Below are positions 1 through 64,000 of a stretch of DNA of 64,000 nucleotides, one piece after another. The notes beneath the pieces are model-generated. The model ran no database searches, had not been told where the DNA came from, and saw only the letters and a program-made list of their open reading frames with translations. The translations under genes and the position numbers were made by a program. The first letter of the stretch is position 1. Each line of letters opens with the position of its first letter. The DNA is taken from contig JAJDUK010000045.1 of the NCBI GenBank assembly GCA_022826665.1, positions 43,503 through 107,502 on the forward strand. The letters are read 5' to 3'. Origin of the DNA: Alphaproteobacteria bacterium (GTDB taxonomy: Bacteria > Pseudomonadota > Alphaproteobacteria > UBA828).

Positions 1-50
1 AGCGCGTCCTCGCCTATCTCAGCGAGCTGGAGGCCTTCAGCAACGAATAG
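1..50 (+). CDS. C-terminal tail of an unidentified upstream gene (partial)
   Basis: An open frame starting at base 3 reads RVLAYLSELEAFSNE and stops at TAG 48-50, 17 bases before the amidase start. The short spacing and shared strand suggest an operon with the two amidases. Fifteen residues are too few to identify a family, and the assignment as coding rests on frame and position only. Confidence 0.45.
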   Translation, partial: RVLAYLSELEAFSNE

Positions 51-67
51 GAGCGGGAGCGTTCGTC

Positions 68-1492
68 ATGACCGCATCGGATCTCGACCTCTGCTACATG
101 AGCGCGCTCGACGCGCTTGCTGCGTTCAAGGCACGAACGCTCTCGCCGGTCGAGCTGATGAAGGCGGTGATCGCCCGCTGCGAGGCGGTCAACCCGGCGC
201 TCAACCTCGTCACCTACAGCTATTTCGAGCGCGCCTTGGAGCAGGCGAAGGCGGCGGAGGCGCGCTACGGCAAGACCGACGGCCGGCTGCGCACGCTCGA
301 GGGCCTACCCTTCGCGAGCAAGGATTACCACGCGATCAAGGGCGAGATCACCACGATCGGCTCCAAGATCATGGAGCACAACCGCCCCGATCACACCTAC
401 CCGGTGACCGAGCGCCTCATGCGCGCCGGTGCGATCCTCCACATCCGCACCACCACGCCCGAGTTCGGCTATGCCGGGACGAGCCACAGTCCGCTTTGGG
501 GCGTGAGCCGCAATCCCTGGAATCCCGACTACACGCCGGGCGGCTCCTCCGGCGGCAGCGGCGGCGCGGTGGCCGCAGGCATGACCACCATCGCGGACGG
601 CGGCGATGGCGGCGGGTCGATCCGCATCCCGGCCTCGGTCAACGGCATCTTCGGCTTCAAGCCGCCCTACGGCCGCAACCCAAATGACACCACAGCACCC
701 CATGTCTTCCTGGTGCAGATCGGCGTGCTCACCCGCACGGTGGCCGAATCCGCCCTGCTCCAGAACGTCGTCTCCGGCCCCCACAAGGCGGATATCAACT
801 CTCTCAGAACGCGGGTTCGTCTGCCGCTCGCCTACGAAGGCATCGAGGGCTGGCGTATCGCCTACTCGCCCGACCTCGGCTATGTCGAGGTCGACGAGGA
901 GGTGCAGGAGAACACGCGGAAGGCCGTGGATGTCTTCCGCGATCTCGGCTGCGAGGTCGAGGAGGTCGATCTCGGCTGGACCTCGGGCGTGTTGAACCAG
1001 TACTTACGGCTCTTCGAGGTCTTCTTCGCCAGTGGGTTGCAGGACTTCCTGCCCGAATGGCGCTTCGAGATGGACCCGAGGGTGGTCGATCTGGTGGAGA
1101 GGGGTCAGCGGGTCAGCGCCGTCGAGTTCGAACGTGTCAGCCGAACGCGCGGCTGGATGTACCAGAAGCTCGCGCCGATCCTAGAACGCTATGACGTGAT
1201 GATCTGCCCGACGCTGGCGGTGCCGGCGGTCAAGGCGGACCACACCAACATGGATCCCGGCTTCACCATCAATAGCAAGCCGGTCGAGCCGCACCTGGGC
1301 TGGCTGCTCACCTACCCGTTCAACATGATGAACCAGTGCCCGGTGGCGAGCGTGCCGACCGGCTTCGCGCGGAACGGAGTCCCCACCGGCCTGCAGATCG
1401 TCGGCCGCACCTACGATGACGCCCGGGTGTTCCGCGCCGCGGCGGCCTTCGAGGCGGCAACGAACTGGAGCCGGCACCGCCCCTCGCTTTAG
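68..1492 (+). CDS. Amidase-signature family hydrolase
   Basis: A 474-aa amidase-signature (AS) enzyme that should hydrolyse an amide bond; the substrate cannot be read from sequence. The Ser-cisSer-Lys triad is visible: Lys85 (PFASKDYH), cis-Ser160 (GGSSGG) and nucleophile Ser184 (GGGSIRIPAS). The 75- and 24-residue spacings match those known for fatty acid amide hydrolase. No signal peptide is seen, so it is probably cytoplasmic. The next gene, 17 bases downstream, is a second AS enzyme in the same direction. GatA is unlikely because gatB and gatC are absent and the sequence lacks GatA-like context. AGGAGCGGGAG upstream supports the ATG. Confidence 0.9.
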   Translation: MTASDLDLCYMSALDALAAFKARTLSPVELMKAVIARCEAVNPALNLVTYSYFERALEQAKAAEARYGKTDGRLRTLEGLPFASKDYHAIKGEITTIGSKIMEHNRPDHTYPVTERLMRAGAILHIRTTTPEFGYAGTSHSPLWGVSRNPWNPDYTPGGSSGGSGGAVAAGMTTIADGGDGGGSIRIPASVNGIFGFKPPYGRNPNDTTAPHVFLVQIGVLTRTVAESALLQNVVSGPHKADINSLRTRVRLPLAYEGIEGWRIAYSPDLGYVEVDEEVQENTRKAVDVFRDLGCEVEEVDLGWTSGVLNQYLRLFEVFFASGLQDFLPEWRFEMDPRVVDLVERGQRVSAVEFERVSRTRGWMYQKLAPILERYDVMICPTLAVPAVKADHTNMDPGFTINSKPVEPHLGWLLTYPFNMMNQCPVASVPTGFARNGVPTGLQIVGRTYDDARVFRAAAAFEAATNWSRHRPSL

Positions 1493-1509
1493 ACCCGGAG
1501 CAACCCGCA

Positions 1510-2937
1510 ATGGACAGAGGCTTGTGGAGCCGCAGCGCGGTCGAACTCGCCACGATGATCCGGGCGCGCAAGGCATCGTGCGTCGAAGTGACGGAGTCGG
1601 TGCTGGACCGCATCGCCCAGCACAACGGGCGCATCAACGCGATCGTCGTCGACTGTTCCGAGGAGGCGTTGCACGCCGCCGAACTGAAGGACCGTGAGGT
1701 CCGCGACAGCGCGGCCCTCGGGCCGTTGCACGGAGTCCCGGTCACCATCAAGGAGAATATCGACGTTGCCGGACAGGCGACCACGAACGGTCTGCCGGCG
1801 TATGCCGACGTCATCGCGCCGGACCACTCTCCGGTCACGCGCAACTTGCTCGACGCAGGCGCGATCATCGTGGGGCGCACCAATACGCCTGAGCTCTCGA
1901 TGCGCGCGACCACGGACAACCCGCTGCGCGGCCGCACTCTCAATCCTTGGGACGAGGAGGCGTCTCCGGGCGGGTCTTCCGGCGGGGCGTCGGCCGCTGC
2001 GGCGATGGGGTTCGGTCCGATTCACCACGGCAACGACATCGGCGGGTCGCTGCGCTTCCCTTCGTTCGCGTGTGGGTTGGCGACGGTGAAACCGACCCTC
2101 GGGCGAGTGCCCGCATACAATCCGAGCGCCACGGCCGAACGCGGCCTTCTCGCCCAGCTCAGCTCCGTCCAGGGCGCGATTTGCCGCGAGGTGCGAGACG
2201 TGCGGCTCGCGACACGGGTGCTCGCGGGGGGTGACGCGCGCGATCCCTGGTGGGTGCCGGTCCCCTTCGAGGGGCCCACGCTCGATTCCCCGATCAAGAT
2301 CGCAGTCACGTGCGAGGCTCACGGCTATCAGATCGATCCGCAGATCATCGCCGGTATCGACCGGGCGGCGGAAGTGCTCAGCGACGCGGGCTACGCGGTG
2401 GAGCGCGTGGCGACGCCCTCGATCATGAAGCCCGCGCAGGCGTGGTTCGACGTGCTCGCGAGCGAGATCGTGCACTTTCTGGGTCCCATCGCGCGCGAGC
2501 ATGGCAGCGAAACCATTCGGACCATCTTCGAGGACTACCAGCGCGTCGGAAACCCGGTCGATGCGGCCGGATACCGCCAGGGCATCGCCGATCGCACCGC
2601 GCTGACCCGCGAATGGAACGTCTTCCTCGACCGGTATCCGCTGGTGCTCTGCCCGTTCCTGATGCGCTCGATGTATCCGTGGGACCACGACGCGCACGGG
2701 TTCGAGCAGGTGAAGGACCTCTTCATGGCCGCCATCTATAGCACCGGCGTCAACTACCTCGGCCTGCCGGCGGGCGTGGTGCCCGTCGGCTTCGCGGACG
2801 GGCTGCCGGCGGGAGTGCAGATCATCGGCCGTCGGTATCGCGAGGATCTGATCCTCGACGCGATGGAAGCGATCGAAGCCTCGGTCGGAATTCTCGCGCA
2901 CACCCTGTGGGAACGCGAAGAGAGCGCACCGTCGTGA
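1510..2937 (+). CDS. Second amidase-signature family hydrolase
   Basis: A 475-aa AS-family amidase following the first by 17 bases. The triad is Lys81 (VTIKENIDV), cis-Ser156 (PGGSSGGAS) and nucleophile Ser180 (NDIGGSLRFPS), with the same 75/24 spacing as its neighbour. Outside the signature region the two proteins diverge clearly, so this is a paralogous pair with probably different substrates, not a recent duplication. A GGAG element lies nine bases before the ATG. It is predicted cytoplasmic. The pair may belong to an amide or carbamate catabolic operon whose other genes lie left of the window; that is inference. Confidence 0.9.
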   Translation: MDRGLWSRSAVELATMIRARKASCVEVTESVLDRIAQHNGRINAIVVDCSEEALHAAELKDREVRDSAALGPLHGVPVTIKENIDVAGQATTNGLPAYADVIAPDHSPVTRNLLDAGAIIVGRTNTPELSMRATTDNPLRGRTLNPWDEEASPGGSSGGASAAAAMGFGPIHHGNDIGGSLRFPSFACGLATVKPTLGRVPAYNPSATAERGLLAQLSSVQGAICREVRDVRLATRVLAGGDARDPWWVPVPFEGPTLDSPIKIAVTCEAHGYQIDPQIIAGIDRAAEVLSDAGYAVERVATPSIMKPAQAWFDVLASEIVHFLGPIAREHGSETIRTIFEDYQRVGNPVDAAGYRQGIADRTALTREWNVFLDRYPLVLCPFLMRSMYPWDHDAHGFEQVKDLFMAAIYSTGVNYLGLPAGVVPVGFADGLPAGVQIIGRRYREDLILDAMEAIEASVGILAHTLWEREESAPS

Positions 2938-3052
2938 CCCGGTGCGGCCGGCCGCTCCACGCGAAGCGCTATTCCTCCGCCATCACCACCAGCCAGAGCT
3001 TGTAGCGCGAGCTTGATCTGCGCAGCGCCTGTGGTTGGTGCCGGCATCGGCA

Positions 3053-3089
3053 TGCACCCGTTCCGGTGCACGACCCGCTATAATGAGCC
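3053..3089 (+). promoter_or_regulatory. Promoter-like element abutting lptF, with a perfect -10 and possible leaderless start
   Basis: A perfect TATAAT lies at 3079-3084, so transcription would begin at about the lptF ATG (3090), leaving no leader. No convincing -35 is seen. Just upstream is an inverted repeat TGCACC-CGTTCC-GGTGCA (3053-3070), which could be an operator or a weak terminator hairpin for the amidases. The rest of the 152-base gap after the second amidase (2938-3052) shows nothing recognisable. Confidence 0.45.
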
Positions 3090-4214
3090 ATGCCTCGCTA
3101 CCAGCGTTACCTGCTGCGCCAGCTTATAGGCCCGTTCCTGCTCGTTACGGCGGGGCTCACGGCGGTCGTCTGGCTGTCGCAGTCGCTTCGCATCATCGAC
3201 CTGATCGTCAACAAAGGTCTGTCGTTCAGCGCCTTCCTGCTGATGAGCATGCTGGTGCTACCCACATTCCTGAGCGCGATCCTGCCGATAGCGCTCTTTT
3301 GCTCGCTGCTCTTCGTTTACAACAAGCTCATCATCGACAGCGAGCTGGTCAGCCTGCGTGCTGCCGGCGTGAGTCAGTGGTCGCTGGCGAAGCCCGCGCT
3401 GGTGATGGCCACGATTGTCGTCGTCATCTCCTACGCGATCATCATGTACGTGATGCCGGTCAGCTACAGGGAGTTCAAGGAGCGGCAGTTCGTCCTGCGC
3501 AGCGATCACTCGGCGCTTCTCCTGGAGGAGGGTACCTTCAACACGCTGACCGAGGGCGTCACCGTCTACATCCGCGGGCGTGAGGGCAGCACCCTCAACG
3601 GTATCCTCGTGCACGACGCCCGGGAACAGGAACGACCGGTCACGATGATGGCCGAGCAGGGCATTCTGGTGCAGACCGATGAGGGACCGCGCTTCATCCT
3701 GATCAACGGCCACCGAAAACGGATCGACCGGGACTCGTCGAAACTCTCGTTGCTCAATTTCGAACGCTACACAATCGACTTGGGTGATTTCATCCAACCC
3801 GGAGGCACGCGCTGGCGCGGGCCGCGAGAGCGGTTCATAGACGAGCTCCTCGACCCCGCAAGCGAGGGGGCGGAGCGGCTGCGGGGCAAGTTCCTGTCCG
3901 AAGCGCACAACCGCATCGTCTCGCCGCTATTCGGCTATGCGCTTGCCGCCATCGGGCTTGCAGCGCTGCTCTCCGGCAACGTCGACCGGCGGGGGCAGTG
4001 GCGTCGGATCCTCGTCGCCATTGCAGCCGGGGTCATGCTCGAGGCTGTGGCGCTCTTCCTGGTCAACGCGACCGCCAAGAACAGCAGTCTCATCCCACTC
4101 ATGTATCTCAACCCGGTCCTCATGATCGCCGCGGCGATGGTCGTGCTTCGCCACCGCTTACCGCGCTTCCTCGGTGGCCGCACTGCGGCGGCTGAGCCGG
4201 GCGCACGCGGGTAG
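3090..4214 (+). CDS. lptF: LPS export ABC transporter permease LptF
   Basis: A 374-aa YjgP/YjgQ-family inner-membrane protein. With LptG and the LptB ATPase it extracts LPS from the inner membrane and passes it to the periplasmic bridge. Three hydrophobic segments lie near residues 10-32, 48-75 and 100-125. A periplasmic beta domain spans about 130-270, followed by three C-terminal membrane segments. It is first in lptF-lptG-lptD-surA-rsmA, and lptG follows after 12 bases. No ribosome-binding site precedes the ATG and a TATAAT sits five bases away, which suggests leaderless translation. Confidence 0.93.
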   Translation: MPRYQRYLLRQLIGPFLLVTAGLTAVVWLSQSLRIIDLIVNKGLSFSAFLLMSMLVLPTFLSAILPIALFCSLLFVYNKLIIDSELVSLRAAGVSQWSLAKPALVMATIVVVISYAIIMYVMPVSYREFKERQFVLRSDHSALLLEEGTFNTLTEGVTVYIRGREGSTLNGILVHDAREQERPVTMMAEQGILVQTDEGPRFILINGHRKRIDRDSSKLSLLNFERYTIDLGDFIQPGGTRWRGPRERFIDELLDPASEGAERLRGKFLSEAHNRIVSPLFGYALAAIGLAALLSGNVDRRGQWRRILVAIAAGVMLEAVALFLVNATAKNSSLIPLMYLNPVLMIAAAMVVLRHRLPRFLGGRTAAAEPGARG

Positions 4215-4226
4215 GAGCCACGGCAG

Positions 4227-5321
4227 GTGCGTCTCTCCTCCACCCTCTCGCTCTACATGGGCAGGCAATACCTGCAAAGCGTCGCGCTCGTGTTCCTGCT
4301 CGTCATGTTGACCATCCTCATCGCCGATACCATCGAGCTGCTGCGCCGCGCCTCCGGGCCCGACAAGACAGCGACGATCGAAACCGTGCTCCAGATGGCC
4401 TCGCTGCACATCCCCTTCATGGCGCAGAAGGCGCTGCCCTTCATCGTGCTCGTCGGCGGCATCGTGACCTTCGCGAAGATGACGCGGAGCCGCGAGCTCG
4501 TGGTGGCGCGGGCGGCGGGCGTCTCGGTCTGGCAATTCCTGCTGCCTGCGCTGGTAATCGCGGCACTGCTGGGCGGCCTCTTCATGACGGTCGTCAACCC
4601 GCTGGCCTCCGCCACGACGGCGCGATTCGAACAGATGGACGTGACCCACTTGCGCGGTAAGTCGAGCCTCATGGAGCTTTCCAAGTCCGGCATCTGGCTG
4701 AGGCAGGGCGATTCGGAGAGCCAATCGGTGGTTCACGCCGCGCGCATCGATCAGGAAACGATGACGCTCTACGACACGATCATCTTCCTGTACGCGAAGG
4801 AGGATCAGTTCGTCGGGCGGATCGATGCCGCCGAGGCTCGGCTGGAGGACGGGTACTGGAACCTGCAGGATGCTCTCTTCAGCGCGTCGGACGAGCCGGC
4901 CCGACATCGGGCGAACGCCCGCGTGCCGACCGACCTCACCCTGGAGCGCATCCAGAACAGCTTCTCGCCGCCGGAGACCCTGTCCTTCTGGGCGTTGCCC
5001 GGTTTCATCAAGGTGTTGGACGAGTCCGGCTTCTCTTCGGTGAAGCACCGCCTGCACTGGCATTCGCTTCTATCTGTCCCCCTCCTCCTTTGTGCGATGG
5101 TTCTGATCGCAGCGACCTTTTCGCTCCGTTTCACGCGGCGGGGCACCTGGGTGCTGGTCCTGGCCGGATTGCTCACTGGCTTTCTCCTCTATTTTATCTC
5201 GGACTTGGTGCTCGCCCTTGGCCTTTCCGGCAAGCTGCCACCGGTGCTCGCTGCGTGGACCCCGGCGGGCATTTTCACGTTGCTCGGCGTTGCGGGCCTG
5301 TTCCATCTCGAGGACGGATAG
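4227..5321 (+). CDS. lptG: LPS export ABC transporter permease LptG
   Basis: A 364-aa partner of LptF in the LptB2FG transporter. It has the same plan: membrane segments near residues 12-35, 55-80 and 98-120, a periplasmic domain at about 130-260, and three C-terminal membrane helices. Translation starts at GTG 4227, with GTAGGAGCC upstream overlapping the lptF stop. Order and spacing (lptD follows at 5332) support co-transcription. The family assignment is firm from position and topology. Confidence 0.93.
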   Translation: MRLSSTLSLYMGRQYLQSVALVFLLVMLTILIADTIELLRRASGPDKTATIETVLQMASLHIPFMAQKALPFIVLVGGIVTFAKMTRSRELVVARAAGVSVWQFLLPALVIAALLGGLFMTVVNPLASATTARFEQMDVTHLRGKSSLMELSKSGIWLRQGDSESQSVVHAARIDQETMTLYDTIIFLYAKEDQFVGRIDAAEARLEDGYWNLQDALFSASDEPARHRANARVPTDLTLERIQNSFSPPETLSFWALPGFIKVLDESGFSSVKHRLHWHSLLSVPLLLCAMVLIAATFSLRFTRRGTWVLVLAGLLTGFLLYFISDLVLALGLSGKLPPVLAAWTPAGIFTLLGVAGLFHLEDG

Positions 5322-5331
5322 CGGCGACATC

Positions 5332-7488
5332 ATGAAGGTCCTTGCGCCGCTCGTTTTCGCGTGTCTTCTGGCCCTCTCGTCGCTGGAAGCGCGAGCACAG
5401 CAGACGGACGCCGCGCCCGAGCTCGGCGACCTACTGACAGGCGATCTCCTGCTGACCGCCGACGAGCTGACCTACGACCAGGCCACCGACACGGTCATCG
5501 CCTCCGGCAACGTCGAGGTCGCACAGGGTGGGCGGGTGCTGCGTGCCGACAGCATCCACTACCGGCGCCGCGACGATTTGGTGACGGCATCGGGCGACGT
5601 CGCACTGCGGGAGCCCACCGGCGAGGTGATATTCGCCGAGTCCGTCGAGCTCACCGGCGACTTGAGAGACGGCGTGATTCATCGTTTGAGTGTCCTCTTG
5701 GCGGACCAGTCGCGGCTCGTTGCGAGCGGCGCTAAGCGTATCGACGGCACCCGTATGGTAATGCGGAAGGCGGTGTATTCACCGTGCGAACTATGCCCGG
5801 ACGATCCCGCGCCGGCACCGCTCTGGCAGCTCAAGGCAGCGCGTGTTATCCACGATCAGGTTGAGCACTCCATCACCTACCGCGACGCATCGCTCGAGTT
5901 CTTCGGTCTGCCGATCTTGTACACGCCCTATTTCCGTCATCCCGATCCGAGCGTGACCCGCCAGAGCGGGTTCCTGGCCCCGTCCTACAGCAGCTCCACT
6001 GCACTCGGCGCCGAGGTGACCATTCCCTACTACTGGTCGCTCGCGCCTGACCGGGATGTGACCTTTTCGCCCCGGTTCACCGCCCAAGAAAGTGCTGTGC
6101 TGGCTGGCGAATACCGCGAGCGCACGCAGGATGGTCAGTTCGAGATCGACGCGAGCATCACGCGTGCCCTCACCGCCGACGAAGATGGCAACAGGATTCG
6201 GGGGCACGTCTTCGGCCATGGTCTCTTCGACATCGACGAGACCTGGCGATGGGGCTTCAATCTGGAGCGCGCCCTCGACGACACCTATCTGCGCCGCTAC
6301 GGCATCTCGTCAAAGGACGATCTGGTCACGACCCTGTTTGCGGAGCGGTTCCACCAGCGCAGCTACATGTCGGGCGCCGGCTACCTGTTCCAGGATCTCC
6401 GGGCCGGCAAGCAGGGGGACCAGAGCCCGATCGTTCTTCCCCTGTTCGATGCGCACCTCGTGAGCGCGCCCGACTATGCCGGCGGCTACACCACGCTCGA
6501 CGCCAATCTCATGGTCCTGGAGCGCCTGGACGGAACCGACTCGCGGCGGCTCTCGATTGCCGGCGGCTGGCACCGGCCGATGATCCTGCCGGGCGGCCAT
6601 CTCTTCCGCATCGATGCGAGCCTGCGGGGCGACCTCTATCACGCCTACACCCCGGCCGACCGAGGAGATCCCTACGGCGTGATGAGGAGCGAAACGGCGG
6701 GACGGTTCTTACCTGAACTCGCCGTCGAATGGCGCTATCCGCTCATCACGCGGATCGGCTCCCTGCGGCAGCTCATCGAACCGATCGTACAGGGCGTCAT
6801 CAGCCCCGATGGCGGCAATCCCCACAAGATCCCCAACGAGGACAGCCGGGATCTTGAGTTCGATCACACCAATCTGTTCAGCACCAACCGCCACACTGGC
6901 CTCGACCGCATCGAGACCGGGCCGCGTGTCAATTACGGCGTGCGCCTCGGCTTCTACGGCCCTGACGGGGGCCGGGCGACCGCATTGATCGGGCAGAGCG
7001 CACGGGCAAAGGACGATTCGCCGTTCGGGCCAGGCAGTGGCCTCGAAGATCAGATGTCCGACTACGTCGGACGCATCCACGTGCAGCCGTCGCCTTGGCT
7101 TGATTTTTCCCTGCGGTTCCGTCTCGACCACCGTGACTTCACTGTCAGACGCAACGAAATCGACCTTGCCGCCGGTCCGGAATGGCTGCGCGCCCGGCTT
7201 GGCTTCGCCGATGTAGCCCGGCCGCCGGAAAGCGTGATTAGGGACTTCGTCGGGGGTAGAGAGGGGCTCATGGAGTTCGCTGCGGGTCCCTGGGACAACT
7301 GGACCCTCTCCGCCGGGGCCCGCCGCGACCTGGAGGATAACGCTTCCATTAACTGGAATGTGGGTCTTTTCTATGAAGATGAATGTATCGTCATCGGCAC
7401 GAGTGTATCGCGCTCCTTCACCCGAGACCGCGACGTAGAGCCGGGTACGGTATGGCACTTGACCGTCAATCTGAAACACGCGGGCTGA
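5332..7488 (+). CDS. lptD: LPS-assembly outer-membrane protein LptD
   Basis: The ORF track begins at 5218, inside lptG. The ATG at 5332 gives a 718-aa protein with a clear signal peptide (MKVLAPLVFA..., cleavage after ARA near residue 22). Residues 35-150 form the OstA/LptA-like jellyroll (LTADELTYDQ), and the rest is the beta-barrel that inserts LPS into the outer leaflet. Cys152, Cys155 (SPCELCPDD) and Cys685 (YEDECI) are placed to form the N-to-C disulfide link typical of LptD. Gene order with lptFG and surA is standard. Confidence 0.93.
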   Translation: MKVLAPLVFACLLALSSLEARAQQTDAAPELGDLLTGDLLLTADELTYDQATDTVIASGNVEVAQGGRVLRADSIHYRRRDDLVTASGDVALREPTGEVIFAESVELTGDLRDGVIHRLSVLLADQSRLVASGAKRIDGTRMVMRKAVYSPCELCPDDPAPAPLWQLKAARVIHDQVEHSITYRDASLEFFGLPILYTPYFRHPDPSVTRQSGFLAPSYSSSTALGAEVTIPYYWSLAPDRDVTFSPRFTAQESAVLAGEYRERTQDGQFEIDASITRALTADEDGNRIRGHVFGHGLFDIDETWRWGFNLERALDDTYLRRYGISSKDDLVTTLFAERFHQRSYMSGAGYLFQDLRAGKQGDQSPIVLPLFDAHLVSAPDYAGGYTTLDANLMVLERLDGTDSRRLSIAGGWHRPMILPGGHLFRIDASLRGDLYHAYTPADRGDPYGVMRSETAGRFLPELAVEWRYPLITRIGSLRQLIEPIVQGVISPDGGNPHKIPNEDSRDLEFDHTNLFSTNRHTGLDRIETGPRVNYGVRLGFYGPDGGRATALIGQSARAKDDSPFGPGSGLEDQMSDYVGRIHVQPSPWLDFSLRFRLDHRDFTVRRNEIDLAAGPEWLRARLGFADVARPPESVIRDFVGGREGLMEFAAGPWDNWTLSAGARRDLEDNASINWNVGLFYEDECIVIGTSVSRSFTRDRDVEPGTVWHLTVNLKHAG

Positions 7489-7495
7489 GGCGGCT

Positions 7496-8464
7496 ATGAG
7501 ATATCTACCGATCGCTCGGGCGGCTGTGCTGTTGTTCGCGCTGCTGCCGATCGTGCTCGTGCCGGTGGACCGCGCGAGGGGCCAGGAGGTCGTGAGGATC
7601 GCCGCTGTTGTCAACAGCGAGGCGATCTCGATCCCCGATCTCGTGCGGCGCATCGACGTCGCCATCGTGTCGTCCCGATTGCAGGTCAGCGAGGAGTTGC
7701 GCCGCCAACTGGCGCCGCAAGTGCTTCGCTCGCTCATCGATGAACGTCTGAAGGTGCAGGAGGCAGAGCGTCTCGGGGTGACCGTCAGCGAGGCCGACAT
7801 GGCGAACGCGCGGCGGAGCGTCGAGCAACGCAACGGAATCCCGGCTGGCGCGCTCGACGACTTCCTGCGGCGCCAGGGGCTGGACGTCGCCACCGTCGGG
7901 GAGCAGCTCCGCGCTGAGATCCTCTGGTCCAAGCTCGTGCGCGGCCGCCTGGGTGCCGCGGTCTCGGTCGGCGAGGGCGAAATCGACGAGGCGATCGCCC
8001 GACTTGAAGCCAACCGAGGGCGACCCGAATATCGTGTCGCGGAGATTTTTCTGGCGGTCGAATCGAGCGAGCAGGAGGACGAGGTCCGCGCCGCCGCCGC
8101 GAGCCTCTACAGGCAGCTAACGGACGGCGCCAACTTCGCCCAGATCGCCCGTCAATTCTCGCAGAGCGCCACCGCCGCGGTCGGCGGCGACATCGGCTGG
8201 GTCGTCGAAGGACAGCTCCCGAGCGAGATCGAGGCCGTGCTCGCCGAGACAGAACCCGGATCGATTACATCCCCGATGCGGGCGTTCGACGGTTACTACA
8301 TCGTCTCGTTGATTGACCGCCGCGCGGTGCTCGCGGACGTGCCTGCCGCCGGGCTCGATCGGGAGAGGATCCGGCAGGACATCGCGGGACGCAGACTGGA
8401 GATGCTCGCGCGGCGCTACGTGCGCGACCTGCACCGATCGGCGTTCATCGACGTGCGGATTTGA
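7496..8464 (+). CDS. surA: Periplasmic chaperone / peptidyl-prolyl isomerase SurA
   Basis: A 322-aa protein with a signal peptide (cleavage near ARG-QE, about residue 28), a SurA N-terminal chaperone domain (AAVVNSEAISIPDL) and one parvulin-type domain at about residues 178-275 (EYRVAEIFLAVES, GGDIGWV). E. coli SurA has two parvulin domains; one is common in alphaproteobacteria. It escorts outer-membrane proteins, including the LptD encoded just upstream. Its TGA stop overlaps the TTG start of rsmA (TTGA), so the pair is translationally coupled. The gene pdxA, normally between them, is missing. Confidence 0.9.
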   Translation: MRYLPIARAAVLLFALLPIVLVPVDRARGQEVVRIAAVVNSEAISIPDLVRRIDVAIVSSRLQVSEELRRQLAPQVLRSLIDERLKVQEAERLGVTVSEADMANARRSVEQRNGIPAGALDDFLRRQGLDVATVGEQLRAEILWSKLVRGRLGAAVSVGEGEIDEAIARLEANRGRPEYRVAEIFLAVESSEQEDEVRAAAASLYRQLTDGANFAQIARQFSQSATAAVGGDIGWVVEGQLPSEIEAVLAETEPGSITSPMRAFDGYYIVSLIDRRAVLADVPAAGLDRERIRQDIAGRRLEMLARRYVRDLHRSAFIDVRI

Positions 8465-9333
8465 CCGGCACAAGCGACCCCAGTGGGGAAGACGCCGGCT
8501 GCGACGCCCGGCTGCCGCCGCTCTCTGCCGTCATCGCGCGCCACGAACTGCATCCCAAGCGAGCACTTGGTCAGCACTTCCTCCTTGATCCTAGCCTGTG
8601 CGAGAGAATTGCGCGGACAGCCCAGCCCGGCGCTTCGGCCGTCAATTTGGAGGTGGGGCCAGGACCGGGCGGACTGACCAGAGCGCTGCTCGCGGCCGGC
8701 GCGGCTCGCGTTGTCGCCGTGGAGAAGGACCGCCGCTGCGTGGCCGCGCTCAGCGAGCTCCAGGCGCGCTATCCTGATCGGCTCGAGATCGTCGAGGGCG
8801 ACGCGCTCTCCTTCGATATCGCGACTCTCAGGCCCGCCCGCATCGGGATCGTGGCGAACCTCCCTTACAACGTCGGCACGCGGCTGCTATTGCGATGGCT
8901 GGAGCAGGTCGAGCGGATCGAGAGCATGACCCTCATGTTCCAGAAGGAGGTAGCGGCACGGATCACCGCGGCCGGTGGGCGAGACTACGGCGGCCTCTCG
9001 GTGCGTGCGCAGTGGCTCTGCACCTGCGAGCGGCTGTTCGACGTGGGCCCGCGCGCCTTCGTGCCGCCGCCCGGCGTGATCTCGACGGTGGTGCGCCTGG
9101 TGCCGCGGGCTGCGCCGCTCGCACCGGCGGAGCCTGACGCCCTCGACGCCGTGACCCGCGCGGCATTCGGTCAGCGCAGGAAGATGCTGCGCCGCGCCCT
9201 TCGCACCCTTACCCCGGACCCGCTAGCGCTGCTTCAGAGCGCGGGCATCTCCCCCGAAGCGCGGGCGGAGACACTCTCAGTTACCGAATTCTGCGCTCTC
9301 GCCCGTGCTTGGGCAGCGATGCGGCACACCTGA
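8461..9333 (+). CDS. rsmA: 16S rRNA dimethyladenosine transferase RsmA (KsgA)
   Basis: A 290-aa SAM-dependent enzyme that dimethylates the two adjacent adenines in the 3' hairpin of 16S rRNA during 30S maturation. Motif I is LEVGPGPGG (about residues 63-71) and the catalytic NLPYN motif is near residue 132. ALGQHFLLD is the usual N-terminal signature. The TTG start at 8461 overlaps the surA stop, and the first 25 or so residues are a non-conserved extension, so a later start is possible. It is the last gene of the lpt-surA operon. Confidence 0.92.
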   Translation: MTGTSDPSGEDAGCDARLPPLSAVIARHELHPKRALGQHFLLDPSLCERIARTAQPGASAVNLEVGPGPGGLTRALLAAGAARVVAVEKDRRCVAALSELQARYPDRLEIVEGDALSFDIATLRPARIGIVANLPYNVGTRLLLRWLEQVERIESMTLMFQKEVAARITAAGGRDYGGLSVRAQWLCTCERLFDVGPRAFVPPPGVISTVVRLVPRAAPLAPAEPDALDAVTRAAFGQRRKMLRRALRTLTPDPLALLQSAGISPEARAETLSVTEFCALARAWAAMRHT

Positions 9334-9337
9334 GCGC

Positions 9338-9361
9338 GGTAATTCCGCTGGTAATTCCGCT
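9338..9361. repeat. Perfect 12-bp tandem repeat after rsmA
   Basis: GGTAATTCCGCT occurs twice head to tail immediately after the rsmA stop. The preceding GCGGTAATTCCGC can form a small stem, but there is no T tract. The remainder of the 167-base gap to the GNAT gene shows no gene or clear promoter. Confidence 0.7.
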
Positions 9362-9500
9362 TGCCAATGCGCCCGGCACGCCTTAGTCACCCTTTCATGC
9401 CACGCTGTTCTCGCGAGCGACGACGAGACCGCTGACACCGCGGCGCCATCGGCGCTGCGGCATCACCACCTTGCCCGTCCGTCGTCGAGAGCAGAGCGCC

Positions 9501-10016
9501 ATGCCCCCCATCCGTAAAGAGCGGCCGCAAGACGGCCCGGAGATCGAGTCCCTGCTGGACCGTGCCTTTGGCGCGGACCGTCATTCCCGCTCTTCCTACC
9601 GCCTGCGCGAAGGTATCGAGCCCGTGCACAGCCTCTGCCTCGTCGCCGAGGCCGAGGGCCGAATCCTCGGCACGATCCGGCACTGGCCTGTACGGATTGG
9701 CACAACGGGATCGGCGCTGTTACTCGGGCCGATTGCCGTGGACCCGCCCCAAGAGGGACGCGGAATCGGAGGACTACTAATCCGAACCGCACTCGATCGG
9801 GCTGCTGCGGAGGGACACACGGCCGCCGTCGCAGTGGGCGCGCAGGGTTATCTCGGCCGTTTCGGCTTCAAGAGCGCAGCGCGCTACGGGATCAACCTTC
9901 CTGGCCTCAAGCAATCCGGCCGACTGCTCGCTCTGGCGCTCGCTCCCGGCGCCCTCGACGGTGTGAAGGGTGCGATAGCGCGGGTCAGCCCTGAGGCGGC
10001 TTCGTGCCCACCGTGA
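9501..10016 (+). CDS. GNAT-family N-acetyltransferase
   Basis: A GNAT-fold acyltransferase of 171 aa from ATG 9501; the ORF track also allows TTG 9471. The acetyl-CoA loop is visible as PPQEGRGIGGLLIRTAL (about residues 85-100), preceded by the central strand LLLGPIAVDP. The acceptor is unknown; the family resembles general YhbS-like N-acetyltransferases. Its 3' end overlaps the 3' end of gmk on the opposite strand by 32 bases, so the pair is convergent with no terminator between. Confidence 0.8.
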   Translation: MPPIRKERPQDGPEIESLLDRAFGADRHSRSSYRLREGIEPVHSLCLVAEAEGRILGTIRHWPVRIGTTGSALLLGPIAVDPPQEGRGIGGLLIRTALDRAAAEGHTAAVAVGAQGYLGRFGFKSAARYGINLPGLKQSGRLLALALAPGALDGVKGAIARVSPEAASCPP

Positions 10017-10653
10017 GTTTGCCCACGAATTCCTCGAGTCCTTTCAGGCGACCCCGGCGCAGCCGCTCGGCGCGGAGGATGGATCGCACCTCTTCGACGG
10101 ACCGTTCGAGCGCGGTGTTGACCACCACGTAGTCGTACTCGTCGTAGTGGCTCATCTCGTCAGCGGCGCGGCTCATGCGTTCCGCGACCACGGCGGGCGT
10201 GTCCTGAGCGCGGCGCTTGAGTCGTTCTTCCAGCGCCTCCAGCGACGGCGGCAGGATGAAGATGCGGACCAGATCGCCCTGCACGGCCTCGGCAAGCTGC
10301 TGGCTGCCCTGCCAGTCGATGTCGAAGACGACATCGCGGCCGGCATCGAGCGCGCTTTCGACCGGGTCGCGGGCGGTGCCGTACCAGTGGCCGAACACCT
10401 CCGCGCATTCCAGGAACGCCCCGCGCACCCGCAGACGCGTGAACCCGGCCTCGTCGACGAAGTGATAGTCGCGGCCGTCCATCTCGTCCGGCCGCTTGGG
10501 CCGCGTCGTGTGCGAGACCGAGATTTCGACTCCGTCGCCTTCAAGCTCGACCAGGCGGCGGGTAATGGTCGTCTTGCCCGCACCAGAGGGTGAGGACAGC
10601 ACCAGCAGGAGGCCACGGCGCCCAAAGGCCGGATTGTCGGTGGAAACGCTCAC
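9985..10653 (-). CDS. gmk: Guanylate kinase
   Basis: A 222-aa enzyme that converts GMP and ATP to GDP and ADP in nucleotide salvage. The P-loop is SSPSGAGKTTI (about residues 18-28); the GMP-binding segment SVSHTTRPKRPDEMDGRDYHFV is intact, as is the lid region. It is the last gene of fabF-mltG-yicC-gmk; yicC ends three bases upstream, a pairing common in alphaproteobacteria. A C-terminal extension (GRLKGLEEFVGKLTVGTKPPQG) runs over the convergent acetyltransferase. Confidence 0.93.
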   Translation of the reverse strand: MSVSTDNPAFGRRGLLLVLSSPSGAGKTTITRRLVELEGDGVEISVSHTTRPKRPDEMDGRDYHFVDEAGFTRLRVRGAFLECAEVFGHWYGTARDPVESALDAGRDVVFDIDWQGSQQLAEAVQGDLVRIFILPPSLEALEERLKRRAQDTPAVVAERMSRAADEMSHYDEYDYVVVNTALERSVEEVRSILRAERLRRGRLKGLEEFVGKLTVGTKPPQG

Positions 10654-10656
10654 CGC

Positions 10657-11553
10657 CTACTCCACGTTCTGCGCCTGCTCGCGGAACTGGTCGATCGCGG
10701 CCTTGAGCGCGAGACCGACCTCCGTGAGCGCGGAGTGGGAGGCCTTGGAGCAGAGCGTATTGGCCTCCCGGTTGAATTCCTGGGCGAGAAAATCCAGCTT
10801 GCGTCCGACAGCACCCCCCTCCTGCAGATGACGTGCCGCCGCTGCGCAGTGGGACTTGAGCCGGTCGATCTCCTCGGTCACGTCGATCTTGACGGCGAGG
10901 AGCGCGAGCTCCGTTGCCAACCGATCCTCGGGTACCCCTGAACCAGCACTGACCAAAGCTGCTACCTGCTCGCGTAATCGCTCGCCGAGGGCCTCCTGGC
11001 GCGTTGGCGCCAGCGCCTCGGCGCGTTGTGTCAGCGTCGTAATCTCCTCGATCCGGTCCGTCAGCGCGGCGGCGAGCGCAGTCCCCTCGGCCTGCCGATC
11101 GCGTACCAGCTCGGAGATTGCTTCGCCGAGCGTCGCCAGCATGGCGGTATCGTCTTGAGCGTCCCCCGCTTCGTCGGATTGGTCGGCCGTCTCGATCACA
11201 CCGCGCAGCGCGAGCATGCCGTCGAGGCGCGGCGGCGCGATGTCGTCCCGCCCATGATACTCCGCTGCAAGGGCGATCAACTCGTCGAGCCACACCCGGT
11301 TGACCCGCATGCCGGCAGCTTCCGGCGCCTGCGAGAGCCTGAGCCCCACCGTGACGTTGCCGCGCCGAAGTCGCGCGGACACCGCGCTTCGCACCGCCGG
11401 GTCGAGCCGCTCCATCCCCTGCGGCAGGCGGCAGCGGATATCCAACGCCCGCCCGTTGACGCTCTTGACCTCCCAGCTCCAGCCGGCAGCGCCATCGCTG
11501 CCGCTCGCCCGCGCAAAGCCGGTCATGCTGGAGATTGCGGCCATGTCCCCCAT
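10657..11553 (-). CDS. yicC: YicC/YloC family endoribonuclease
   Basis: A YicC/YloC protein (298 aa from ATG 11553). It begins MGDMAAISSMTGFARASG, and SSMTGFAR is the family's N-terminal signature. The C-terminal DUF1732 region is present (KLDFLAQEFNREANTLCSKA). The family is reported as an RNase affecting small RNAs and has been used as an RNA-decay adaptor. The ORF track start is GTG 11571, overlapping the mltG stop; GGAAGG seven bases before 11553 favours that ATG. It sits between mltG and gmk, the usual place. Confidence 0.88.
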   Translation of the reverse strand: MGDMAAISSMTGFARASGSDGAAGWSWEVKSVNGRALDIRCRLPQGMERLDPAVRSAVSARLRRGNVTVGLRLSQAPEAAGMRVNRVWLDELIALAAEYHGRDDIAPPRLDGMLALRGVIETADQSDEAGDAQDDTAMLATLGEAISELVRDRQAEGTALAAALTDRIEEITTLTQRAEALAPTRQEALGERLREQVAALVSAGSGVPEDRLATELALLAVKIDVTEEIDRLKSHCAAAARHLQEGGAVGRKLDFLAQEFNREANTLCSKASHSALTEVGLALKAAIDQFREQAQNVE

Positions 11554-11570
11554 CGACGCGCCTTCCGCCA

Positions 11571-12566
11571 CTACTTCTTTGCCTTGGCCCGCTTCGCACG
11601 CCAGCGCGCGACGTTGCGGTTGTGCTCATCCAGGGTCTTCGCGAACGCATGCCCGCCGGAGCCGTCGGCAACGAAGTAGAGCGCGTCGGTCTCAGCCGGG
11701 TTCAGGACTGAGGCAAGCGCCGCGCGCCCCGGATTGGCGATGGGGCCCGGCGGCAGACCCTTGTTGCGGTACGTGTTGTAAGGGCTCTCGATCCAGAGGT
11801 CGGCGCGTCTGAGCGCGCGTCCCAACGGCTTCTTGCCGCCGGTCAATGCGTAAATCACGGTCGGGTCGGCCTGCAGCCGCATGCCCTGCCTGAGCCGGTT
11901 GTGGAAGACGCCGGCGATCACCGGCATTTCGTCGGCGACGCCGGTCTCCTTCTCGACCACGGACGCCAGCACCACAGCATCGTGCGCTTCGTCGAGGCCA
12001 ACCGCCGGATCGCGGGCCGCCCATAGCTCGTCGACGAGGCGCGCCATGGCCCGCTGCATCCGCTCGATGAGGACGGCGCGGTTGTCCCCGAGCGCATAGT
12101 GATAGGTCTCGGGCAGGAGCGAGCCTTCTTCGGGCACCTTCAGGATCTCGCCTTCGAGCCCCGGCGCGGCGCGGACCGCGGCCACGACCTCGGCGCTGGT
12201 CATGCCCTCGGTAACGGTGAGCCGATGCACGACGGTCTTGCCCGCGACCAGCTTCTCCATCACGCCGCGCGGTGTGACCAGCGCCTCGAACACGTACTCG
12301 CCGGCCTTGAGCGCGTGCTGCTTGTCCTCGATCCAGAGGCCCGCGACGAAGAGCAACGGATCGTCGATGACCCCTGCCTCCTCCAGCGCATCGGCGATGT
12401 CGAAGGCACTCAGCCCTTGGGGCAGGACCACGGTGTGCTCGGCGCGTGCGGGCCCCGGCGTGTCGAACTGGCTGTGGACGTAGAGCCAACCTGCGATCGC
12501 GAGGACGACGGCGAGACCCACCACGACCGCCACGCCTGTGAGCGGCCATAGGAGGGCGCGCCTCAT
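11571..12566 (-). CDS. mltG: Endolytic peptidoglycan transglycosylase MltG
   Basis: A 331-aa YceG-family enzyme that cleaves nascent glycan strands at the inner membrane and may set strand length. It has one N-terminal membrane anchor (residues 8-30), a LysM-like segment and the catalytic-glutamate motif VVEKETGV (residues 203-210). The family hallmarks IAGVFHNRL, LQADPTVIY and NTY...GLPPGPI follow. fabF ends 11 bases upstream, so it is co-transcribed with fatty-acid genes, a common link. Confidence 0.93.
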   Translation of the reverse strand: MRRALLWPLTGVAVVVGLAVVLAIAGWLYVHSQFDTPGPARAEHTVVLPQGLSAFDIADALEEAGVIDDPLLFVAGLWIEDKQHALKAGEYVFEALVTPRGVMEKLVAGKTVVHRLTVTEGMTSAEVVAAVRAAPGLEGEILKVPEEGSLLPETYHYALGDNRAVLIERMQRAMARLVDELWAARDPAVGLDEAHDAVVLASVVEKETGVADEMPVIAGVFHNRLRQGMRLQADPTVIYALTGGKKPLGRALRRADLWIESPYNTYRNKGLPPGPIANPGRAALASVLNPAETDALYFVADGSGGHAFAKTLDEHNRNVARWRAKRAKAKK

Positions 12567-12577
12567 CGCCCGCCGCG

Positions 12578-13855
<1,278 letters not shown>

Positions 13856-13924
13856 TCACTGCTCTCCAGCTATCGGGGTCTCGCGCAGGCGGTATCTGCG
13901 CCATCGGCCCCTCTGGCCGCCCCG

Positions 13925-14164
13925 TCAGGTGATCTGCTCGATGTGGTCGATGGCGTCCTTCACCGTGAGGATTTTCTCGGCGGCGTCATCGGGTATTTCG
14001 CAGCCGAACTCCTCCTCGAAGGCCATCACGAGCTCGACCGTATCGAGACTGTCCGCACCGAGATCGTCGATGAAGCTCGCATTCTCGGTCACCTTTTCCT
14101 CTTCGATGCCAAGGTGATCGACGACGATCTTCTTGACGCGCGCGGCGATATCGTTATCGCTCAT
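13925..14164 (-). CDS. acpP: Acyl carrier protein
   Basis: A 79-aa acidic four-helix protein whose Ser39 in [11 protein letters not shown] receives phosphopantetheine; it carries growing acyl chains between Fab enzymes. The start is supported by GAGGGAAGG ahead of the ATG. It is separated from fabG by an EamA transporter on the other strand, so it must have its own promoter in 14165-14366. It is probably strongly expressed, like acpP elsewhere. Confidence 0.96.
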
Positions 14165-14366
14165 GTAACCTTCCCTCGTCGGACTGCGTGAACGGCTACG
14201 CCGGTCTCAACCGGCGGACGGCGGCCCCGCGCGGCTCCCGAATCGCAAGCGGACCGTGCCGCGCGGACGGTCGGACGCGGCGCTAGGTAACACATTTCTT
14301 GGCGATACTCCATACGCTCGGAAGACGGTGCCGGTACGAGCGCAAATTCAAGTCTGATGCCGGCCT
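14165..14366 (-). promoter_or_regulatory. acpP leader/divergent spacer with a hairpin
   Basis: This 200-base spacer separates acpP (-) from the EamA gene (+) and must hold promoters for both. A perfect 6-bp hairpin GCCGGT-CTCA-ACCGGC occupies 14200-14215 inside the acpP leader. I found no -35/-10 pair close to consensus on either strand. The 83-aa ORF in the track here (14161-14412) looks like a random frame. Confidence 0.3.
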
Positions 14367-14411
14367 GTGAGCCATGAGAGAAGCACCGAATCCACCGTCG
14401 CGTACCCGGCA

Positions 14412-15311
14412 ATGAGCGATCAACAGACCGAATCGAGCGCCATTCCCGGACGCGGGCCGGTGCTCCTGGGCTCGGCGCTCGTGGCTGCCGCAGGCTTGAT
14501 GTTCGCCCTCGCCGGCATGGGCATCAAGATGGCGGAGGAGAGCCTTTCCAGCTTCGAGGTGCTGTTCTGGCGCAACGTGCTGAGCCTTGCGATCCTCACA
14601 CCCTGGGTCATCCGGCACTGGCCCGGATCGATGCGTCCGGCGCATCGCGGGCTCATGGCGATGCGGGGGATCGCCTTGGTGGCGGCTCTGCTCTGCTACT
14701 ACCACGCGGTCAGCGTGCTCCCGCTCGCCGAGGCGGTGCTGCTCAACTTCAGCTCGCCCATCTTCGTGCCCGTCTTGGGTTTTCTGCTGTTCCATTTCGC
14801 GCTCGACGGCCGGGTGCTGGCGGCGGTGCTGATCGGCTTCGCGGGCGTTGCCCTGATCCTCAAGCCGGGAACGGAGTTCTTTCAGTTCGCGGCCCTGATC
14901 GGGCTTGCATCCGGCGTGCTGGGCGGGCTCTCCGCCGTCGCGATCTGGCGCATGCCGGCGGACGAGGACCCGTTCCGCATCGCCGTCTACTTCGCGCTGA
15001 TCGGCATTCTGGTCACGCTCACACCGGTGCTGATGAACCCGACCGTGCCACCGGCCGAGGCCTGGCCCGGTCTGATCATGCTGGGCGTGTTCTCGACCGC
15101 CGCCCACGTCCTCTTCGCGAAGGGCTGCCTGATCGCGCCGACCGACCGGGTCGGCACCTTCATCTACACCTCGGTGGTCTTCGCCGCCGTCTTCGGCTGG
15201 CTCTTCTGGGGCGAGGACGTGGACTGGCTCATGGGAGGCGGCGCGGTGCTGATCGTGGTGGCCGGCGTGCTCGCCATCCGCGCCGGAAAACCCGCCCGCA
15301 AGCAAATTTAG
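14412..15311 (+). CDS. EamA/DMT-family inner-membrane transporter
   Basis: A drug/metabolite-transporter protein of 299 aa from ATG 14412, or 314 aa from GTG 14367. Two EamA repeats supply ten hydrophobic helices; repeat one is LMFALAGMGIKMAEE...LNFSSPIFVPVLGFLL, repeat two GVFSTAAHVLFAKGCLIAPTDRVG. Members export or import small metabolites, with substrate not predictable. It lies on the opposite strand between fabG and acpP, breaking a cluster that is otherwise collinear. Its stop overlaps the fabG stop by four bases. Confidence 0.87.
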   Translation: MSDQQTESSAIPGRGPVLLGSALVAAAGLMFALAGMGIKMAEESLSSFEVLFWRNVLSLAILTPWVIRHWPGSMRPAHRGLMAMRGIALVAALLCYYHAVSVLPLAEAVLLNFSSPIFVPVLGFLLFHFALDGRVLAAVLIGFAGVALILKPGTEFFQFAALIGLASGVLGGLSAVAIWRMPADEDPFRIAVYFALIGILVTLTPVLMNPTVPPAEAWPGLIMLGVFSTAAHVLFAKGCLIAPTDRVGTFIYTSVVFAAVFGWLFWGEDVDWLMGGGAVLIVVAGVLAIRAGKPARKQI

Positions 15312-16045
15312 ATCATGGCCATGCCGCCGTTGACGTGGAGCGTCTGCCCGGTGACGTAGCGGGCCTCCTCGCTCGCGAGATAGACGCAGGCAGCGGCCAC
15401 GTCGCTCCCGTCACCGAAGCGCCCGGCCGGGATCGCGCCGAGCAGCGCCTCCTTCTGCGCGTCCGCCAGCGCATCGGTCATCGCCGTCTCGATAAAGCCG
15501 GGGGCGACGCAGTTGGCGGTGACGCCCCGCGCGGCCGCCTCGGCGGCGAGCGCCTTCACCATGCCGGCGAGGCCGGCCTTGGACGCCGCATAGTTCGCCT
15601 GCCCGGCGTTGCCGGTCGTCCCCACCACCGAGGTGATGAAGATGAGCCGCCCCCAGCGCTGGCGAATCATGCCGCGCAGACAGGCGCGGGCAAGCACGAA
15701 ACCAGCGCTGAGATTGACCTCCAGCACCTCCTGCCAGTCCTCGTCCTTCATGCGGAGCGCGAGCCCGTCGCGGGTGATGCCGCCGCAATGCACCAGGATG
15801 GCGGGCGCGCCCAGCGCCTCCGCCGCCCGTTCGGGCAGCGTCGCTAAAGCGTCGCGGTCGGCCAAGTCGCAGGGCACCGCTTGCGCACCCTCGCCGAGCT
15901 TCGACGCGAGCGCCTCAAGCGCCTCGACGCGCCGGGCGGAGAGTGCGACTGCCGCGCCCTGGGCGTGCAGGGCCTCGGCGATGGCGCTGCCGATGCCACC
16001 CGACGCGCCCGTGACCAGCGCCACCTTTCCCGACAAATCGAACAT
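15308..16045 (-). CDS. fabG: 3-oxoacyl-ACP reductase FabG
   Basis: A 245-aa short-chain dehydrogenase that reduces 3-ketoacyl-ACP with NADPH. The TGASGGIG cofactor loop (residues 12-19) and the catalytic Ser139, Tyr152 and Lys156 (NYAASKAG) are present. One oddity: the usual NNAG segment reads VHCGGI (85-90). Its place right after fabD (35-base gap) supports FabG over other SDRs. It ends convergently against the EamA gene and is separated from acpP by it. Confidence 0.93.
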   Translation of the reverse strand: MFDLSGKVALVTGASGGIGSAIAEALHAQGAAVALSARRVEALEALASKLGEGAQAVPCDLADRDALATLPERAAEALGAPAILVHCGGITRDGLALRMKDEDWQEVLEVNLSAGFVLARACLRGMIRQRWGRLIFITSVVGTTGNAGQANYAASKAGLAGMVKALAAEAAARGVTANCVAPGFIETAMTDALADAQKEALLGAIPAGRFGDGSDVAAACVYLASEEARYVTGQTLHVNGGMAMI

Positions 16046-16080
16046 CCCTCGCCGCTCCCTGTTGCCGCTGCCCGCCGCGC

Positions 16081-17025
16081 CTAAGCCGAGCTTTCCAAGA
16101 GGGCCTCGACATCCGCGACCGCGCCGACTGCGCTCGCGCTCAAGCTCCGGTCGATGCGCCGCGCAAGCCCGGTGAGCACCTTGCCGGCGCCGACCTCGAT
16201 CAGCGTATCCACGCCCTCGCTCGCCATATGAAGCACGCTCTCACGCCAGCGCACCATCGCCGTCACCTGGCGCACCAGCAGCGCCGGCACGTCGGTAGCC
16301 TCGTGCACCGGGCAAGCGGTCACGTTGGAGACCACAGGCACGGCCAGCGGACTGAAGGAAACGGTCTCGAACGCCGCCGCCATGGTCTCAGCCGCGGGGT
16401 TGAGCAGCGGCGAGTGGAACGGCGCGCTCACCGGCAGCATCACAGCGCGCTTGACGCCGTGCTCCGGCGCGAGCGCCACCGCGCGTTCCACCGCCGACGC
16501 GGCACCGCTGACCACGACCTGGCCGGGCGCGTTGTCGTTGCCGATGACGCAGACCTCGCCCTCGGCCACCGCCTGGGCGATGGTCTCGGCCTGCGCGAGA
16601 TCGGCGCCGAGCAGCGCGGCCATGGCGCCGGCGCCAACCGGGACCGCCTGTTGCATGGCTTCGCCCCGCAGGCGCAGCAGTCGCGCCGCATCGCCCAGCG
16701 CCAGGCAGCCCGCAGCGGCGAGCGCCGTGTATTCGCCCAGCGAATGGCCGGCGACGAAGGCCGCCCGATCGGACAGCCGCCAGTCGCCTTCGTCCTCCAG
16801 CGCGCGAATGACCGCGACCGAGACCGCCATGAGCGCGGGCTGCGCGTTTCGCGTGAGCGTGAGATCGCTCTCCTCGCCTCCGAAGATGAGCCGCGAGAGA
16901 GGCTCGCCAAGCGCCTCATCCACCTCCTGAAACACGGCGCGGGCAGCCGGAAAGGCATCGTGCAGGTCCCGGCCCATGCCGACCTGCTGCGAGCCCTGTC
17001 CGGGAAAGATGATGGCCGTTGTCAT
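16081..17025 (-). CDS. fabD: Malonyl-CoA:ACP transacylase FabD
   Basis: A 314-aa enzyme that loads malonate onto ACP. Nucleophile Ser95 is in GHSLGEYTAL, His204 in SAPFHSPLL, and the N-terminal PGQGSQQVGMG is typical. It is first in the minus-strand fab genes; fabG follows. It is divergent from rpsF, and a TTGACA element in the shared spacer is a likely fabD promoter component. Confidence 0.95.
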   Translation of the reverse strand: MTTAIIFPGQGSQQVGMGRDLHDAFPAARAVFQEVDEALGEPLSRLIFGGEESDLTLTRNAQPALMAVSVAVIRALEDEGDWRLSDRAAFVAGHSLGEYTALAAAGCLALGDAARLLRLRGEAMQQAVPVGAGAMAALLGADLAQAETIAQAVAEGEVCVIGNDNAPGQVVVSGAASAVERAVALAPEHGVKRAVMLPVSAPFHSPLLNPAAETMAAAFETVSFSPLAVPVVSNVTACPVHEATDVPALLVRQVTAMVRWRESVLHMASEGVDTLIEVGAGKVLTGLARRIDRSLSASAVGAVADVEALLESSA

Positions 17026-17068
17026 GTGGGAGACTCTTGCGCTTTCGCGACCCCAACGCGCCCGCCGC

Positions 17069-17146
17069 TACTGACCACGCAGCCTGAGACCTGTCAAGCG
17101 AACCGGCCGCGGCACCGCTTGCGATGCAAGAATGATGATGTATAGT
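17069..17146. promoter_or_regulatory. Divergent promoter region fabD / rpsF
   Basis: On the minus strand TTGACA (17092-17097) lies 17 bases from a poor -10, TCAGTA (17069-17074), facing fabD. On the plus strand TTGCGA (17119-17124) and TATAGT (17141-17146) are separated by 16 bases and face rpsF. The rpsF leader of about 80 nt can form a GC-rich stem (GCCGCC...GGGCGGC) that could be an S6:S18 autoregulatory site; that is a guess. Confidence 0.55.
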
Positions 17147-17232
17147 CCGCCGCCTGGGTCTGACGCCCTGCCGGAGAGCGGGGCGGGCGGCCTGTTACGC
17201 GCCGCGACCGACACTCAGGAGAACAGCGCCGC

Positions 17233-17829
17233 ATGCCGCTCTATGAGAGCACATTTATCGCGCGTCCCGACATCTCGTCCCAGCAGGTGGACGGCCTTGC
17301 CGAGCAGTTCCGCGAGATCTTGACGGAGGCCGGCGGCGAGATCGCCAAGACCGAGTATTGGGGGCTGCGCAGCCTTGCGTACCGCATCAAGAAGAACCGC
17401 AAGGGCCACTATTACTTCATGAACATCGATGCGCCGCCGGAAGCGATTTCCGCGATGGAGCACACGATGCGCATCAACGAGGACGTCATCCGCTACCTGA
17501 CGGTGCGGGTCGACGAGCACGACCCCAATCCGGCGCCGCTCACCCAGTCGCGCGGGCGCGGACGCGATGGCCGCGGAGGCCGCGGAGGCCGGTGGGAGGG
17601 CCGCCGCCGGGACGACGACGGCGAGGGCCGGCGCCGCGAGGGCGATGGCGAACGGGGCGAGCGTCCGGCGCGCCAGGACGCTGCGCCGGCTGCCGATGCA
17701 AGCGCCAAGGAGGCCGCGAGTGAGACCCCCGCGAGTGAGACCCCCGCGAGCGAGACCCCTGTAAGCGAGGCGCCGAGCAGCGGCGAGAGCACGGCGGACA
17801 GCGGCGCCGAGGAGAAAAGCGATGGCTGA
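17233..17829 (+). CDS. rpsF: 30S ribosomal protein bS6 with long low-complexity tail
   Basis: The first 95 or so residues are bS6 ([20 protein letters not shown]...[21 protein letters not shown]), a small-subunit protein that binds with bS18 on the platform. The protein is 198 aa; about half is extension, first Arg/Gly/Asp-rich ([17 protein letters not shown]), then acidic/Ala with a 15-bp tandem repeat giving ASETP x3 and VSEAP. Alphaproteobacterial S6 often has a tail, but this is long. AGGAG precedes the start, and rpsR overlaps the 3' end by eight bases. Confidence 0.94.
17716..17775 (+). repeat. 15-bp tandem repeat, four units, in the rpsF tail
   Basis: Units GCGAGTGAGACCCCC (x2), GCGAGCGAGACCCCT and GTAAGCGAGGCGCCG occupy consecutive 15-base steps and encode [20 protein letters not shown]. 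The repeat stays in frame, so copy-number change would lengthen or shorten the S6 tail by five residues. Confidence 0.9.
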
Positions 17830-18208
17830 AGGCGAACGGACCGAGGGCAGCGCGCCGCCCGCCGGTGCAAGCCGACCGGCACCAGCCGGCGACGGCCGCA
17901 GGCAGCATCCCTTCGGCGGACCGCGCCACGGCGGTGGTCCGGGTGGTGGCCGAGGCGGTGGGGGCGTTCCCATGGTCTCGTTCCCGAGACGGCCGTTCTT
18001 CCGCCGCAAGAAGTCGTGCCCCTTCAGCGGACCCAACGCGCCCAAGATCGACTATCGGGACGTGAAGCTGCTTCAGCGCTTCCTCTCCGAGCGGGGCAAG
18101 ATCGTGCCGAGCCGCATCACGGCAGTTTCGGCCAAGAAGCAGCGGGAGCTCGCGCGGGCGATCAAGCGCGCGCGCCACCTGGCGCTGCTGCCCTACGTCA
18201 TCAAATAG
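17822..18208 (+). CDS. rpsR: 30S ribosomal protein bS18 with Gly-rich N-terminal extension
   Basis: The conserved bS18 core begins near residue 54 ([25 protein letters not shown]) and ends [11 protein letters not shown]. The 128-aa ORF from ATG 17822 adds a 50-residue Gly/Pro/Arg-rich N-terminus ([15 protein letters not shown]). GAGGAG seven bases before 17822 and overlap with the rpsF stop support this start. An internal ATG at 17972 preceded by GGGGG would give the usual 78-aa length, so both are possible. It partners S6 on the 30S platform. Confidence 0.93.
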
Positions 18209-18270
18209 ACAGGTCGTCGCTCGGCACGGGTATTCCGGCCTGGGCGATTCGCCAAGCGGGGAACAGGGGC

Positions 18271-18960
18271 ATGGAAGTCATCTTGCTCGAGAGGATCGAG
18301 AAGCTCGGCGGGATGGGCGATATCGTCGGGGTGAAGGACGGCTACGCCCGCAACTTCTTGCTCCCCCGCAAGAAGGCCCTTCGCGCCACGCCCGAGAACA
18401 TGCAGCGCTTCGAGCGGGAGCGCGAGGCGCTGGAGCAGCTCAACAGCGACCGGCGCGATGCGGCCAGCTCTGCCGCGATCCGGCTGGAGGGCGAGAGCAT
18501 CATCCTCATCCGCCAGGCGAGCGACACGCTGCAACTCTACGGCTCCGTCAGCGCGCGTGATATCGCCGAGGCGATGGCCGAGCGCGGCGCTGAGGTCCGG
18601 CGCCAGCAGGTGCGTCTGGACCGCCCGATCAAGGCGCTCGGCGTCCACGACGTGCGGATCGCGCTCCATCCGGAGGTCACGGTGACAGTCAAGGTCAACG
18701 TCGCCCGCTCGCCCGAGGAAGCGGAGATTCAGGCCCGCGGCGGCACCATCCTCGATGAGGCGGAGGACGAGGCAGACGAAGCCGCAGAGGGCGAGGCCAC
18801 GGACGCGGACGCGCCGGCAGACGACGCACCCGATACGGCGGATGCCGGCGAGGCAACGGAGCCATCCGAAGCCGCTGGCGAATCAACCGAATCAGCCGAA
18901 AGTGCCGGTAACGCGGACAGTCCCTCGGAGGAAGACACGGCCGGCGCCCAGGCCGAATAA
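18271..18960 (+). CDS. rplI: 50S ribosomal protein bL9 with acidic C-terminal tail
   Basis: The ORF track start (18016) lies inside rpsR. ATG 18271 after AACAGGGGC gives MEVILLERIEKLGGMGDIVGVKDGYARNFLLP, the bL9 N-domain that binds 23S rRNA. The C-domain ends near residue 150 and is followed by an unusual tail of about 75 residues rich in Asp, Glu, Ala and Ser (DEAEDEADEAAEGEATDADA). Total 229 aa against about 150 for E. coli. cfa starts 15 bases later. DUF2232, often found in this operon in alphaproteobacteria, is absent. Confidence 0.94.
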   Translation: MEVILLERIEKLGGMGDIVGVKDGYARNFLLPRKKALRATPENMQRFEREREALEQLNSDRRDAASSAAIRLEGESIILIRQASDTLQLYGSVSARDIAEAMAERGAEVRRQQVRLDRPIKALGVHDVRIALHPEVTVTVKVNVARSPEEAEIQARGGTILDEAEDEADEAAEGEATDADAPADDAPDTADAGEATEPSEAAGESTESAESAGNADSPSEEDTAGAQAE

Positions 18961-18975
18961 CCGAGGCCCCGTGCC

Positions 18976-20190
18976 ATGCTGGTTGCGCCCCTGCTCAGGA
19001 CCTTGATGAAGCGGGGCACGCTTCGCGTGGTGGATGCGCGGGGCAAGCTCCACACCTTTGCAGGCGAGCCGGGGGATACGGTCACCATCCGGCTGCACGA
19101 CCGCTCGCTCCACTGGAAGCTCCTGTTGAACCCGCGCCTCGTCGTCGGCGAAGCCTACATGGACGGCACACTGACGATGGAGGACGACGCGACCATCCGT
19201 GATTTCCTTCACCTGGTCGGCGCGAACCTCCATCTGCTCGACGAGAACGCGGTGATCAAAGCGCGCAACTGGCTTGCCCAATGGGTCCGACCGCTGCAGC
19301 AGCACAACCCCGTCGGCCGCGCGCGGCAGAACGTGGCCCACCACTACGATCTCTCGGACGACCTCTACGACCTCTTCCTCGACCCGGACCGGCAGTATTC
19401 CTGCGCCTACTTCGACACACCCAATCACTCGCTGGAACAAGCCCAGCACGCCAAGAAGCGCCATCTCGCGTCGAAGCTGCTGCTCGACCAGCCGGGCCTT
19501 AGCGTGCTGGACATCGGCTCGGGCTGGGGCGGGCTCGGCATCTACCTGCACGAGAAGGCCGGCGCCAACGTGACGGGGCTGACCCTGTCGAAAGAGCAGC
19601 AGGCCTACGCCGCGGAGCGCGCCCAGAAGCTCGGCATCCAGGAGCACGTGGCCTTCCACCTGCGCGACTACCGCGAGGACACGGGCACCTACGACCGGAT
19701 CGTCTCGGTCGGCATGTTCGAGCACGTGGGCGTCAAGCATTACGTCGAGTTCTTTCGCAAGGTGGAGCGGCTGCTCAAGGAGGATGGCGTCGCCCTGCTC
19801 CACACCATCGCCCGTTGGGATGGGCCGAGCGTCACCAACCCGTGGCTGCGCAAGTACATCTTCCCCGGCGGTTATTGCCCCTCGCTCTCCGAAGTCTTCG
19901 CCGCGCTGGAGCAGACCGGCCTGAAATCCCTGGACGTAGAGATGCTGCGCCTGCACTACGCCGACACGCTCAAGCACTGGTCGCGCAACTTCCGGGCGAA
20001 CCGGGAGCGGGTGAGGGCGGTCTACGACGAGCGCTTTTGCCGGATGTGGGAGTTCTACCTCGCGGGCTCGGAGGCCGCCTTCCGCCATCAGGACCACATG
20101 GTGGCCCAGATCCAGCTCGCCCGGCGCCAGGATGCGGCGCCTCTGACCCGCGACTACATGGTGGACTGGGAGCGCGCCCACGCGACCTGA
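18976..20190 (+). CDS. cfa: Cyclopropane-fatty-acyl-phospholipid synthase family methyltransferase
   Basis: A 404-aa SAM-dependent enzyme that adds a methylene across the double bond of membrane phospholipid acyl chains. It has a lipid-binding N-terminal region (SLHWKLLLNPRLVVGEAYMDGTL), YSCAYF with Cys143, and the SAM loop VLDIGSGWGGLG (residues 177-188). VGMFEHVGVKHY is also characteristic. It starts only 15 bases after rplI, so it probably shares the ribosomal-protein transcript, an uncommon arrangement. A related lipid methyltransferase activity cannot be excluded. Confidence 0.88.
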   Translation: MLVAPLLRTLMKRGTLRVVDARGKLHTFAGEPGDTVTIRLHDRSLHWKLLLNPRLVVGEAYMDGTLTMEDDATIRDFLHLVGANLHLLDENAVIKARNWLAQWVRPLQQHNPVGRARQNVAHHYDLSDDLYDLFLDPDRQYSCAYFDTPNHSLEQAQHAKKRHLASKLLLDQPGLSVLDIGSGWGGLGIYLHEKAGANVTGLTLSKEQQAYAAERAQKLGIQEHVAFHLRDYREDTGTYDRIVSVGMFEHVGVKHYVEFFRKVERLLKEDGVALLHTIARWDGPSVTNPWLRKYIFPGGYCPSLSEVFAALEQTGLKSLDVEMLRLHYADTLKHWSRNFRANRERVRAVYDERFCRMWEFYLAGSEAAFRHQDHMVAQIQLARRQDAAPLTRDYMVDWERAHAT

Positions 20191-20210
20191 TCAGGCAAAG
20201 CTCCGCACCC

Positions 20211-20276
20211 TCGCCCAATTTCCACAACTCAATGCTCGCACCAAGAATGAGTGTGGCTGGGCGAAGGCAGCAGTTT
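20211..20276 (+). terminator. Long imperfect hairpin after cfa
   Basis: TCGCCCA (20211-20217) pairs with TGGGCGA (20258-20264), and inside it CCACAACTCA (20222-20231) pairs with TGAGTGTGG (20248-20256) with one bulged A. TTTT follows nine bases after the stem. It is probably the terminator or 3'-protecting structure of rpsF-rpsR-rplI-cfa. The T tract is displaced, so termination efficiency is uncertain. Confidence 0.5.
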
Positions 20277-20504
20277 TCCCCGTAGTTCACAGGCTATGGA
20301 GGAAGTTTCTCCCCGCAATCCTTCGCCTTGCCGCCTGCCTGCGTTTTTCACATCCCGCCCTGGCTTAGGACATTGCTCGACCACGAGAAATGGCGACTAT
20401 TCACGATAGTCAAACCATGTGCAGAACTTTAAGTTCTTTATTATCAATGTCTTACAAGTATATGAATTAGTGCCAGCGAGCATTCCAAGCGTGTATAAGA
20501 GGGC
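20277..20504 (+). promoter_or_regulatory. AT-rich spacer upstream of dnaB with two palindromes
   Basis: This region is far more AT-rich than its surroundings and holds no convincing gene. Two inverted repeats stand out: GACTAT-TCACG-ATAGTC (20395-20411) and AGAACTT-T-AAGTTCT (20423-20437). A -10-like TATAAG at 20494-20499 ends five bases before the dnaB ATG, which would give a leaderless message. The long minus-strand ORF across it is a shadow of dnaB. Confidence 0.45.
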
Positions 20505-21992
20505 ATGGCCACTCGAGTCCCCCTCCAGGAAGCAACGACCGAGACGCCAAGCTATCGCTCTCCACCCAGCAACCTCGAAGCCGAGCAGGCGCTGCTCGGT
20601 GCGCTTCTGGTCAACAACGAGGCCGCCAGCCTGGTCAGCGCTTTTCTGTTGCCGGAGCACTTCTTCCTGCCGGTGCATGGCCGTATCTACGACGCCGTGC
20701 TCCGCATGGTCGAGCGTGGGCAGATCGCCAACCCGGTGACTCTCAAGCACTATTTCGAGCGCGACGAGGCGCTGGAGGAGGCCGGCGGCGGTCAGTATCT
20801 GGCCCGGCTCGCCGGCTCCGCCGTGACGGTGATCAACGCCGAGCACTACGGCCGGGCCATCCACGACCTGGCGCTGCGACGCTCCCTCGTCAGCATCGGC
20901 GAAGAGGTTGTGAACGACGCCTATGACGGGCCGCTCGATCAGCCGGCGGCGGAGCAGATCGAAACGGCCGAGCACAGCCTCTACCAGCTTGCCGAGGAGG
21001 GCCGCGTCGATCCCGGCGGGCAGCAGTTCGCCGCGCCGCTGACCAGCGCCGTCGAGATGATCAAGCAGGCCTATCAGCGCGACAGCCGGCTCACCGGCGC
21101 GCCGACCGGATTCGTCGATCTCGACCGCCTGCTTGGCGGTCTGCACGCCTCCGACCTGATCATCCTGGCGAGCCGTCCCGGCATGGGGAAGACGGCGCTC
21201 GCGACCAACATCTCCTTCAGTGCCGCATCCACTTTCAGCGCCGGCACCGAGGCCGGGTCGGCGGCCGACGGTGCCAAAGTCGCCTTCTTCTCCCTGGAAA
21301 TGTCGGCCGAGCAGCTCGCGACGCGGATCCTCGCCGAGCAGACCGAGATTTCGTCGGACAAGCTCCGGCGCGGCGAGGTGCGGGACGCGGATTTCGTCAG
21401 GATCGTCCGCGCCAGCCAGGCGATGGAGGCACTGCCGCTCTTCATCGACGATTCGCCTGCGCTCACCATCGCGGGCCTTCGCGCCCGCGCCCGCCGTCTC
21501 AAGCGCCGCCACGGCATCTCGCTGATCGTCGTCGACTATCTGCAGCTCATGCGGCCGACGACGAGCATGCGGCTCAACAACCGCGTGCAGGAGGTCTCGG
21601 AGATCACGCAGGGCCTCAAGGCGCTGGCCAAGGACCTGGACCTGCCGGTGCTCGCGTTGGCGCAGCTCAGCCGGGCCGTGGAGCAGCGCGACGACAAGCG
21701 GCCGCAGCTTGCGGACCTGCGCGAGTCGGGCTCGATCGAGCAGGACGCGGACGTGGTCATGTTCTTGTACCGCGAGCAGTACTACCTCGGACGCAAGGAG
21801 CCGGAAGAGGGCACCGCCGACCACGCCGAGTGGCAGGAGAAGATGGACAAGGTCCACAACAAGGCGGAGGTCATCATCGCCAAGCAGCGCCACGGGCCGA
21901 TCGGCAAGGTGGAACTCTATTTCAACGCGCTGCTGACCAAGTTCGACAATCTCGACAGGAGCCACGCGTCGGGCGACGACCCCCCGTTCTAG
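20505..21992 (+). CDS. dnaB: Replicative DNA helicase DnaB
   Basis: A 495-aa hexameric helicase that unwinds DNA at the fork. The N-terminal domain (SNLEAEQALLGALL, residues 22-35) binds primase. The RecA-like domain has the P-loop SRPGMGKTAL (K229, T230), Walker B LIVVDYLQLM and the conserved SGSIEQDADVV. No intein is present. A short insertion (FSAGTEAGSAADGAKVAFFS) follows the P-loop, as seen in alphaproteobacterial DnaB. There is no clear ribosome-binding site. It normally follows rplI and does so here with cfa interposed. Confidence 0.96.
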   Translation: MATRVPLQEATTETPSYRSPPSNLEAEQALLGALLVNNEAASLVSAFLLPEHFFLPVHGRIYDAVLRMVERGQIANPVTLKHYFERDEALEEAGGGQYLARLAGSAVTVINAEHYGRAIHDLALRRSLVSIGEEVVNDAYDGPLDQPAAEQIETAEHSLYQLAEEGRVDPGGQQFAAPLTSAVEMIKQAYQRDSRLTGAPTGFVDLDRLLGGLHASDLIILASRPGMGKTALATNISFSAASTFSAGTEAGSAADGAKVAFFSLEMSAEQLATRILAEQTEISSDKLRRGEVRDADFVRIVRASQAMEALPLFIDDSPALTIAGLRARARRLKRRHGISLIVVDYLQLMRPTTSMRLNNRVQEVSEITQGLKALAKDLDLPVLALAQLSRAVEQRDDKRPQLADLRESGSIEQDADVVMFLYREQYYLGRKEPEEGTADHAEWQEKMDKVHNKAEVIIAKQRHGPIGKVELYFNALLTKFDNLDRSHASGDDPPF

Positions 21993-22019
21993 TCTCCTGT
22001 TCGAAGGGTGTCTGGGCGT

Positions 22020-22520
22020 TTATGCGGCGGCGATCACCGCTCGTTTGGGAAGACGGGCCGGAACCCGCCCGCCCAGCACATCCAGCAGCACCTCGACCCG
22101 CTCGCGCGGCGCAAGCCGCAGGACGACCGCCGCGCACTCCACGAAGGGGCCGATCGCGATGGTCACGGCATCCCCCGGCTTCAAATCGGGAGGCTCGGGC
22201 GAGCTGACGCCGTCGGCCCCGGTCGCCTCCCTCAGTGCCGTGACGAATTCTTCGGGCAGCGCTCGAGGGCGCGGGCCGTCGGCGAGAAGCCGCTTCACCC
22301 CGAAGGTGCCGTTGATGGCGCGCCAGGGCTCGCGCCCAATATCGAGTTCCACGAACAGGTACTGTGGAAAGAGCGGCGCGTGCCCGCTCTCGAAGCGCTT
22401 TGCGCGGCGCCGGGAGCGTTCCATCACCGGCAGCCATACCCGATACCCCTGGCGCACCAGGTTTACCTCGGCGCGCTGCTCCTGATGGGGCCGCGTGTGG
22501 ACCACGTACCACTTACTCAT
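22020..22520 (-). CDS. NusG/RfaH-type specialised transcription elongation factor
   Basis: A 166-aa protein from ATG 22520, with GGAGG six bases upstream; the track's longer start is not supported. The N-terminal NGN domain is clear (WYVVHTRPHQEQRAEVNLVRQGY...PLFPQYLFVEL), followed by a C-terminal KOW-like domain (DLKPGDAVTIAIGPF). It resembles NusG paralogues such as RfaH/LoaP rather than housekeeping NusG, which sits by secE. Such factors usually precede long polysaccharide or metabolite operons. Here it is alone, convergent with dnaB, so its target is elsewhere or unknown. Confidence 0.82.
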   Translation of the reverse strand: MSKWYVVHTRPHQEQRAEVNLVRQGYRVWLPVMERSRRRAKRFESGHAPLFPQYLFVELDIGREPWRAINGTFGVKRLLADGPRPRALPEEFVTALREATGADGVSSPEPPDLKPGDAVTIAIGPFVECAAVVLRLAPRERVEVLLDVLGGRVPARLPKRAVIAAA

Positions 22521-22762
22521 CCCTAACCTCCGACCGACTGCAACTGAGGCGCCGGAACTTTGCTGAACCAGAACCACTCCCAGCCATCATATCTCACATA
22601 GAACAAATAAGGTATATAAAAAGAACACATCCCGTATATGAAGCGGTGATGGCAGCCGGTGCTGTGCCACCGATACAGATATGGGGTGCGACAAGGATGG
22701 CCGCGAGGCCCCCGCTCCACTAACATCCCCGCCCGCATGAACGCGAGCCCGGCGGAGAGACG
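22521..22762. promoter_or_regulatory. AT-rich divergent spacer between the NusG-like gene and ilvE
   Basis: This 242-base spacer serves two divergent genes. Its centre (about 22580-22650) is AT-rich with TATATAAAAA and GTATATGAA. The same nine bases GTATATGAA occur in the spacer before dnaB (near 20459). On the minus strand TATGAT is a possible -10 for the NusG-like gene. No consensus -35 was found. A plus-strand open frame through it looks accidental. Confidence 0.35.
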
Positions 22763-23698
22763 ATGAGCACGACATTCAAGGAGACCGAGTGGATCTGGCG
22801 CGACGGCGAATTCGTCCGTTGGCAGGACGCCACGGTCCATATCCTGGCCACCGCCGTTCAGTTCGGCTCCTCGGTCTTCGAGGGCATCCGCTGCTACGAC
22901 ACCGCCGGCGGCCCCGCCATCTTCCGCTTGGCTGAGCATCTGAAGCGGCTGCGCAATTCCGCGCGCATCTACCGCATGGAAGTCGGCTACAGCGACGAGG
23001 AGCTGACCGAAGCCTGCTTCGCCCTGATCCGGCGCAACGCACTCCGCCACTGCTACATCCGCCCGGTGATCATGCGCGGCTACGGCGCGATCGGGATGGA
23101 CGGCATCGGCAGCCCCATCGAGACCTGGATTCCGGCCTGGGAGTGGGGTGCCTATCTCGGTGCCGACGCCCTGGAGCGGGGCGTCGACGTTTGCGTCTCC
23201 TCGTGGAGCCGCGCCGCGCCCAACACCTTCCCCGGCATGGCCAAGGCCACCGGACACTACAACAACGCGCAGCTCATCAAGCTGGAGGCGATGGCCAACG
23301 GCTTCGTCGAGGCGATCGCGCTTACGCACGACGGCTTGATTAGCGAGGGCAGCGGCCAGAACCTCTTCGCTGTGATGGACGATGCCCTGCTGACGCCGCC
23401 GATCGACGGTAGCAACCTCTCCGGCATCACGCGGAACGCGGTGCTTACGATCGCCGCCGATCTCGACGTGCCGGTGCGCGAATGCCCGATGCCGCGCGAG
23501 CTGCTCTATTGCGCCGACGAGCTGTTCTTCTCCGGCACCGCGGCGGAGGTCACGCCGATTCGCTCCGTCGACCACATCACCATCGGCCCCGGCGGGATCG
23601 GCCCGGTCACGCGGCGCATCCAACGGCGTTTCTCCGACATCGTGAACGGCCGTTCCAACGACGATCACCGCTGGCTCACCCTGGTCCCGCCCGCCTGA
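22763..23698 (+). CDS. ilvE: Branched-chain amino acid aminotransferase (class IV)
   Basis: A 311-aa fold-type IV PLP enzyme that carries out the last step of valine, leucine and isoleucine synthesis by transamination with glutamate. The catalytic lysine is Lys161 in FPGMAKATGHYNN; the cofactor-binding segment is LISEGSGQNLF. FGSSVFEGIR is the group I BCAT signature. It is well separated from the ilvBNC/leuA genes at 30-35 kb. D-amino acid transaminase or ADC lyase are alternatives in this fold, but the BCAT motifs fit best. Confidence 0.9.
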   Translation: MSTTFKETEWIWRDGEFVRWQDATVHILATAVQFGSSVFEGIRCYDTAGGPAIFRLAEHLKRLRNSARIYRMEVGYSDEELTEACFALIRRNALRHCYIRPVIMRGYGAIGMDGIGSPIETWIPAWEWGAYLGADALERGVDVCVSSWSRAAPNTFPGMAKATGHYNNAQLIKLEAMANGFVEAIALTHDGLISEGSGQNLFAVMDDALLTPPIDGSNLSGITRNAVLTIAADLDVPVRECPMPRELLYCADELFFSGTAAEVTPIRSVDHITIGPGGIGPVTRRIQRRFSDIVNGRSNDDHRWLTLVPPA

Positions 23699-23705
23699 GC
23701 CGAGT

Positions 23706-23744
23706 CACGATCGTGGTACGCCCCTTGCGTAAGGGAAATTCGGT
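23706..23744 (+). promoter_or_regulatory. Palindrome and SD-containing hairpin before the hydratase-like gene
   Basis: CACGATCGTG (23706-23715) is a perfect 10-bp palindrome. CCCTT-GCGT-AAGGG (23722-23735) forms a hairpin whose 3' arm AAGGG is the likely ribosome-binding site, nine bases before GTG 23745. This could dampen translation. No promoter is visible in the 46-base gap. Confidence 0.35.
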
Positions 23745-24608
23745 GTGACCGAGAGCCACGATCGCGCGGCCTCGCTTGCGGACCGGCTCTTCGCCGAGAA
23801 CGTCGAGGGCCTGCCGTTCCGTCGCTTCCGCGGCGTCGACTGCCCGGCGTCCCTGGATGAGGGTTATCGCGTCCAGAGCCTGCTCAACCGGCGGTTTGCG
23901 GAGGCCGGGCGGGGCGCAACCGCCGGCTACAAAGTGGGCCTCACCTCCGAAGCCATCCAGACCATGTACGGGAGCGACCAGCCGATTAGTGGCGTGGTCT
24001 TCGAGACAGGGGTGCACCGCTCCCCTGCCCGCATCGCGCTCGCCGACTACACCCACCTCGGAATCGAGTTCGAGCTTGCAGTCGAGATCGGAGGCGAATT
24101 CCGGCCCGAGGACGCGCCGTTCACGCTGGAGGATGCGCGCGCCCGCGTCGTCGCCTGCATGCCGGCCTTCGAGCTGATCGAGGACCGCAACGCAGACCAC
24201 GACGACGTCGACGCACTCTCCATCCTCGTGGACAATGCCTGGTGCGCCGGTGTGGTACTGGGATCGCCCCGAACCGATTGGCGCTCCCTCGATCTCGCCG
24301 GCACCCCGGTTTCACTCAGGGTCAACGATGGACCTCCGATGCGAGCGGTGACGGGTGCCGCCATGGGCAACCCGCTGAACTCCCTCGTCTGGCTCGCCAA
24401 CCAGCTTGCCTCTCGCGAGACGACATTGGAGGCGGGCATGATCGTGATGACCGGGAGCACGCTCGCCACGCAGTTCCCGGCAGCGGGCGATCGCTTCGTC
24501 TACGAGATCGAGGGGCTGGGCGCAGCGGAAGCGACGATCGTCCGAATTTGCGATCCAGTCGATTACCCGGCTGAGCCGGGGCGGCGTGTGATGACGACGT
24601 CGCGGTGA
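23745..24608 (+). CDS. 2-keto-4-pentenoate hydratase / FAH-fold family protein
   Basis: A 287-aa FAH-fold protein related to 2-oxopent-4-enoate hydratases (MhpD/HpaH type), which add water in meta-cleavage pathways. Family signatures are GYKVGLTSEAIQ, GIEFELAVEI (metal-binding Glu residues), PAFELIEDR and GAAMGNPLNSLVWLAN. No other aromatic-degradation gene is nearby, so the substrate is unknown. It starts with GTG 46 bases after ilvE. Its last 46 bases overlap the 3' end of rodA on the other strand. Confidence 0.8.
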   Translation: MTESHDRAASLADRLFAENVEGLPFRRFRGVDCPASLDEGYRVQSLLNRRFAEAGRGATAGYKVGLTSEAIQTMYGSDQPISGVVFETGVHRSPARIALADYTHLGIEFELAVEIGGEFRPEDAPFTLEDARARVVACMPAFELIEDRNADHDDVDALSILVDNAWCAGVVLGSPRTDWRSLDLAGTPVSLRVNDGPPMRAVTGAAMGNPLNSLVWLANQLASRETTLEAGMIVMTGSTLATQFPAAGDRFVYEIEGLGAAEATIVRICDPVDYPAEPGRRVMTTSR

Positions 24609-25711
24609 ACACCGACGCAAAGCAACAGTCCGAGACCCAGCATCAGGCTCAGCATTGCGCTGCCGCCGTAGGAGATCAGGGGCAGCGGCAGGCCCACGAT
24701 GGGGATCAGGCCGATCACCATCGCGACATTGAAGAAGACGTGGAAGAAGAACGTGACCGTGATCCCCATGCCCAGCAGGCGGCCGAAGTGGTTGTTGCTG
24801 CGGGCCGAGATCACCACGCCGTAGGTGGCAATCCCCAGGTACAACAGAAGGACGCCGGCCACGCCGAAGAAGCCCAGCTCCTCCGCCATCATCGTGAAGA
24901 TAAAGTCGGTCTGCTTCTCCGGCAGGAAGTTGAGGTGGCTTTGCGTTCCCTGGAGGTACCCCTTGCCGAACAGGCCGCCGGAGCCGAGCGCGATCTTCGA
25001 CTGCAGGATGTGGTAGCCGGCGCCGAGCGGGTCCGCCTCGGGGTTGAAGAACGTGAGAATGCGCGCCCTCTGATACTCGTGCAGGAACTGCCAGACGACA
25101 GGCCCGGAGCCGAGCGCGAGCACGACGGCGACGCCGATCTTCCACGCCTTGAGCCCGGCCAGGAACAGCATGATCGCGCCACCGAGCGCGAGCAGCAGCG
25201 CGGTCCCCAGATCGGGCTGGCGCAGGATCAGCGCGGCGGGCGCGACAATCATGAGCAGCGGTAGGAGATAGGTGCGGATGCGGCCGATCCCCTCGAGCGG
25301 GACACCGTGAAAATAGCGCGCGAGCGCGAGGATCAGCGCGATCTTCATGAGCTCCGACGGCTGTAGCTGGATCACCCCCAGGTCGATCCAGCGCTGCGCC
25401 CCCTTCCCCGCAGCGCCGAGCAGCTCCACACCCACCAGCAGGGCGAAGGCGAGGACGTAGATCGTGTACGCCGCGCGCAGCCAGAAGCCGATATCGATGA
25501 GCGACACGCCGAGCATCAGCAGGAGACCCGCGCCGAACCAGACCATCTGGCGAGACGCCCAAGGCTCGGTGGCGCCGCCGGAGGCGGAAATCAGCATTCC
25601 GATGCCGACCGCGCCAACCGTGCAGACGAGGACGACCAGGAACCAGTCGAGCCGAAGCAGCCGTTCGGCGACCCCGAAGCCCTGACGGCTGCTGACTTCG
25701 AACTGCGCCAT
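24563..25711 (-). CDS. rodA: Rod-shape peptidoglycan polymerase RodA
   Basis: A 382-aa SEDS-family membrane glycosyltransferase that polymerises lipid II for lateral wall growth with PBP2. About ten membrane helices are visible. Conserved motifs include WIDLGVIQLQPSELMKIAL, RQPDLGTALLL and a C-terminal PLPLISYGGSAML. It is the last gene of mreB-mreC-mreD-mrdA-rodA, and its start shares a base with the mrdA stop (25711). Its end runs into the convergent hydratase-like gene. Confidence 0.95.
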   Translation of the reverse strand: MAQFEVSSRQGFGVAERLLRLDWFLVVLVCTVGAVGIGMLISASGGATEPWASRQMVWFGAGLLLMLGVSLIDIGFWLRAAYTIYVLAFALLVGVELLGAAGKGAQRWIDLGVIQLQPSELMKIALILALARYFHGVPLEGIGRIRTYLLPLLMIVAPAALILRQPDLGTALLLALGGAIMLFLAGLKAWKIGVAVVLALGSGPVVWQFLHEYQRARILTFFNPEADPLGAGYHILQSKIALGSGGLFGKGYLQGTQSHLNFLPEKQTDFIFTMMAEELGFFGVAGVLLLYLGIATYGVVISARSNNHFGRLLGMGITVTFFFHVFFNVAMVIGLIPIVGLPLPLISYGGSAMLSLMLGLGLLLCVGVHRDVVITRRPGSAG

Positions 25712-27594
25712 CAGGCGGTCTCGTGCGGGCGGATCAGCGCCTCGAGGTTGCGGGCGCGGCCCGAGGGGTCGCGGCGCTGAACCTCACGCAGAATGTCGCG
25801 GGCGATGGGCGCCGCCACGGTGCCGCCGCTGCCGCCATGCTCGACCACGACCGCAACGCAGTAGCGCGGCCGCTCCAACGGCGCGTAGGCAACGAAGAGC
25901 GCGTGGTCGCGCTCCTTCCACGGGCGGTCTTCGTTCTTTATCACCCCAGCGCGGTGCTCGCGTTCCGAGATCCGCCGCACCTGCACGCTCCCGGTCTTGC
26001 CGGCCATGGCCAACGCGGGCTCTTCGATACGCGCGCGATAGGCGGTGCCCTTGGGCTCGTTCACGACAAAATTCATGCCCTTGCGGACGATATCCAAATG
26101 GGCGGGCGAAAGCCCCATTGGGTCGAACGTCTCGCCCTCCCGCGGCACCGGCTGTCCGTCCCGGATGACCTCCGCCAGGAGCCGAGGCTCCACCGCGATG
26201 CCGCCGTTGGCGATACGCGCGACCATCACCGCGAGCTGAAGCGGCGTTGTGAGGAGATAGCCCTGGCCGATACCCACGACCAGCGTCTCGCCGCCCTGCC
26301 AGGGCTCGCCAATCCTGGCAAGCTTCCACTCGCGCGTCGGCACCAGGCCTGGCTTTTCCCCCGGCAGTTCGATGTCGAGCTTCCTGCCGAAGCCGAAGCG
26401 CTCCGACATCGCCGCGATCCGGTCTATGCCGACGCGCTTTGCCACCTCGTAGAAGTAGACATCGCAGGACTCCATGAGGCCCTGCACCATGGCGACGTGC
26501 CCGTGACCATAGCGCCGCCAGCAGCGGAACCGGCGTTTCCCGAGCTTTATGGAACCGTCGCAATAGAAACGCTGGTAAGGGCTCACTTCGCCGCTTTCGA
26601 GCGCAGCCAGCGCCACGATCATCTTGAATGTGGAGCCCGGCGAATACTGGCCGGCGATCGACTTGTTGCTGAGCGGGAAGCGCGGATGGCCGATCAGCTC
26701 CCGCCATTGCCGCTGGCTGATGCCGGAAGTGAAGAGGTTGGGGTCGTAGTTCGGCATCGACGCCAGCGCCAGGATCTCACCCGAATGGACGTCGAGGACC
26801 ACGGCCGATCCGCTCTCTTCGCCGAAGCGGGCCGCGACGTACTGCTGAAGCCCGAGGTCGATGGTCAGCATGTGGTCGTCGCCCGGCCGGCCGGTCCTGC
26901 GGCTCAGCTCGCGGATGACGCGGCCGTAGGCGTTTACCTCGACTTGCCGGGAGCCGGCCTCGCCCCGCAGCGAGCTTTCCAGAACCTTCTCGGCGCCGTT
27001 CTTGCCGATGCGGAAGTCGGGCAGCGTGAGCAGCGGATCGTCCGTCCGCTCCAAATCCGATTCGTTGACGGCACCGACGTAGCCGACGATGTGGACCGTA
27101 TCGCGGCCGAAGGCGTAGAGGCGGCGGCTGCCCACGTCGATCATCACGCCGGGCAAGTCGGGCGCGTTGACCTCGATCTGCGAGACCTCGTCCCACGTCA
27201 GGTTCTCGCGGACCGTGATGGGGACGAATCTCTGCTTGCGCCTGGCCTCGCGCAGGACCCGCTCGCGGTCGTGGTCCTCGATCGGCACCAGCGCTGCGAT
27301 TTCGTCCAGCGCCTTGTCGAGATTCATCGCCGCCTCGGGGACAACGACCAGCCGATAATTCAGCCGATTCTCCGCAAGCACCTGGCCGAAGCGGTCGAAG
27401 ATGCGGCCCCGCGCCGGCGGCAGAAGCTGCATGTTGATGCGGTTCTCGTCGGCGAGAACCTGATAGCGCTCGGAATCCACGACCTGGAGCTGATAGAGGC
27501 GCCCGGCGAGGCCGGCCGTAAGAAGCGCCTGCGCGCCGCCCACGATGATCGCGCGGCGCGTGAAAATGTTGGCGCGTCCCGTTTCGCCCCGCAT
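25711..27594 (-). CDS. mrdA: Penicillin-binding protein 2 (MrdA)
   Basis: A 627-aa monofunctional transpeptidase that crosslinks wall made by RodA. It has one N-terminal membrane anchor (residues 12-32), a dimerisation/pedestal region and the transpeptidase domain, with the nucleophile in GSTFKMIVAL (SxxK), the SxN element in MESCDVYFYEVA, and AGKTGSVQV (KTG). PGLVPTREWK is a class B PBP2 signature. The mreD stop lies one base upstream and rodA overlaps downstream, so these genes form one transcription unit. Confidence 0.95.
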   Translation of the reverse strand: MRGETGRANIFTRRAIIVGGAQALLTAGLAGRLYQLQVVDSERYQVLADENRINMQLLPPARGRIFDRFGQVLAENRLNYRLVVVPEAAMNLDKALDEIAALVPIEDHDRERVLREARRKQRFVPITVRENLTWDEVSQIEVNAPDLPGVMIDVGSRRLYAFGRDTVHIVGYVGAVNESDLERTDDPLLTLPDFRIGKNGAEKVLESSLRGEAGSRQVEVNAYGRVIRELSRRTGRPGDDHMLTIDLGLQQYVAARFGEESGSAVVLDVHSGEILALASMPNYDPNLFTSGISQRQWRELIGHPRFPLSNKSIAGQYSPGSTFKMIVALAALESGEVSPYQRFYCDGSIKLGKRRFRCWRRYGHGHVAMVQGLMESCDVYFYEVAKRVGIDRIAAMSERFGFGRKLDIELPGEKPGLVPTREWKLARIGEPWQGGETLVVGIGQGYLLTTPLQLAVMVARIANGGIAVEPRLLAEVIRDGQPVPREGETFDPMGLSPAHLDIVRKGMNFVVNEPKGTAYRARIEEPALAMAGKTGSVQVRRISEREHRAGVIKNEDRPWKERDHALFVAYAPLERPRYCVAVVVEHGGSGGTVAAPIARDILREVQRRDPSGRARNLEALIRPHETA

Positions 27595-27595
27595 C

Positions 27596-28111
27596 TCACT
27601 CAGGCCGCGCGGCGGCGAGCACGCCGAGGGGACGGAACAACAGCACGAATATCGGGAAGAGCAGCAACGTCAACACGACCTGCACGACGATGGGCAGCGG
27701 CGGGACCAGCGCACCGAAGCAGGCGGAACTGATGATCCAGCTGAGCAGCCCGACCGCCGGCATGACCAGGGAGAAGCCCCACCAGACGACGAGAAACGGC
27801 TTGCCGCGGAAGAAGGTGCGCTGCGAGGCGACGACTCCCTGAACGATGAGAAGCACCAGCGCTGTCATGCCGAGCGGCGTTGCGGCGAGAAGGTCTTGAA
27901 GCACGCCGATGCCGAAGGTCGCCACGTAGGGGAAACGCTCGGGCCGGTAGATGGTCCAGTAGAAGATCGCCATCACGGCGAAAGCCGGCGTGACCTCGAC
28001 GAACGCCGGCAGCCGCCAGGGGAGCGACGCCGCGAAGACGAGCATCACCGTGACGGTCACCGGGATCGCGCCGCGCACAGAGCGGTCGGCCCATTGTAGC
28101 CAGTCGCCCAT
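27596..28111 (-). CDS. mreD: Rod shape-determining protein MreD
   Basis: The ORF track starts too far upstream. ATG 28111 overlaps the mreC stop (TAATG) and gives a 171-aa protein, MGDWLQWADRSVRGAIPV. Five or six membrane helices are visible, with YRPERFPYVATFGIGVLQDLLAATPLG as the family signature. It bridges MreC and the RodA/PBP2 elongation complex. The hydrophobic content and position between mreC and mrdA leave little doubt. Confidence 0.92.
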   Translation of the reverse strand: MGDWLQWADRSVRGAIPVTVTVMLVFAASLPWRLPAFVEVTPAFAVMAIFYWTIYRPERFPYVATFGIGVLQDLLAATPLGMTALVLLIVQGVVASQRTFFRGKPFLVVWWGFSLVMPAVGLLSWIISSACFGALVPPLPIVVQVVLTLLLFPIFVLLFRPLGVLAAARPE

Positions 28112-28992
28112 TACCGCAGGCTCCCGGCGCGTTCGGCGCGGCGCGTTTCGGGCAAGACCCCCGGCACCACGTAGTCGAGGACGGTAACGTAATCGAGCCG
28201 CTCCCACACCACGAAGGGCTGCACCGTCGCGCGGTCCTTGTCGACCGCAGACACGATCCCGACATCGAGCGCCGGCGGGAACATCCCGCCCTCTCCCGAC
28301 GTCACGACGCGATCACCTGGCTTTGCCCTGGCATCGGTCGCGAGGAAGGCGAGGTAGGGATGCGGGCTGTTGTCGCCGCGCAGGATCGTCCGGTCACGGC
28401 TCTCCTCCAGGACGACGGGAATACGGGAGTTGAGGTCGGTCAGCAGGAGAATTCGCGCCGTGTGATCGCCGGCCTCCAACACGCGGCCTACCAGTCCGTC
28501 GTGGTTGACCACCGCCTGGCCCTTGCGCACCCCGTGGGATTGGCCCGCGTTGACCAGGACCATGTGGATGAACGGCCCGCCGGAATCCGCGATAACGCGG
28601 GCCGTGACGAAACGCGCCCGCTGGTCGGGCACGACCTTGAGCATTCGCCGGAACATCTCGTTTTCGTAACCGAGCTGCTCGGCCACCGCCTGCCACTTGC
28701 GGAGCTGGGCGTTGTCGTGCGCCAGCTGCTCGTTACGCTCGTGAACGCTCATGATGCCGTCCAGCTCGTCGAACCCGCTGGCGATCGTTGCCGCAGGTTG
28801 CGAGAAGAAGGCGAAAATCGGGGCAACGGTGTCGACGACGCCGACGCGTATCGTCTCCACGACGCGTGGCTCCGCCTGGCTCAGGATCATCAGGGTGATC
28901 GCCGCGCAGGCCAGCATTGCGTAGCCAAAGCGCTGGGCGAAGACCCTGCCCGGCACGGCCAGGACGAGATTGCGCCCTCGGCCTACCCTCAC
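28111..28992 (-). CDS. mreC: Rod shape-determining protein MreC
   Basis: A 293-aa bitopic protein: one N-terminal membrane segment (about residues 18-36), a coiled coil near 70-95 (VHERNEQLAHDNAQLRKWQ) and periplasmic beta domains (VNAGQSHGVRKGQAVVNHDGLVGRV, SGEGGMFPPALDVGIV). It links MreB filaments to periplasmic wall enzymes and activates PBP2. mreB lies 56 bases upstream on the same strand and mreD overlaps downstream. Confidence 0.93.
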   Translation of the reverse strand: MRVGRGRNLVLAVPGRVFAQRFGYAMLACAAITLMILSQAEPRVVETIRVGVVDTVAPIFAFFSQPAATIASGFDELDGIMSVHERNEQLAHDNAQLRKWQAVAEQLGYENEMFRRMLKVVPDQRARFVTARVIADSGGPFIHMVLVNAGQSHGVRKGQAVVNHDGLVGRVLEAGDHTARILLLTDLNSRIPVVLEESRDRTILRGDNSPHPYLAFLATDARAKPGDRVVTSGEGGMFPPALDVGIVSAVDKDRATVQPFVVWERLDYVTVLDYVVPGVLPETRRAERAGSLR

Positions 28993-29048
28993 TCAGACCT
29001 CCAAACGTTACGCGGCGAATTCCGAATCGGGCCCGCGTAGCGGGAAAC

Positions 29049-30104
<1,056 letters not shown>

Positions 30105-30153
30105 CTAAACGGCAGCGGGGCAGGCAGGCTGCAGCCGGGGCCCACCCCGTCGT

Positions 30154-31713
30154 TCAAGCTGACAACGCCTCCGGAGCCGTCTTCTGCCGCTTGACCAGAA
30201 GCTTGTTGAGCGCGTGCACATAGGCCAGTACCGAGGCCACGATGGTATCGATATGCGCACTGTGCCCGTTCACTGTTCTCCCGTTTTCCTCCAGCCGCAC
30301 GCTCACTTCGGCCTGGGCATCGGTGCCTTCCGTCACCGCATGAACCTGATAAAGCTGTAGCTTGGCCTCGTGCGGGTAAATCGCCTTGATGGCGTTGAAA
30401 GCCGCATCCACGGGGCCGTTCCCGGTGGCTTGCGCCTCCGCCTGCTCGCCGTCGACGGCGAGCGTGAGAGACGCCTCCTGCGGTCCTGACGAGCCGCAGG
30501 ACACCGAGAGGGACCCGAACTTGATGCGGTCGTTTGCGCCGGCGACTTCTGTGTCCACCAGCGCGATGATGTCCTCGTCGAAGAGTTCTTTCTTCTTGTC
30601 GGCGAGGTCCTTGAAACGCACGAACGCCTCCTGAAGTGCGTTGTCGCCGAGCTCGGTGTAGCCGAGGCTCCGCAGCTTTTCGCGGAAGGCGTGGCGGCCC
30701 GAATGCTTGCCCATGACCAGCGTCGACTGCACCAGGCCGACCGATTCGGGCGTCATGATCTCGTATGTCTGTGCGTCCTTGAGGACGCCGTCCTGGTGAA
30801 TTCCCGCTTCGTGGGCGAAGGCATTGGCACCCACGATCGCCTTGTTGGGCTGCACGACGAAGCCGGTCACCGCCGAGACCAGACGCGAGGCGCGCATGAT
30901 GTTCTCGGTCTTCACGCCGGTCTCGTAGCTCAAGAGGTCGTTGCGCGTCCGCAACGCCATGACGATCTCTTCCATCGCGGCGTTGCCGGCGCGCTCGCCG
31001 AGCCCGTTGATGGTGCACTCCACCTGCCGGGCGCCCGCCTGCACGGCGCTCAGCGAGTTGGCGACGGCTAGCCCCAAGTCGTTGTGGCAATGGACCGAGA
31101 GCACGGCCTTGTCGATGTTGGGCACCCGGTCGAAGAGCATGGCGATCAGCGACGCGAACTCCTCCGGCATGGCGTAGCCCACGGTGTCGGGGATGTTGAT
31201 GGTGCCGGCGCCGGCCTTGATCGCCGATTCGACGCAGCGGCAGAGGAAGTCGTGCTCGGTGCGCGAGCCGTCCTCGCAGGACCACTCCACGTCGTCGGTG
31301 AACTTGCGGGCGTAGCTCACGCTGTCGATTACCGCCGCGTGCACGTCCTCGGGCTCCATCTGCAGCTTGACGCTCATGTGGAGCGGGCTGGTCGAGATGA
31401 AGGTGTGAATGCGGCCGGACTTGGCCGGCGCAAGTGCCTCGGCTGCGCGGTCGATATCCCGCCTTCCGGCACGGGCAAGACCGCACACGGTGCTCTCGGT
31501 CACCACCTTGGCGACCTCGCGCACCGCTTCGAAATCGCCGTTGGACGCGATGGGGAAGCCGGCCTCGATCACGTCGACCCTCATCTCCTCGAGGACCTCG
31601 GCGATCCGGAGCTTCTCCTCAAGATTCATTGACGCGCCCGGCGACTGCTCGCCATCGCGCATCGTCGTATCGAATATTCGGACTCGGTTTCCTGTCTCGG
31701 TCATAACGGGCAT
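30154..31713 (-). CDS. leuA: 2-isopropylmalate synthase
   Basis: A 519-aa enzyme that condenses acetyl-CoA with 2-ketoisovalerate, the committed step to leucine. The catalytic barrel begins [16 protein letters not shown] (residues 14-29) and has the metal-binding HCHNDLGLA. The C-terminal third is the LeuA allosteric domain for leucine feedback. Two ATGs, 31713 and 31704, are possible; the second has AAAGGA eight bases upstream and overlaps the stop of a short upstream ORF (ATGA). The mre operon follows, ilvC lies upstream. Confidence 0.94.
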
Positions 31714-31742
31714 CCTTTCACCCCGGCGGCTACGACGGTCAT
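31701..31742 (-). CDS. Candidate 13-codon upstream ORF of leuA
   Basis: ATG 31742 preceded by AGGGGAG (four-base spacing) opens [13 protein letters not shown] and stops at a TGA that overlaps the second leuA ATG as ATGA. The peptide has three Val but only one Leu, so it is not a classical leucine attenuator. Translational coupling to leuA is the simplest role. It is too short for the track, and there is no independent support beyond the ribosome-binding site and the overlap. Confidence 0.35.
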   Translation of the reverse strand: MTVVAAGVKGCPL

Positions 31743-32052
31743 CGCACTCCCCTGGTCGGTCGGCCGATTGTGCACGGCGAACCGCTCAGGGGCAGCTAAG
31801 TCGCAGCCCGCGTAGGGTGGAATGTGCCGTGGCCGCAGCGTCGCGCAATTGGTGCGTGCCTGCCGGTTCAGTCTCCGTCGGCACTGTCATCGGACCATGG
31901 CCCTCGACCCCATTCGCACGACATAAGCAGCCATCCGGTGCGGCACAAGATCGGCTCGCCGCCCGGGTTCTGGGAACTTGTACGCCCAACTCCTTGGGCG
32001 AAGCAACGAATTTGTCGCCTTGCGATGAAGCCCCTGCTTGTGCCGGGAGTCG
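31743..32052 (-). promoter_or_regulatory. ilvC-leuA spacer with a perfect hairpin
   Basis: No supported gene lies in these 310 bases; the ORFs in the track are random GC-rich frames. A perfect 7-bp stem CGCCCAA-CTCC-TTGGGCG (31983-32000) sits about 53 bases beyond the ilvC stop and may help end the ilvBNC transcript, although no T run follows on either strand. A leuA promoter should be here, but I found no strong -35/-10 pair. Confidence 0.4.
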
Positions 32053-33072
32053 TCAATTCTTGCTTCGGTCGACCAGCCGGGCCTCGGCGATCCACGGCAT
32101 CATCGCACGGAGCCGCTCGCCCACCTCCTCCAGCGGATGCTCGGCCGCCCGCGCGCGCATGGCCTTGAAGGAGGACTGGCCCGCGGCGTTCTCCGTCATC
32201 CACTCGGTGGTGAACCGGCCGTTCTGGATGTCCGCGAGGATCGTCTTCATGCGCTCCCGCGTCGCGTCGTCGATCACCCGGGGCCCGCGCGTGTAATCGC
32301 CGTACTCGGCGGTGTTGGAGATCGAGTAGCGCATGTTGGCGATGCCGCCCTCGTACATCAGGTCGACGATTAGCTTGACCTCGTGGAGGCACTCGAAATA
32401 GGCCATCTCGGGCGCATATCCCGCGTCCACCAGGGTCTCCCAGGCGGCGGTGATCAGGGAGGTCAGGCCGCCGCAAAGCACCACCTGCTCGCCGAAGAGA
32501 TCGGTCTCGACCTCCTCGCGGAAGCTGGTCTCGATGATGCCGGCGCGGCCGCCACCGATGCCCGACGCGTATGAAAGGCCGATCTCCTTGGCATTGCCCG
32601 AGGGATCGCGCGCCAGCGCGAGCAGGCAGGGCACGCCGCCGCCCCGCTGATATTCCGAGCGCACCGTGTGCCCCGGTCCCTTGGGCGCGACCATGAAGAC
32701 GTCGAGGTCGGGCCGGGGCTCGATCAGGCGGAAGTGGATGTTGAGCCCGTGGGCAAAGGCCAGCGCAGCGCCCTCCTTCATGGAGCCGTGCAGCACGTCG
32801 GCATAGAGCTGACGCTGAAGCTCGTCCGGGGTGAGCATCATCACGACGTCGCCGAAGCGCGCGGCCTCCTCGATGTCCATGACCGTCAGCCCGGCGGCCT
32901 CGACCTTGGCCGCGCTTGCCGAGCCCGGCCTGAGCCCCACGGCCACGTCCTCGACGCCGCTTTCCTTCAGGTTGTTCGCGTGCGCGAAGCCCTGGCTGCC
33001 GTAGCCGATGATCGAGACCTTCTTCGACTTGATCAGGTTCAGATCGGCATCGCGATCGTAATAGACCCGCAT
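32053..33072 (-). CDS. ilvC: Ketol-acid reductoisomerase
   Basis: A 339-aa class I enzyme that isomerises and reduces acetolactate or acetohydroxybutyrate with NADPH and Mg in valine/isoleucine synthesis. The nucleotide loop is [19 protein letters not shown] (residues 21-39). The active-site segments [19 protein letters not shown] and [14 protein letters not shown] are intact. It follows ilvN by 43 bases and ends before a 340-base gap to leuA. Confidence 0.95.
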
Positions 33073-33115
33073 CCTGCTCTCCCAAGTTTGGCGTTGCGTG
33101 CGGCCCGCGGCCGCG

Positions 33116-33622
33116 TCAGATCGATTCCTTGCCGCGCGTGATCGCGACCACGCCCGTGCGCGATATCTCTGTCAGCCCGAGCGGTGTCATCAGCCGGATA
33201 AAGGCATCGATCTTGGTGCCCTTCCCGGTCATCTCGAACACGAACGAATCAATTTCGCTGTCGACCACGTGGGCGCGGAAGATGTCCGCGATCCTGAGCG
33301 ATTCGACCCGCTTCTCGCCGGTGGCGACGACCTTGATCAGCGCGAGCTCGCGCTCGATGTAGGGGCCTTCGCTGCCGAGATCGGAGACCTTGTGGATCGG
33401 TACCAGTCGGTCGAGCTGCGCCTTGATCTGCTCGATGACCATGGCCGAGCCCGAGGTCACCAGATTGATGCGCGAGAGGCGCTTGTCGTGCTCGACCTCG
33501 GCGACGGTCAGGCTCTCGATGTTGTAGCCGCGGCCCGAGAACAGCCCGATGACGCGCGCCAGCACGCCGGGCTCGTTCTCCACGAGCACGGAGAGCGTGC
33601 GGCGCTCGGCGTCGTCGCTCAC
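33116..33622 (-). CDS. ilvN: Acetolactate synthase small (regulatory) subunit
   Basis: From GTG 33622 the protein is 168 aa ([34 protein letters not shown]); the ORF track adds a spurious N-terminus. The ACT domain spans residues 8-80 and the C-terminal activation domain follows. It binds valine and stimulates the catalytic subunit encoded by ilvB just upstream (116-base gap). ilvH would be an equally valid symbol. Strand, order and length fit the usual ilvB-ilvN-ilvC operon. Confidence 0.93.
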
Positions 33623-33738
33623 AGCCGCTCTCTCCGGGCCACCTGCGGGCGGGCGTCCCGCCGGTGCCGGCACTCAGGCATGCCGGACGGCGGCTTGGCG
33701 TTTCGCGTCATGGGTCGGTTCGATCGGCGCCCTGGGTC

Positions 33739-35532
33739 CTAGACGAGCACCATCCCGTCTTCCGAGCGCTCTTCGAGCTCGCCGTGCTCAGGCCCGAGCT
33801 TCATCTCGTAGTGCGCGGCGCCGGCCGGGATCATCGGATAGACGTTCTCTTCCTTGTCGACGAGGATGTCGGCGATCACCGGGCCCGGTGTCTCGATCAT
33901 GGCCTCGATCACGCCGTCTACCTCTTCGGGCCGGCGGGCGCGCAGGCCGGTCGCCCCGAACGATTCCGCCAGCTTCACGAAATCGGGCAGCGAATCCATG
34001 TAGCTCTCGGCGTAGCGGCCGCCGTGGAAGAACTCCTGCCACTGGCGCACCATGCCCATGTACTCGTTGTTGAGCAGGAAGGTCTTCACCGGCAGCCGGT
34101 ACTGCACCATGGTCGAAAGCTCCTGGATCGTCATGAGCAACGACGCCTCGCCGGCGATGTCGATGACGAGCGAGTCCGGATGGGCCACCTGCACGCCCAT
34201 CGCGGCGGGGAAGCCGTAGCCCATGGTGCCGAGGCCGCCCGAGGTCATCCAGCGGTTGGGCTCCTCGAACTTGAGGAACTGCGCCGCCCACATCTGGTGC
34301 TGGCCCACCTCGGTGGTGAAGTAAGAGTCCCGCCCCTTGGTGGCCTCGTAGAGCCGCTGTAGCGCGTACTGTGGCTTGATGGTGTTGCTGGAGTTCTTGT
34401 AGCGCAGGCAATCGCGCCCACGCCACTTGTCGATCTGCCGCCACCACGCCGCCACTTGGGCGCTCGGCTCCGCGCCGCTCGCCTCCCACTCGGCCAGGAT
34501 GGCGTCGAGCGCGAGACCCGCATCGCCGACCATGGCGACATCCACCGGCACGTTCTTGTTGATGGACGAGGGGTCGATGTCGATCTGCACCTTGGTCGAA
34601 CCGCGCGAAAAATCGGCGAGCCGGCCGGTGACGCGATCGTCGAAGCGCGCGCCGACCGCGATCATCAGGTCGCACTCGGCCATCGCCATGTTGGCCTCGT
34701 AGGTGCCGTGCATGCCCAGCATGCCGAGGAAGAGCGGGTCGGATCCCGGATAGCAGCCGAGCCCCATCAGCGTGTTGGTGATGGGATAGCCCGTGCGCTG
34801 CACCAAGGCCGCAAGACTCTGCGCCGCGTCGGGCCCCGCGTTGATAACCCCGCCGCCGGCGTAGAAAAGCGGGCGCTTGGCGCGCGTCAGAAGCTCGACC
34901 GTGCGCTTGACCGCGTCCGCATCGGGCGCGCGCTGCGGCCGGTAGGAACGGTGCTCCAACCCGTTGCCCGGCGCCGCGCACTCGGGGACGTAGGGCGCCT
35001 TGGCCATGACCACGTCCTTGGGCAGGTCCACGACCACGGGGCCGGGCCGGCCGGCGCTCGCAATGTAGTAGGCCTCGCGGATCACCTGGCAGAGGTTGTC
35101 GACTTCCTTGATGAGATAGTTGTGCTTCGTGCAGGGGCGGGTGATCCCCACCGTGTCGGCTTCCTGAAACGCATCGTTGCCGATCATGTGGGTCGGCACC
35201 TGCCCGGTCAGGCAGACGACGGGGATGCTGTCCATCAGCGCATCGGTGAGGCCGGTGACGCTGTTGGTAGCGCCCGGCCCTGAAGTGACCAGCACCGTGC
35301 CCACCTTGCCGGTGGAGCGCGCGTAGCCCTCGGCCGCATGGACCGCGCCCTGCTCGTGCCGCACCAGGATGTGACGCAGCTCGTTCTGCTTGAAGATGGC
35401 GTCGTAGATGGGAAGTACCGCGCCGCCGGGATAGCCGAACACGACGTCTACGCCGAGATCGACCAGCGTGCGAACGACTAGCTCGGCCCCGGTCAGCTCT
35501 GCCGGGGCGTGATCCTCGGCATCCGTTGTCAC
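33739..35532 (-). CDS. ilvB: Acetolactate synthase large (catalytic) subunit
   Basis: A TPP- and FAD-dependent enzyme that condenses pyruvate with pyruvate or 2-ketobutyrate. GTG 35532, preceded by GGAAGGGAGA, gives 597 aa, close to the family length; the track start adds 12 residues. The N-terminal FGYPGGAVLPIYDAI with the catalytic Glu in RHEQGAVHAAEGYAR is intact. The TPP metal motif reads AGEAS...LLNNEY, with Glu in place of the usual Asp of GDG. It starts the ilvBNC unit after miaA. Confidence 0.94.
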   Translation of the reverse strand: MTTDAEDHAPAELTGAELVVRTLVDLGVDVVFGYPGGAVLPIYDAIFKQNELRHILVRHEQGAVHAAEGYARSTGKVGTVLVTSGPGATNSVTGLTDALMDSIPVVCLTGQVPTHMIGNDAFQEADTVGITRPCTKHNYLIKEVDNLCQVIREAYYIASAGRPGPVVVDLPKDVVMAKAPYVPECAAPGNGLEHRSYRPQRAPDADAVKRTVELLTRAKRPLFYAGGGVINAGPDAAQSLAALVQRTGYPITNTLMGLGCYPGSDPLFLGMLGMHGTYEANMAMAECDLMIAVGARFDDRVTGRLADFSRGSTKVQIDIDPSSINKNVPVDVAMVGDAGLALDAILAEWEASGAEPSAQVAAWWRQIDKWRGRDCLRYKNSSNTIKPQYALQRLYEATKGRDSYFTTEVGQHQMWAAQFLKFEEPNRWMTSGGLGTMGYGFPAAMGVQVAHPDSLVIDIAGEASLLMTIQELSTMVQYRLPVKTFLLNNEYMGMVRQWQEFFHGGRYAESYMDSLPDFVKLAESFGATGLRARRPEEVDGVIEAMIETPGPVIADILVDKEENVYPMIPAGAAHYEMKLGPEHGELEERSEDGMVLV

Positions 35533-35597
35533 GGCGATCTCCCTTCCGCACAAGCGCGAGCGACCCACCCTTGCGGCAGGGTCGGCCGACCAGCGCT

Positions 35598-35617
35598 GGC
35601 ACGCCTTACGGCGCGCC
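35598..35617 (-). promoter_or_regulatory. Hairpin between miaA and ilvB
   Basis: GGCGCGCC-GTAA-GGCGTGCC on the minus strand forms an 8-bp stem with one G-U pair in the 118-base miaA-ilvB gap. A second small stem, ACCCT-GCCGCA-AGGGT, lies nearer ilvB. They could act in attenuation or termination; there is no T tract and no recognised leader peptide. Confidence 0.3.
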
Positions 35618-35650
35618 CGTCTTCGGAGGGCGGACAGTAGTCCTTCGCCC

Positions 35651-36592
35651 TCAGCCGGTCAATAGCAGGCGTTCGACGAGGGCAAGAGATTCCCGTTTCG
35701 ATTCCGCGCGATAACGGTCCGGCATACGGACGTCGCCCGGCATCTGGGTGCGGAACCAGGTGGTCTGGCGCTTGGCATAACGGCGCGTCGCCTGCCGGCC
35801 GAGCTCGATCGCCCGCTCCAGCGTGGTGACGCCGCTCAGGTGATCGAGGAGAACGCGGACGCCGACCGCCTTCATCACCGGCAGCCTGGGATCGAGCCCG
35901 CGGGCCTTGAGGCGTGCCGCCTCGTCCAGCGCGCCCGCCGCCATCATGTGCTCGAAACGCTCGTTGCAGGCGTCGTAAAGCGCATCGCGCGGCGGTTCGA
36001 GGACGAGCACGGCCGCGTGGCCTGTGTAGCGATCGTGCTGCTTCGCCTGCCACGCGAGCAGCGAGCGCCCAGTGGCCTCGATCACCTCGTAGGCCCGCAT
36101 CACGCGCTGGCTGTCGCCGGGTTCGAGCCGCACGGCCGCCTCCGGGTCGCGGGCAGCGAGGCGCGCGTGAAGGCCGGCGCTGCCCTCGCGCTCGTAGAGC
36201 GTGCGCGCCGCCTCGCGCACGGCCTCGGGAATCCTCGGGACCGGCGCCAGGCCTTCGAGCAGCGCCCGCAGGTAAAGCCCTGTTCCGCCAACCAGAATGG
36301 GCAGCGCGCCATCGCCCTGCGCGCGCTCGATTTCCGCCATCGCCAGAGCGCGCCAGCGGCCGGCCGAGCAGCGCTCGGCCCCGTCGAGCACGCCATAGAG
36401 CCGGTGCGGCGCACGGGCGCGGAGCTCCTCATCCGGCCACGAGGTCAGGATTGGCAGATCGCGGTAGAGCTGCATGCTGTCGGCGTTGACGACCACGCCG
36501 CCGAAGCGCTCGGCGGCGTCGGCCGCGAGTGCCGACTTGCCGCTCGCTGTCGGGCCGCCGATCACCAGGATCGTAGGGGGGCCCTCGGCCAT
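35651..36592 (-). CDS. miaA: tRNA dimethylallyltransferase MiaA
   Basis: A 313-aa enzyme that transfers dimethylallyl to A37 of tRNAs reading UNN codons. The P-loop GGPTASGKSALA is at residues 12-23, followed by VNADSMQLYRDLPILT and LVGGTGLYLRALLEG. The C-terminal KRQTTWFR signature is present (YAKRQTTWFRTQMP). It lies between DUF1015 (17-base gap) and ilvB. In many alphaproteobacteria serB is the upstream neighbour; here it is DUF1015. Confidence 0.94.
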   Translation of the reverse strand: MAEGPPTILVIGGPTASGKSALAADAAERFGGVVVNADSMQLYRDLPILTSWPDEELRARAPHRLYGVLDGAERCSAGRWRALAMAEIERAQGDGALPILVGGTGLYLRALLEGLAPVPRIPEAVREAARTLYEREGSAGLHARLAARDPEAAVRLEPGDSQRVMRAYEVIEATGRSLLAWQAKQHDRYTGHAAVLVLEPPRDALYDACNERFEHMMAAGALDEAARLKARGLDPRLPVMKAVGVRVLLDHLSGVTTLERAIELGRQATRRYAKRQTTWFRTQMPGDVRMPDRYRAESKRESLALVERLLLTG

Positions 36593-36609
36593 AGCGTCGT
36601 CATCTGCCT

Positions 36610-37842
36610 TCAGGACGTGAGCAGCGAGACCAGTCCGTCGGCGAGCTTGGGCTCGAACCAGGTGGTTTTCGGCGGCAGGATCGCGCTGGCGTCGGCGACC
36701 GCCATGAGATCATTCACCGAGGTCGGATGGAGCGAGAAGGCGACCGTCGCCGCGCCGCTGTCGACCGCCGCCGCGAGTGCGTCGATCCCGCGCCCACCGC
36801 CAACGAAGTCGATCCGCTCATCGAGCCTGGGATCGACGATACCGAGGATTGGCCCGAGAACCAGGCGCGCCAGCAGCGAAACGTCGAGACGGTTGACCAC
36901 CGGGCCACCCGCTGGCGCCGGGCCCTCGGCCGCGAGCCGGTACCAGCGGCCCTCGACATACATGCCGAATTGCGCCGGCGTCGCGGGCTCCACCGGCCCG
37001 TCCGCCGGCTCGCAGCGCAGCGCCTTGCCGATCTCGCCGAGGAATCCTGCCGGCGTGAGCCCGTTCAGGCCCTGCACGATCCGGTGATAGCCGAGAATCC
37101 GCACCTCGTCGGCGGGGAAGCTCACCGTCAACAGGCGGCCGGCAGCTTCTCCCGTCCCCGCTCCCATCGCCTGGGCCGCCATCTGCGCGGCGGCGGCGCG
37201 GTGGTGACCGTCGGCGATGTAGAGCGCGCCGATCCGGTCGAATTGCGCTGTCAGCGCGTCGATCTCGTCCGCACCGTCGATGGACCTGAGCGTGTGGGTC
37301 ACCGTGCCGTCGAGCACGGCGCGGCAGAGCGGCGGCCCCGCGCAGGCCGCAGCGAGCAGGCGGCGAACCTCTTCGTCCGGCCGGTGAATCGTGAGGACGG
37401 GGCCGGTCTGCGCGCCAAGCGCCGCGATGTGCCTAGCCCGGTCTTCTACTTTAGTCGGCCGGGTCAACTCGTGCCGCTTAACCGCGCCCTCCTCGTAGGC
37501 GGCGAGCGAAGCTGCCGCCACGAGCCCGGTCTGCGTGCGCCCGGCCACCTCCATGCGATAGGCGTAGAAGCGGGGGACGGCGTCGCGGATCAGGACTCCG
37601 CTCTCGGTCATCCGCGCGAAGCCCGCCGCAGCCCCCTCGTAAAGTTCAGGCGCGCCGGGCGGTGTCTCGGGCGGGAGGTCGATCTCCGGCCGGGAGACGT
37701 GGAGGAAGCTCCACGGCCGGCCCTGAGCCGCGGCGCGGGCCTCTTCCGTCGACATCACGTCGTAGGGCGGCGCCGCCACCGCATCGGCATGCTCCGGGGC
37801 CGCGCGAAGCCCCGCGAAGGGGGCGAGCAGCCGCTCGGTCAT
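36610..37842 (-). CDS. DUF1015 family protein, ParB/SerK-like motif
   Basis: A 410-aa protein of the DUF1015 family (N-terminus FAGLRAAPEHADAVAAPPYDVMS). No function is established that I can cite. Conserved-looking motifs are VKRHELTRPTKVEDR (residues 121-135) and YIADGHHRAAAAQ (208-220). A DGHHR sequence is also the hallmark of ParB-like free-serine kinases (SerK/SbnI). No signal peptide or membrane segment is seen. It sits 25 bases after the DUF2065 gene and 17 before miaA, a place often held by serB in related genomes. A role in serine/phosphoserine metabolism is my inference. Confidence 0.82.
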   Translation of the reverse strand: MTERLLAPFAGLRAAPEHADAVAAPPYDVMSTEEARAAAQGRPWSFLHVSRPEIDLPPETPPGAPELYEGAAAGFARMTESGVLIRDAVPRFYAYRMEVAGRTQTGLVAAASLAAYEEGAVKRHELTRPTKVEDRARHIAALGAQTGPVLTIHRPDEEVRRLLAAACAGPPLCRAVLDGTVTHTLRSIDGADEIDALTAQFDRIGALYIADGHHRAAAAQMAAQAMGAGTGEAAGRLLTVSFPADEVRILGYHRIVQGLNGLTPAGFLGEIGKALRCEPADGPVEPATPAQFGMYVEGRWYRLAAEGPAPAGGPVVNRLDVSLLARLVLGPILGIVDPRLDERIDFVGGGRGIDALAAAVDSGAATVAFSLHPTSVNDLMAVADASAILPPKTTWFEPKLADGLVSLLTS

Positions 37843-37867
37843 CTCCTCCCCTTCCCCGCCGCAGCCT

Positions 37868-38125
37868 TTAGTTGACGAGCCACACCAGCAGGAGGCCGGT
37901 CAGAGCCGCGCCCATGCCGATGGCGCGTATCCGACCCGAAGGCTGGGCGAGCACGCGCTGAATGCTGCGCCGCATGGCCTCCGGGAACAGCGCGTAGAGC
38001 CCGCCCTCGATAACGAATATCAATCCGATCGCGGTCAGGAATGCGGTGAGACCGTCGCTCATGGTCGGATCGTGGTAAGCGGCCGTGGGTCGGCCGTGCG
38101 CCGGGCCGCGGCCCGGCGGCGTCAT
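37868..38125 (-). CDS. DUF2065 small membrane protein
   Basis: An 85-aa protein with two hydrophobic helices (LTAFLTAIGLIFVIEGGLYALF and the C-terminal AIGMGAALTGLLLVWLV). It matches DUF2065 (YjeT-like), commonly encoded after hflC. Its ATG overlaps the hflC stop by four bases (ATGA), indicating translational coupling. The function is unknown; association with the HflKC complex is suggested only by gene order. Confidence 0.85.
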   Translation of the reverse strand: MTPPGRGPAHGRPTAAYHDPTMSDGLTAFLTAIGLIFVIEGGLYALFPEAMRRSIQRVLAQPSGRIRAIGMGAALTGLLLVWLVN

Positions 38126-39036
38126 TGCGTCGCTGCAGGGGCGGGTGCCCGGGGCGACACGATATCGTCGAAGAAACGGAAGAACTCGCTATCCGGCGAC
38201 AGGACCATGCTGGTGTCATTATCGCCAAGGGATTCGCGATAAGCCTGCATGGTCCGATAGAAGGCGTAGAATTCGGGATCGCGCCCGTACGCGTCGCGCG
38301 AGATGCGGAGCGCCTCTTCGTCGCCCTCGCCGCGCAACGTCTGGGCCTCGCGCTCGGCTTCCGCGAGGATGACCACGCGCTCGCGATCGGCGCGGGAGCG
38401 GATGCGCTGCGATTCCTCCTCACCCTGGGCCCTGAACTCCTTGGCCTCGCGTTCACGCTCGGTCTGCATGCGCTGATAGACGGCCTGGCTGTTTTCCTCG
38501 GGCAAGTCGGCACGGCGGATGCGCACGTCGATTACATCCACGCCGAAACCGGTGGATTGCCGGTTCACCTGGTCCCTGATCTCGGTCATCAACTGCGCAC
38601 GTTCGCCCGAGAGCACGGTGATCAGCTCGACCGTACCCAAGACCTGCCTCGTGCTGGCGTTGAGGATCGCGCCAAGCCTGGCGCGCGCGATCGCCTCGTT
38701 GCCGACGGACTGGAAGAATTTCAGCGGATCGATGATCCGGTAGCGGATGAAGGCGTCCACCACCAGACGCTTCTGGTCGCCGAGGATCATCTCCTCCGCC
38801 GGCGCGTTGAAGTCCAGTACGCGTTTCTCGAAATACTCGACGTTCTGGACGAAAGGTGTCTTGAAGCGCAGCCCCGGCTCGTCCGAGCCCCACTGGTTCA
38901 CCACCTTGATGGGCTCACCGAGCTGGAGGAGGATCGCCTGCTCGTCCTCGCGCACCTTGTAGGTGGAGATCAGAATCAGGATGATCGCCACGAGGATGAC
39001 CGCGGCGGCGATGATGAACTTGACCCGGGTACTCAT
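38122..39036 (-). CDS. hflC: HflC, SPFH/prohibitin-like modulator of FtsH
   Basis: A 304-aa band-7 protein with one N-terminal membrane helix (FIIAAAVILVAIILILIS, residues 6-23) and a periplasmic SPFH domain (KVREDEQAILLQLGEPIKV). A long coiled coil follows near 200-250 (EREREAKEFRAQGEEESQRIRSRADRE). With HflK it forms a large cage around the FtsH protease and limits its action on membrane proteins. It starts three bases after the hflK stop. Confidence 0.94.
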   Translation of the reverse strand: MSTRVKFIIAAAVILVAIILILISTYKVREDEQAILLQLGEPIKVVNQWGSDEPGLRFKTPFVQNVEYFEKRVLDFNAPAEEMILGDQKRLVVDAFIRYRIIDPLKFFQSVGNEAIARARLGAILNASTRQVLGTVELITVLSGERAQLMTEIRDQVNRQSTGFGVDVIDVRIRRADLPEENSQAVYQRMQTEREREAKEFRAQGEEESQRIRSRADRERVVILAEAEREAQTLRGEGDEEALRISRDAYGRDPEFYAFYRTMQAYRESLGDNDTSMVLSPDSEFFRFFDDIVSPRAPAPAATQ

Positions 39037-39039
39037 GGT

Positions 39040-40173
39040 CTATTGTGCGCCCGTATCGTTCTGCCGGCGCTGCAACTCGGGCAGGGGCAGGTAGGGAACG
39101 ACTCCGCCGGCTCCTTGGGCCGAGGAATCGATGAGAACCTTGTCGATCCCGCCGAGCACCTCCTCCATCGTCTCCAGGTACATGCGGCGGCGGACGACAT
39201 CCGTGTTCTGCGCATACTCGCCGTAGACCGAGAGGAAGCGCGCCGCCTCACCCTGGGCCTTGGCGACCACCTCTTCCTTGTAGGCCGTGCCCTCCTGCAC
39301 GAGACGCTCGGCTGCGCCGCGCGCACGCGGGATGATGTCGTTGCGGTAGGCCTCGGCCTCGTTCTTGGCCCGCTCCTGGTCGGCGCGCGCCGCCTGCACG
39401 TCGCGGAAGGCCGCGATCACGGCTTCCGGCGGCGCGATGTCCTGCGGCTCGACCTGGGTGATCTCGATGCCGGCGCCGTAGTAGTCGAGGATCTGCTGCG
39501 TGAGCTGGTGAGTCTGTTGCGCCAGCAACAGGCGTTCCTCGGCGAGCGCGGACTGCAGGCGGGACTTGCCGATCACCTCGCGCATCGCGCTCTCGGCCGC
39601 GTCCTTCACTGTGCGCTCCGGCGCCTGGATGTTGAACAGGAATTGCCCGGCATCGCGGATGCGCCAGAAGACGGTGAACTTCACGTCGATGATGTTCTCG
39701 TCGCCGGTGAGCATCAGGCTCTCGTCCGGCACTGCCCGCGTGAACGCCCCCCGCTGGGAATCGACCAGGGTCCGGTAGCCGATCTCGGCCCGGTTGATCT
39801 TCGTCACCTTGGGCCTGATGACGGTCTCGAAGGGCCAAGGCAGGTGGTAGTTGAGGCCCGGCTGGGTGGTCTTGGTCCACTCGCCCCAGCGCAGCACCAC
39901 GCCCTGCTCGTCGGGCTCGACCCGGTAGAAGCCGGTCAGCAGCCAGATACCGATGGCGACGAGGAGCAACAGGATGAGCCCGCGGCTACCGCGTAGCCCG
40001 GGCATCCATCTGCGGAAGCGATCCTGGCCGCGCCGCAACATCTCTTCGAGGTCGGGCGGTGGAGGTTGCCCACCACCACGCCGGCCGCCGCCGCCCGGCG
40101 AGCGTCCCCACGGGCCGCTGTTGCCGCCGCCGCTTTGCCAGCCGCCCCCGCCTCCTTGGCTAGACCAGGGCAT
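39040..40173 (-). CDS. hflK: HflK, SPFH/prohibitin-like modulator of FtsH
   Basis: A 377-aa partner of HflC. A Gly/Ser/Pro-rich cytoplasmic N-terminus (MPWSSQGGGGGWQSGGGNSG) precedes a membrane helix near residues 67-86 and the SPFH domain (YRVEPDEQGVVLRWGEWT). A coiled-coil segment (QERAKNEAEAYRNDIIPRARG) follows. It is first in hflK-hflC-DUF2065-DUF1015-miaA; its promoter is the well-formed element shared with the divergent mrp gene. The periplasmic protease gene that often follows hflC is absent. Confidence 0.94.
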   Translation of the reverse strand: MPWSSQGGGGGWQSGGGNSGPWGRSPGGGGRRGGGQPPPPDLEEMLRRGQDRFRRWMPGLRGSRGLILLLLVAIGIWLLTGFYRVEPDEQGVVLRWGEWTKTTQPGLNYHLPWPFETVIRPKVTKINRAEIGYRTLVDSQRGAFTRAVPDESLMLTGDENIIDVKFTVFWRIRDAGQFLFNIQAPERTVKDAAESAMREVIGKSRLQSALAEERLLLAQQTHQLTQQILDYYGAGIEITQVEPQDIAPPEAVIAAFRDVQAARADQERAKNEAEAYRNDIIPRARGAAERLVQEGTAYKEEVVAKAQGEAARFLSVYGEYAQNTDVVRRRMYLETMEEVLGGIDKVLIDSSAQGAGGVVPYLPLPELQRRQNDTGAQ

Positions 40174-40196
40174 GGACCAGCCTTTCTCCCAAGGCT

Positions 40197-40245
40197 TTGC
40201 ATGTCGTCATGGGCGCCTTATAAGTCATGCGGTTGCGGCACGCAA
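40197..40245. promoter_or_regulatory. Bidirectional hflK / mrp promoter sharing a palindromic -10
   Basis: Plus strand (mrp): TTGCAT (40197-40202), 16 bases, TATAAG (40219-40224). Minus strand (hflK): TTGCGT (40245-40240), 17 bases, TATAAG (40222-40217). Both -10s are read from the same CTTATAAG palindrome, so the two polymerases should exclude one another. GTTGCG-GCA-CGCAAC (40232-40246) overlaps the hflK -35 and could be an operator. Confidence 0.65.
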
Positions 40246-40304
40246 CGACGCGCGCACGTTTCTGCTGTCGCGTCTTGCCGTGACCCCCCGGTCGGAGTGG
40301 AACG

Positions 40305-41468
40305 ATGGCGTCGGTCACCAAGGATCAGGTTCTGGCGGCGCTCGCTGACGTCCTGGACCCGGACAGCGGACAGAGCGTCGTCGCGAGCGGCCTCATCAGC
40401 GGAGTCGTTGTGAGAGACGGCAACGTGGGCTTCGCGCTGGAGGTCGACCCGGACCAGGGCGCGGCGAAGGAGCCGCTGCGAAAGGCCTGTGAGACTGCGG
40501 TGGAGCGGCTCTCCGGCGTGCTCTCGGTGACGGCCGTGCTCACCGCCGAGCGACCGGCGGGCGGCCAGGCGCAGGGACAGGGCCGCGGTCATTCGCATGG
40601 CCACGGCCACGGTCACGCCCACGGCGGGCAGGCCCAGGCGCGGGCGCCACAGGCCGATCAGCTCCTGCCAGGGGTGAAGAGCGTCATCGCCATCGCCTCA
40701 GGCAAGGGCGGAGTCGGCAAGTCGACCACCGCCGTCAATCTCGCCACCGCCATGGCCGCCCAGAACGTTCGAGTCGGTTTGCTCGACTGCGACATCTACG
40801 GCCCCTCGATCCCGCGCATGCTCAATCTCAGCGGCCAGCCGGAGATGGTGGGCGAGCGGACGCTCCGCCCCATGGCGAACTACGGCATCAAGTGCATGTC
40901 CATCGGCTTCCTGGTCGCAGAGGACACCGCCATGATCTGGCGCGGGCCCATGGTCATGCAGGCGCTGGAGCAGATGATGCGGGACGTCGACTGGGGCGAG
41001 CTCGACGTGCTGCTCTGCGACCTGCCGCCCGGCACCGGCGATGCGCAGCTCACCATGGCGCAGCGGGTGCCGCTCACCGGCGCGGTCATCGTCTCCACCC
41101 CGCAGGATATCGCCCTGCTCGACGTGACCCGGGGCATCAACATGTTCCAGCAGGTGAACGTGCCGATCTTCGGGGTCGTCGAGAACATGAGCTACTACAT
41201 CTGCCCCGCATGCGGCCACCGGGCCGAGGTCTTCCACCATGGCGGCGCGCGCGAGACCGCGCAGCGGCTCGGCGTGGACTTTCTGGGCGAGATTCCGCTC
41301 GACCTCGAGATCAGGACGACATCGGATTCGGGCCGGCCGATCGTGGTCACCCAGCCCGAGAGCCCCCACGCCGACTCCTATCGGCGGATCGCCGCCGGCC
41401 TCATCGACAAGGCGAGCGCGGCGGTGGGCGGCGCCGGGCGCGCGCAGCCCCGCATCGTCATGATGTGA
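40305..41468 (+). CDS. mrp: Mrp/ApbC-family iron-sulfur cluster carrier ATPase
   Basis: A 387-aa P-loop ATPase of the Mrp/NBP35 type that carries Fe-S clusters to target enzymes. Residues 5-85 are a MIP18-like (DUF59) domain. A His-rich linker follows (GRGHSHGHGHGHAHGG, residues 93-108). The deviant Walker A motif is ASGKGGVGKSTT (Lys139), and YYICPACGHR supplies the CxxC pair that binds the cluster at the dimer interface. It is divergent from hflK, and a lipoprotein gene follows after 12 bases. Confidence 0.93.
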   Translation: MASVTKDQVLAALADVLDPDSGQSVVASGLISGVVVRDGNVGFALEVDPDQGAAKEPLRKACETAVERLSGVLSVTAVLTAERPAGGQAQGQGRGHSHGHGHGHAHGGQAQARAPQADQLLPGVKSVIAIASGKGGVGKSTTAVNLATAMAAQNVRVGLLDCDIYGPSIPRMLNLSGQPEMVGERTLRPMANYGIKCMSIGFLVAEDTAMIWRGPMVMQALEQMMRDVDWGELDVLLCDLPPGTGDAQLTMAQRVPLTGAVIVSTPQDIALLDVTRGINMFQQVNVPIFGVVENMSYYICPACGHRAEVFHHGGARETAQRLGVDFLGEIPLDLEIRTTSDSGRPIVVTQPESPHADSYRRIAAGLIDKASAAVGGAGRAQPRIVMM

Positions 41469-41480
41469 GCGCCCCCGCCG

Positions 41481-42167
41481 ATGACGCGCAGGCGGATCGA
41501 CGACGTGCTTTCGGCTCTAACACTTCGTTCAGGGCGCAGGCGCTGGATCGGCGCTGGCCTCGTTGCCCTTCTTCTTCTCGCTCTTGCAGTGGCCGGATGC
41601 ACGCCCTCGGTTCCTGATCGCCAGCAGGATCTTTGCGCGGTCTTCCATCAGCATCCCGACTGGTACGACTACGCGCGCGAGGCGGAGAAGACGTGGGACG
41701 TGCCGGTTCACATTCTCATGGCCTTCGTGCATCACGAATCGAGCTTCCGGAGCGACGCGCGGCCGCCCCGCAAGTACATCCTCTGGTTCATCCCGTGGGG
41801 CCGGGTGTCGTCGGCCAAGGGATACGCCCAGGCGCAGGACCCGGCCTGGGAGGACTACACGAACGAGCGCGGCTCTTTCTGGCGCAGCCGCTCGGACATG
41901 GAGGACGCCCTCGACTTCATCGGCTGGTACAACCACGGGACGGCGCGCGAACTCGGTATCGCCAAGACCGACGCGCGCAACCTCTATCTCGCCTACCACG
42001 AAGGACGCGCCGGCTACCGGCGCGGCTCCTGGAAAGAAAAGCCTGCGTTGCAACGCATCGCGACGCGCGTGGCCGAGACGGCCAGCCGCTACGAAGCCCA
42101 GCTCAAGCGCTGCGAATCAGAATTCCGCTGCGATTCCTGGTGGGAAGTCTGGCCCCTCTGTAGCTGA
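41481..42167 (+). CDS. SLT-like lytic transglycosylase domain lipoprotein
   Basis: A 228-aa protein. The N-terminus has a membrane segment ending in the lipobox LAVAGC (Cys40), so it should be a lipoprotein. Residues 75-130 resemble soluble lytic transglycosylases: AFVHHESSFRSDARP places a candidate catalytic Glu at 86, and SSAKGYAQAQDP resembles the SLT GxxQ segment. Four C-terminal cysteines (KRCESEFRCDSWWEVWPLC and LC near 51) may form disulfides. It probably acts on peptidoglycan. It starts 12 bases after mrp and ends two bases from the convergent thyX. Confidence 0.75.
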   Translation: MTRRRIDDVLSALTLRSGRRRWIGAGLVALLLLALAVAGCTPSVPDRQQDLCAVFHQHPDWYDYAREAEKTWDVPVHILMAFVHHESSFRSDARPPRKYILWFIPWGRVSSAKGYAQAQDPAWEDYTNERGSFWRSRSDMEDALDFIGWYNHGTARELGIAKTDARNLYLAYHEGRAGYRRGSWKEKPALQRIATRVAETASRYEAQLKRCESEFRCDSWWEVWPLCS

Positions 42168-42169
42168 GG

Positions 42170-43216
42170 TTAGGGATCAAGGCCGAGCACCTCCATCAGC
42201 TCGCGCCACTCGCGCTTGGAAAGGCCACTATTTTCTTGATTGACCGATTTCCTTTTGGTCACCAAACGCTTTACCACGCTAAGCCCGCCGGCAGAGAGCG
42301 GTACGGCGTCCATCGTGTAGTCCCTGAAGGCCTGATGTGTCGCCGGCACCCAGTTCGCGACGATCTTGTCGAGGATCACCTCGGCGTAGGCGCGGATTTC
42401 GTACTGGGCGTGGTCGTCGGCCCGCAGCGAAAGGAAGTGAAGCAGGTTGTGCAGGTCAATTTTCCAGTAGAACTGGGTGTAGTAGTTGACCGGCAGCGCC
42501 GCGCGGGCGAGCTCGCGGGCGAGCCCCACGTGATTGGGGTCCTTCGTGTTGCCTCTCCTGTTCTCGTTGAGCAGGCTCCGATAGATGCCGTACGCGTTCT
42601 TGGAAATCCAATTGATGGCGGAAAGTGCTTGCTTGGCTTCGTCGCCCGTCAGTACATCATCCCGACCTTGCTTGTTGGTGCTGGACTGGGCGGCGAGCGC
42701 CAGGGGCTCCGTTACCGACGAGTTCACGGTAAACAAGTCGTCCATTCCGCTAGTGCTAGCCCGCCGACGCCCGACTTGCTCCTCCAGGACGGATTGGAGG
42801 TGCTCCACGTCCGGCACATAGAACTCGCGATCCAACTTGGAATAGCGTGCGGAGTACTCGTTGACGCTGGCGGTGCGGTGGCGAAGCCACTGGCGGGCGA
42901 CGAAGATCGGCGCCTTGATGTGCAGCTTGAGCTCGCACATCTCGAAGGGCGTGGTGTGGCGATGGCGCAGGAGGTAGCGGATCAGCGCGCGGTCCTCCCG
43001 CACGTGCCGCGTGCCCGCGCCGTAGGAGACCCGAGCCGCCTGCACGATGGCGGCATCGTCGCCCATATAGTCGATCACGCGGACGAAGCCGTGGTCTAGC
43101 ACGACGAAGTGCTCGTCGAGGATCGACTCCATGGCCCGCACTGTGGCTCGCTTGGTTAATTGTGCGGTAGCGGATTGGGCCTTCGTCTCCACCCGCTTGT
43201 GGTCGTCGGTCGGCAT
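42170..43216 (-). CDS. thyX: Flavin-dependent thymidylate synthase ThyX
   Basis: A 348-aa FAD enzyme that makes dTMP from dUMP with methylene-THF and NAD(P)H, replacing ThyA. The signature [14 protein letters not shown] (residues 112-125; RHRxxSxNxxSxR) is intact. The protein exceeds the usual length, partly from a segment of about 30 residues at about 140-172 ([21 protein letters not shown]). Codons there and in the C-terminus are less GC-rich than the neighbours. It is convergent with the lipoprotein gene and divergent from ssrA. Confidence 0.94.
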
Positions 43217-43306
43217 GGCGTCGGTGGTCCTCGGTGACTTGGGTCTGCGGGCCGCGTCGCCAATCGCGCACCGCCCTCACGGCCGCGCATAAATCCTTTG
43301 CCGCGG

Positions 43307-43336
43307 CTTCCATCGGGCACCGCGATCGCCTATATT
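43307..43336 (+). promoter_or_regulatory. Candidate ssrA promoter
   Basis: TATATT at 43331-43336 is a good -10, with CTTCCAT (43307-43313) as a weak -35 about 17-18 bases upstream. Transcription would begin near 43343, just ahead of the tmRNA acceptor piece. No other promoter-like element lies between the divergent thyX start and the RNA. Confidence 0.4.
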
Positions 43337-43339
43337 AGC

Positions 43340-43650
43340 GGGGCCGGCGGGAGACCGTCGACTATGGCGATAAACGCTGCTCGAAATAAGCGTTGCGGAC
43401 CCGGGGGCAGTACCCGGCGCCTCCACCACCCCTTGAGTGGGCGGCTCAAGTTGCGGGGGCGAACCAGGATCGACGTGCGTGGTAAAGGTGTGGTTTTCGC
43501 CCGGCATGGTACCGCCGTTATCGGGCCAACTCAGAGGTGCGAACGACAACGAAGTCGCACTCGCTGCTTAGCATCGCTAGGTAAGCGCGGCTTGGGGGGC
43601 GCCGGGCAACAGAAGCCCCCCGCTAACCCGGTATGCCAGCCGGGGTCATG
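43340..43650 (+). ncRNA. ssrA: Circularly permuted two-piece tmRNA (alpha_tmRNA type)
   Basis: The acceptor piece comes first and ends with encoded CCA at 43426-43428: T-stem CCGGG (43401-43405), loop GGCAGTA, CCCGG (43413-43417), then CGCCTCC-ACCA (43418-43428). The intervening hairpin CTTGAG/CTCAAG lies in 43429-43454. The coding piece starts GGGGGCG (43455-43461), which pairs with CGCCTCC to form a 7-bp acceptor stem with the G3-U70 alanine-identity wobble. GGATCGACG follows, then the tag frame 43539-43571, and a stem GGGGGGC (43594-43600)/GCCCCCC (43615-43621). This matches the permuted tmRNA known from alphaproteobacteria. Outer ends are approximate. It rescues stalled ribosomes with SmpB. 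Confidence 0.92.
43539..43571 (+). other. tmRNA proteolysis-tag reading frame ANDNEVALAA
   Basis: GCG AAC GAC AAC GAA GTC GCA CTC GCT GCT TAG within the tmRNA coding piece encodes ANDNEVALAA. The charged alanine would precede it, so the appended tag is A-ANDNEVALAA. ANDN is the alphaproteobacterial start and LAA the ClpX degron. Ten coded residues equals the E. coli tag and is shorter than several alphaproteobacterial tags I recall. Confidence 0.92.
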
Positions 43651-43732
43651 AATCGTCAGACATCCGAACGAACGACGGGCTTCGCGCGCGTCCCGCGCGA
43701 CGCAGACCGTGACCGTGACGAGGCATCCGGGC

Positions 43733-43795
43733 TAAGCTAACCGGTGGCGGCGAACCAGCGTGGTTTGGGGGCATCGGGCAACGGCAGCCCCGGTT
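43733..43795 (+). repeat. Degenerate partial copy of tmRNA coding-piece sequence in the sspB leader
   Basis: GCTAACCGGT, then GGCGGCGAACCAG (43746-43758), then TTTGGGGGCATCGGGCAACG...AGCCCC (43764-43790) echo GCTAACCCGGT (43622-43632), GGGGGCGAACCAG (from 43455) and TTGGGGGGCGCCGGGCAACA...AGCCCC (43592-43619). The last segment matches at 23 of 30 positions and keeps the stem-loop form. The tag frame is absent. The remaining 43651-43732 stretch shows nothing recognisable. Confidence 0.55.
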
Positions 43796-43819
43796 GAGCG
43801 GGCGGACACGGACGCGGCA

Positions 43820-44368
43820 ATGAGCAAGGACCTCATCGGTTACAACACGCTGGTCGAGAACGGCCTGCGCTCGGTGGTTCGCGAGGCCCTCCGCCGCGTG
43901 GCAGAGGAGGGCTGGCCCGGCACCCACCACGCCTACATTACCTTCAAGACCGCAGCGCCCGGCGTCGAGGTGCCGGATTTCCTGCACACGCGCTACCCGG
44001 ACGAACTCACGATCGTGCTTCAGCACCAGTTCTGGGGCCTGGAGGTCGAGGACGATTCCTTCTCCGTGACGCTGAGCTTCAACAAGGTGGGCCAGCGCAT
44101 CGTCGTCCCCTTTGCGGCGCTCACCAGCTACGCCGACCCGTCGGTCAAGTTCGGTTTGCAGTTTGGGGTCGCGCCGGAGGCGCGCGGAGAAATGACCGCG
44201 CCGGAGGCGCGCGGAAAGAAGGCTGAGCCGGAAGCGCGCGCAACAGGGTCGGTGCCGGCGGCAGGTGGGGAAAAGGCCCCGCCGGAGGCGGAAGCGGAAG
44301 AAGATACGGACGCGCCGGGGTCGAACGGCGAGAAAGTCGTTGCGCTCGACCACTTCCGCAAGAAGTAG
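43820..44368 (+). CDS. sspB: SspB-type ClpXP adaptor (alpha family)
   Basis: From ATG 43820 the protein is 182 aa; the track's GTG 43760 start lies in the repeat. The substrate-binding domain (residues 5-115) has GTHHAYITFKT, ELTIVLQHQFWGLEVEDDSFSVTLSF and YADPSVKFGLQF. A linker of three 9-aa repeats follows (118-144). The C-terminus EKVVALDHFRKK fits the ClpX-binding (XB) tail of alphaproteobacterial SspB. It binds ssrA-tagged proteins and delivers them to ClpXP; the tag RNA is encoded just upstream. No good ribosome-binding site is visible. Confidence 0.9.
   Translation: MSKDLIGYNTLVENGLRSVVREALRRVAEEGWPGTHHAYITFKTAAPGVEVPDFLHTRYPDELTIVLQHQFWGLEVEDDSFSVTLSFNKVGQRIVVPFAALTSYADPSVKFGLQFGVAPEARGEMTAPEARGKKAEPEARATGSVPAAGGEKAPPEAEAEEDTDAPGSNGEKVVALDHFRKK
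44171..44251 (+). repeat. 27-bp tandem repeat, three units, in the sspB linker
   Basis: Three 27-base units beginning GCGCCGGAGGCGCGCGGA (the third GAGCCGGAAGCGCGCGCA) encode APEARGEMT, APEARGKKA and EPEARATGS. The array is in frame and lies between the tag-binding domain and the ClpX-binding tail, so copy number would set the tether length. Confidence 0.9.
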
Positions 44369-45142
44369 CTACTCCTCCCACTCCAGGTTGCCGCAGACCC
44401 CGATCAGTTGCCCGGTGATGTTGCGCGCCGCGTCCTGCGCGAGGAAGAACGCGGCGTCGGCGACCTCCTCGCAGCTGATCAGCGAACGTGTGGAGATGAA
44501 GCTCACGTAGCGCTCGTGCGCTTCCTCGACCGTCTGCCCGCGCTCCTTCGCGAGGTGCGTGATGAGGCGCCGCCCGCGCGGATTGTCGATGATGCCTGGC
44601 AAGATGGCGTTGCAGCGGATGCCCAAGGGGCCGAGCTCGCGCGCGAGATTCATGGTCATGCCGTCCACCGCGCACTTGGTGGTGATGTAGGAGGTCCTGA
44701 GCGGCATCCCGACCCGGGTGGAGGCGGTCGAGATGTTGATGATCGCGCCCGAGCCCTGCGTTTTCATCACCGGCACGGCCCGCTTGATGCAGTGAAACAT
44801 GCTATTGAGGTTGACGTCGATCACCCGCTGCCACTCGTCGTCCTCGATCTCCTCCACCGGCGCGCGCGGGCCGCTGATGCCGGCGTTGTTCACCAGCACG
44901 TCGAGCCGGCCGAGGGCCTCCAGCCCTTCGGCGAACCAGCGCGCGACCGCCTCCGCCGAGCCCACGTCGGCGATGCTGCCGGACATGCCGGGATTGGCGC
45001 CGAGCACGTCCTCCAGGCTCTCTTCGGTGAGGCAGCACATGTGGACGCGGGCGCCGGCGGCATGGAAGCGCTCGGCTACCGCGCGGCCGATGCTGCGGCC
45101 GGCACCGGTGACCATCACGGCCTGTGGGGTGTCGCTCACCAT
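44369..45142 (-). CDS. Short-chain dehydrogenase/reductase (SDR)
   Basis: A 257-aa SDR from ATG 45142 (MVSDTPQAVMVTGAGRSIGRAVAERF); the track's longer start is spurious. It has the NAD(P) loop TGAGRSIG, LVNNAGISGPR, and the catalytic Ser/Tyr/Lys of INISTASTRVG and SYITTKCAVDG. The ending GQLIGVCGNLEWEE fits classical SDRs. The substrate is unknown. Its stop directly follows the convergent sspB stop, and it is divergent from the PLP decarboxylase with a palindrome in the spacer. Confidence 0.85.
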   Translation of the reverse strand: MVSDTPQAVMVTGAGRSIGRAVAERFHAAGARVHMCCLTEESLEDVLGANPGMSGSIADVGSAEAVARWFAEGLEALGRLDVLVNNAGISGPRAPVEEIEDDEWQRVIDVNLNSMFHCIKRAVPVMKTQGSGAIINISTASTRVGMPLRTSYITTKCAVDGMTMNLARELGPLGIRCNAILPGIIDNPRGRRLITHLAKERGQTVEEAHERYVSFISTRSLISCEEVADAAFFLAQDAARNITGQLIGVCGNLEWEE

Positions 45143-45238
45143 GGCAGGCTCCTGGGCTCGCGGGGATGACGGCGCGAGGATAGGGCGGGGGCGGGCACGC
45201 GCCAAACTCTTCGAGCCGTTGCCCTTGGGCACATTGCG

Positions 45239-45255
45239 CGTCAACGGGGTTGACG
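45239..45255. promoter_or_regulatory. Operator-like palindrome between the SDR and decarboxylase genes
   Basis: CGTCAAC-GGG-GTTGACG is a perfect 7-bp inverted repeat in the 223-base divergent spacer (45143-45365). Its right arm contains TTGACG, a possible -35 for the decarboxylase, and the left arm gives the same on the other strand. A dimeric regulator binding here could control both genes. No clear -10 accompanies it. Confidence 0.4.
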
Positions 45256-45365
45256 TGGACGTGACCCCGGCCGATGGCCGATTGCACTGCGAGCCCCGCG
45301 CCACTACGTCATCGTTATCCCGCAGCGGCCTCGCGCCCGCGGCGGTCAACGCGAAGGGCTTCCCG

Positions 45366-46838
45366 ATGGACGAATCCCGGCACATGACGCCTGACGAGTT
45401 CCGCCGATGCGGCGCCGCGCTCATCGAGCGCATCGCCCGTTACATGGAGGAGGTGGAGCAGTACCCAGTGCTCTCGCAAGCGGAGCCGGGATCGGTCCGT
45501 GCGCGCCTGCCAAGCGCCGCGCCCGAGCAGGGCGAGCCTTTCGCCGACCTGCTGCGCGATATCGACGAGATCGTCCTTCCCGGCCTTACCCACTGGCAGT
45601 CGCCCAACTTCTACGCCTACTTCCCGGCGAACGCCTCGGGCCCGTCGATCCTCGGCGATCTGCTCTCGTCCGGGCTCGGGGTGCAGGGCATGCTCTGGGC
45701 CACGAGCCCGGCCTGCACCGAGCTGGAGACCCACGTGCTCGACTGGCTGGTCGACCTGCTCGGGTTGCCTCAAGGATTCAAGTCGAGCGCGGCCGGCGGC
45801 GGCGTGATCCAGGACAGCGCGTCGAGCAGCACGCTCACCGCGCTCATCGCCGCGCGGGAGCGCGCGAGCGCCGGTGCGGTCAACGAGTATGGCGTGGGCC
45901 GCGGACCGGATGGCGCGGAGGGGCCGCGGCTCACGGTCTACACCTCCCGCCACGCGCACTCCTCGATCGAGAAGGGCGTGAAGATTGCGGGCCTGGGGCA
46001 GGAGAACCTGCGGCTCGTCGAGGTCGACGAGCGCCACGCCATGCGCGTGGACGCTCTGGAGGCCGCAATCGCCGCGGATCGCGCGGCCGGGGCCGTGCCC
46101 GCGATGGTGTGCGCGACCGTGGGCACCACCTCCTCCGGCGCGGTGGACCCGCTGCGCGCCATCGGCGCGCTCTGCCGGCGCGAGGGTATCTGGCTCCACG
46201 TCGATGCCGCGCACGCCGGCAGCGCCACCATTTGCCCCGAGCACCGGGGGCTGATCGACGGGCTGGAGCACGCCGACAGCTACACCTTCAACCCGCACAA
46301 GTGGCTGCTCACCAACTTCGACTGCAGCTGCTTCTGGGTGGCGGACCGGGCGGCGCTGATCGAGGCGCTGAGCGTGCTGCCGGAATACCTGCGCAACCGC
46401 GCGACGGAGTCGGGCGCGGTGATCGACTACCGCGACTGGCAGATACCGCTCGGCCGCCGCTTCCGTGCGCTCAAGCTCTGGTTCGTGATCCGCCACTACG
46501 GCGCGGAGGGCCTGCGCGCCCACGTACGGAACTGCGTCGCGCTGGCCGACTGGTTCGCCGCGCAGGTAGAGGCGCACGATGCGTTCGCGCTGGCCGCGCC
46601 GGTCTCGGCCGGGCTGGTCTGCTTCCGCCACCGCGCGGGCGATGCGCTCAACCAGGCCCTGATGAACCGGCTCAACGAATCCGGTGCGCTCTACCTCACC
46701 CACACCAGACTCGACGACCGGCTCGTGCTGCGCCTTGCGGTGGGTGGGACCGCGACCCGCCGCGCGCATGTCGAGCAGGCCTGGGCACGGATCGTGGAGA
46801 CGGCGGGCGCGCTTTCCGCCGAGGAGTTTGCCGCCTGA
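45366..46838 (+). CDS. PLP-dependent group II (aromatic-L-amino-acid type) decarboxylase
   Basis: From ATG 45366 a 490-aa enzyme (MDESRHMTPDEFRRCGAALIERI); the track start lies far upstream over the SDR. It belongs to the TDC/DDC family. The PLP lysine is Lys312 in FNPHKWLL, the ring-stacking His198 is in HAHSSIEKG, and LHVDAAHAG carries the cofactor Asp. The flexible loop has PEYLRNR, keeping the Tyr expected in true decarboxylases. The substrate is probably an aromatic amino acid, but not proven. It is divergent from the SDR; fumC follows after 70 bases. Confidence 0.87.
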   Translation: MDESRHMTPDEFRRCGAALIERIARYMEEVEQYPVLSQAEPGSVRARLPSAAPEQGEPFADLLRDIDEIVLPGLTHWQSPNFYAYFPANASGPSILGDLLSSGLGVQGMLWATSPACTELETHVLDWLVDLLGLPQGFKSSAAGGGVIQDSASSSTLTALIAARERASAGAVNEYGVGRGPDGAEGPRLTVYTSRHAHSSIEKGVKIAGLGQENLRLVEVDERHAMRVDALEAAIAADRAAGAVPAMVCATVGTTSSGAVDPLRAIGALCRREGIWLHVDAAHAGSATICPEHRGLIDGLEHADSYTFNPHKWLLTNFDCSCFWVADRAALIEALSVLPEYLRNRATESGAVIDYRDWQIPLGRRFRALKLWFVIRHYGAEGLRAHVRNCVALADWFAAQVEAHDAFALAAPVSAGLVCFRHRAGDALNQALMNRLNESGALYLTHTRLDDRLVLRLAVGGTATRRAHVEQAWARIVETAGALSAEEFAA

Positions 46839-46908
46839 GCGACACGGAGGCGGGCGCCGCAGGCCGCCGGCGTGGTAAAGGAGGCCCGCAACCGGAGAGG
46901 GCACGGCC

Positions 46909-48315
<1,407 letters not shown>

Positions 48316-48345
48316 AGCGTGTCCGTCAGAAGCGGACTCGCTTTA
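48316..48345. terminator. Bidirectional terminator-like hairpin between fumC and argB
   Basis: AGCG-T-GTCCG (48316-48325) pairs with CGGAC-T-CGCT (48333-48342) around loop TCAGAAG, with one T-T mismatch, followed by TTTA. It occupies the whole 27-base gap between the convergent stops and could serve both genes. Confidence 0.6.
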
Positions 48346-49245
48346 GCCCGGCACGATCATGGTGCCGGTGCCGTGCTCGGTGAAAAGTTCCAGCAGGATC
48401 ACGTGCGGCACGCGGCCGTCGAGAATGTGGGCGGCCCCGGTCGAGCGCTCGATCGCCGTGAGGCAGGTTTCGAGCTTCGGGATCATGCCGCCGCTGACGG
48501 CACCACCGGTGAGCATCTTCTGCGCCTCTCCGGTGGTCATCTGGCTGATTAGCGCGCCGTCGCCGTCGAGCACGCCGGGAACGTCGGTGAGCAGCAGCAG
48601 CTTGATGGCCGAGAGCGCGGACGCGATGGCGCCGGCTGCGGTATCGGCATTGATGTTGTAGGTCTCGCCGCCGGCACCGACGCCGATCGGCGCGATGACC
48701 GGGATGATGTCGGACTCGCCCAGGTGGTCGAGCAGCCCGATATTGACGCGCTCCGGTTCGCCCACGAAGCCGAGGTCCACCACGCGCTCGGCGCCGGTCT
48801 CGGCATCCCTTGTGCGCCGCTTGAGCGGCGACGCCTCGATGAGCCGGCCGTCCTTGCCGCTGAGGCCGATCGCGGTGCCGCCCTCCGCGTTGATCGTGGT
48901 GACGATCTGCTTGTTGATGGAGCCGGCGAGCACCATCTCGACGATCTCGATCGCCGCCGCGTCCGTAACGCGCAGACCGTCGACGAAGTCGCTCTCGATC
49001 CCCAGGCGGGCGAGCATCTTGGCGATCTGCGGGCCGCCACCGTGGACCACCACCGGGTTGATGCCGACCTGCTTCAGCAGCACGACGTCACGCGCGAAGC
49101 TCTGGGCGAGCGCAGCGTCGCCCATGGCGTGGCCGCCATACTTGATGACCACGCTGCGGCCCGCGAAGCGCCGCATGTAGGGCAGCGCTTCGGAGATCGT
49201 GGCCGCGGTACGCAGCCAATGTTTGGTGTCGCTGATGCGCTGCAT
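48343..49245 (-). CDS. argB: Acetylglutamate kinase
   Basis: A 300-aa enzyme that phosphorylates N-acetylglutamate in arginine synthesis. Motifs: [24 protein letters not shown] and [10 protein letters not shown]; the C-terminus carries the ATP site segment [13 protein letters not shown]. The N-terminal helix present (about residues 5-25) suggests the arginine-inhibited hexameric type. It is last in rpmH-rnpA-yidD-yidC-engB-argB, 73 bases after engB, an order common in alphaproteobacteria. Confidence 0.95.
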
Positions 49246-49318
49246 GGGATGCCTGGTCGGTCGCAGGCGCCGGCGCGGTACGCTGGCGCCCGGCGGCCGC
49301 GGATCACTAAACTATTCT

Positions 49319-49993
49319 TTACGCCGTGGCCAGCGCCGCGAGGTGGCTCCTCAGCTCCGCGATGCCGTCGCCAGTGCGTGCGCTGGTAGCGATCAGCGAG
49401 GGATAGGCGGCGACGTGGGCAGCAAGCGCCGCCTCGATGGCGGCGACCTGCGTGGTCAGTGCCTCGGGCGTCAGCTTGTCGCACTTTGTCAGCACAGCGA
49501 GGAAGGAGACGGCGCTCTGGTCGAACGCAGCCATGACCGGCTCATCGGCTGTGGTGATGCCGCGCCGCGCGTCGAGCAACAGGCAGACCCTTCGGAGCGT
49601 CGGCCGGCCGCGCAGGTAGGACTCAGCCAGCCGGGTCCAGGCCTTGATCTTGGTCTTGGAGGCGGCAGCGTAGCCGTAGCCCGGCAGGTCGACGAGCATG
49701 AGCCGGCCGTCGAGGTCGAAGAAGTTCAGCTCCCGCGTGCGCCCCGGCGTGTTGGAGGTGCGCGCGAGCGCGCGGCGGCCGGTCAGCGCGTTGACGAGGC
49801 TCGACTTGCCGACATTGGAGCGGCCCGCGAAGGCGATCTCGGGCAGCGCGGGCGCCGGCATTCCGTCGAGCCCGGCGACGCCCGCGACGAAGCGGCAGGG
49901 CTGCGCAAACAGCCTGCGGCCAGCTTCTAGCGCCGCCGCGCGCGCTTCCGCGTTCTCTGCCGCCTCGGCCTTGGCCGGTCCTGGCTCGTCCAT
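49319..49993 (-). CDS. engB: Ribosome biogenesis GTPase EngB (YihA/YsxC)
   Basis: A 224-aa GTPase needed for 50S maturation. G1 is AGRSNVGKSSLVNAL, G2 lies in NTPGRTRELNFF, G3 is VDLPGYGYA and G4 LTKCDKL. The only start ahead of the conserved AGRRLFAQPCRFVAG is ATG 49993, so the gene overlaps the end of yidC by 67 bases in another frame. There the DNA encodes both an acidic EngB N-terminus and the Arg-rich end of YidC. Confidence 0.94.
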   Translation of the reverse strand: MDEPGPAKAEAAENAEARAAALEAGRRLFAQPCRFVAGVAGLDGMPAPALPEIAFAGRSNVGKSSLVNALTGRRALARTSNTPGRTRELNFFDLDGRLMLVDLPGYGYAAASKTKIKAWTRLAESYLRGRPTLRRVCLLLDARRGITTADEPVMAAFDQSAVSFLAVLTKCDKLTPEALTTQVAAIEAALAAHVAAYPSLIATSARTGDGIAELRSHLAALATA

Positions 49994-52734
49994 TCGCCGC
50001 CGTCAGTGGATGCGCCGGGAGCTGACTCCTGCGTGGGCGCGTCGCCGTCCCCGGCCGCATCCCCGCTCATCGCCTCAGCCGGAGCCTCATGGGCCGGGGC
50101 CTCATCGGCAGGGGCTGCATCTGCAGGGGCTGCATCTGCAGGGGCCCCATCGCCGTTCGCGTCGGTGGGAGCGTCTCTCTCCTCGGTGGTGCGGGCGGCG
50201 GCGCGCTCCGCCCTGCGCTGCCTGCGCGATTTCTGGGGCTTTGCCTTGGGTGCGGGCGCAGGCGCGGGCCTGGACGCCCCCTCGGCCGGGGGAATCCCGA
50301 GGCCAGCCTTCAGGCGATCCATCAGGCCCGCGGGCTGGTCGGCGGCCGGCGCGGACTTGCGCTGGCGTGCGGCCTTTTGCCTCTGCTTGCGGGCCAGGGC
50401 CTTCTTCCGCGCAATGCGTGCCCGCTCTATGGCGGCGCGCTTGGCCGGCGACATGGTGCCCCGGCTCTCGCCCTTCGCCTCGTTCTTCGCCTCGCCCTTG
50501 CGCTCGGCGCGCGGGCGGTCGCCGCTCTTGGCACGAGGCTTCTGCCCTCCGCCGGATCCTGAACGCCTGGTCCGTGCCGAACCCTCCGCCTTTGCACTGC
50601 CACCCGATGCCTGCGTTGCGCCGGACTTGCGGCGGGGTGCCTCGCCCTGGCGCGCGGGTCGGTCGCTTCGCGTTTCGCCGGCCTTGCGCGCGGCTCCCTC
50701 GCGGCGCGGCTCTCCATCCTGGCGCGGAGCGCTGTCACGCCGCGCTTTGCTTGTCCGGGGCTGGGACTTGCGGGCGCGTGCTGCGGTGTCCCGCTGCGTC
50801 GTCCCTTCGCGACGTGCCGTGTCCTCGCCCGCGGCACGCGCGCTTTCCTTGGCCGGATCGGGGCGCTTGGTCTTCTTACGGGAAGAGCGGCTTGGCTTCA
50901 GCAGCGTGCCCTTCTCCGCTGCCTCCTTGATCTTTTTGATCTTCTCGGCGTCCTCGGCGAGGCTCTGGCGGGTGATGCCCATGCGCCGCATGATCAGCCA
51001 CTGCTGGCCGATGGAGAGCACGTTGTTCCAGGTCCAGTAAACCACCAGCCCGGCCGGGAAGCGCGCGAACAGGAAGAGGAAGATGATGGGCAACGCCATC
51101 ATGATCTTCTGCTGGATCGGCTCCATCGGCTGCGGGTTGAGCTTCATCTGGAGCCACATGGTCGCACCGAAGATGAGCGGCCAGATGCCCACCAGCAGGA
51201 ACTCCGGCGCCGGCCAATCGAGCAAGCCGAAGCCGGTGATGAAGGTCATCGGGTCGGGCGCGGAGAGGTCGTGGATCCAGCCGAAGAAGGGCGCGTGCCG
51301 CATCTCGATGGTGACAAACAGCATGTAGTAGAGGGCGAAGAACACCGGAATCTGGGCCAGCAGCGGCAGACAGCCAGCGACCGGGTTGGCCTTCTGCTCG
51401 CGGTAGAGCTTCATCAGCTCGCTGTTCATCCGCTGCTTGTCATCCTTGAAGCGCTCACGCAGGCGGATCATCTCCGGCTGGAGCTTGCGCATCCGGCTCA
51501 TGGACGCGTAGGCCTTGTTGGCCAGCGGGAACAGCAGCACCCGCACGCAAATCGTCAGCAGCAGGATGGCGACGCCGAAGTTGCCGGTCACCCGGTTGAA
51601 GAAGTCGATGACGTAGAACATCGGCTTCGACAGGAACCAGGCCGGCCCGAAATCGACGGAGAGGTCCAGGCGATCCGCGCCCAGCGTCTCCTCATAGTTA
51701 TCGAGGAGGCTGATCTCCTTGGCGCCGGTGAAGAGGTGCGAGGTGAGCGAGATCGCCTGCCCCGGACTCACCGTGAGCGGCTCGGCCTCGTAGATGGTCT
51801 GGAAGGAATCTTCCGTGCCGCCGTCGACCGGCACGTACTCGAAGCTGCCGTGGAACGGCACCTGCTGATCGGGGATGAGCGCCACCAGCCAGTACTTGTC
51901 GGTTATTCCCATCCAGCCGCCCGTCGCGTCGTAGCGGTACTCGGCCCCGGCGTGGGGGTTCTCCACCTTGGCGTCGTAGGCGTCGCGCATGTCGTCGTAG
52001 TCGGCGTCGCGATAGTCCTCGCCGAAGACGCCGAGCGCGCCGTCCTGGAAGATGAAGAGCGGCTTGAACGGCAGGATTGACTCGGTGGCGTCGCTGAACC
52101 GCGCGATCCGCGAGTAAGGCGTGAGCGCCAGCGGTGCGCCGGTGGTGTTGAGCACCGATTGGGTGACGGTGAAGACGAAATTCTCGTCGATGTCGATCTT
52201 GCGTGTGAACTTGAGCCCGGCGCCGTTGTCCCAGCGGAGCGTGACCGGCCGGCCGGGCGCGAGAGTGAGCTTGTCGGCATCCCAGAGGGTGTCGGGTTGG
52301 GGGAGCGCAATGCCCTCGTTGGCCGTAATCCAGCCGAAGTCCGCGAAATAGGGACGCACTGCGTCGCGGGGCTGGAGCAGCACGATGTTCGGGCTCTGCT
52401 CGTCCGCCTCCTCGCGATAGTCGAGCAGCGTGATGGAATCGATGCGCCCGCCGAGACGCGCGATCGAGCCGCTCAGCCTGGGTGACTCGATTGTGATGCG
52501 AGGGCTATCGATGCCCGCCTGGCGCAACTCCACCTGGGCCGGGTCGTCCACGTCGGGCACCAACTGATCGAGCGACGGCGGCGCCGTCCCCGGCGCGGGC
52601 TGCTCCGCGACGCGCCGCGGCCGCTCGTCCGGCGGGAACAGCGCCGGCATGAGGAACTGCCAGCCGACGAGGACCACGAAGATCGCGCCGATCGCGATGA
52701 TGAGATTGCGTTTGTCTTGGCCGCTGCCGAACAT
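49927..52734 (-). CDS. yidC: Membrane protein insertase YidC with a 330-residue C-terminal extension
   Basis: A 935-aa protein. Residues 1-600 are a normal YidC: N-terminal anchor (NLIIAIGAIFVVLVGWQFLM), periplasmic domain to about 360, and five C-terminal helices with the conserved Arg in LLTICVRVLLFPLANK and the tail of the core at MRRMGITRQSL. From about residue 605 a very basic, low-complexity tail follows (KKTKRPDPAKESARAAGED...), then DAAPA repeats and an Arg-rich end. Basic YidC tails are known to bind ribosomes. The gene lies in rpmH-rnpA-yidD-yidC-engB-argB. Codon use and absence of stops over 1 kb argue that the tail is real. Confidence 0.94.
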   Translation of the reverse strand: MFGSGQDKRNLIIAIGAIFVVLVGWQFLMPALFPPDERPRRVAEQPAPGTAPPSLDQLVPDVDDPAQVELRQAGIDSPRITIESPRLSGSIARLGGRIDSITLLDYREEADEQSPNIVLLQPRDAVRPYFADFGWITANEGIALPQPDTLWDADKLTLAPGRPVTLRWDNGAGLKFTRKIDIDENFVFTVTQSVLNTTGAPLALTPYSRIARFSDATESILPFKPLFIFQDGALGVFGEDYRDADYDDMRDAYDAKVENPHAGAEYRYDATGGWMGITDKYWLVALIPDQQVPFHGSFEYVPVDGGTEDSFQTIYEAEPLTVSPGQAISLTSHLFTGAKEISLLDNYEETLGADRLDLSVDFGPAWFLSKPMFYVIDFFNRVTGNFGVAILLLTICVRVLLFPLANKAYASMSRMRKLQPEMIRLRERFKDDKQRMNSELMKLYREQKANPVAGCLPLLAQIPVFFALYYMLFVTIEMRHAPFFGWIHDLSAPDPMTFITGFGLLDWPAPEFLLVGIWPLIFGATMWLQMKLNPQPMEPIQQKIMMALPIIFLFLFARFPAGLVVYWTWNNVLSIGQQWLIMRRMGITRQSLAEDAEKIKKIKEAAEKGTLLKPSRSSRKKTKRPDPAKESARAAGEDTARREGTTQRDTAARARKSQPRTSKARRDSAPRQDGEPRREGAARKAGETRSDRPARQGEAPRRKSGATQASGGSAKAEGSARTRRSGSGGGQKPRAKSGDRPRAERKGEAKNEAKGESRGTMSPAKRAAIERARIARKKALARKQRQKAARQRKSAPAADQPAGLMDRLKAGLGIPPAEGASRPAPAPAPKAKPQKSRRQRRAERAAARTTEERDAPTDANGDGAPADAAPADAAPADEAPAHEAPAEAMSGDAAGDGDAPTQESAPGASTDGGEWTSQDRPRPRRQRTRKRARRR
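50077..50151 (-). repeat. 15-bp tandem repeat, five units, in the yidC tail
   Basis: Five consecutive 15-base units (plus strand GGCAGGGGCTGCATC and variants) encode DGAPA, DAAPA, DAAPA, DEAPA, HEAPA. The array lies close to the Arg-rich C-terminus of the YidC extension and is in frame, like the repeats in rpsF and sspB. Confidence 0.88.
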
Positions 52735-52754
52735 GGATCGCTCGCCCGCCCCGC

Positions 52755-53021
52755 TCAGCGGGGGGCGCGCCTCCAGGGAGTGCCCAAGATACGGAGCGGG
52801 CGCTCCGGCACCTCATCGACCCCGCCGGGACAATAGGGATTGCACCGCAGGATCCGCCAGGTCGCGAGCGCCAGGCCGAAGACAACGCCATGCCGCCTGA
52901 GCGCGGTCATCGCATAGTGCGAACAGGTCGGCTCGAAGCGGCAGCTCGGCGGCAGGAGGGGCGAGATGAAATACTGGTATCCGCGGATCAGGCCCACGAT
53001 CAGTAAAACGATCGGTTTCAT
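52755..53021 (-). CDS. yidD: Membrane protein insertion efficiency factor YidD
   Basis: An 88-aa protein with an amphipathic/hydrophobic N-terminus ([24 protein letters not shown]) and the family motif [16 protein letters not shown] (Cys27, Cys33) plus RCNPYCPGG. It is a small membrane-associated factor that helps YidC-dependent insertion. It overlaps the rnpA end by four bases and precedes yidC by 20 bases. Confidence 0.92.
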
Positions 53022-53446
53022 GCGTCTCCCGCTCTCGGGCCCGCTTCGCGCGACCGGCCGGCGGCGGCTCGCCGTCTCCGGTCAGGTGCTCGATCGCCCG
53101 GCCGCGCGCCGACACGCGCCAACGCCGCGGCCAGATCATCAACCAAAGCGTCGAGCGGGCGGGTCAGCGTGGCAGCACGCGCGATGACGACGTAGTCGCA
53201 GCCGCTTTGCGCCGAGGCCGGCATAACATGGGCCACCGCCGCGCGCAATCGGCGCTTGGCGCGGTTGCGCGCGACTGCGTTGCCGATCCGCCGGCTCGCG
53301 GTGTAGCCCACGCGCACCAGCCCCTGCTCGGTGTCCGCCTCGGGCATGGGTGCCGCCTGCAGCACCAGGCCGGGCGCGGCCCAGCGCCGCGCCGCTGCCC
53401 GCACGCGCAGGAAGTCGCTTCGCTTCTTGAGCGTGGCGATGCGCAT
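53018..53446 (-). CDS. rnpA: Ribonuclease P protein component
   Basis: From ATG 53446 a 142-aa basic protein, [22 protein letters not shown]; the track start adds 30 residues. The RNR motif [17 protein letters not shown] (residues 52-68) is the RNA-binding signature. It assists the RNase P RNA in tRNA 5' maturation. rpmH lies 129 bases upstream and yidD overlaps downstream, the classic arrangement. A C-terminal Arg/Asp-rich extension ([17 protein letters not shown]) exceeds the usual length. Confidence 0.93.
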
Positions 53447-53575
53447 CGACGTTGCTTCCGGTCGGACGCTAATCTTCGTTGCCGTGAAATGCGGTTGCGC
53501 GCGGCGCGACGAAATTGGTCTGCGTGCGTCGGGCAACCGAGAAATAGCGACAGGTGAGGCCGGGCCTCGCCAACC

Positions 53576-53710
53576 TTAGACGGCCAGGCGCTTGCGCCCC
53601 TTGGCGCGCCTGCGCGCGAGCACGCGCCGGCCGGCCACGGTCTTCATGCGCTGCCTGAAGCCGTGGCGCCGCTTGCGCACGATGTTGCTCGGCTGATAGG
53701 TCCGCTTCAC
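53576..53710 (-). CDS. rpmH: 50S ribosomal protein bL34
   Basis: Not in the ORF track because of its length. GTG 53710 opens a 44-codon frame, [18 protein letters not shown]... ending AKGRKRLAV, the universal bL34 sequence. It is a tiny, very basic large-subunit protein. A strong promoter lies about 50 bases upstream, and rnpA follows after 129 bases, as almost everywhere in bacteria. Confidence 0.97.
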
Positions 53711-53760
53711 GCCTCGTCTCCGCTCCCGGCACGGTCTCTCGCGAGCGCCGGGGCCGGCGC

Positions 53761-53789
53761 TGTATAAGCGCGCGACCGGTCCCTGTCAA
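53761..53789 (-). promoter_or_regulatory. Near-consensus promoter of the rpmH operon
   Basis: On the minus strand TTGACA (53789-53784), 17 bases, TATACA (53766-53761). It is the best sigma-70 type match in the window and would give a leader of about 40 bases before rpmH. It should drive rpmH-rnpA-yidD-yidC-engB-argB. Confidence 0.85.
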
Positions 53790-53813
53790 CGCGCCCGCTG
53801 CGACGCAGCAGGC

Positions 53814-54797
53814 TCAGGGCGGGATGCGACCGGCGAGCCAGTCCTCGATCAGCCGGCGGGAGATCGAGTAGCGGCCCGGTAGGCGAAACTCGTCGCTGTC
53901 GCGGCGGCCGAGCAGGTCGCGCCGCTTGTACCAATGCGCGTACTCCAGCTCGGTCTCGTCGACCGCGATCTCGCGGGAGAGCGCCTGCGCCATGAAGCCC
54001 ACCATGAGCGTGCCGGGGAAGGGCCAGGGCTGTGAGGAGTGGTAGCGGACATCGCCCACGCGCACGCCGCTTTCCTCCTCGATCTCGCGGGCAACGCATT
54101 CCTCCAGGCTCTCGCCGGGCTCCAGGAAGCCCGCGAGGGTCGAGTGCATTCCCGGCGGCCAACGCGACTGGCGGCAGAGCAGGCATTCGTCGCCGTCATG
54201 GACCAGCGTGATAACCGCCGTGTCGGTGCGCGGAAAATGGACCGCGCCGCAGTCCTCGTTGGTGCAGCGCCGTTGGTGGCCGGCCTCGAGCGCCGCCGCC
54301 GGCGACCCGCAGGCGCCGCAGAAGCGATGCCGGCGATGCCAGTAGGTGAGCCCCCGGGCATACGCGATCAGCGCGGAATCGGGCCCTGGCACGATCTGCA
54401 CCAGCTCGCGCAGGTCCATCATCTCGCCGCCGGGCGAGCGCGCGAGCAAAGCCCCGGCCTCCACATGCGAAAGATCGACCACGAAGTGCGCCGCGCCGGC
54501 GGCGCCGTTCTCGACCTCCACGCCCAGCAGAGTGGGCTCGGCGTGCTCGTCGAGCAGGCCGTCGAGGGTCTCGCGGTAGTGGATGACGGGACGGGGCTCG
54601 GGACCCAGGCGAACGACGGCATTCTGCCGCCAGATCGCGATGTAGCGGGTGGACGGGTCGTCGAAGCGGGCCTTGAGCCACGCCGCGTCGGTCCGCAGGT
54701 GCGCGGCCCGGTCGAGCGGCATGCCGGCGAGCACGTTGGAGCCGATGCGAGTAAGGCCGGTCATCCCCCAAACTCGCACACCGATAGAACCATTCAT
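53814..54797 (-). CDS. nudC: NADH pyrophosphatase NudC (NAD decapping)
   Basis: A Nudix hydrolase of 327 aa from ATG 54797; ATG 54764 (MTGLTRIGSN) is also possible. The zinc ribbon has Cys160, Cys163 (FCGACGS), Cys178 and Cys183 (CTNEDC). The Nudix box is GFLEPGESLEECVAREIEEESGV (223-245), and the NudC-specific SQPWPFP follows. It cleaves NAD(H) and removes NAD caps from RNA. It is divergent from ygfZ. Confidence 0.92.
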   Translation of the reverse strand: MNGSIGVRVWGMTGLTRIGSNVLAGMPLDRAAHLRTDAAWLKARFDDPSTRYIAIWRQNAVVRLGPEPRPVIHYRETLDGLLDEHAEPTLLGVEVENGAAGAAHFVVDLSHVEAGALLARSPGGEMMDLRELVQIVPGPDSALIAYARGLTYWHRRHRFCGACGSPAAALEAGHQRRCTNEDCGAVHFPRTDTAVITLVHDGDECLLCRQSRWPPGMHSTLAGFLEPGESLEECVAREIEEESGVRVGDVRYHSSQPWPFPGTLMVGFMAQALSREIAVDETELEYAHWYKRRDLLGRRDSDEFRLPGRYSISRRLIEDWLAGRIPP

Positions 54798-54817
54798 ACC
54801 CCCAGCCCGCCCAGCGC

Positions 54818-54845
54818 TTGGACCGATGGCTGCGGGGTCTATAGT
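54818..54845 (+). promoter_or_regulatory. Candidate ygfZ promoter
   Basis: TTGGAC (54818-54823), 16 bases, TATAGT (54840-54845) in the 92-base spacer between the divergent nudC and ygfZ. The start point would lie near 54852, giving a leader of about 38 bases. Confidence 0.55.
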
Positions 54846-54889
54846 AGGTGCGAGTTGTTCCGGACTGCGAAAACCCTGAGTTCTTGGCG

Positions 54890-55780
54890 ATGAGCACCGC
54901 TCTCTACGTCCCGCTCGGCAATCGCGGGATCGTCTCCGTGGACGGTCCCGAGGCGGTCCCCTTCCTCCAGGGGCTGATCTCCAACGATATCGAGCGCGTG
55001 ACCGAGGCGCGCGGCATCTACGCGGCGTTGCTGACACCCCAGGGAAAGTTCCTGCACGACTTCTTCGTGCTGCGGCAGGGGGATGGCTATCTGCTGGACT
55101 GCGAAGGGCCGCGCGTCGGCGATCTCGGGGGCCGGCTGGTGGCCTACAGGCTGCGCGCCGATGTCCAGCTCGCGGACGCGACCGAGGATTTTCGAGTGGT
55201 GGCGCTCTTCGGCGGCGAAGGCGCCGACGATGCGTTCGGCCTGCCGTCCGGCGAAGGCGGCGCGACGCCCTGCGCAGGCGGCACCGTCATGCGCGACCCC
55301 AGGAGCGCAGCGCTCGGGCTACGCGCGGTGCTGCCCCGCGGCGCGGACCTCGCGTTCCTGGAGCAGGCAGGCTTCGCCAGGGGCCACGTCGCCGACTACG
55401 AGCGCCACCGCATCGCCCACGGTGCGCCCGACGGCAGCCGCGACATGGAGGTCGGCCGGGCGACGCTGATGGAGTGCGGCTTCGAGGCGCTCAACGGCGT
55501 CGATTTCGAAAAGGGCTGCTACGTCGGCCAGGAGCTAACGGCGCGCACCAAGCATCGCGGCCTGGTGCGCCGGCAGCTCGCGCCGGTTGCGCTGGAGGGG
55601 CCGCTGCCGCCCAACGGCACGCCGATCCTGGCGGGCGAGCGGGAGGTGGGCGAGATCCGCTCAGGGCTGGACGATGCCGCGCTCGCGGTGCTGCGCCTGG
55701 AGAGGATCGCAGCGGCTGCCAAGGCAGGAGAACCGCTCACCGCAGGCGAAGCGCGGGTTATCCCTCCCGATCTTCCTTGA
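54890..55780 (+). CDS. ygfZ: YgfZ/GcvT-domain folate-dependent Fe-S repair protein
   Basis: From ATG 54890 a 296-aa tRNA-modifying/Fe-S maintenance protein related to GcvT (COG0354). The diagnostic motif is KGCYVGQELTART, with Lys208 and Cys210. The N-terminal VPLGNRGIVSVDGPEAVPFLQGLISNDI is typical. It uses tetrahydrofolate to help maintain certain Fe-S enzymes such as MiaB; the local mrp gene has a related theme. Its 3' end overlaps ppdK on the other strand by 23 bases. Confidence 0.9.
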   Translation: MSTALYVPLGNRGIVSVDGPEAVPFLQGLISNDIERVTEARGIYAALLTPQGKFLHDFFVLRQGDGYLLDCEGPRVGDLGGRLVAYRLRADVQLADATEDFRVVALFGGEGADDAFGLPSGEGGATPCAGGTVMRDPRSAALGLRAVLPRGADLAFLEQAGFARGHVADYERHRIAHGAPDGSRDMEVGRATLMECGFEALNGVDFEKGCYVGQELTARTKHRGLVRRQLAPVALEGPLPPNGTPILAGEREVGEIRSGLDDAALAVLRLERIAAAAKAGEPLTAGEARVIPPDLP

Positions 55781-58451
55781 GCAAGTCCGCTTCCTCTCCC
55801 CGAACGATGGCGGCCTGGGCCGCAGCGAGGCGCGCCACCGGCACGCGGTAGGGGGAGCAGGAGACGTAATCGAGACCGACCTCCTCGAAGAAGGCGATGG
55901 AGTCCGGATCGCCGCCGTGCTCGCCGCAGATGCCGAGCTTGAGGTCGGCGCGAGTTGCCCGGCCGCGGTCCCCGGCAACGCGGACAAGCTCGCCCACGCC
56001 GTCAGGGTCGATGGTGACGAAGGGATCGCGCGGCAGGACTCCTGCCCGCTCGTAATCGCCGACGAAGCTCGCCGCATCGTCGCGCGAGATGCCGAAGGTC
56101 GTCTGGGTCAGGTCGTTGGTGCCGAAGCTGAAGAAGGACGCGCTCTCGGCGATCTCGGCGGCACGCAGCGCCGCCCGCGGCAGCTCTATCATGGAGCCGA
56201 TCGCATAGGCGATCTCCGCGCCGGTCTCCTGTTCCACCGCCTCATGCACGCGCTCGATCGCCGCCTTGAGGATGTCGAACTCGCGCCTGGTCGCCACCAG
56301 CGGGATCATGATTTCGAGCTCGACCGGCTGCGCGCCGTCCGCCTCGGCCGCCGCTTCGAAGATGGCGCGCGCCTGCATCTCGTAGATCTCGGGGTAGGAG
56401 ATGCCGAGGCGGCAGCCACGATGCCCCAGCATCGGGTTGGTCTCGTGAAGCTGCGCGATGCGCGCGCGCAGGGCCTCGAACGTGACCCCGGCGGCCTGGG
56501 CGACGCCCGCGATCTCGGCATCGGTGCGGGGCAGGAACTCGTGCAGGGGCGGGTCGAGCAGGCGGATCGTCACCGGCAGGCCCGCCATAATGCGGAAGAG
56601 CGCGGCGAAATCCGAGCGCTGCGCCGGCAGCAGCTTGGCGAGCGCGGCGCGGCGACCGTCGGCATCCGCCGCCACGATCATCTCGCGCACCGCGACGATG
56701 CGCTCGTCGTCGAAGAACATGTGCTCGGTGCGGCAGAGACCGATCCCCTCCGCACCGAAGCGGAGCGCGGTCTCGGCATCGCCCGGCGTCTCGGCATTGG
56801 CGCGGACGCGCAGGCGCCGCGCGCGGTCCGCCCAGCCCATCAGGGTCGCAAAATCTTCGGAGAGCGCGGGCTCGATGGTCGGCACCGCGCCTTTCAGCAG
56901 CTCGCCGCTCGCGCCGTCGATGGTGACGACATCGCCCGCCGCGATCACAAGGTCGCCGGCCCGGCACTCCCGCGCGGCCTCGTCGATGCGGAGCGCGCCG
57001 GCGCCGGTGATGCAGGGGCGCCCCATGCCGCGGGCGACCACGGCGGCGTGGCTGGTCATGCCGCCCCGGCTGGTGACGATGCCCCTGGCGGCGTGCATGC
57101 CGTGGATGTCCTCGGGGCTGGTCTCGGTGCGGAGCAGGATGACGGCCTCGCCGCGGTTGGCGCGGTCCTCGGCCTCGTCGGCGTCGAAGACCACCTTGCC
57201 GCAGGCCGCACCGGGCGATGCCGGCAGGCCCCGCGCCAGCACCTGGCGCGGCGCTTCGGGATCGAGGGTGGGGTGGAGGAGCTGTTCGAGCGCGAGCGGG
57301 TCCACCCTCGTCAGCGCCTCCGCCTCGCTCACCAGGCCCGCGCCTGCCATGTCGACGGCGATCTTGAGTGCCGCCTTGGCGGTGCGCTTGCCGGCTCGCG
57401 TCTGGAGTATCCAGAGGGTGCCCTGCTGCACCGTGAACTCGACATCCTGCATGTCGCGGTAGTGGCCTTCGAGCCGGCCGAGCGCCGCCTCGAGCGCGGT
57501 GAAGGCCTCGGGCATGGCGCGTTCCATGGAGGGCGCGTCGGTGCCGCTCGCTTCGCGCGCGGCCTCGCTCACCGGCTGCGGCGTGCGGATGCCGGCCACC
57601 ACGTCCTCGCCTTGCGCGTTGACCAGGTACTCACCGTAAAGCGCCGCCTCGCCGTCCGACGGGTTGCGGGTAAAGGCGACGCCGGTGGCGCAGTCCTCGC
57701 CCATGTTGCCGAAGACCATGGCCTGCACCGTGACCGCCGTGCCCCACTCGGCCGGGATGCCGTGGAGGCGGCGGTAGGTGACGGCCCGCGCATTCATCCA
57801 TGAATCGAGGACCGCGCGGATGGCGCCCTTGAGCTGCGCGCGCGGCTGTTGCGGGAAGTCGCTACCGGTCTCGGTGCGGACGAGGGCCTTGTAGTCCTCG
57901 ATCAGGCGGGACCAGTCATCGGCCTCCATGTCGGTGTCGAGGCGGTAGCCGTGCGCTTCCTTCTCGCGCTCCAGCAGCTCCTCGAAGGCCCGGTGCTCTA
58001 CGCCGAGGACGACATCGCCGTACATCTGGATCAGGCGGCGGTAGCTGTCGTAGGCGTAGCGGGCGTCGCCGCTCGCGCGCGCGAGGCCATCCGCCGTCTC
58101 GTCGTTGAGGCCGAGGTTGAGCACGGTGTCCATCATGCCGGGCATGGACGCGCGGGCGCCGGATCGGACGGAGACCAGCAGCGTGCGGCCGGGGTTGCCG
58201 AAGCCTGCACCCGCGATCCGCTCGATATGGGCGAGGCCGGCTTCGATCTCAGCATCGAGGCCGTCGGGCAGCGCGCGGCTCCCGGCGTAGTAGGCGTTGC
58301 AGAGCGCGGTGGTGACGGTGAAGCCGGGCGGGACAGGCAGGCCGATGGCGGCCATTTCGGCGAGGTTGGCGCCCTTGCCGCCGAGCAGCGCGCGCATACC
58401 GGCGTTGCCGTCCGCGTCACCCCCGCCGAAGCGGTAGACCCAGCCGGCCAC
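55758..58451 (-). CDS. ppdK: Pyruvate, phosphate dikinase
   Basis: An 897-aa enzyme that interconverts pyruvate, ATP and Pi with PEP, AMP and PPi. The nucleotide domain begins GKGANLAEMAAIGLPVPPGFTVTT. The swivelling phosphohistidine is His468 in GGMTSHAAVVARGMGRP. The C-terminal barrel has GIGLCRTEHMFF, PMLGHRGCRLGI and SFFSFGTNDLTQ. Order glyQ-glyS-ppdK is usual in alphaproteobacteria. A 243-base spacer with REP-like hairpins separates it from glyS. Confidence 0.96.
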   Translation of the reverse strand: MAGWVYRFGGGDADGNAGMRALLGGKGANLAEMAAIGLPVPPGFTVTTALCNAYYAGSRALPDGLDAEIEAGLAHIERIAGAGFGNPGRTLLVSVRSGARASMPGMMDTVLNLGLNDETADGLARASGDARYAYDSYRRLIQMYGDVVLGVEHRAFEELLEREKEAHGYRLDTDMEADDWSRLIEDYKALVRTETGSDFPQQPRAQLKGAIRAVLDSWMNARAVTYRRLHGIPAEWGTAVTVQAMVFGNMGEDCATGVAFTRNPSDGEAALYGEYLVNAQGEDVVAGIRTPQPVSEAAREASGTDAPSMERAMPEAFTALEAALGRLEGHYRDMQDVEFTVQQGTLWILQTRAGKRTAKAALKIAVDMAGAGLVSEAEALTRVDPLALEQLLHPTLDPEAPRQVLARGLPASPGAACGKVVFDADEAEDRANRGEAVILLRTETSPEDIHGMHAARGIVTSRGGMTSHAAVVARGMGRPCITGAGALRIDEAARECRAGDLVIAAGDVVTIDGASGELLKGAVPTIEPALSEDFATLMGWADRARRLRVRANAETPGDAETALRFGAEGIGLCRTEHMFFDDERIVAVREMIVAADADGRRAALAKLLPAQRSDFAALFRIMAGLPVTIRLLDPPLHEFLPRTDAEIAGVAQAAGVTFEALRARIAQLHETNPMLGHRGCRLGISYPEIYEMQARAIFEAAAEADGAQPVELEIMIPLVATRREFDILKAAIERVHEAVEQETGAEIAYAIGSMIELPRAALRAAEIAESASFFSFGTNDLTQTTFGISRDDAASFVGDYERAGVLPRDPFVTIDPDGVGELVRVAGDRGRATRADLKLGICGEHGGDPDSIAFFEEVGLDYVSCSPYRVPVARLAAAQAAIVRGEEADLLKEDREG

Positions 58452-58505
58452 GGCTCAGAGTCCTGCGCCAGAAGAACGCACGAGCGGCACCAGCCTTTTA
58501 CCGCC

Positions 58506-58546
58506 ATGGCCGGCCCCCGGATCAAGTCCGGGGGTGTTCCGGCCAT
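58506..58546. repeat. REP-like hairpin, copy 1
   Basis: Outer stem ATGGCCGG/CCGGCCAT (58506-58513, 58539-58546) encloses inner stem CCCCCGGA-TCAAG-TCCGGGGG (58514-58534), with TGTT bulged on one side. The GGATCAAGTCC core matches copy 2 and an intergenic palindrome I recognise from other alphaproteobacteria. Confidence 0.75.
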
Positions 58547-58620
58547 CCACGTCGCGCACGCCCAGAGGATCACGCGCGCAGAATGCGGCCGCCACCCTCC
58601 GACGGATGTGGCCGGGATGG

Positions 58621-58643
58621 ATGCCCGGATCAAGTCCGGGCAT
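58621..58643. repeat. REP-like hairpin, copy 2
   Basis: ATGCCCGGA-TCAAG-TCCGGGCAT is a perfect 9-bp stem with the same loop and orientation as copy 1, about 108 bases away. The two lie between glyS and ppdK; the rest of 58452-58694 shows no gene. The pair may shield the glyQS message or separate expression of ppdK. Confidence 0.75.
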
Positions 58644-58694
58644 GACGAGATGGGGGACGCGGGAAGCGGTCATGTCCGTTTCCGGGCCACCGTA

Positions 58695-60785
58695 CTAGCC
58701 CTCGATCTTGGAGAAGTCGGCGACGCGGTCCAGCGTGCTGCGAATTTGCGAGAGCATCAGCAGCCGGTTGCGGCGCAGCGCGGGGTCTTCGCAGTTGACT
58801 GTGACGTTGTCGAAGAAGGCGTCTACCGGCTCGCGCAGTGACGCCATGATCCTCATGACGTCCTCAAAGTGCTCGTTCTCTAGCATAACACCGGCGGTCG
58901 CATTGGCATTGCTGATGCAACTGTGAAGCCTGCGCTCCTGCTCCTCGACCAGGAGACTCTTGTCGGCGATACCTTTGTAGGGCTGGCCGTCCTTCTTCTC
59001 CTCGATCCGCAGGATGTTGGCGGCGCGGCGGTAGGCGGTGAGCAGATTGGCGCCGTCGGGCTCGCCGAGGAAACGTGCGAGCGCGTCCACGCGGGCCAGC
59101 AGGCGCACCAGATCGTCCTCGCCGCTTACCGCAAACACGGCGCTCACTAGGTCGTGGCGCTCACCCTGATCTCGCAAGTGGACCTTGAGCCGGTCAGCGA
59201 AGAAGGCGAGCAGCGCGTCCTTCGTGGCCTCCGGCCCCGGTTGCTCGGGCAGCTCACCTTCGTAGCCGTCAAGAGCTTCCGTCAGCGCGTCTCGCAGCGA
59301 TAGACGCAATCTTCGTCCAGTGATGATGCGAATCACGCCGAGCGCGGCGCGGCGCAGCGCGAACGGGTCCTTGGAGCCCGTTGGCCGCTCGTCGATGGCG
59401 AAGAGGCCGGCCAGCGTATCCAGCTTGTCTGCAAGCGCCACGGCAATGCTCACCGCCAATTCAGGATACCGATCGCGCGGCCCTTGGGGCGTGTAGTGCT
59501 GGCGAATGGCGAGGCAAACCTCTGGCTTCTCAGGCTCTTCTTGCCGCTCTGCGTAGTAGCTTCCCATTATTCCCTGAAGGTCCGGAAACTCGCCCACCAT
59601 CTCGGTCACGAGATCGGCCTTGCAGAGACGGCCAGCCCGCGCCGCCAGATCAGCGTCTGCGCCTCCGATCCACTGGCAGAAGGTGCGCGCCAGCTTCTCG
59701 ATGCGCTCGGCCTTTCGTTTCATTGAGCTCATGGACCGGAGGTGGGCGTGGAAGACCACGCCCTCAAGCCGCGGCACGTGATCGGCCAGTGGTTGGCGCC
59801 TATCCTGCTCCCAGAAGAAGCGGGCATCGGCGAGGCGAGCGCGCAGAACTCGTTCGTTGCCGGCAACGACGACGGCGCAATCATCTTCAGTCTCGATATC
59901 GGCGACCATGACGAAGCGGGGGGCCGGCCGGTTGGCCTTATCGACTAAACCGAAATAGCGCTGGTGCTTGCGCATGGCCGAGCGCAGCACCTCGGGGGGC
60001 AAGTCCATGAAGCACTCGTCGAAGGTTCCCATCCGCACCACCGGCCATTCAACGAGGCCCGCGTTTTCTCTCAACAGCCAGTGATCCGAAGAGAAGTTGA
60101 GAGCTGCCTCTTTCGCCAACTCACTGGCATCGTCTGCGATCTTTTCCGCCCGGTCCGGAAAATTCAACATGACCTTGGATTGCTCAAGTATCTCCTCATA
60201 GTCTTTTGCATCAGCGACAGAGAGCGTCCCGGAAGAGAGGAAGCGGTGGCCGAGGGTGGTGCGTCCGCTCTCGACCGGGCCGAATCGGAAGGGCACCACT
60301 TCATCGTCCAGCAGGCAGAGGATCGAGCGGATCGGGCGCACCCAGCGCACGCCGCTATCGTCCCAGCGCATGGATTTGGGCCAGGAGACCGCGGCCAGCG
60401 CCTCCGGCAGTAGCTCGGCGAGCAGATCGGCGGTGGGGCGGCCCTTCTCCTGCGTCACCGCGAACCAGACCGGGCCCTTGGGTGTCTCCCGCTGCTCGCA
60501 GTCGTCCAGCGTGAGACCGGTGGACTTGAGGAAGCCCTGAATCGCCTTCTCGGGCGCATCGACGCGAGGACCCTTGCGCTCCACCGTGATGTCGGGCTGC
60601 TCCGCCGGGAGGCCGCGCACCAGCAGGGCCAGGCGGCGAGGCGTGGCGAAGTGCTCCGAGTTCTTGAACTCGAGCCGGGCGTTCTGGAGCCGGGAGCAGA
60701 CCTGCTTCTCAAGTTCACGCTCTCCGTCCCGCTGCATCCGCGCCGGGATTTCCTCGGAGAGCACCTCCAGCAGTAGGTCAGGCAT
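58695..60785 (-). CDS. glyS: Glycyl-tRNA synthetase beta subunit
   Basis: A 696-aa subunit of the alpha2beta2 GlyRS. It begins MPDLLLEVLSEEIPARMQRDGE, the family start, and has the HD-like and C-terminal anticodon/DALR regions (AFFADRLKVHLRDQG...RVDALARFL). It binds tRNA-Gly for the alpha subunit encoded three bases upstream. Parts of the middle (about 59.5-60.2 kb) have less GC-biased codons than the rest, without any break in the frame. Confidence 0.95.
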   Translation of the reverse strand: MPDLLLEVLSEEIPARMQRDGERELEKQVCSRLQNARLEFKNSEHFATPRRLALLVRGLPAEQPDITVERKGPRVDAPEKAIQGFLKSTGLTLDDCEQRETPKGPVWFAVTQEKGRPTADLLAELLPEALAAVSWPKSMRWDDSGVRWVRPIRSILCLLDDEVVPFRFGPVESGRTTLGHRFLSSGTLSVADAKDYEEILEQSKVMLNFPDRAEKIADDASELAKEAALNFSSDHWLLRENAGLVEWPVVRMGTFDECFMDLPPEVLRSAMRKHQRYFGLVDKANRPAPRFVMVADIETEDDCAVVVAGNERVLRARLADARFFWEQDRRQPLADHVPRLEGVVFHAHLRSMSSMKRKAERIEKLARTFCQWIGGADADLAARAGRLCKADLVTEMVGEFPDLQGIMGSYYAERQEEPEKPEVCLAIRQHYTPQGPRDRYPELAVSIAVALADKLDTLAGLFAIDERPTGSKDPFALRRAALGVIRIITGRRLRLSLRDALTEALDGYEGELPEQPGPEATKDALLAFFADRLKVHLRDQGERHDLVSAVFAVSGEDDLVRLLARVDALARFLGEPDGANLLTAYRRAANILRIEEKKDGQPYKGIADKSLLVEEQERRLHSCISNANATAGVMLENEHFEDVMRIMASLREPVDAFFDNVTVNCEDPALRRNRLLMLSQIRSTLDRVADFSKIEG

Positions 60786-60788
60786 GGC

Positions 60789-61661
60789 CTATCCCGACCC
60801 CGCCAGCCAGGCCTCGCAGCAGGCCTTGGCCAGCGCGCGCACGCGCCCGATGTAGGCCGCGCGCTCGACCACGCTGATCGCGCCCCGCGCGTCCAGCAGG
60901 TTGAAGAGGTGGCTCGCCTTCATGCACTGGTCATAGGCCGGCAACGCAAGCGGCTTGTCGCCCCCGAGCAGGGCGGAGCACTCGGCCTCCGCATCGTTGA
61001 AGTGGTTGCGCAGGCGGTCCACGTCGGCGTGCTCGAAGTTGAAGGCCGAGAACTCGCGCTCGGCCCGCAGGAACACGTCGCCGTAGACCGTGCCGTGGCC
61101 GTCCCAATCGAGGTCGTAGACGTTGTCGACGCCTTGGACGTACATGGCGAGGCGTTCCATGCCGTAGGTAAGCTCGACCGGGACCGGGTCGCAGTCGATC
61201 CCGCCCACCTGCTGGAAGTAGGTGAACTGGGTCACCTCCATGCCGTCGCACCAGACCTCCCAGCCGAGGCCCCAGGCGCCCAGCGTCGGGCTCTCCCAAT
61301 CGTCCTCGACGAAGCGGATGTCGTGGGCGCGAACGTCGATGCCGAGCGCGCCCAGGCTGCCGAGATACTGGTCCTGCACGTCCTCGGGCGCGGGCTTTAG
61401 GAGCACCTGGAACTGGTAGTAGTGCTGGAGCCGGTTGGGATTCTCGCCGTAGCGGCCGTCGCCCGGCCGGCGGGAGGGCTGGACGTAGGCTGTGCGCCAG
61501 GGCTCAGGGCCCAGGCTGCGCAGCGTGGTCGCGGGATGGAAGGTGCCGGCGCCGACCTCCATGTCGTAGGGTTGCAGGATGACGCAGCCGCGCTCCGCCC
61601 AATAGGCCTGCAGGCCAAGGATGAGCGACTGGAACGACCGGTCGCGACTGTTGGCGTCCAT
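60789..61661 (-). CDS. glyQ: Glycyl-tRNA synthetase alpha subunit
   Basis: A 290-aa class II catalytic subunit. It has [47 protein letters not shown], the usual N-terminal block, and [22 protein letters not shown]. It forms glycyl-adenylate and charges tRNA-Gly with GlyS. A candidate promoter lies in the 100-base gap between it and the small membrane-protein gene upstream. Confidence 0.96.
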
Positions 61662-61695
61662 CGAAGGCCAGCGATTCGGGTGAATGGGCGGGCGG

Positions 61696-61724
61696 ACAAT
61701 GCCCCCCGCTTAGGCAGCGGTCAA
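61696..61724 (-). promoter_or_regulatory. Candidate glyQ promoter
   Basis: On the minus strand TTGACC (61724-61719), 17 bases, CATTGT (61701-61696). Good -35 and spacing, moderate -10. It would give a leader of about 28 bases before glyQ. A GC hairpin (CCCGC-GGCAACT-GCGGG) just upstream may end the small gene. Confidence 0.5.
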
Positions 61725-61761
61725 CCGCGCGGATGCCCCGCAGTTGCCGCGGGAGCGTGCG

Positions 61762-61914
61762 TTAGCGGCGGTTGTCGTCGATGTTCTGATGCTCCTCGTG
61801 CTCGAGCGGCTCCGCGGCCTTGGCCTTGGCGCGCACCCGGCCGATTGCCTTGAAGCCGAACCAGACGGCCGCAATCAGCACCACGAGGATTAGCAGCTTC
61901 ATCGGGCTGAACAT
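61762..61914 (-). CDS. Small single-pass membrane protein (50 aa)
   Basis: Too short for the ORF track. ATG 61914 opens MFSPMKLLILVVLIAAVWFGFKAIGRVR, one hydrophobic helix (about residues 5-22) followed by a basic stretch and a charged tail ending HQNIDDNRR. The codons have the strong G/C third-base bias of neighbours. It lies 100 bases upstream of glyQ on the same strand. Short proteins with this layout occur beside glyQ in other alphaproteobacteria, from memory. The function is unknown. Confidence 0.7.
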   Translation of the reverse strand: MFSPMKLLILVVLIAAVWFGFKAIGRVRAKAKAAEPLEHEEHQNIDDNRR

Positions 61915-62044
61915 GTCTCACGCTCCCGTCGAGCGGCACACCGCGCGGCACGGGCCGCCAGCGCGCCGTCCTGTTTGACGGTCACTCTGAAGCCCCCGCG
62001 CGGGCAGGTCAAGCGTTGTCTCGGAGTTGTGAACTGGGGCAGGA

Positions 62045-62782
62045 TTGACGCTGCACGAGCTAACAGCCATCGTCCGGCCCGTGCCTCCCGCCCTAAGTAT
62101 CGTGATTCCGACCCTCGACGCCGCCGGCATTCTCGGCGCGACCCTTGTCGATGTCGCGCCCGGCATCGACCGGCTGGAAGAGCGGGGGATCGAAGTCGAG
62201 GTCGTGGTCGCCGACGGCGGCTCACGGGACGGCACCGCCGACGAAGCCCGCCGCCACGGCGCGCGCGTGGTCGAGACGGAGGCCGGCCGCGGTCGGCAGC
62301 TTGCGGCCGGCGCGGAAGCGGCGGAGGGCGCGTGGCTGCTCTTCCTCCACGCCGACACGCGCCCCGCGGAGGGCTGGGACGACGAGGTGAGCGCCTATAT
62401 CGGTGCGCCCGGCAATGAGGGCCGCGCCGCCTGCTTCCGCTTCGCCCTCGACGACCGCGCCACCGCAGCCCGCCTGCTGGAGCGCATGGTGGCGCTGCGG
62501 TGCTGGTTGTTCGCGCTTCCCTATGGCGACCAGGGGCTCCTGATCCATCGCAGCCTGTATGAGGCGCTGGGCGGCTTCCGCCCGCTGCCGATGATGGAAG
62601 ATGTGGATTTCGTCCGCCGGATCGGCCGGCGGCGGCTCGCTTACCTGGCGACGCCGGCGGTCACCTCGGCCGTGCGCTTTCGCCGCTCGGGCTACCTGCC
62701 GCAGATGCTCCGCAATCTCTGCTGCCTGCTGCTCTTCTCCTTCGGCGTGCGGGCCGAGACGGTGGCGAGGCTCTACGGATGA
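62045..62782 (+). CDS. Family 2 glycosyltransferase (TIGR04283-like)
   Basis: A 245-aa GT-A glycosyltransferase. LSIVIPTLDAAGIL opens the fold, VVVADGGSRDGTAD binds the nucleotide, LLFLHADTRP carries the DxD-like metal motif, and MMEDVDFVRRI follows. This is the TIGR04283 group, named for arsenosugar-associated clusters, though many members have no arsenic context. The TTG start at 62045 is weak; GTG 62081 is an alternative. Its stop overlaps the next gene's ATG (ATGA). Confidence 0.82.
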   Translation: MTLHELTAIVRPVPPALSIVIPTLDAAGILGATLVDVAPGIDRLEERGIEVEVVVADGGSRDGTADEARRHGARVVETEAGRGRQLAAGAEAAEGAWLLFLHADTRPAEGWDDEVSAYIGAPGNEGRAACFRFALDDRATAARLLERMVALRCWLFALPYGDQGLLIHRSLYEALGGFRPLPMMEDVDFVRRIGRRRLAYLATPAVTSAVRFRRSGYLPQMLRNLCCLLLFSFGVRAETVARLYG

Positions 62783-63540
62783 GGCGCCACCTCGCGATCT
62801 TCGTCAAGGAGCCAAGGCTCGGCCGGGCCAAGGCGCGGCTCGCCCGCGATGTCGGGCACGGCGAGGCCTGGCAGTTCTATCGGAGGCTGGTGCGCCGGGT
62901 GCTGCCGCCGCTCGCCCGCGATCCGCGCTGGAGCGCGTGGCTTGCGACGACGCCCGACAGCTGGCGGGGGTGGGAGCCGTTCTGGCCCTTCGCCCTGCCC
63001 CACCTTGAGCAGGGCTCAGGCGATGTCGGCCAACGCATGCTGCGCGTCTTCCGCAGCCTGCCGCCGGGACCCGCGATCATCGTCGGCAGCAACATTCCGG
63101 GCCTCACGCCTGCCCACGTGGCGCGCGGCTTCGCGGCACTGGGCCGCGCCGACATGGTGCTGGGACCTGCGGAGGACGGCGGCTATTGGCTGATCGGGTT
63201 GGGGCCGCGGGCCCGCGCAATCGACCCCTTCCAGGGCGTGCGCTGGTCGAGCCCGTGGGCGCTCAGCGATACCGAGCGGGCGTTGCCGGCGGGGTTCAGG
63301 CTCGCGCTGGTCGACCGCCTTGCCGATGTCGACGACGGGGCCGCGTATTGGAATTGGCGTGCCCGCACGAGGGGGACTTCAGGCCCCTGCACTCGGGCGA
63401 GCGACTCTTTGCGTTTGCGCGCTCAGGCGAGTGAGTCGTTGATTTCGCGCACTCAGGCGAGTGCGACGCACTCGATCTCGATATCGAACTCCATCGGCCA
63501 GGACGCCATGGCGACGAAGGTCCTCGCCGGCGGGTCGTGA
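62779..63540 (+). CDS. DUF2064/TIGR04282-like glycosyltransferase with repeat-encoded tail
   Basis: A protein of 253 aa whose first 195 or so residues match the TIGR04282/DUF2064 group: LAIFVKEPRLGRAKARLARDVG, AIIVGSNIPGLTPAHV, LGPAEDGGYWLIGL. It is coupled to the TIGR04283-like gene by an ATGA overlap; the two families usually travel together. From residue about 205 the protein is translated from a 30-bp repeat (TRASDSLRLR, AQASESLISR, TQASATHS) and runs 88 bases into the 3' end of ridA on the other strand. The tail is probably not functional. Confidence 0.82.
   Translation: MRRHLAIFVKEPRLGRAKARLARDVGHGEAWQFYRRLVRRVLPPLARDPRWSAWLATTPDSWRGWEPFWPFALPHLEQGSGDVGQRMLRVFRSLPPGPAIIVGSNIPGLTPAHVARGFAALGRADMVLGPAEDGGYWLIGLGPRARAIDPFQGVRWSSPWALSDTERALPAGFRLALVDRLADVDDGAAYWNWRARTRGTSGPCTRASDSLRLRAQASESLISRTQASATHSISISNSIGQDAMATKVLAGGS
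63391..63480. repeat. 30-bp imperfect tandem repeat at the convergent ends of the glycosyltransferase and ridA
   Basis: Three 30-base steps begin ACTCGGGCGAGCGA (63391), GCTCAGGCGAGTGA (63421) and ACTCAGGCGAGTGC (63451); the third is similar only over its first 20 or so bases. Read on the minus strand, units 2 and 3 contain CTCGCCTGA, the ridA end and stop codon. The array looks like duplication of the ridA 3' end. Confidence 0.8.
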
Positions 63541-63845
63541 GGGAAGTAGCGCCCGTAGATCTCGTTCACGATCCGGTAGTAGGCCGCGTTGGTGACGAAG
63601 ACCTGGCACTTCACCACGCGGTCGAGCGAGGAGCCCGCGCTCTCCAGCGTGTGCTTCAGCACCTCCATCACCTGCTCGGTCTGCACGTCGATTCCGCCCT
63701 TCACCATCTGACCTGAATCGAGGTCGAGGGGCGGCAGGCCCGAGACGTAGAGGAAGCCGCCCGCGCGCACGCAGGGCGAGAGCGGCACGCCGATCTCGCG
63801 TATCACGTCTGAGAGCTTGGGGATCTCGACGATTTCCTTTTCCAC
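63453..63845 (-). CDS. RidA/YjgF-family protein
   Basis: A 130-aa Rid protein, possibly a reactive enamine/imine deaminase. Family features: FLYVSGLPPLDLDSGQMV, QTEQVMEVLKHTLESAGSSLDRVVKCQVFVTN, the key Arg in PPARTFVAM and Glu in DIEIECVALA. The start is GTG 63845, with AGGAGG five bases upstream. A 9-bp inverted repeat lies 23 bases before the start. Its stop falls inside the third unit of the 30-bp array. It may belong to a Rid subfamily other than RidA proper. Confidence 0.88.
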   Translation of the reverse strand: MEKEIVEIPKLSDVIREIGVPLSPCVRAGGFLYVSGLPPLDLDSGQMVKGGIDVQTEQVMEVLKHTLESAGSSLDRVVKCQVFVTNAAYYRIVNEIYGRYFPHDPPARTFVAMASWPMEFDIEIECVALA

Positions 63846-63867
63846 ATTCTCCTCCTCTTAGAGTTTG

Positions 63868-63890
63868 AATCATAAGCGTAACTTATGATT
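63868..63890 (-). promoter_or_regulatory. Operator-like inverted repeat upstream of ridA-like gene
   Basis: AATCATAAG-CGTAA-CTTATGATT is a perfect 9-bp inverted repeat in an AT-rich island. On the minus strand it contains TATGAT, a possible -10 for the ridA-like gene, with the AGGAGG site just downstream. Its size and symmetry fit a dimeric regulator of the GntR or LysR kind. Confidence 0.55.
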
Positions 63891-63903
63891 TGTGTGTTTT
63901 CTA

Positions 63904-64000
63904 TCAGGTGCTTAGTTCTCGTGCGACCCTGCGCATCAGAAAGCGGCATGCGGCCAGCCTCGCCCAGGCCAGGGAACTCGCCTCGTTGCGTTCGAAGTCC
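63904..64000 (-). CDS. Possible C-terminus of an unidentified gene (partial)
   Basis: A minus-strand frame enters from the right edge, reads DFERNEASSLAWARLAACRFLMRRVARELST and stops at TGA 63906-63904. The plus strand is also open here from GTG 63908 (VLSSRATLRIRKRHAAS), with similar third-base GC. I cannot decide which, if either, is coding. Confidence 0.25.
   Translation of the reverse strand, partial: DFERNEASSLAWARLAACRFLMRRVARELST

Follow-up and report, generated by a model that had tools for sequence, protein, structure and literature searches.

The 64,000-nucleotide window (the whole stretch of DNA that was analysed, lying on contig 48 of a 4.6-Mb assembly that is 99% complete) carries at 43304-43624, on the forward strand, what is almost certainly the single ssrA gene of this genome, a circularly permuted gene of the kind known from alphaproteobacteria, which would yield a two-piece tmRNA for tagging and ribosome rescue. 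tmRNA is a ribosome-rescue and protein-tagging RNA present in almost all alphaproteobacteria. The identity of the gene, its anatomy, its conservation and its partners are established by computation and are described below.

Identity and anatomy of the permuted gene

The Rfam covariance model alpha_tmRNA (RF01849) matches 43304-43624 on the forward strand over its full length (model positions 1-355 of 355) with 226.4 bits and an E-value of 2.6e-64, the gathering score, which is the curated cut-off of this family, being 50 bits. A second and newer covariance model, tmRNA_permuted (RF04321), matches 43366-43571 with 147 bits, and ARAGORN, a method independent of Rfam, calls a permuted tmRNA with the tag ANDNEVALAA at 43334-43662 on the same strand. 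An alpha-type permuted two-piece ssrA had been proposed by the sequence-only reading, which suggested as checks a covariance search with the alpha_tmRNA model and a tmRNA-specific search; both recovered the gene. The extent of 43340-43650 given there is about right when compared with the Rfam and ARAGORN limits, and the Rfam match begins upstream of 43340 because the RF01849 model takes in the promoter. The gene is missing from the open reading frame track because it is an RNA gene. The features of the locus, neighbours included, are as follows.

42170-43216, reverse strand: thyX, divergent upstream neighbour (TIGR02170, PF02511)
43304-43624, forward strand: full alpha_tmRNA match (RF01849, 226.4 bits), comprising promoter, acceptor piece, intervening hairpin and coding piece
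43331-43336, forward strand: likely -10 promoter element TATATT, predicted, where the Rfam alignment is conserved
43366-43428, forward strand: acceptor piece as far as RF04321 covers it, including the T arm, the acceptor strand CGCCTCC and the encoded CCA; the true 5' end lies further upstream
43429-43454, forward strand: intervening segment, presumably excised; it folds as a hairpin, and relatives keep a hairpin here
43455-43624, forward strand: coding piece, from the 5' strand of the acceptor stem (GGGGGCG) up to and including the 3' tail, which contains GGCAACAGAA; the 3' limit is approximate (ARAGORN, Rfam)
43539-43571, forward strand: tag reading frame ANDNEVALAA-stop (ARAGORN, gene positions 206-238), unchanged in six other congeneric loci
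43820-44368, forward strand: sspB, the downstream neighbour, coding for the ClpXP tag adaptor (PF04386, E-value 9.5e-41)

The order of the pieces is permuted, with the acceptor piece and its encoded CCA (ending at 43428) placed 5' of the coding piece (starting at 43455). The strand GGGGGCG (43455-43461) pairs with CGCCUCC (43418-43424) in 7/7 positions. The acceptor stem so formed has a G-U as its third pair (G3-U70), and a hairpin of -8.5 kcal/mol is predicted for the 26 nt that separate the pieces (43429-43454). In the tag frame, the resume codon, the ANDN start and the hydrophobic end are all present according to ARAGORN. Thus the piece order, the 7-bp stem with G3-U70, the hairpin between the pieces and the ten-residue tag ending in LAA-stop, all read by hand from the letters, were borne out. 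The minimum free energy of the tmRNA folded as a single strand is not below that of shuffled sequences (z -0.35), and a G+C-rich, pseudoknotted RNA can behave in this way. A scan for consensus promoters and terminators gave zero sites.

The alpha_tmRNA model search of the assembly returned one ssrA copy, and the 3' tail used as a DNA query found no match in the genome besides itself. A second tmRNA copy or a displaced fragment elsewhere in the genome was thus rejected, with one match by each method.

Tag length across the class

The ten-residue tag had been presented as notable among alphaproteobacteria, being short, and this part of the reading did not hold. All 17 readable loci of the same family, the present one counted, encode ten residues (11 ANDNEVALAA, 3 ANDNEMALAA, 2 ANDNEIAIAA and 1 ANDNEVAIAA). 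Among the 97 tags of other families, a set that leaves out the second copy L134 and counts in L006, which belongs to another family, ten residues occur in 25, eleven in 14 (one of them, GRDDGRAAAPV at L105, being a doubtful ARAGORN call) and twelve in 29. These counts cover the loci in which ARAGORN called a tmRNA. Ten is the second commonest length among the other-family tags, and therefore the compact tag is not special.

We also considered that the tmRNA is functional but that its ten-residue tag is an unusual specialisation making SspB and ClpX compete, a reading to which we give little credence. It could appeal to the fact that the tag is short relative to many members of the class, where lengths range from 9 to >20 residues (the very long tags being ARAGORN calls only). 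However, ten is the sole length read in its own family (17/17), and outside the family it is found in 25/97 tags, against 29 for the commonest length, twelve. An unusual tag length is thus rejected by the class survey. The E. coli ssrA tag has ten encoded residues with an ALAA end, and closely spaced SspB and ClpX sites in the tag would repeat the E. coli arrangement and would not be new. We retain the reading of an ordinary ssrA gene with an ordinary tag.

Two observations were made during the survey. Three loci (L127, L128 and L093) have long tags, known from ARAGORN calls only, in which an A/C-NDN-like motif appears twice (e.g. ANDNAQFVAANDNFVVEGDIAIAA); judged by these motifs, such tags possibly offer two SspB sites each. 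In addition, one genome (G113), whose main copy, L103, is normal and has the tag ANDNRAPVAVAA, holds a second, divergent tmRNA gene (L134, 72.8 bits, tag ANDNSPVAMAA), perhaps carried by a phage or an island.

The locus in relatives and the sspB leader

RF01849 matches were found in 28/30 genomes of the set of relatives and in 133/142 members of the class. An encoded CCA together with a seven-pair stem carrying G3-U70 is present at 112/115 class loci, by a permissive test that counts a pairing of this kind anywhere close to the expected position. Within the same family, the intervening segment varies in sequence and in length (22-61 nt), and a hairpin is predicted between the pieces in 17/17 loci, although it is weak in one of them (L008). 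The hairpin is kept despite this turnover of sequence and length, as would be expected of a spacer that is cut out.

The neighbours of the gene were also followed in the class. sspB lies downstream on the same strand in 87/113 loci, and thyX lies divergently upstream in at least 55/115 loci, a lower bound since many loci come with only 1 kb of flank. The order thyX (divergent), ssrA, sspB, which spans 42170-44368 in the window, is thus widespread in the class, and a literature search by title and abstract found no paper on this order in alphaproteobacteria. The SspB protein resembles chains of known structure (2qas, 2qaz and 2nys). Its C-terminal end, VVALDHFRKK, follows a long variable linker and is kept in relatives; comparison with E. 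coli SspB makes it the probable ClpX-binding tail. The same genome encodes SmpB (PF01668, E-value 1.6e-54) and ClpX.

Between ssrA and sspB, the segment 43757-43791 resembles the tmRNA 3' tail (43584-43619) with a local alignment score of 20, against at most 16 in 2000 first-order Markov resamplings of the spacer, and looks like a decayed partial copy. Two congeneric loci have similar decayed copies at this position, with scores of 15 (L018) and 19 (L019) that were each reached by 1/1000 resamplings, and local alignment found no such copy ahead of sspB in the congeneric L021, L023, L024 and L025. Searched against the Rfam families, the repeat gave zero matches. The likeliest origin of this sequence, which is decaying in the sspB leader, is a clade-limited partial duplication or the scar left by an element that formerly used the tmRNA gene. 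That it acts as a functional leader element, tying sspB expression or RNA stability to tmRNA-handling factors, seems highly improbable to us.

This decayed copy also bears on whether 43304-43624 could be a tmRNA pseudogene or a displaced fragment that an integrated element left behind, the working copy being elsewhere. Such a reading could draw on the copy and on the fact that tmRNA genes frequently serve as integration sites (PMC11915505), but the gene matches its model from end to end, its conserved acceptor stem and tag show no damage, and zero other copies exist in a 99% complete genome. We consider that it has next to no chance of being right, and the gene is taken below as the working ssrA.

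The sspB leader also contains the motif GTGACC-N18-TAAGCT (43709-43738), which, judged by eye, is kept in 5/6 other congeneric loci. From its letters, it looks like a candidate promoter of sspB's own.

Proposed function and relation to known systems

Homology to the known family is the basis for what follows on processing, charging, tagging and degradation. One precursor transcript would be cut around the intervening hairpin, giving an acceptor piece with its CCA end and a coding piece, which would be held together by the acceptor stem and by the helix that follows this stem. G3-U70 would direct alanine charging by AlaRS, and the charged tmRNA with SmpB would enter ribosomes stalled without a stop codon. 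Alanine and ANDNEVALAA would then be added to the protein and the ribosome released. Finally, SspB, the product of the adjacent gene, would recognise the AANDN end and ClpXP would engage the LAA end, leading to degradation of the tagged protein.

The gene resembles the two-piece alpha_tmRNA (RF01849) known from Caulobacter in its piece order, acceptor stem, encoded CCA and intervening segment, as well as in the ANDN start and AA end of its tag, its 3' tail with GGCAACAGAA and the position of its promoter. It differs from some members of RF01849, which have longer tags than the ten residues found here, and its intervening hairpin is short (26 nt). With E. coli ssrA it shares ten encoded tag residues ending in ALAA, whereas the E. 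coli gene is not permuted and its RNA is made of one piece. The permuted tRNA-like domain is shared with tmRNA_permuted (RF04321, 147 bits), a model that spans alphaproteobacterial, betaproteobacterial and cyanobacterial forms without clade-specific ends (PMC11915505).

This ssrA is thus a typical representative of a well known RNA family, and its mechanism offers nothing new. The analysis correctly annotates a standard housekeeping RNA gene, and the survey adds a modest context: in this class, ten-residue tags are common, and the tag RNA gene usually sits beside sspB, the gene of the degradation adaptor, and is often flanked by thyX on its opposite side.
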